This document shows, one piece after another, positions 1-17,684 of a stretch of 17,684 nt of DNA (its first letter is position 1; each line of letters opens with the position of its first letter). The notes under the pieces are model-generated. The model worked only from the letters and a program-made list of their open reading frames with translations. It searched no databases and was not told where the DNA came from. The position numbers were made by a program, and so were the translations under genes. The DNA is taken from assembly GCA_005889285.1 (NCBI GenBank), contig VBFF01000048.1:1-17684 (forward strand), in the 5' to 3' direction. This stretch comes from Chloroflexota bacterium. GTDB taxonomy: Bacteria > Chloroflexota > Dormibacteria > CF-121.

Positions 1-30
1 CGCGAGGCGGAGTCCTTCGAGGATGCTCAC
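1..30 (-). CDS. ABC transporter permease, MacB/FtsX type (N-terminal fragment, runs off the left edge)
   Basis: A GTG at 28-30 overlaps the TGA stop of the upstream ATPase gene (27-29) in a GTGA arrangement. The ten codons before the window edge read [10 protein letters not shown]. FtsX-like permeases of MacB exporters commonly begin with a short amphipathic stretch of the form M-x-I-L-E-x-L-R, just before the first membrane helix. Position after an adaptor and an ATPase gene is where such a permease is expected. Only ten residues are visible, so the call rests on context and this short N-terminal match. Confidence 0.55.
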
Positions 31-722
31 CGCACCATCTCCGTCGCCACCGCCTGGCGTTCGTCGCTCACGATCACGCCGTCGCGCAGCCGCACCACGC
101 GCTGGGCAAAGGCCGCGATGTCCGGCTCGTGCGTGATCAGCACGATGGTCCGGCCCTGGTGGTTGAGCTCGCGAAGCAGCTTCATGATTTCGGTGCTCGA
201 TTCGCTATCAAGGTTGCCGGTCGGCTCATCGGCAAGGAGGATCGCCGGATCCGTAACCAGGGCGCGGGCGACCGCCACGCGCTGCTGCTGGCCGCCTGAG
301 AGCTCGTTGGGGAGGTGGCTGGCACGCTGCAGGAGGCCGACCGATTCGAGCGCCGCCATCGCCCGTTCGCGGCGCTGCTGATTGTCGCCCGCGTAGATGA
401 GCGGCATCTCGACGTTGTGCACCGCGCTGGCGCGGGGAATCAGGTTGTACGACTGGAAGACAAAGCCGATCTTTCGATTTCGGATCCAGGCCAGCTGGTC
501 GTCGCTTAGCGCCGACACGTCGTAGCCATCGAGAATGTAGCGGCCGGAGGACGGCTGATCGAGGCAGCCGATCAGGTTCATCAGGGTGCTCTTGCCGGAG
601 CCCGAGGGTCCCATGATGGCGACGAACTCGCCCTCCGGAATGTGGAGGGAAATTCCCTTGAGGGCGGCTACCTCGACCTCACCGGCGAGATAGACCTTTG
701 TGATGCCCTCGAGGGTGATCAC
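27..722 (-). CDS. ABC transporter ATP-binding protein, MacB/LolD-type
   Basis: This 231-residue ATPase powers a MacAB/LolCDE-type transporter at the cytoplasmic membrane. All nucleotide-binding motifs are intact: Walker [10 protein letters not shown] (38-46), Q-loop Gln90 in [10 protein letters not shown], signature LSGGQQQ (141-147), Walker B ILLADEP with catalytic Glu166, D-loop GNLD, and switch His198 in ITHEP. The signature and the SYNLIP segment after the Q-loop are typical of the macrolide/lipoprotein exporter subfamily. Its GTG start (720-722) overlaps the stop of the adaptor gene by 4 nt, and its own stop overlaps the next gene's GTG, so translation is probably coupled from adaptor through ATPase to permease. 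The substrate cannot be read from the sequence. Family assignment is firm; the MacB label is inferred from the adjacent adaptor. Confidence 0.95.
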
Positions 723-2218
723 CCGCCGCCGCCCCGGACGACGCCTCCGCCGCCGAAGCCGCCGCCACCGCCGCGGACGAGGTTGTTGCCGTTCGTGGTG
801 GTGCCGGCCGATGTACGGATGGTCGGGAGCACCACGATGTCACCTTGGTTGAGGCCGGCCTTGATCTCGGTGTAGGTGTCGCCGACCACGCCGGTGATGA
901 CCTCGGTCGGGACTTGCTGGCCTTTCGAGAGGACGGTCACCATCGAGGTTCCTCCCGTGGTTCGCACCGCCGCGTTGGGCACGCGGACGGCGTTGTCCGC
1001 ATTGGCGACGGTGACCGACGCATTCGCGGTCATCCCCTCGCGCAGGCGGGGATCGGTACGGTTGAGGATGAAGCTGACGTAGTAGTCGACGACGTTGGAG
1101 ACCACCGTGGCGCTGGGACTGATGCTCAGCACGTGGCCGGAGATGGTCAGATTCGGGATGGCGTCGAAGGTGAAGGCGACCGTCTGATTGGCGGCCAGCC
1201 GGGCGGAATCGGTCTCGGCGAATGGCATCACGGCGACGAAGCTACTGTTGTCGTCGATCACCATGAAGCCGGATGAACCGCCGGACCCGCTGCTGGACGG
1301 TTGCGGGGCGAGGGATCCGGGTGCTTGCGCCGTCCCGCCTCCTGCCGTCTCTCCGGGGACCCCGGTGATGCTGATCACCACGCCGGAGGTCGGCGCGATG
1401 AGGGTCGTTTGGTTCAGCGACACCTGGGCCGCCGCCACCTGGGCTTGTGCGGCCGCCACCTGCGCCTGGCCGGACGCCAGCGCGTTCGGCTTGACCTGGG
1501 TCTGCACCGCCAGGTTGTCACGCGAGGAGGTGATCTGCTGCGAGGCCGAATTGATCCTGGACTGGCCGCTGATCGCGTCCATGTGCTGCTTGCTCTGATC
1601 ATTCGCCAACTGCGCCTTCGCCTGCGAGCAGGCAACCGAGGCCGGGTCGATGCCGCAATCGCTGTTGACCTTCGCCTGGTCACTGGCGACGGTCGCGGCG
1701 TCGGCCTGGTTGGTGGCGTTCACGGAGGCCACCGTGTCGTTGTAATTTTGCTGCGCATTGCTGACTTGATGTTGCAGTTGCGCGACCTGCGCCGCGGTGA
1801 GCGGCGTCTGCGTCGCCTGCAGATTGGCCTGGGCCGAGGCCAGCGAGGCCTGCGCCTGGGCGAGGGCGGCCTGCTGCGTCGACGAGTCGATGCGCGCCAG
1901 CACCTGGCCCGTCGTCACCTTATCGCCGACCTTGACGTCGACCTCGGTCAAGATCCCGCTCTGTTTGAAATTCACGTTCATCCGGCCGACCGGCAAGAGG
2001 GAGCCGGTTCCGCTGACAACCGAGGTCACGGAGCCGCGGTCGGCGGTGGCGGTGCGAATCGTGGCGGCCGCGGGTTGCGCGAACACGGTGTCGCGGGCGA
2101 TGAGGCCACTCAGAAGCACCCCGATCAGGCCGAGACCGAGCAGCCAGGCGCGCGTGCCCGTGAGCCAGAAGCGCCGCCGAAGCTCTGGCAATGGTTTGAG
2201 CGTGGGAGCTTGCCGCAT
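719..2218 (-). CDS. MacA/HlyD-family efflux adaptor with glycine-rich C-terminus
   Basis: This 499-residue membrane-fusion-type adaptor works with the ATPase and permease encoded downstream. A single N-terminal membrane helix lies at about 23-45. The two halves of a biotinyl-lipoyl domain are at about 77-112 ([18 protein letters not shown]) and 270-293 ([10 protein letters not shown]), split by a Gln/Ala-rich helical hairpin (about 113-269). A beta-barrel and membrane-proximal domain follow (about 317-470). Oddities: Cys188 and Cys197 near the middle of the hairpin could form a disulfide; a Gly/Ser/Pro-rich loop sits at 290-317; and the protein ends in a tail that is almost all glycine (483-499). 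The ATG start at 2216-2218 has a GGGAAAGG-like site upstream. The gene lies 45 bp after htrA and overlaps the ATPase gene by 4 nt. No outer-membrane channel gene is visible, as expected if the host is monoderm. Confidence 0.92.
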
Positions 2219-2263
2219 CAGACCTTTCCCGGCGCGTTTGTGTCGATCATTTTTGAATGCCCC

Positions 2264-3493
2264 CTACGGAGTCGCTGACGGTTGGGCCTGGAAGTTGCCC
2301 AGCGTCACTCCTATGGAAATGTGCTGTCCATTGCGTGTCACCGAGAGGGTGACGCGATCGCCGACGTTCTTGGTGTCGAGGTATTGCGTGAGTTCCTCGA
2401 TGGTCGTGATCGAATGGCCGTCAATGGCGGTGATCACGTCATCGTTGGCCGAGGCCTGCCCGTCCGCCCGCAAGCCGGCCTTGGCCGAGGGCCCACCCGG
2501 TACGACCTGGACGACCAGCACCCCCGACTTCTCACTCAGGCCAAGCTGGTCCGCCGTGCTGGCGGTCAGCGTCTGACCGCTGATGCCCAGCCAGGGGTGC
2601 TGGATGGCCACGCCCTTCTCCAGCGAGGGCAACAGGGACGCGGCGCGATTGACGGGGATGGCGAAGCCGACGCCCACGTTCCCCTCGACTGGGCTCTGGA
2701 TCGAATCATTGACGCCGATCAACTGGCCACGACCATCGAGCAGCGCGCCACCGGAGTTCCCGGGGTTGATCGGCGCGTCGGTCTGGATCATGCCGGTGAG
2801 CGCCCGTCCATTGGGAGCGGTCGTGCCGCGATTCAAGCCCGAGATGATGCCGGCCGTGAACGAGCCCTGCAGGCCGAACGGCGAGCCGATGGCGAGTGCG
2901 GTGTCGCCAACCTGAAGGCTATCGGAGTTGCCCAGGGGCAGCGGGTGAAGCTGGTCCGCTGAGACCGAGACTTTGACCACGGCGAGGTCCGCGCTCTGGT
3001 CGACACCCTTCACCTGCCCGGTCGTTGTGCGGCCGTCGCTGAAGGTCACGCGGATCTGGTTGGCACCGGATATCACGTGCGCGTTGGTGAGGATGTCGCC
3101 CTGGGTGTCGACGACGATCCCGGAGCCCTCCGCCTGGCTGAAGGACCGCGGACCGCCTGAGCTGGTCGAGGCGTTGATTGTCACCACGCCGTTCTTGGCT
3201 TGCTGGTAGATGGCGGCGAACGATCCCGGCGACGCGGCGGGTGCGCCAACGCCGGGGGCCACCGTGGCGACCGCGTTGGGGCTGGTGCCGGTGTTGCGAT
3301 GGCTGACGAGGACGGCGCCGACAGCGCCGCCGGCGACACTGCCGACGACCAGCCCGGCGGCGAGCATGGCGGCTGCCATGCTGCGCGCCGGACGGTGGGG
3401 AAAGGAGGGAACGGGTTGAACGGGTTCGACGGGCGCCGGCGGTTCGGGCGCGACGGGAGTCTCGAAGAAGTCCGGCGCGAACGGATCCCGCAT
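2264..3493 (-). CDS. htrA: Membrane-anchored HtrA/DegP-like serine protease with one PDZ domain
   Basis: This trypsin-like protease degrades or chaperones misfolded envelope proteins. The 409 residues show a Pro/acidic cytoplasmic N-terminus (1-38), one membrane helix (about 39-63), a linker, a protease domain (about 90-290) and a single PDZ domain (about 300-399). The catalytic triad is complete: His139 in LTNAHV, Asp169 in QSADLAVV and Ser247 in PGNSGGAL. Architecture matches anchored HtrA proteins of Gram-positive bacteria and Chloroflexota, with one PDZ rather than the two of DegP. The ATG at 3491-3493 is the first in-frame start; no good ribosome site sits at normal distance, and a perfect AGGAGG lies 32 nt upstream. 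The gene follows a two-component system across a 102-bp gap holding a direct repeat that looks like a response-regulator site. Such regulation is known for htrA-like genes under CiaRH, CssRS and MprAB. Confidence 0.95.
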   Translation of the reverse strand: MRDPFAPDFFETPVAPEPPAPVEPVQPVPSFPHRPARSMAAAMLAAGLVVGSVAGGAVGAVLVSHRNTGTSPNAVATVAPGVGAPAASPGSFAAIYQQAKNGVVTINASTSSGGPRSFSQAEGSGIVVDTQGDILTNAHVISGANQIRVTFSDGRTTTGQVKGVDQSADLAVVKVSVSADQLHPLPLGNSDSLQVGDTALAIGSPFGLQGSFTAGIISGLNRGTTAPNGRALTGMIQTDAPINPGNSGGALLDGRGQLIGVNDSIQSPVEGNVGVGFAIPVNRAASLLPSLEKGVAIQHPWLGISGQTLTASTADQLGLSEKSGVLVVQVVPGGPSAKAGLRADGQASANDDVITAIDGHSITTIEELTQYLDTKNVGDRVTLSVTRNGQHISIGVTLGNFQAQPSATP

Positions 3494-3525
3494 GTGCGAG
3501 AACCATGCTGCGCGCGAGCGATGAG

Positions 3526-3531
3526 CCTCCT
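3526..3531 (-). promoter_or_regulatory. Orphan AGGAGG Shine-Dalgarno-like sequence upstream of htrA
   Basis: A perfect AGGAGG on the minus strand lies 32 nt before the htrA ATG (3493) and 19 nt before an out-of-frame ATG (3506). No ATG, GTG or TTG occurs in the htrA frame between it and 3493. It is too far away to serve the annotated start directly unless the leader folds. Confidence 0.3.
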
Positions 3532-3542
3532 GTGAAAGGCGC

Positions 3543-3559
3543 CTAAGAGCTCGCTAAGA
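3543..3559 (-). promoter_or_regulatory. Perfect direct repeat TCTTAG-N5-TCTTAG, candidate response-regulator operator for htrA
   Basis: On the minus strand two identical TCTTAG hexamers are separated by CGAGC, so they repeat every 11 bp. OmpR/PhoB-family regulators typically bind direct repeats with this period; CiaR, which controls streptococcal htrA, binds a TTAAG-type hexamer repeat with a 5-bp spacer. The site lies 50-66 bp before the htrA start and directly downstream of the kinase gene. The likely ligand is the regulator encoded at 5119-5799. The function is inferred. Confidence 0.5.
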
Positions 3560-3595
3560 CTTTTGGCGGGCCCGCCGGCCCACGCGAGCCGCGCT

Positions 3596-5122
3596 TTAGT
3601 GCGATGCGAGCGTTTGAGGCGTTATTGGCAGCTCGACCGTGAAGGCCGCCCCGCCGCGGGGATTGTTGGCGGCGGTCACCTGCCCCCCGTGCTCTTTCGC
3701 AATCCACCGCGCGATCGCCAGGCCCAGCCCGGTCCCTTCGCCCGATCGCGCTGCGTCCGATTGGTAGAAGCGCTCGAAGACGCGCTCCAGATCTTCCGCG
3801 GGGATACCCGGACCGTCATCGGCAACCATCAGCCGCGCCACCTGGTGACCGTTATCCAGCCGCAGCTGGATCCGGCCGCCCTCGTGCGTGTGCTTGAAGG
3901 CGTTATCGATCAGGATCCACAGCAGCTGCTTGATCGCGTCGGCGTTGCCCTGGACCGGCAGCGGCAAACCGTCGAGCAGCTCGATGCGACGCAGCGGTTG
4001 CAGCGTCTGCGCCTGCCGGGTGACATCCTGCATGATGGGAAGTAGATCGATCGGCGCCTTGTCCAGGTGATAACCGGCGTCGGCGCGCGCGAGCGTCAGC
4101 AAGTCCTGCACCATGCGACTCATCCGCTCACTCTCGCCCGCGATGTCATTGAGGGCGGCGAGGCGGTCATCCGTTGCGATGTCCTGTCGCTTGAGCAGCA
4201 GGCCGACATTGCCACGGATCGTTGTCAATGGGGTCCGCAGCTCATGGGACGCGTCCGCCACGAAGCGACGCTGCGCGATGAGCGCCGACTGAAGCCGGTG
4301 GTATGCATCCTCCAGCTGCCGCAGCATCTGGTTGAAGCTGCGCTGCAGCCGGCCCACCTCGTCGTCGGGCGCACTCTCTGGCAGCCGTCGGCTGAGGTCC
4401 TGGGTCCGACCGATGTCTTCCGCGGTGTTCGCCATCGCGTCCAGGGGACGCAGGGCGCGGCCGGCCAGCCACCAGCTGGCGGCCCCAGCGGCGAGCAAGG
4501 TCAGCAGTCCACCCGCCGCGAGAAAGAGGCGGAGACCGGCCAGCTCACCCTCGATGCCGGCCAGGGATTGCCCAACGACGAGATAGCCGGCGGGCCCGGT
4601 CGGAGAGGCAAGCTGTCGCACATAGACGCGCATCAATGGGCCATTATCGGCTCTGGCGTTGGTGATGATTCCGCGGTCAAACGGCGCGGATTGGAGCACG
4701 CTGGCCGGCAACACGGGGTCCGCGCCGTTGATCTTGCCGGTGGAAACCACCCGGTTCTGGTCGAAAAGCGTGATCTCCACGAAGACGTCCGAACTCTTGG
4801 CGATATCGATCGGCAGGTCAAACGGACTGAATTGGAAGCCTCTTCGGGTGACAAGCTGGCGCATGACATCGTCGCCGCGTGTGCTCAGCGCCGCATCTTG
4901 CGCTCGATACAGGTTGCCTTCGACGAGAATGTACACCAGGGAGCTGAAGGTCACGACGGCCAGCGCGACAACACCGGCGAAGAGCGCAATGCGCCCGCGA
5001 ATGGGAATTTTCCGGCGCGCCCGAGTTCGCTCGCTGAGCCAGCTCGATACCCGGCCGGACGATCGTCGGAGAAAGGACCCGCGTTCGGTGATCGGCGCCC
5101 GATCTCCGAGAGTGGCGTTCAT
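3596..5122 (-). CDS. Sensor histidine kinase, two-transmembrane, HAMP-containing (OmpR-system partner)
   Basis: This 508-residue kinase senses an extracytoplasmic signal and phosphorylates the adjacent response regulator. Order of parts: a basic cytoplasmic N-terminus, membrane helix 1 (about 45-67), an extracytoplasmic sensor region (about 68-190), membrane helix 2 (about 196-220), HAMP (about 221-273), a HisKA domain with phospho-acceptor His293 in [10 protein letters not shown], and an ATPase domain with N-box Asn407 (IDNAFKHT), the G1 box DDGPGIP (435-441) and the G2 box GEGTGLGLA (461-469). All catalytic motifs are present. The ATG at 5120-5122 overlaps the regulator's TGA. A strong AAGGAGG lies only one base before it, inside the last codons of the regulator, which suggests coupled translation. 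The sensor region has no recognisable ligand motif. Position before htrA and a MacAB-like exporter suggests envelope-stress sensing, which is inference. Confidence 0.95.
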
Positions 5123-5799
5123 TCCTCCTTCAATATGTACCCAACCCCGCGCACGGTCTGCAGCAGGCGGGGGCGTCCGCCCTGCTCGAGCTTTTGACGC
5201 AGGTAGCCGACGTACACGTCGACCACGTTACTACTCGCCCCAAAGTCGAAACCCCAGACGGCATCGAGCAATTGCTCGCGGCGCAACACCTGGCCGGGAT
5301 TTCGCATGAAGTGTTGCAGTAGGTCGAACTCCTTGGCCGTCGTGGCGATCAACTGGTCGGCACGGCGAACCTCGCGCGTCGCGAGGTCCATCACGACATC
5401 GGCGTAGCGCAAGGTGCGGCGGGCGCGCGGAGCCCGGCGCCGAAGGAGCGCGCGCACCCGGGCGAGCAACTCCTCGTAAGCGAACGGCTTGACCAGATAG
5501 TCGTCAGCGCCCTGGTCGAGTCCTTTGACACGGTCCGCCGTGCCGTCCTTGGCGGTGAGCAGCAGGATCGGCACATCGCCCTCCGCGCGCAGGCGCCGGG
5601 TCACCTCGAGCCCGTCCATGCCCGGCATCATGATGTCCAGGATGGCGAGATCGGGCATGCGCTCGCGGGCGCGGTTGAGGGCGATCTGGCCGTCCGGCGC
5701 GACCTCCACCTGGTAGCCCTCGTAGATCAGGGCACGGCGCAGCGCCGCCGCGATCTTCGCGTCATCGTCGACCACGAGGACATGCGGTTGCTCGGCCAT
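5119..5799 (-). CDS. OmpR/PhoB-family response regulator
   Basis: This DNA-binding regulator is the partner of the kinase that follows it. The receiver domain has the acidic triad in VVDDDAK, phospho-acceptor Asp in [10 protein letters not shown] (residue 59 counted from the longer start), the switch Thr in LLLTAKD and the conserved Lys in [10 protein letters not shown]. The C-terminal winged helix is complete, with EFDLL near its start and the recognition-helix region [17 protein letters not shown] followed by RGVGY. Two starts are possible: ATG at 5811 (MVASMAEQ..., 230 aa) with no ribosome site, or ATG at 5799 (226 aa) preceded by GGTGG at 5 nt. The shorter one gives the usual short N-terminus and is preferred. 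A CTTAG element lies directly upstream of 5811 and another 25 bp further, which could allow autoregulation. Confidence 0.95.
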
Positions 5800-5811
5800 G
5801 CTCGCCACCAT

Positions 5812-5842
5812 CTAAGCACGAACACATGAGAATGGCCTAAGA
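5812..5842 (-). promoter_or_regulatory. Two CTTAG elements upstream of the response regulator, possible autoregulatory site
   Basis: The minus strand has TCTTAG (5837-5842) and GCTTAG (5812-5817), similar to the hexamers repeated before htrA. Their 25-bp spacing does not fit the 11-bp period, so this is a weaker candidate. It lies in the 49-61 bp gap between the Nramp gene and the regulator. Confidence 0.25.
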
Positions 5843-5860
5843 ATCCGCCGAACGCGCCCG

Positions 5861-7171
5861 TCAGCCGCCGGTAAACATCGTCGCCAACATCGCGATGGCG
5901 GCGGCGGCCATGAACGCCGTGGCGACCGCAGTCAGTGCGACGCTGAGCGTGCCACTCACATAGCGCTTCATGACGGCGGGGTCTCTTCCCAGAAGCACGA
6001 TCAACAGCAGGAGCGGAGGCGCGACGACGCCATTGATGACGGCCGCAAGGAAGAGCGCGCGGATTGGGTCGAGGTGCATGAAATTCATCACGACGCCCGC
6101 CATGGTGGCCAGCGTGAGGATGATGTAGAAGGCCGGTCGCTGCTGCGGCTTGCTGGCCAGGCTTCCCGGCAAGCCGAGGAACTCCTTGATCGCGTAGGTG
6201 GCGGAACCGGTCAGGATCGGGATGGCGAGCAGGCCGGCGCCGATGAGGCCAACCGAGAAGACGATGAAGGCAAACGGTCCGGCGACAGGGGCCAGCGCCG
6301 CAGCGGCCTCAGCGGCGGTCTGGACGCCCGTCTTGCCGTGCGCGTGCAACACCGCCGCGGAGGTGAGAATGATGAAGTACATCACGAGGTTGGAAAACGC
6401 CATTCCGATCACGACGTCGGTTCGGGCGGCGCGAAGCTCGGAGAGCCGCAGCCCGTGACGGCCGGCCTGGGGGTTGGTGGCGCCGGCCGCCGCCAACTCG
6501 TCGACCTCGGAGGACGCTTGCCAGAAGAAGAGGTATGGCGAGATGGTGGTGCCGAGCACCGCCACCAGAGCCATGACGAAATCCTTCGAGAATTCGACGT
6601 GCGGGATGACGGTCGCCCTGAGCACCTCGAGCAGCGCGGGATGGGCGAAGAAGGCGGTGATGACATAGGCGAACAAAGCTAGGGTCAACCACTTGAAAAT
6701 CTTGAAGATCGCGGCATAGGTGGCAAAGACCTGGAGCAGGATGATGAGGAGCGCCACCGGGACGACCAGCCAGAGCGCCCGAACAGCCCCACGCGACAAC
6801 AGCGAACCGGCCGCGGCCACCGCCCCCAGGTCGGCGCCGACATTGAACGTGTTGGCGGCGAGCAGTCCGAGAATGGCGATGCCGACCAGCCAGCGCGGGA
6901 ATTTGCGACGCAGGCTCGCTCCCAACCCGACGCCGGTCTGAAGCGCGATCCGCGCGCACAGCTCCTGCACCGCGCTCATCAGCGGAAAGGTGAAGAGCGC
7001 CAGCCAGAGCAGCCCGTACCCAAACTGGCTCCCGACCTGGGAGTAGGTGCCGATGCCGCTGGGATCGTCGTCGCTGGCGCCGGTGATCAGCCCCGGGCCG
7101 AGCCGTTGCAGGAAGCCGACGAAGCCCTTGCCCGTCGCCGGCTCGATGGATGACGCCTTTTTCGTCCTCAT
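5861..7171 (-). CDS. Nramp (SLC11)-family divalent metal transporter with a non-canonical metal site
   Basis: This is a polytopic membrane protein of 436 residues with about 11 hydrophobic segments, of the Nramp/MntH family that imports divalent metals with protons. The TM1 motif reads DDDPSGIGTY (34-43) where canonical members have DPGN, and the TM6 motif reads GTTISPYLFF (208-217) where canonical members have MPH. The manganese-coordinating Met and following His are therefore Ser211 and Tyr213. Such sequences form a divergent branch, and the substrate may be Mg2+ or another ion rather than Mn2+/Fe2+. The frame is open back to an ATG at 7270, but the ATG at 7171 is preferred: the extra 33 residues are Arg-rich and family-unlike, and they would run through the operator palindrome at 7175-7197. 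The gene is divergent from a peptidase gene. Confidence 0.88.
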   Translation of the reverse strand: MRTKKASSIEPATGKGFVGFLQRLGPGLITGASDDDPSGIGTYSQVGSQFGYGLLWLALFTFPLMSAVQELCARIALQTGVGLGASLRRKFPRWLVGIAILGLLAANTFNVGADLGAVAAAGSLLSRGAVRALWLVVPVALLIILLQVFATYAAIFKIFKWLTLALFAYVITAFFAHPALLEVLRATVIPHVEFSKDFVMALVAVLGTTISPYLFFWQASSEVDELAAAGATNPQAGRHGLRLSELRAARTDVVIGMAFSNLVMYFIILTSAAVLHAHGKTGVQTAAEAAAALAPVAGPFAFIVFSVGLIGAGLLAIPILTGSATYAIKEFLGLPGSLASKPQQRPAFYIILTLATMAGVVMNFMHLDPIRALFLAAVINGVVAPPLLLLIVLLGRDPAVMKRYVSGTLSVALTAVATAFMAAAAIAMLATMFTGG

Positions 7172-7174
7172 ATT

Positions 7175-7197
7175 ACCTGATAGGAAGGATATCAGGT
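7175..7197. promoter_or_regulatory. Inverted repeat ACCTGATA-N7-TATCAGGT, candidate operator of the Nramp gene
   Basis: A perfect 8-bp inverted repeat with a 7-bp spacer ends 3 bp before the Nramp ATG (7171). The symmetry and overlap with the start region fit a dimeric repressor. A metal-responsive DtxR/MntR or Fur-type regulator is plausible from the gene served, but the sequence does not match a consensus I can name. A transcribed hairpin blocking the ribosome site is the alternative. Confidence 0.5.
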
Positions 7198-7291
7198 TCC
7201 AAGCTGAACGACCCGCCCATGGCATACTGTCCCGGCCATAACCTGGCGGCCGCCGGCGCCGTTGTAACAACCGGCCGCAGGGTCTGGCCAG

Positions 7292-7309
7292 CTGATACCG
7301 TCACTGATA
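7292..7309 (+). promoter_or_regulatory. Direct repeat of CTGATA (12-bp period) upstream of the peptidase gene
   Basis: CTGATA occurs at 7292-7297 and 7304-7309, the same core as the half-sites of the inverted repeat at 7175-7197. The second copy extends to CTGATAGGATG, close to CTGATAGGAAG at 7177-7187. One regulator may bind both ends of the divergent region. This is inferred from sequence repetition only. Confidence 0.35.
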
Positions 7310-7322
7310 GGATGAGACAGGA

Positions 7323-8114
7323 ATGTCACAGGGAGTAATAAAAATTGCGCTGGCGATGGCATTCGCCGCGCTTCTGCCGTCCTGTTTCGGTGCGCAGGTC
7401 AATACACGACCCATCGGGCCGGTCGCGCTCGCCTACAACTTCACCAAGCCGTCGCCCGCGCCGACCGAGACGCCCCAGCCGCAGCCGTCCCTGACAGTCG
7501 GCCAGGTCTCGCCCGGCCAGGGGGCGGTCGAAGTTCGCGGCTTCCACGAGCCGCCGGACTGGGCCCACCGCAACTATTGCGGCGCCGGGGCGACCCAGGT
7601 CCTGCTCTCGGCGTGGATGACCGACGTGCCGGACATCGAGGCCGTCGCCAGGGCATCGAAGCTGAACCCGAGCAGCGGCGAATTTGGCGCCAACGCAACC
7701 ACGGCGATCAACGGCTTCCTCAACCCGGTGGTGGTCCCGGCGCTTGGGCAACCCCGCTACAAGGCGGAGCACGTTGTGACGCTCGACGAGGTCAAGGCCC
7801 GCATCGTGGGCGACATCGTCGACCAGCAGACCATCGCGACCTTCGGCCATGGAGCGCCCGTCATGGTGCAGACGATGACTCGGACGATGCCGGGGTGGAA
7901 CCGTTGGAACGCGACCCACATGATCACGATCTTCGCCTTCGACTTCAGTCACGACGATCCCGCGCTCGACACGGTGACCTATGCCGAGACGCCGTCGCCG
8001 CTGGCCGGCTACCGCGGTCCGGACTTCCAGACGATATCCGTCAAGGCGCTCTGGGTGGCGATGCAGGCCTATCTGCGCGAGTTTCCGCAGGACCCGATGA
8101 ACGTCATCAGCTAG
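7323..8114 (+). CDS. C39-like papain-fold cysteine peptidase, probable secreted lipoprotein
   Basis: This 263-residue protein starts with a hydrophobic signal segment ending in LLPSC, a possible lipobox with Cys21 as the lipidated residue; Pro at -2 is not ideal. A Pro/Thr-rich linker (about 40-60) follows. The catalytic-like region has HRNYCGAGATQVLL (82-95), resembling the nucleophile motif of Peptidase_C39_2 proteins with Cys86 as nucleophile, then a histidine in ATHMITIFAFD (197-207) with His199 and Asp207 as possible dyad and triad partners. These proteins are extracytoplasmic and mostly uncharacterised. The ATG at 7323 has AGACAGGA just upstream. The gene is divergent from the Nramp transporter, with shared CTGATA elements between them, and ends 30 bp before folE. 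Family assignment is from motif resemblance, so the substrate is unknown. Confidence 0.6.
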   Translation: MSQGVIKIALAMAFAALLPSCFGAQVNTRPIGPVALAYNFTKPSPAPTETPQPQPSLTVGQVSPGQGAVEVRGFHEPPDWAHRNYCGAGATQVLLSAWMTDVPDIEAVARASKLNPSSGEFGANATTAINGFLNPVVVPALGQPRYKAEHVVTLDEVKARIVGDIVDQQTIATFGHGAPVMVQTMTRTMPGWNRWNATHMITIFAFDFSHDDPALDTVTYAETPSPLAGYRGPDFQTISVKALWVAMQAYLREFPQDPMNVIS

Positions 8115-8132
8115 GGGCAACCCCTCGCTCCG

Positions 8133-8138
8133 CATAAT
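8133..8138 (+). promoter_or_regulatory. Candidate -10 element CATAAT for folE, at leaderless distance
   Basis: CATAAT is followed by six bases and then the folE ATG (8145). That would place transcription initiation at or next to the start codon. A GGAG two bases before the ATG is an alternative, poorly spaced ribosome site. No convincing -35 was seen. Confidence 0.35.
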
Positions 8139-8144
8139 GGAGCC

Positions 8145-8738
8145 ATGGCGCAAGCCGCCGACCACCCGAGCGACGTCGTTTCCATGGAGGCGCTGATCCG
8201 CCACCAGCTGGTGCTGCTCGGCGAGGATCCGTCGCGCGAAGGGCTTCGGGACACCCCCGAGCGGGTCAAGGAAAGCCTCGAGTTCCTTACCCGTGGCTAC
8301 CGCATGACACTGGAGGATGTCTTCGGCGGCGCCACCTTCACCGAAACCTATAAGGACATGGTGGTCGTCAAGGACATCGAGATGTACTCCCTCTGCGAGC
8401 ATCATCTGCTGCCGTTTTACGGCCGCGTGCATATCGGCTACATCCCCAGGGGGCGGCTGGTCGGTCTCAGCAAAATGCCCCGGCTGGTGGAGCTCTACAG
8501 CCGGCGGCTCCAGGTTCAGGAGCGGATGACACGCCAGATCGCCGAGTGCCTGCAGAAGTACCTGGAACCAGTGGGCGTAGGCGTGGTCATCGAGGCCGAT
8601 CACCTGTGCATGAAGATGCGCGGCGTGGAGAAGCAGAACAGCCGGGTCTTCACGAGCTGCGTGCTGGGCATCTTCCAGACCGATCCGAAGACCCGCGCCG
8701 AGTTCATGGGCCTGATCAAGGGCGTCCCCAACCTCTAA
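8145..8738 (+). CDS. folE: GTP cyclohydrolase I
   Basis: This enzyme (EC 3.5.4.16) converts GTP to 7,8-dihydroneopterin triphosphate, the first step to folate and other pterins. The 197 residues cover the full type I family. The zinc site is intact: Cys84 and His87 in [10 protein letters not shown] and Cys155 in [10 protein letters not shown], with the 71-residue spacing between the two cysteines seen in the E. coli and human enzymes. Other hallmarks are [18 protein letters not shown] (99-116), RLQVQERMT (121-129) and [11 protein letters not shown] (162-172). The ATG at 8145 gives a typical N-terminus. The gene is followed after 9 bp by a DUF72 gene. No other folate gene is visible, so the neighbourhood does not indicate which pterin product is needed. 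Confidence 0.98.
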
Positions 8739-8747
8739 TACGGGGAC

Positions 8748-9467
8748 GTGCCCCAGTTCTTCGTCGGCACGTCGGGGTTTTCCTATGCAGGCTGGCGAGG
8801 ACGGTTCTATCCACGCCGCATCAAGTCGGCGGACATGCTGGGCTACTACGCCCAGCACCTCCCAACGGTCGAGGTCAACACCACTTTCTATCGGACGCAG
8901 CCGGAAGGGGTCATCGCCAGCTGGGTGGCACGCGTCCCGCCGGACTTCCGCTTCGCGGTCAAGGCCCACCGGCGCATCACGCACAACCGCCGCATGCCCA
9001 ATCTGGAGGAGGCGGTCCGGATGCTGGCGGAGGAGGCCAGGGCCTTTGGGGATCGGTTAGGCCCCGTCCTCTTTCAGCTGCCACCGACCGCGCCCTTCGA
9101 TGACGGTCGGATCGAACGGATCATGGCTCTGCTCCCGTCCCATTGGCGCGTCGCTTTCCAGTTCCGCCACCGCTCCTGGCACACACCGCAGGTCGCTGAC
9201 CTGCTGGAGCGATTGGGGGCTTCGCTCGTCCATGGCGATGGGGAGGAAGAGCCCGGGCCGGTCGGGCGTGGTGCGTTCATCTACCTGCGCCTGCGCCGCG
9301 ACACCTACTCCCCGCAGCGGCGCGCCGCCTGGGTGCGGCGGATTGCCGGGTACCTGACGGGTGGCCGTGACGTCTACGCCTACTTCAAGCACGAATCGCT
9401 GGGGCCGTTTTACGCGCAGCGGCTGGAGACGGCAATCCGAACATCTTTTCGGCGTCCCGCCGTATAA
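8748..9467 (+). CDS. DUF72 family protein
   Basis: This 239-residue member of the DUF72 (YecE-like) family is predicted to fold as a TIM barrel; the biochemical role of the family is not established. Family hallmarks are present in order: GTSGFSYAGWRGRFYP near the N-terminus, NTTFYR, FAVKAHRRITH, LGPVLFQLPP, FQFRHRSWH, and DVYAYFKHE close to the C-terminus. The start is a GTG at 8748, which places the conserved GTSG motif at residue 7, as usual. It lies 9 bp after folE, suggesting co-transcription, although TAATAC six bases before the GTG could be a leaderless -10. The last codons overlap a TATAAT that may be the promoter of ku. Confidence 0.93.
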   Translation: MPQFFVGTSGFSYAGWRGRFYPRRIKSADMLGYYAQHLPTVEVNTTFYRTQPEGVIASWVARVPPDFRFAVKAHRRITHNRRMPNLEEAVRMLAEEARAFGDRLGPVLFQLPPTAPFDDGRIERIMALLPSHWRVAFQFRHRSWHTPQVADLLERLGASLVHGDGEEEPGPVGRGAFIYLRLRRDTYSPQRRAAWVRRIAGYLTGGRDVYAYFKHESLGPFYAQRLETAIRTSFRRPAV

Positions 9468-9468
9468 T
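9463..9468 (+). promoter_or_regulatory. Consensus -10 TATAAT upstream of ku
   Basis: A perfect TATAAT overlaps the DUF72 stop codon and lies 32 bp before the ku ATG. Initiation about 7 bp downstream would give a short leader containing the AAAGGAG ribosome site at 9485-9491 (9-nt spacing). The -35 region is weak. This suggests ku can be transcribed independently of the upstream genes. Confidence 0.45.
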
Positions 9469-9500
9469 CCGGGCAACCCAGCGAAAAGGAGACCAGTTAA

Positions 9501-10382
9501 ATGGCCCGGTCCATGTGGCGGGGCGCGATCAGCTTCGGGATGGTGGCGATCCCGGTCCGCATGTACCTCGCCACCGAGGCACACAGCGCCGTGTCCTTCC
9601 GACAGCTGTGCCCCCATTGCCAGCTCCCCATCAAACAGCAGCGGCATTGCCCGACCGATGACCACGTGGTGGCGTTCAACGAGGTGCTCAAGGGCTACGA
9701 GGTCGGAAAGAATCAGTTCGTCTTGATCGACGAGGAGGACCTCGATAAGCTCCCGCTCAAGACCACCAGGACGATCGACATCGTCGAATTCGTCGAGCGT
9801 ACCGAAGTGCCGCTTGGCCTGTACATCAAATCGGCTTACTACCTGGAGCCCGAGGATGTCGGGGTCAAGCCCTTCTACCTGCTCAAGCGCGCCCTCGAAG
9901 ACACGAATAAGGTGGCCGTCGCGAAGATTGCCTTGCGCGACCGCGAGCATCTGTCCCTGATCCAGGTCGAGGGCAATACGCTCCTCTGCAACACGCTGAA
10001 TTGGCCGGACGAGATCCGATCCACCGAGGAACTGAACCTCCCGCAGAACGTCAAGATCAGCGACAAAGAGGTCAAGATGGCGACCTCGCTGATCGATAAC
10101 CTGACGGACACGTTCCAGCCGGAGCGCTACACCGATGACTACAAGGCCGCCTTCCAGCAGATCGTCGATCAAAAGATGAAGGGCCTCAAGGTGGTAGCCC
10201 CGGCCGCCGCGCAGGAGCCCCGCGTCATGGATCTGATGGCGGCGCTGAAAGCATCGGTGGAGGCGACCAAGCAGGGGAAGAAGAAGCCGGCCGAGAAGCC
10301 TGCCGCGAGTCGCGCGGCCAAGGTCAAGGTGGCGGCGAAAACTTCAGCGGCCCGTCCGGCCGCGCGACGTCGCACGGCCTGA
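9501..10382 (+). CDS. ku: Bacterial Ku, DNA end-binding protein of non-homologous end joining
   Basis: Ku forms a homodimeric ring on DNA double-strand ends and recruits the ligase for non-homologous end joining. The 293 residues begin with MARSMWRGAISFGMVAIPV, the family's N-terminal signature, and continue with FRQLCPHC/HCPTDD (34-54), a Cys-containing segment common in bacterial Ku. The KTTRTIDIVEFVE and YYLEPE motifs of the ring, and ALRDREHLSLIQVEG, follow. The core ends near residue 240; after about 255 there is a Lys/Ala/Pro/Arg-rich tail ending in ARRRTA. Basic C-terminal tails are known in some bacterial Ku proteins and contribute to DNA binding. The start has a strong ribosome site (AAAGGAG, 9 nt). 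A ligase-fold gene follows after 24 bp, the classic partnership, but that partner lacks catalytic residues. Confidence 0.97.
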   Translation: MARSMWRGAISFGMVAIPVRMYLATEAHSAVSFRQLCPHCQLPIKQQRHCPTDDHVVAFNEVLKGYEVGKNQFVLIDEEDLDKLPLKTTRTIDIVEFVERTEVPLGLYIKSAYYLEPEDVGVKPFYLLKRALEDTNKVAVAKIALRDREHLSLIQVEGNTLLCNTLNWPDEIRSTEELNLPQNVKISDKEVKMATSLIDNLTDTFQPERYTDDYKAAFQQIVDQKMKGLKVVAPAAAQEPRVMDLMAALKASVEATKQGKKKPAEKPAASRAAKVKVAAKTSAARPAARRRTA

Positions 10383-10392
10383 CCTGGCGTAG

Positions 10393-10398
10393 TACAGT
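10393..10398 (+). promoter_or_regulatory. TACAGT, candidate -10 element upstream of the ligase-fold gene
   Basis: TACAGT lies 8 bp before the GTG start at 10407. The same hexamer occurs 6 bp before the next operon's GTG start (11471-11476). No ribosome site is visible before 10407, which would suit a leaderless transcript. No -35 was recognised. Confidence 0.3.
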
Positions 10399-10406
10399 CC
10401 GCTAGA

Positions 10407-11465
10407 GTGCCGGCGCGGTCCCAAACGGTTGAGCTCGACTTGCCTTTCCAGCGCGCCCTGCCGGATCGGTTGCGCCCCATGCTCCCCATGCCGGCCGCCG
10501 GGCCCTTCGACTCTCAGGACTACGCGTTCGAAGTGTCCTGGGATGGCGTTCGGGCTTTGGCGTCGATCGATGGGGGGCAGGTTCGACTCTGGGGCCGCGA
10601 CCTCCGCGACCTCACCGGCCGCTATCCAGAAGTCCAGGCGCTCGCCGCACTGGCGCCGCCGGAAACGATCGTCGATGGCGAACTGATCGTGACGGACGCC
10701 GCCGGCCGCCCCGACGGCGTGGCGCTCGAGGCGCGTCAGCAGGCGCTGCGTCCCGAAACCATCGCCCGCGCGGCCGCCGCGCACCCGGCAACGTATGTCG
10801 TCTATGACCTGCTCTACATGCGCGGCAAGTCGCTCATGAAGGAACCATTGGTCCGTCGCCGGCCGAAGGTGTATCAGTCGATTGCCTCGAGCGGGCGCAT
10901 CTACGTCGTCGAGCCAGTTGCGAAGGACGGCCTCGCCTTCTTCGAGGCGGCCAAGGAGAACGGGCTGGGCGGCGTGGTCGCCAAGCGCTTCGACAGTCCC
11001 TACCGCGCTGGTCAGCGCCACCCGGACTGGCTCCTGATCGAAGCCGCCCGACGCCAGGACTTTGCCGTCGTCGGCTTCATTCCGGAGGCGGGCGAGCACC
11101 TGTTGGAGGCACTGATCGTGGCCGCCTACGACGGCCGGCACTTCCAGCCGGCGGGCCGGGTCGTGGGTGGCTTCGATACGGACGCGTCGCGGCGTATACG
11201 AAAGATGCTCGACGGCCTCCCCGGCGCGTCGCCCCCCGATGACCCTCGCTGGTCGGATGACCGGATCTGCTGGATCGAGCCTCGTATCGTCGTGGCCGTC
11301 AAGTTCAGTGAATGGGACCGCAACGGGCAGTTGCGCTTCCCGATCTTCAGCGGATTGCGGCCCGAGGTCTCCCCGCAGGAGTGCGTCCGCACCGCCATGG
11401 TCGAGCCGCCGGAACCGGCCCGCCCCCGCCAGGTCGACATCCAGCTGCCGCGCCTCCTCATCTAA
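10407..11465 (+). CDS. ATP-dependent DNA ligase-fold protein (LigD/LigC-like) with degenerate active site, Ku partner
   Basis: The 352 residues align by eye along the whole catalytic core of Ku-associated ATP-dependent ligases: RPMLPMPA (23-30), motif I region FEVSWDGVRAL (41-51), motif III VDGELIV (89-95), VVYDLLYMRG (131-140), motif IV region LGGVVAKRFDSPYR (187-200), motif V region DWLLIEA (207-213), and an OB-fold with VKFSEWDRNGQLRFPIFSGLR (298-318). The nucleotide-pocket residues are altered. The adenylated Lys of KxDG is Ser44 (codon TCC), the motif IV Glu is Gly188, both motif V lysines are Leu210 and Glu212, and motif VI ends in PEV rather than xDK. The frame is unbroken and the fold residues are kept, so this is not simple decay. 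Family knowledge says these lysines are essential, so ligase activity is not expected. A scaffold or DNA-end-binding role with Ku is inference. Confidence 0.85.
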   Translation: MPARSQTVELDLPFQRALPDRLRPMLPMPAAGPFDSQDYAFEVSWDGVRALASIDGGQVRLWGRDLRDLTGRYPEVQALAALAPPETIVDGELIVTDAAGRPDGVALEARQQALRPETIARAAAAHPATYVVYDLLYMRGKSLMKEPLVRRRPKVYQSIASSGRIYVVEPVAKDGLAFFEAAKENGLGGVVAKRFDSPYRAGQRHPDWLLIEAARRQDFAVVGFIPEAGEHLLEALIVAAYDGRHFQPAGRVVGGFDTDASRRIRKMLDGLPGASPPDDPRWSDDRICWIEPRIVVAVKFSEWDRNGQLRFPIFSGLRPEVSPQECVRTAMVEPPEPARPRQVDIQLPRLLI

Positions 11466-11470
11466 GTTCG

Positions 11471-11476
11471 TACAGT
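11471..11476 (+). promoter_or_regulatory. TACAGT, candidate -10 element at leaderless distance before the hydroxylase operon
   Basis: TACAGT is followed by six bases (AGGAGC) and the GTG start at 11483. It could be the -10 of a leaderless transcript for the three-gene operon. The AGGAG one base before the GTG is the competing explanation as a closely spaced ribosome site. Confidence 0.35.
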
Positions 11477-11482
11477 AGGAGC

Positions 11483-11971
11483 GTGCCGATCGCGGACCGG
11501 GTCGCCGTGCGCCTGCGCGTCAACGGCGAAGAGATGGCCGTCATGGTGGCGCCCTACAAAACGTTGCTGGAAGTCCTGCGCGAGGACCTGGGACTGACAG
11601 GCACCAAGCACGGCTGCGAGCTGGGTGAGTGCTCCACCTGCGGTGTGCTCGTCGACGGCCGGCCGTACCTCTCCTGCCTTGCCATGCCGCTCGACCTCGA
11701 GGGGCGCGAGATCACGACGGTCGAAGGGATGGCGCATGGGAGTGACCCGGATCCTCTCCAGGTCGCGTTTGCCGAATTGGGGGCCGCGCAATGTGGGTAT
11801 TGCACGCCGGCGATGCTGCTCACCGCCAGGGCGCTGCTCGACCGTGACCCGCACCCAACGCGCGACGCGATCAAGGAAGCGCTTTCCGGCGTGCTCTGCC
11901 GCTGTACTGGTTACCTCAAGATCTTCGAGGCCGTCGAGCTGGCGGCGTCGAGAGGCAGGCGCCATGGCTGA
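11483..11971 (+). CDS. Molybdenum hydroxylase, [2Fe-2S] subunit (HcrC/CoxS-like)
   Basis: This small iron-sulfur subunit of a xanthine-oxidase-family enzyme passes electrons between the molybdenum centre and the flavin subunit. The 162 residues hold both clusters. The plant-ferredoxin-type N-terminal cluster uses Cys45, Cys50, Cys53 and Cys65 (GCELGECSTCG...LSC). The helical C-terminal cluster uses Cys104, Cys107, Cys139 and Cys141 (CGYCTPAM...CRCTGY). The frame is open further upstream, but the GTG at 11483 is chosen because it follows AGGAG, clears the ligase gene and puts the first beta strand (VRLRVNGEE) at residue 9. The stop overlaps the start of the large subunit by 8 nt, indicating an operon in the order small, large, medium. 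Subunit type is certain; the substrate depends on the other subunits. Confidence 0.95.
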   Translation: MPIADRVAVRLRVNGEEMAVMVAPYKTLLEVLREDLGLTGTKHGCELGECSTCGVLVDGRPYLSCLAMPLDLEGREITTVEGMAHGSDPDPLQVAFAELGAAQCGYCTPAMLLTARALLDRDPHPTRDAIKEALSGVLCRCTGYLKIFEAVELAASRGRRHG

Positions 11972-14318
11972 CGAGCTCGCTATCGTCGGCAAGTCGTTGA
12001 CCAAGCCTGACGCCTTCGCCAAGGTGAGCGGGCAAACGAGGTTTGCCGATGACCTCGCCCTGCCCCGGATGCTCTTCGGGCGGATCCTCCGCAGCCCGCA
12101 CCCACACGCACGGATCGTGGGCGTCGACACCAGCCGGGCTCGCGCGCTACCCGGTGTGCTGGCGGTGCTGACCGGCGACGACCTCCCCATCAAGTTCGGC
12201 ATCCTGCCGGTGAGCCAGGACGAGGAGGCACTCGCGCGCGAAAAGGTCCGCTATGTCGGCGATCCGGTTGCGGCGGTGGCGGCCACCGACGAGTGGATTG
12301 CCGACGAGGCGCTCGACCTGATCGAAGTGGAATTCACTCAGCTTCCGCCCATCATGTCGATCGAGCAGGCGATTGCCGCCGATGCCGAGCCCATCCACGG
12401 CGCCTCGAATGTGCACAAGGCGGTGGCGCTTGAGTTCGGCGACACCGACGAGGCCATGCGCGCGGCGCAGCACGTCCGCGAAGATGTCGTCTTCTTCGAA
12501 GGCAACACGCATCTGCCGATGGAGCAGCACGCGGCTCTCGCCCAATACGGGGCGGACGGCAAGCTCACGCTCTGGACGTCGTCGCAAACCCCGCATTACG
12601 TGCACCGCGCCCTGGGCAAGGTGCTCGAGCTGCCGATGAGCCGTATCCGCGTGATCGCGACGCCGAACGGCGGCGGCTTCGGGGGCAAAAGCGACATCTT
12701 CTCGCACGAGCTGGTGGCCGCCCGGCTCGCCATCGTCACCGGGCGGCCGGTGAAGATCACGCTCACCCGCGAGGAGGTCTTCTACGCACACCGCGGACGC
12801 CACCCCGTGCTGATGAGGGTCAAGACGGGTCTCACGAGAGACGGCCGCATCACGGCCATGCAGTTTCGCAGCTTCCTCGATGGCGGCGGCTATGGGAGCT
12901 ACGGCGTGGCCAGCACCTACTACACCGGCGCCCTGCAGGCGACCACCTACGCGATCCCCCGCTATCGATTCGAAGCCCTCCGGGTGTTCACGAATAAGCC
13001 GCCCTGTGGGCCCAAGCGAGGCCATGGCACCCCGCAGCCCCGCTTTGCCCTGGAGACGCATTTCGACAAGGTTGCGGAAGAGCTCGGTCTCGATCCGGTC
13101 GAGCTGCGGCTGCGCAACCTGCCTCGTCCGGACTCGCGCACGGTCAACTGGCTGCGCATCACCAGCTGCGGGCTTGAGGCCTGCATTAATAAGGTTGTCG
13201 AAGGTTCGGGATTCCTCGAGCGGCGTCGCTCCATGCCACGCGGCCGCGGTCTCGGCTTCGCGGTGAGCTCGTACCTGAGCGGGGCCGGAACCGCCATCTA
13301 CTGGAACGACATGCCACACTCCGAGGTTCAACTCAAGCTGGACCGCAACGGTGGCGTGGCCTTGCTCTGCGGCGCGATCGACATCGGCCAGGGGTCCGAC
13401 CACATCCTGGCCGCGATCGTCGCCGAGGTTCTCGGGGTGGCGCTGGAGGACATCCAGCTCACCACTGCCGACACCGACCTGACGCCGATCGACCTGGGGA
13501 GCTACTCGTCGCGGGTCACCTTCATGGCCGGCAACGCCGCCAAGGCGGCGGCCGAGAAGGTGCGAGCTCAACTCTTCGAAGCGGTGGCGAGGGCGCTGCC
13601 ATGCGATGTGGACGACCTGGTCGCTCGCGACCGCCGGATCGTTCGCCGAAACCGACCGGAGGAAGGCGTGTCCTTCACGCAGGCGGTCCAGCTCGTCGAG
13701 GCAGGGGGCGGTGTGGTCACCGCCACCGGCAGTTACACCCCGCCCAAGCTTGCCGGCCCCTACAAGGGATCGGGTGTCGGTCCCAGCCCGGCCTACTCGT
13801 TCTCCGCGGCGGTCGTCGAAGTCGACTGCGATGTCAGCACCGGCGAGGTCCGCGTCCCCGAGGTCTGGATCGCCCACGATATCGGGCGCGCCATCAACCC
13901 GGTGCTGGTCGAAGGCCAGGTCGAGGGGAGCGTCTACATGGCGCTGGGGGAAGCGCTGATGGAGGAGCAGACGTTCCGCCTCGGGTTGCACAAGTTCCCC
14001 TCGCTGCTCGAGTACAAGAGTCCGACCGCGCTCGAGGCGCCGGTGATGCACACCTACCTGGTCGAGACGATCGATCGCGAAGGACCCTTCGGGGCCAAGG
14101 AGGCGGGACAGGGTCCGCTGCTGCCAGTCATCCCGGCGGTGGCGAACGCCGTCTACAACGCGCTGGGCGTCCGCATCGACGAGATCCCGATCACGCCCGA
14201 CAAGGTCCTCAAGGCGATGGCGGACAGGAGCAAGCGGGTCGGGCCGGCGTCGACGCCCGCCTTCGAGTTCCCGCCGCTGATCAAGGCCGAGATCCCCGAG
14301 GAGTGGAAGGGCAAGTAG
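11964..14318 (+). CDS. Molybdenum hydroxylase, molybdopterin-binding large subunit (4-hydroxybenzoyl-CoA reductase alpha-like)
   Basis: This 784-residue catalytic subunit of the xanthine-oxidase family binds the Mo-pterin cofactor. Hallmarks: MEQHAALA (186-193), GGGFGGKSD (236-244), a loop PPCGPKRGHGTPQPRFALE (346-364), the IDIGQGSDH segment (472-480), LGSYSSRVTFMAGNA (511-525) and AKEAGQGPLLP (711-721) with the conserved active-site Glu713. The loop at 346-364 lacks the AYxCSFR signature of form I CO dehydrogenase; the KRGHGTPQPRF form is one I associate with the 4-hydroxybenzoyl-CoA reductase alpha group. The ATG at 11964 overlaps the small-subunit stop; a longer frame back to 11625 lies inside that gene and is rejected. 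The medium-subunit GTG follows the stop directly. The exact substrate is not proven. Confidence 0.92.
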   Translation: MADELAIVGKSLTKPDAFAKVSGQTRFADDLALPRMLFGRILRSPHPHARIVGVDTSRARALPGVLAVLTGDDLPIKFGILPVSQDEEALAREKVRYVGDPVAAVAATDEWIADEALDLIEVEFTQLPPIMSIEQAIAADAEPIHGASNVHKAVALEFGDTDEAMRAAQHVREDVVFFEGNTHLPMEQHAALAQYGADGKLTLWTSSQTPHYVHRALGKVLELPMSRIRVIATPNGGGFGGKSDIFSHELVAARLAIVTGRPVKITLTREEVFYAHRGRHPVLMRVKTGLTRDGRITAMQFRSFLDGGGYGSYGVASTYYTGALQATTYAIPRYRFEALRVFTNKPPCGPKRGHGTPQPRFALETHFDKVAEELGLDPVELRLRNLPRPDSRTVNWLRITSCGLEACINKVVEGSGFLERRRSMPRGRGLGFAVSSYLSGAGTAIYWNDMPHSEVQLKLDRNGGVALLCGAIDIGQGSDHILAAIVAEVLGVALEDIQLTTADTDLTPIDLGSYSSRVTFMAGNAAKAAAEKVRAQLFEAVARALPCDVDDLVARDRRIVRRNRPEEGVSFTQAVQLVEAGGGVVTATGSYTPPKLAGPYKGSGVGPSPAYSFSAAVVEVDCDVSTGEVRVPEVWIAHDIGRAINPVLVEGQVEGSVYMALGEALMEEQTFRLGLHKFPSLLEYKSPTALEAPVMHTYLVETIDREGPFGAKEAGQGPLLPVIPAVANAVYNALGVRIDEIPITPDKVLKAMADRSKRVGPASTPAFEFPPLIKAEIPEEWKGK

Positions 14319-15350
14319 GTGCTGCGCCTGCCACGACTCGACTACCTGCGTCCGCGATCCATCGCGGAGGCGACGGAGCTGGCCGCGAAAAACCCGGGCG
14401 CCATGTTCATCGCCGGCGGGACCGACCTGGTGCCCAACCTAAAACGCCGCCAGTTCGATGCCACCGCATTGATCAGCCTCAACGTGCTGCCGGATACACG
14501 GCGGATCGAGGGCGACGCCAGCCGCGGTGTAACCATCGGCGCCGGTGCCACGCTCGATGAGCTCGCGCAGCACGAGGCGCTTGCGGGTCCCTTCCGCGCC
14601 CTGGGCCAGGCGTGCGGATCCGTTTCCACACCCCAGGTCCGCACCATGGGGACGCTCGGCGGCAACCTGCTGGTCGACCCGCGCTGCAACTACTACAACC
14701 AGACGTATTCCTGGCGGAAGGCGGTTGGCTTCTGCCTGAAGAAGGATGGCGACATTTGCCTGGTGGCGCGCAGCTCGCCGCGCTGCTGGGCGGTGTCATC
14801 GTCGGACAGCGCGCCGGCGGCACTGGCCCTCAACGCCGAGGTCACCCTCCAGGGTATGGAGGGTACGCGCCGCCTGGCGGCCGCTGCGCTCTACCGGGAC
14901 GATGGGATCGCGTACACGACCAAGCGAGCCGACGAGGTCATCACCGCGGTGCACCTCCCCGCCTCTCGCGGCCGGATGACGAGCGCCTACTGGAAACTCC
15001 GCCGCCGGCCGGCCTTTGACTTTCCGATCCTCGGCGTGGCAGTCGCGATCACCTGGGATGAGGGCGCGGTGCGCGCGGCTCGTGGTGCGCTGGGCGCCGT
15101 GGGTTCGCACCCCGTCGATATCACCTCGTTCCTCGCGCCACTGCAGGGCACCCGCCCGACCGAGGACCTGATCACGGAGGTCGCCCAGGCAGCTGACAAA
15201 CCCTCGCGGCCGCTCGACAACACGGACCTCAGTCATTACTGGCGCAAGCGGATGACAAAGGTCTATATCGAGCGGGCGTTGCGAGACGCCTGCGGATTCG
15301 AGCCGCTTGCTGGGAGATTGACGGCACAGGTCCGGGGCGGCGCCAGGTAA
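14319..15350 (+). CDS. Molybdenum hydroxylase, FAD subunit with extra [4Fe-4S] motif (4-hydroxybenzoyl-CoA reductase beta-like)
   Basis: This 343-residue flavoprotein subunit completes the three-subunit enzyme. FAD-binding motifs are FIAGGTDLVPN (30-40) and MGTLGGNLLVDPRC (110-123). Between them and the C-terminal domain lies an insert with four cysteines: Cys123, Cys139, Cys147 and Cys156. Their spacing of 16, 8 and 9 matches the ligands I recall for the extra [4Fe-4S] cluster in Thauera aromatica HcrB (Cys122, 138, 146, 155). The flanking text (CNYYNQ, GDICLVA, SSPRCWAVSSSDSAP) also resembles HcrB. Ordinary CoxM proteins lack this insert. The GTG start directly follows the large-subunit stop, so translation is probably coupled. 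Reduction of an aromatic-CoA ring substituent is known for HcrB relatives; here the reaction is inferred and could run as a hydroxylation on another aromatic or heterocycle. Confidence 0.93.
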   Translation: MLRLPRLDYLRPRSIAEATELAAKNPGAMFIAGGTDLVPNLKRRQFDATALISLNVLPDTRRIEGDASRGVTIGAGATLDELAQHEALAGPFRALGQACGSVSTPQVRTMGTLGGNLLVDPRCNYYNQTYSWRKAVGFCLKKDGDICLVARSSPRCWAVSSSDSAPAALALNAEVTLQGMEGTRRLAAAALYRDDGIAYTTKRADEVITAVHLPASRGRMTSAYWKLRRRPAFDFPILGVAVAITWDEGAVRAARGALGAVGSHPVDITSFLAPLQGTRPTEDLITEVAQAADKPSRPLDNTDLSHYWRKRMTKVYIERALRDACGFEPLAGRLTAQVRGGAR

Positions 15351-15389
15351 CGCTCCGTCCACTCCGTGAGTCCGGTGCGGTCTTTGCGT

Positions 15390-15395
15390 TATAGA
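15390..15395 (+). promoter_or_regulatory. TATAGA, candidate -10 element before the small lipoprotein gene
   Basis: TATAGA lies 7 bp before the ATG at 15403. GAGAG further on could instead be a weak ribosome site. It is one of several TAnnnT-like hexamers at this distance from start codons in the plus-strand block. Confidence 0.3.
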
Positions 15396-15402
15396 GAGTG
15401 CA

Positions 15403-15735
15403 ATGAATAGGTTCGTCATCCCGATGGTCGCCCTTGCTCTTCTCATGGCGGCATGCGGCACGGCGTCCGGCTCGACCGGTTCAGCGGGCGTACGTCAGGG
15501 CGCGATCGGTGGCGACCAGGTCCAGGTCAGCGCCGCCAATGCTGCCGCCACCGCGTCGGACGTCACGAGCCGCCAGCCGGATTCAGGCGATCGGACCGCC
15601 GCCAAGGCGGTGACGGCACCCGCGATCGCGCAAACCGTCCCGCCAGCCGCGAATGTCGTTCCGCCCGGCGACCGGACAGGCTGTGGTTCGGATGCCGGCT
15701 CGGGGAAAGGGCGGCCGATGTGCGCGCCGGAGTAG
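15403..15735 (+). CDS. Small putative lipoprotein of unknown function
   Basis: This 110-residue protein starts with a short signal peptide and a lipobox-like LLMAAC, so Cys18 is the likely lipidated residue. The rest is low-complexity and rich in Ala, Ser, Thr, Gly and Pro with no recognisable domain; two cysteines near the end (in TGCGSDAG and RPMCAPE) could form a disulfide. It begins 52 bp after the hydroxylase operon and ends just before a strong bidirectional terminator, so it may be the last gene of that transcript or have its own promoter. Lipobox and coherent start support a real gene; no function can be assigned. Confidence 0.6.
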   Translation: MNRFVIPMVALALLMAACGTASGSTGSAGVRQGAIGGDQVQVSAANAAATASDVTSRQPDSGDRTAAKAVTAPAIAQTVPPAANVVPPGDRTGCGSDAGSGKGRPMCAPE

Positions 15736-15755
15736 GCCAGCACAACTGTGGGTTC

Positions 15756-15792
15756 AAAAAAGAGGGCGCCGCTTCGGCGCCCTCTCTCTTTT
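15756..15792. terminator. Bidirectional intrinsic terminator between convergent genes
   Basis: An 11-bp perfect stem, AGAGGGCGCCG (15761-15771) with CGGCGCCCTCT (15775-15785), closes a 3-base loop. It is flanked by an A tract on the left (15756-15761) and a T tract on the right (15789-15792), so it can terminate both strands. It sits between the stop of the lipoprotein gene (plus) and the stop of the Asp-box protein (minus). Confidence 0.9.
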
Positions 15793-15802
15793 GGCGTCGG
15801 CG

Positions 15803-17684
15803 TTACTTCGACGGTACCGCGAGCGCGGCCGTATAGGCGTTTTGGTCGTTGAGCGTTGCGCCTGAGGTGTTCGTACCACCGCAAACGGACGGAGGCAAGG
15901 TGACGTTGCCGGCGCTGTCCGCGCAGACGAACAGGTCGGGATCGCGGGTATCTGACCAGAATGGATAGGCGTTATCCGCTGCCGTCAGGCCCGTGTAGTC
16001 GCCCCAGAATGCGCTAAACCCGTTGCTCTCCGGGAACTGAGTTGGCACCGGCATCGATCCGCTGCTGGCGCGGCTCACACCGAAGCTGGTCCCGTTCGCG
16101 TTCCCCGTTCCCGAAAGACTGACGTCCGAGAAGCCCGTCAGCTCGTCGGTGCCGTACTGCCGATCGTAGTACGAGGTGGCCAGCTTTCCGTTCTTGGTGA
16201 AGGCGATCCACTGCCACCACTGGTCGGTCGTTGCCTGACCGGCATCCGTGTTGACGCTGGTGAGCTGTCGGGGATCCGTTGTTGTCCCGGTAAAGCTCAG
16301 GCCGCCGTCGTTGGAGACGCTGATCAGGATGTCGTTGTTGCAGGCTCCAACCGTCTTGACACCGGTGTAGAGATCCTGGCCCGTGGCGGGGCTGGTGCCG
16401 GTCGGCGTGCAACCATTTGATTCCTTTGAATGCTGGTTGATGTAGGAACCGAAAGTGACGACGACCTGCATCGGGTTGGTCGGATTGACGGCGCCAGACC
16501 CGTAGTTGGTGGCCCGGAAGATGGAATTTGCCGTCGCATTCTTCTCCGGCACGCATGCGCGTCCGATGTCGTGCCCCTGCTGGTAGGCGGCGCAATCGGG
16601 CAGGTCATAGTAGTCGCTCACCTTGACCAGGCCGGTGAAGGTCTGACCGCCGTCGAGCGACCGTGCCATGAGAATCTGGTTGCGGTTGTCGGGCCCGCTG
16701 ACGGTCTCGGCGTTGTTGAAGTTGTTGAAGATCACGTAGAGGACGCCGTCGGGTCCCACGAACGGCTGCGAGAACTGGTTCTCATTGCAGGTGCCTGCCG
16801 CCGAAATGCCGTAGGCGTTGGGGCAAAGGGGGTTGTTGACGCTGACCAGGTGCCGGGCGCTGAAGTGCTCCCCGTAGTCCGACGAGTAGGCCTCGTAGAT
16901 GAAGGCCGTCCCGTTGGGGGCGAACTCCGTCCAGGTGACATAGATCCGATCCTGGAATGGCGTGCAGCTCGCACCGGGCGTGGCGGTTGCTGGCGCACCT
17001 GGCAGCGTTGTTGTCGATTCCCATGAACTGCTTGTCTTCGAGGGGGAGGAACGTTGTCTGGCGACCGGTTTGGAACACCGGCCGGCCCGGGAAGTTGTAC
17101 GACGCGCCGTTGTTCTGCGTCGAGCGGAAGACAAAGAAGCCGCTCGCCCGATCGGGATCGCCGGCCGTGGCGGGCCCGCGCTTGAACAACTGGCACGACA
17201 GATAGGCGTTGCCCTTGCTATCCCAGCCGACGGACGTATCACCGCCCGCCTGCCAGTACTCGCGAGGGAATGTGTTGCCTGTGCTGACCGGGTTGCGGGT
17301 GAAGCTGTTGGGCGTGGTGGCATCGTTCCAGGTGCGGCCCTTGTCGAGGCTGTAGGAGACGCCACATGTCCCGTCACCCCGCCGGTAGTCGTTGTAGCTG
17401 GCGATGATGTGATTGGGCTGGTTCGGGTCGGCCGCGATCGACTCTTCGTTTTGCGACTGGCCGCGTCCCTGGAGATCAGGATCGGTCAGGTTCAAACAGT
17501 TCTGGTTGACTTTGATGTTGGACGACTGATTGGTCGGACAGCTGTCACTGCCGCGCGTAAAGTACCCGGTTGGCTTGGTGCCCTCGCCGTTGTGTTTGGA
17601 ATTGAGCTCCATCTCGGCGAAACCGGAGAGCAGCCGGCTCTGGATGTCGTTCATCTCATCGTCGATTCCGGGGACCGTCGCCTG
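15803..17684 (-). pseudogene. BNR/Asp-box repeat (sialidase-superfamily-like) protein, frameshifted and 5'-partial
   Basis: Two overlapping minus-strand frames together give one beta-propeller-type protein of about 625 residues in this window. The upstream part is open through the right edge (17684), so its true start is outside; an internal ATG at 17654 is not needed as the start. It carries Asp-box SLDKGRTW. The frame is natural through DKQFMGIDNN and then turns unlike protein; the plus-one frame takes over at about 17003 with PGAPATATPGAS and FQDRIYVTWTEF. It continues with Asp-boxes SSDYGEHF, SLDGGQTF and SNDGGLSF to the TAA at 15803. Dropping one base near 17001-17006 joins the parts smoothly. 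Asp-boxes mark sialidases and many unrelated secreted propellers, and no FRIP motif was seen, so sialidase activity is not claimed. A sequencing error is possible. Confidence 0.75.
17001..17006 (-). other. Apparent one-base frameshift in the Asp-box protein
   Basis: On the minus strand GAC AAC AAC GCT reads the natural frame; skipping the next G lets CCA GGT GCG continue into the natural downstream frame. The exact base is uncertain within roughly 16960-17015, because both frames read plausibly over a few codons. Confidence 0.6.

Follow-up and report, generated by a model that had tools for sequence, protein, structure and literature searches.

The window analyzed here, a stretch of 17,684 nucleotides from a Chloroflexota genome, carries on its forward strand a ku gene (positions 9501 to 10382), recognized by the TIGR02772 Ku_bact model with 279.7 bits for a cut-off of 150, followed by a ligase-like gene on the same strand (10407 to 11465). 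The second gene starts with a GTG at 10407, ends with a stop codon at 11463–11465 and encodes 352 amino acids; its reading frame was confirmed to be open and full length. Only 24 bp separate the end of ku at 10382 from the ligase start at 10407, which suggests co-expression. The pair belongs to the gene order folE-DUF72-ku-ligase-coxS-coxL-coxM (window positions 8145–15350), found in eight of ten stretches from the window's family, hereafter f1. In this comparison ku was identified by model and the folE, DUF72 and cox (CO-dehydrogenase-like) names were assigned by eye; two of the stretches (L100 and L010) are probably one contig, L102 starts at ku and L008 has no folE match.

The original prediction described the product as an intact, full-length ligase fold, and the sequence models agree: PF01068 (ligase NTase) scored 95.3 bits for a cut-off of 26.2, and PF04679 (C-terminal, OB) 66.0 bits for a cut-off of 27.5, while TIGR02779 reached 215.8 bits, below its curated cut-off of 227.75. 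The two Pfam cut-offs were also passed by one copy each from families f2 and f78 and by the L016 copy, all described below. A phmmer comparison aligned the window protein with the ligase domain of Mycobacterium tuberculosis (Mtb) LigD (1vs0, 6nhx, 6nhz) with E-values from 3e-36 to 2.7e-35; residue numbers of the Mtb enzyme, taken from PMC8656161, were placed on this alignment by hand count. The protein consists of the ligase core alone, with no fused PE or Pol domain, and lies outside the LigD rows in the tree. By its sequence it is thus a full-length LigD-type ligase core in both fold and descent. Among the 120 listed of its 249 database matches, the few relatives named by organism are Chloroflexi or Candidatus Dormibacteraeota MAGs, and annotation sources that name the protein often call it 'bifunctional non-homologous end joining protein LigD', a label to be treated with caution.

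Two conserved tails lie outside this core. The N-terminal tail VELDLPF (residues 8–14, forward strand 10428–10448) is conserved in those rows of a 34-sequence alignment that reach it, and a similar tail is present in many intact copies of the sister family f3. The C-terminal tail, IQLPRLLI in the window protein (forward strand 11439–11462), is mostly LPRLPI or LPRLLI in f1 and LTRFPF in the intact sister family.

Residues of the active site were counted over 121 aligned f1 sequences, comprising the window protein and the 120 listed of its 249 matches. Ser44 (codon tcc, 10536–10538) aligns with Mtb Lys481, the position of the adenylated lysine in motif I, KxDG. This position is occupied by alanine in 105 sequences, serine in 10, threonine in 3, and valine and aspartate in one each, with one gap, so that lysine is found in none of the 120 scorable sequences. 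The motif V KxK is replaced by L210-I211-E212 (11034–11042), with Leu210 at Mtb Lys635 and Glu212 at Mtb Lys637, and neither position carries a lysine in any of the 121 sequences. Both replacements had been called from the window alone, as had the retention of the motif III DGE (residues 90–92, 10674–10682), whose Glu92 is kept in 118 of 121 sequences. Two further substitutions proposed at that stage are present but carry less weight. Gly188 (10968–10970) does stand at the motif IV glutamate position, Mtb Glu613, but this is a lineage-local change, since position 188 is Glu in 64 of the 121 sequences, Gly in 31, Ser in 12, Asp in 11 and another residue in 2. Likewise, motif VI reads RPEV (residues 318–321, 11358–11369) in place of Asp-Lys, but the lysine is also missing from intact relatives: among 120 listed enzymes of the intact sister set its position is Val in 111 and Ile in 9, their motif being mostly RPEV or RPEI, and the full-length LigD of the window genome itself reads RDDV. 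Motif VI is therefore not diagnostic and was rejected as a mark of death.

The broader claim that every lysine and acid of the pocket had been lost holds for the motif I and motif V lysines but not for the rest of the nucleotide site. Arg49 (120 of 121 sequences), Arg64 (120), Glu92 (118), Lys193 (121) and Arg204 (120) are retained; they align with Mtb Arg486, Arg501, Glu530, Lys618 and Arg629, which, according to PMC8656161, contact the ribose, adenine or gamma-phosphate. Lys193 (10983–10985), the ordinary motif IV lysine, is the sole invariant lysine of f1. Judging from the alignment, the residues needed for chemistry have been removed in f1 and the seat for the nucleotide mostly kept, a combination that would make binding of ATP or of an adenylated end without reaction possible. 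Two trivial explanations were considered and rejected. A sequencing or assembly error is incompatible with the 120 listed relatives on many separate contigs. A misalignment hiding another lysine was discarded because the WxGxR context is intact and no lysine other than Lys193 is invariant; an alternative pocket lysine, searched for in the alignment, was not found.

The window assembly (1.73 Mb, 82% complete) also encodes a 900-aa LigD with an EVKWDG motif and a 355-aa LigC-like ligase with EPKWDG, in keeping with the separate active ligase envisaged by the original prediction. Two additional Ku-like loci (G000:C149 and G000:C180), away from the window's contig, encode proteins with 43% and 31% identity to the window Ku in their longest matches, both outside the clade of ligase-linked Kus in the Ku tree. 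Within f1 the gene is present in 16 of 18 genomes; no match of the ku-linked ligase type was found in G401 or G167. In all 16 genomes the frame is open, the gene lies directly after ku on the same strand and the motif I and V lysines are absent, so the same lysines are lost in orthologues beside ku, the comparison that the original prediction asked for. Thirteen of the 16 also encode a LigD with intact motifs; in G400 and G406 the matches are partial, and in G199 the only match besides the pseudo-ligase is LigC-like. Orthologues with KxDG, which could have pointed to a local error, do exist in the sister family (31 of 37 genomes) but are absent from f1; confined in this way, they date the loss.

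Selection was estimated by simple pairwise counting, with dS limits of 0.05–1.2 for f1 and 0.05–1.5 for f2, f3 and f78. Within the window's genus (g1), pairs including the window's gene gave dN/dS values of 0.075–0.182 (8 of 12 pairs satisfied the dS limits); across the f1 family, 88 pairs had a median of 0.167. This is close to the neighboring coxM (0.143) and DUF72 (0.181) and above ku (0.062) and folE (0.069) in the same family. The dead copies of f2 gave 0.11 (10 pairs) and the intact copies of f3 0.096 (36 pairs); f78, a family of a second class of the phylum, was higher, with a median of 0.357 (15 pairs). On these sequence comparisons the f1 gene is retained by purifying selection as a pseudoenzyme beside ku. 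The family-wide absence of the lysines, the ku linkage in 16 of 16 genomes and the dN/dS of 0.075–0.182 together argue that neither an error nor simple decay explains the gene, and the earlier view of catalytic residues lost in an open frame without decay is upheld, all 16 frames being open.

A second family, f2, carries dead copies in a different setting. Among the 18 loci read, the ligase gene lies directly after ku on the same strand in all 14 where it was found, and these 14 loci all run LigD, ku, dead ligase along one strand. At three others (G429, G425 and G422) the contig ends too soon for the ligase gene, and in G417 no ku or ligase copy was found within 19 kb. The seven f2 LigDs read for motifs are all intact, and in G045, G159 and G054 no Ku was found besides the ligase-linked one. 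All 14 copies have Asp or Glu at the motif I lysine position, and among the 120 listed of 130 database matches this position is Asp in 115 and Glu in 2, with 3 gaps (Asp44 in 115 of 117). In the same set the motif III Glu is Val in 116 of 120, the motif IV Lys is Arg in all 120 (Arg193), and Arg and Ala predominate at the motif V positions, with Arg210 in 115 of 120; the family has thus mostly lost the motif III and IV acids as well. Among these 120 of 130 matches, lysine exceeds 80% of sequences at none of the columns that align with the window protein. As the replacement residues are themselves conserved, the f2 site appears remodeled rather than drifting.

Copies of the sister family f3 are mostly intact: 31 of 37 genomes keep the motif I Lys, DGE, the motif IV Glu and the motif V KxK. 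The database set for this family, 120 listed of 2802 matches, over-represents near relatives of an intact query, and its 120 of 120 intact sequences are therefore no estimate for f3. The six lesioned copies are those of G175, G254, G036, G446, G391 and G454; in G175 and G254 the motif I Lys is replaced by Arg, with DGV, a motif IV Ala and QxE. In 32 of the 37 genomes ku adjoins the ligase, and the five copies without adjacent ku (G175, G254, G391, G036 and G454; loci L170, L174, L171, L173 and L175) are all lesioned, the sixth lesioned copy, that of G446, adjoining ku. Lesions in f3 thus mostly accompany lost ku linkage and look more like decay. A different Ku type near a Pol-like gene was observed in G254, G391 and G175. 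At loci L251–L253, L255, L256, L258 and L259 a PE-ligase is followed directly, or with overlap, by a separate Pol-like gene, forming a split LigD. All 10 f3 PE-ligases read have the motif I Lys, and since f3 combines these with an intact Ku-linked ligase, a second ligase alone does not cause the loss. Apart from ku, the f3 stretches compared have nothing in common with the window beyond weak ABC-transporter matches at most.

The search was extended to 294 genomes drawn from another class, 19 of which gave matches at E 1e-85 or better, and, phylum-wide, to 400 genomes drawn from a larger group, with strict thresholds. In the second class, the copy of G477 is fully intact (KWDG, DGE, EG, KIK, REDK) and overlaps ku by 4 bp; no other LigD-type match was found in this 1.7 Mb, 93% complete genome, and the locus (G477:C1, L344 7580–9444) is possibly a minimal two-gene NHEJ system. 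The remaining copies show graded states. The G504 copy has KWDG and no motif V Lys, five copies (f134, f105, f112) have KWGG and no motif V lysines, and the eight f78 genomes have M/LWGG, with Met at the nucleophile position in six and Leu in two. The G474 copy reads AWDG, and three f131 copies have L or I at the lysine position.

A ku match lies near the ligase in 14 of the 19 second-class genomes, the exceptions being G608, G474, G673, G629 and G583; wider flanks placed a ku within 4 kb beside LigD in G673 and G583. In G501, G559 and G588 a lesioned copy (KWGG, no motif V Lys), ku and LigD share one strand, in the order LigD-ku-ligase in G501 and ligase-ku-LigD in the other two. A second LigD-type match was sought in 18 of the genomes (G634 left out), 17 of them lesioned, and was present in a frame of at least 440 aa in 13 of the 17, but not in G617, G608, G474 and G629. 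The 12 second-class LigDs read for motifs were all intact; the match of G476, one of the 13, is 443 aa long at a contig end and lies outside these 12. In G629 a short, weak LigD-like piece stands beside the ligase gene at a contig end. In the lesioned genomes G474 (95% complete) and G608 (90% complete) the search at the threshold yielded just the one LigD-type match, and no ku match was found in the 16 and 12 kb of sequence read. The rule that the gene is dead only where another LigD exists is thus only partly true.

Beyond these two classes, a copy from a Dehalococcoidia MAG (L016) has Leu for the motif I Lys and DGV, with the motif V lysines kept. Three Actinomycetota proteins, from two Amycolatopsis species and one MAG (L079 5536–6603, L082 2–1150 and L066 3234–4361), combine a LigD_N phosphoesterase domain with a ligase NTase domain whose nucleophile position is Ala; they have no motif V lysines and give no match to the C-terminal ligase model. 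Their sequences mark them as a parallel dead ligase.

Phylogenetic trees were built from 87, 50, 48 and 66 ligase rows (f3 represented by 20 of 37 copies in the first; f1 by 7 of 16 and f3 by 12 of 37 in the last) and from 58 Ku rows (12 of the 32 linked Kus of f3). The catalytic columns were left out of the alignment for the 87-row and 66-row trees, and the trees leave out the f2 fragment of G411 (132 aa, contig end), the LigD-type protein of G401, the LigC-like protein and duplicate G054 rows. Families f1, f2 and f3 and L016 form one clade apart from LigD (support 100/98, 87 rows), as they do with the second-class copies added (100/100 in both the 48-row and 66-row trees). A clade of mostly Ku-linked standalone NHEJ-type ligases, distinct from LigD by these trees, runs through the phylum. 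The linked Kus of f1, f2 and f3 (42 rows) are likewise one clade (100/99, 58-row tree), so the ku-ligase pair looks old and largely inherited together.

Parsimony on the 66-row tree requires at least six changes of the motif I Lys, at least six of the motif V Lys and at least three of the 'fully intact' label. Such counts cannot separate loss from regain; because of the LigD outgroup rows and the intact G477 copy, the six motif I changes are read as losses, and the replacing residues, which differ by lineage, fit independent losses. The order of the families differs between the genes: ligase trees group f1 with f3 (99/91 with 87 rows, 95/93 with 50 rows) and the Ku tree groups f1 with f2 (99/92). 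On the 50-row ligase tree, topology tests reject neither an f1+f2 clade (p-AU 0.089) nor an f2+f3 clade (p-AU 0.257), and f1 and f2 may share a single ancestral loss.

Taken together, these results leave us nearly certain that the window protein is a true pseudo-ligase, and catalytic loss would have preceded the diversification of f1. Somewhat better than even, in our judgment, are the chances that this protein serves Ku as a dedicated, non-catalytic partner with a ligase fold, acting as a Ku-bound scaffold or gate for sealing by LigD, as linkage and precedent suggest. The adjacency to ku in 16 of 16 f1, all 14 f2 copies found and 32 of 37 f3 genomes supports a partnership with Ku, and the LigDs intact in 13 of 16 f1 genomes and in all 12 read in the second class leave other ligases to seal. 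Ku and a standalone ligase may have formed an old two-gene joining module, which G477 may still retain; ligase chemistry would then have become dispensable while in many cases the protein remained linked to Ku; its retention would be explained most economically by a structural role at ends bound by Ku. The dead ligase would bind the Ku-DNA end complex much like the LigD ligase domain, with the conserved tails (VELDLPF; LPRLPI, or LTRFPF in f3) as candidate contact sites, and would hold or align the ends and admit a separate active ligase, LigD, thus serving as scaffold or gate and not as sealer. In f1 it may also take up ATP or an adenylated end but not react with it.

That the protein binds Ku, binds nicks or ends and regulates LigD is in this way inferred from linkage, phylogeny and precedent. 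In the studies concerned, the isolated LIG domain is bound by the core of Mtb Ku (PMC9638933), Dnl4 without catalytic activity continues to promote imprecise NHEJ in yeast, where Cdc9 probably does the sealing (PMC3694833), and Mtb LigD K481M was engineered to capture the ATP-bound state before adenylylation (PMC8656161). With this last precedent, the Met at the nucleophile in six of eight f78 copies makes non-reactive ATP binding a live possibility. Several observations run against the scaffold reading: G474 and G608 are lesioned with no second LigD-type match and, in the stretches read, no ku match, most lesions in f3 accompany the loss of ku linkage, and the dN/dS of f78 is 0.357. In addition, f3 keeps two ligases with the motif I Lys, the 'fully intact' label needs only three changes, f1, f2 and f3 branch in a different order in the ligase trees than in the Ku tree, and the window genome's other two Ku-like loci lie off its contig.

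The same facts would suit a dominant-negative regulator: sitting on nicks or on Ku at the LIG site, the dead ligase would hold back error-prone joining by LigD until conditions permit its release; the kept nucleotide-site arginines and Lys193 make binding without sealing plausible, and the 24 bp gap to ku hints at co-expression. We regard this as rather unlikely, because the yeast Dnl4 catalytic mutants accumulated at DSBs and none was dominant negative, as PMC3694833 describes, and because f2 lacks most of the pocket residues, yet its gene is kept by ku. A sealer confined to step 3, incapable of self-adenylation and rescuing abortive ligation by sealing ends pre-adenylated by LigD, finds a precedent in an archaeal RNA ligase whose motif I Lys-to-Ala mutant keeps step 3 on pre-adenylated donors. 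In the same source (PMC3514331), though, the double motif I and motif V lysine mutant is inactive in all steps; every scorable f1 sequence is without Lys at the two motifs, and f2 has mostly lost the motif III and IV acids too. With both lysines gone, such sealing is hard to credit. Chemistry from a migrated or unusual nucleophile, suggested by the invariance of Lys193 in f1 and by the kept nucleotide-contact arginines, is the possibility to which we give least weight: Lys193 is found equally in intact relatives and LigD, the f2 alignment offers no column of widely shared lysine, and the motif V lysines are gone.

Slow decay of a redundant, dying ligase held in place by its neighbors would account for the separate LigD in most genomes, the five lesioned f3 copies without adjacent ku and the graded states KWDG, KWGG and MWGG across the second class. 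It nevertheless seems quite improbable given the full-length open frames, a dN/dS well below 1 in f1 and f2, and the conserved alternative catalytic-site residues of f2 (Asp44, Arg193 and Arg210). A function outside end joining, for instance with the folE, DUF72 and CO-dehydrogenase-like genes of the f1 run, draws on the order shared by eight of ten f1 stretches; but the gene neighbors LigD instead in f2, G501, G559 and G588, and f3 shares little of the window's neighborhood besides ku, so there is only a slight chance of such a role.

The usual description of bacterial NHEJ names two proteins, Ku and LigD. If several lineages maintain a dead ligase next to Ku, often clustered with an intact LigD, some of what the ligase does in end joining would be structural. 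More boldly, it is conceivable, if doubtful, that the family represents a third core NHEJ component, a Ku-dedicated subunit that joins Ku at breaks, binds ATP or adenylate without reacting and gates LigD, which would have arisen by repeated, independent silencing of a Ku-linked ligase in one phylum, the structural job outweighing the chemistry. Because orthologues occur naturally in intact, half-eroded and dead states, and many lie next to their own Ku, a non-sealing role of a ligase can be tested directly.

Pseudoenzymes and non-catalytic roles of ligases are already known, and what may be new is the repeated Ku-linked pattern itself. No description of a natural Ku-linked dead DNA ligase was found among the open-licence papers listed, judged by title and the start of the abstract, and a survey of bacterial NHEJ (PMC7719229) contains none of the words inactive, catalytic, Chloroflexi, Dormibact, pseudogene and standalone.

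Among the closest known systems is the LIG domain of LigD (Mtb 1vs0, 6nhx and 6nhz), which by sequence has the same two-domain ligase core and whose ribose, adenine and gamma-phosphate contacts are kept in f1. The window protein differs from it in having no PE or Pol domain and no equivalents of Lys481, Lys635 and Lys637, and its clade is separate from the LigD of the same organisms. The stand-alone LigC/LigD-type ligases of Streptomyces, as presented in PMC5124664, are also ligase cores alone and lie near ku in some genomes; their deletion gives damage phenotypes and they are treated as working enzymes, whereas the window family has lost its catalytic residues. The trypanosome AdoMetDC prozyme (PMC5201418) is similarly a dead paralogue kept beside an active one, but its fold and pathway are unrelated, and activation by the dead ligase would be hypothetical. 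Finally, the dead yeast DNA ligase IV mutants resemble the proposed scaffold in that a non-adenylating ligase still promotes end joining at breaks; those proteins (PMC3694833) are laboratory point mutants, whereas the window family is a natural gene.
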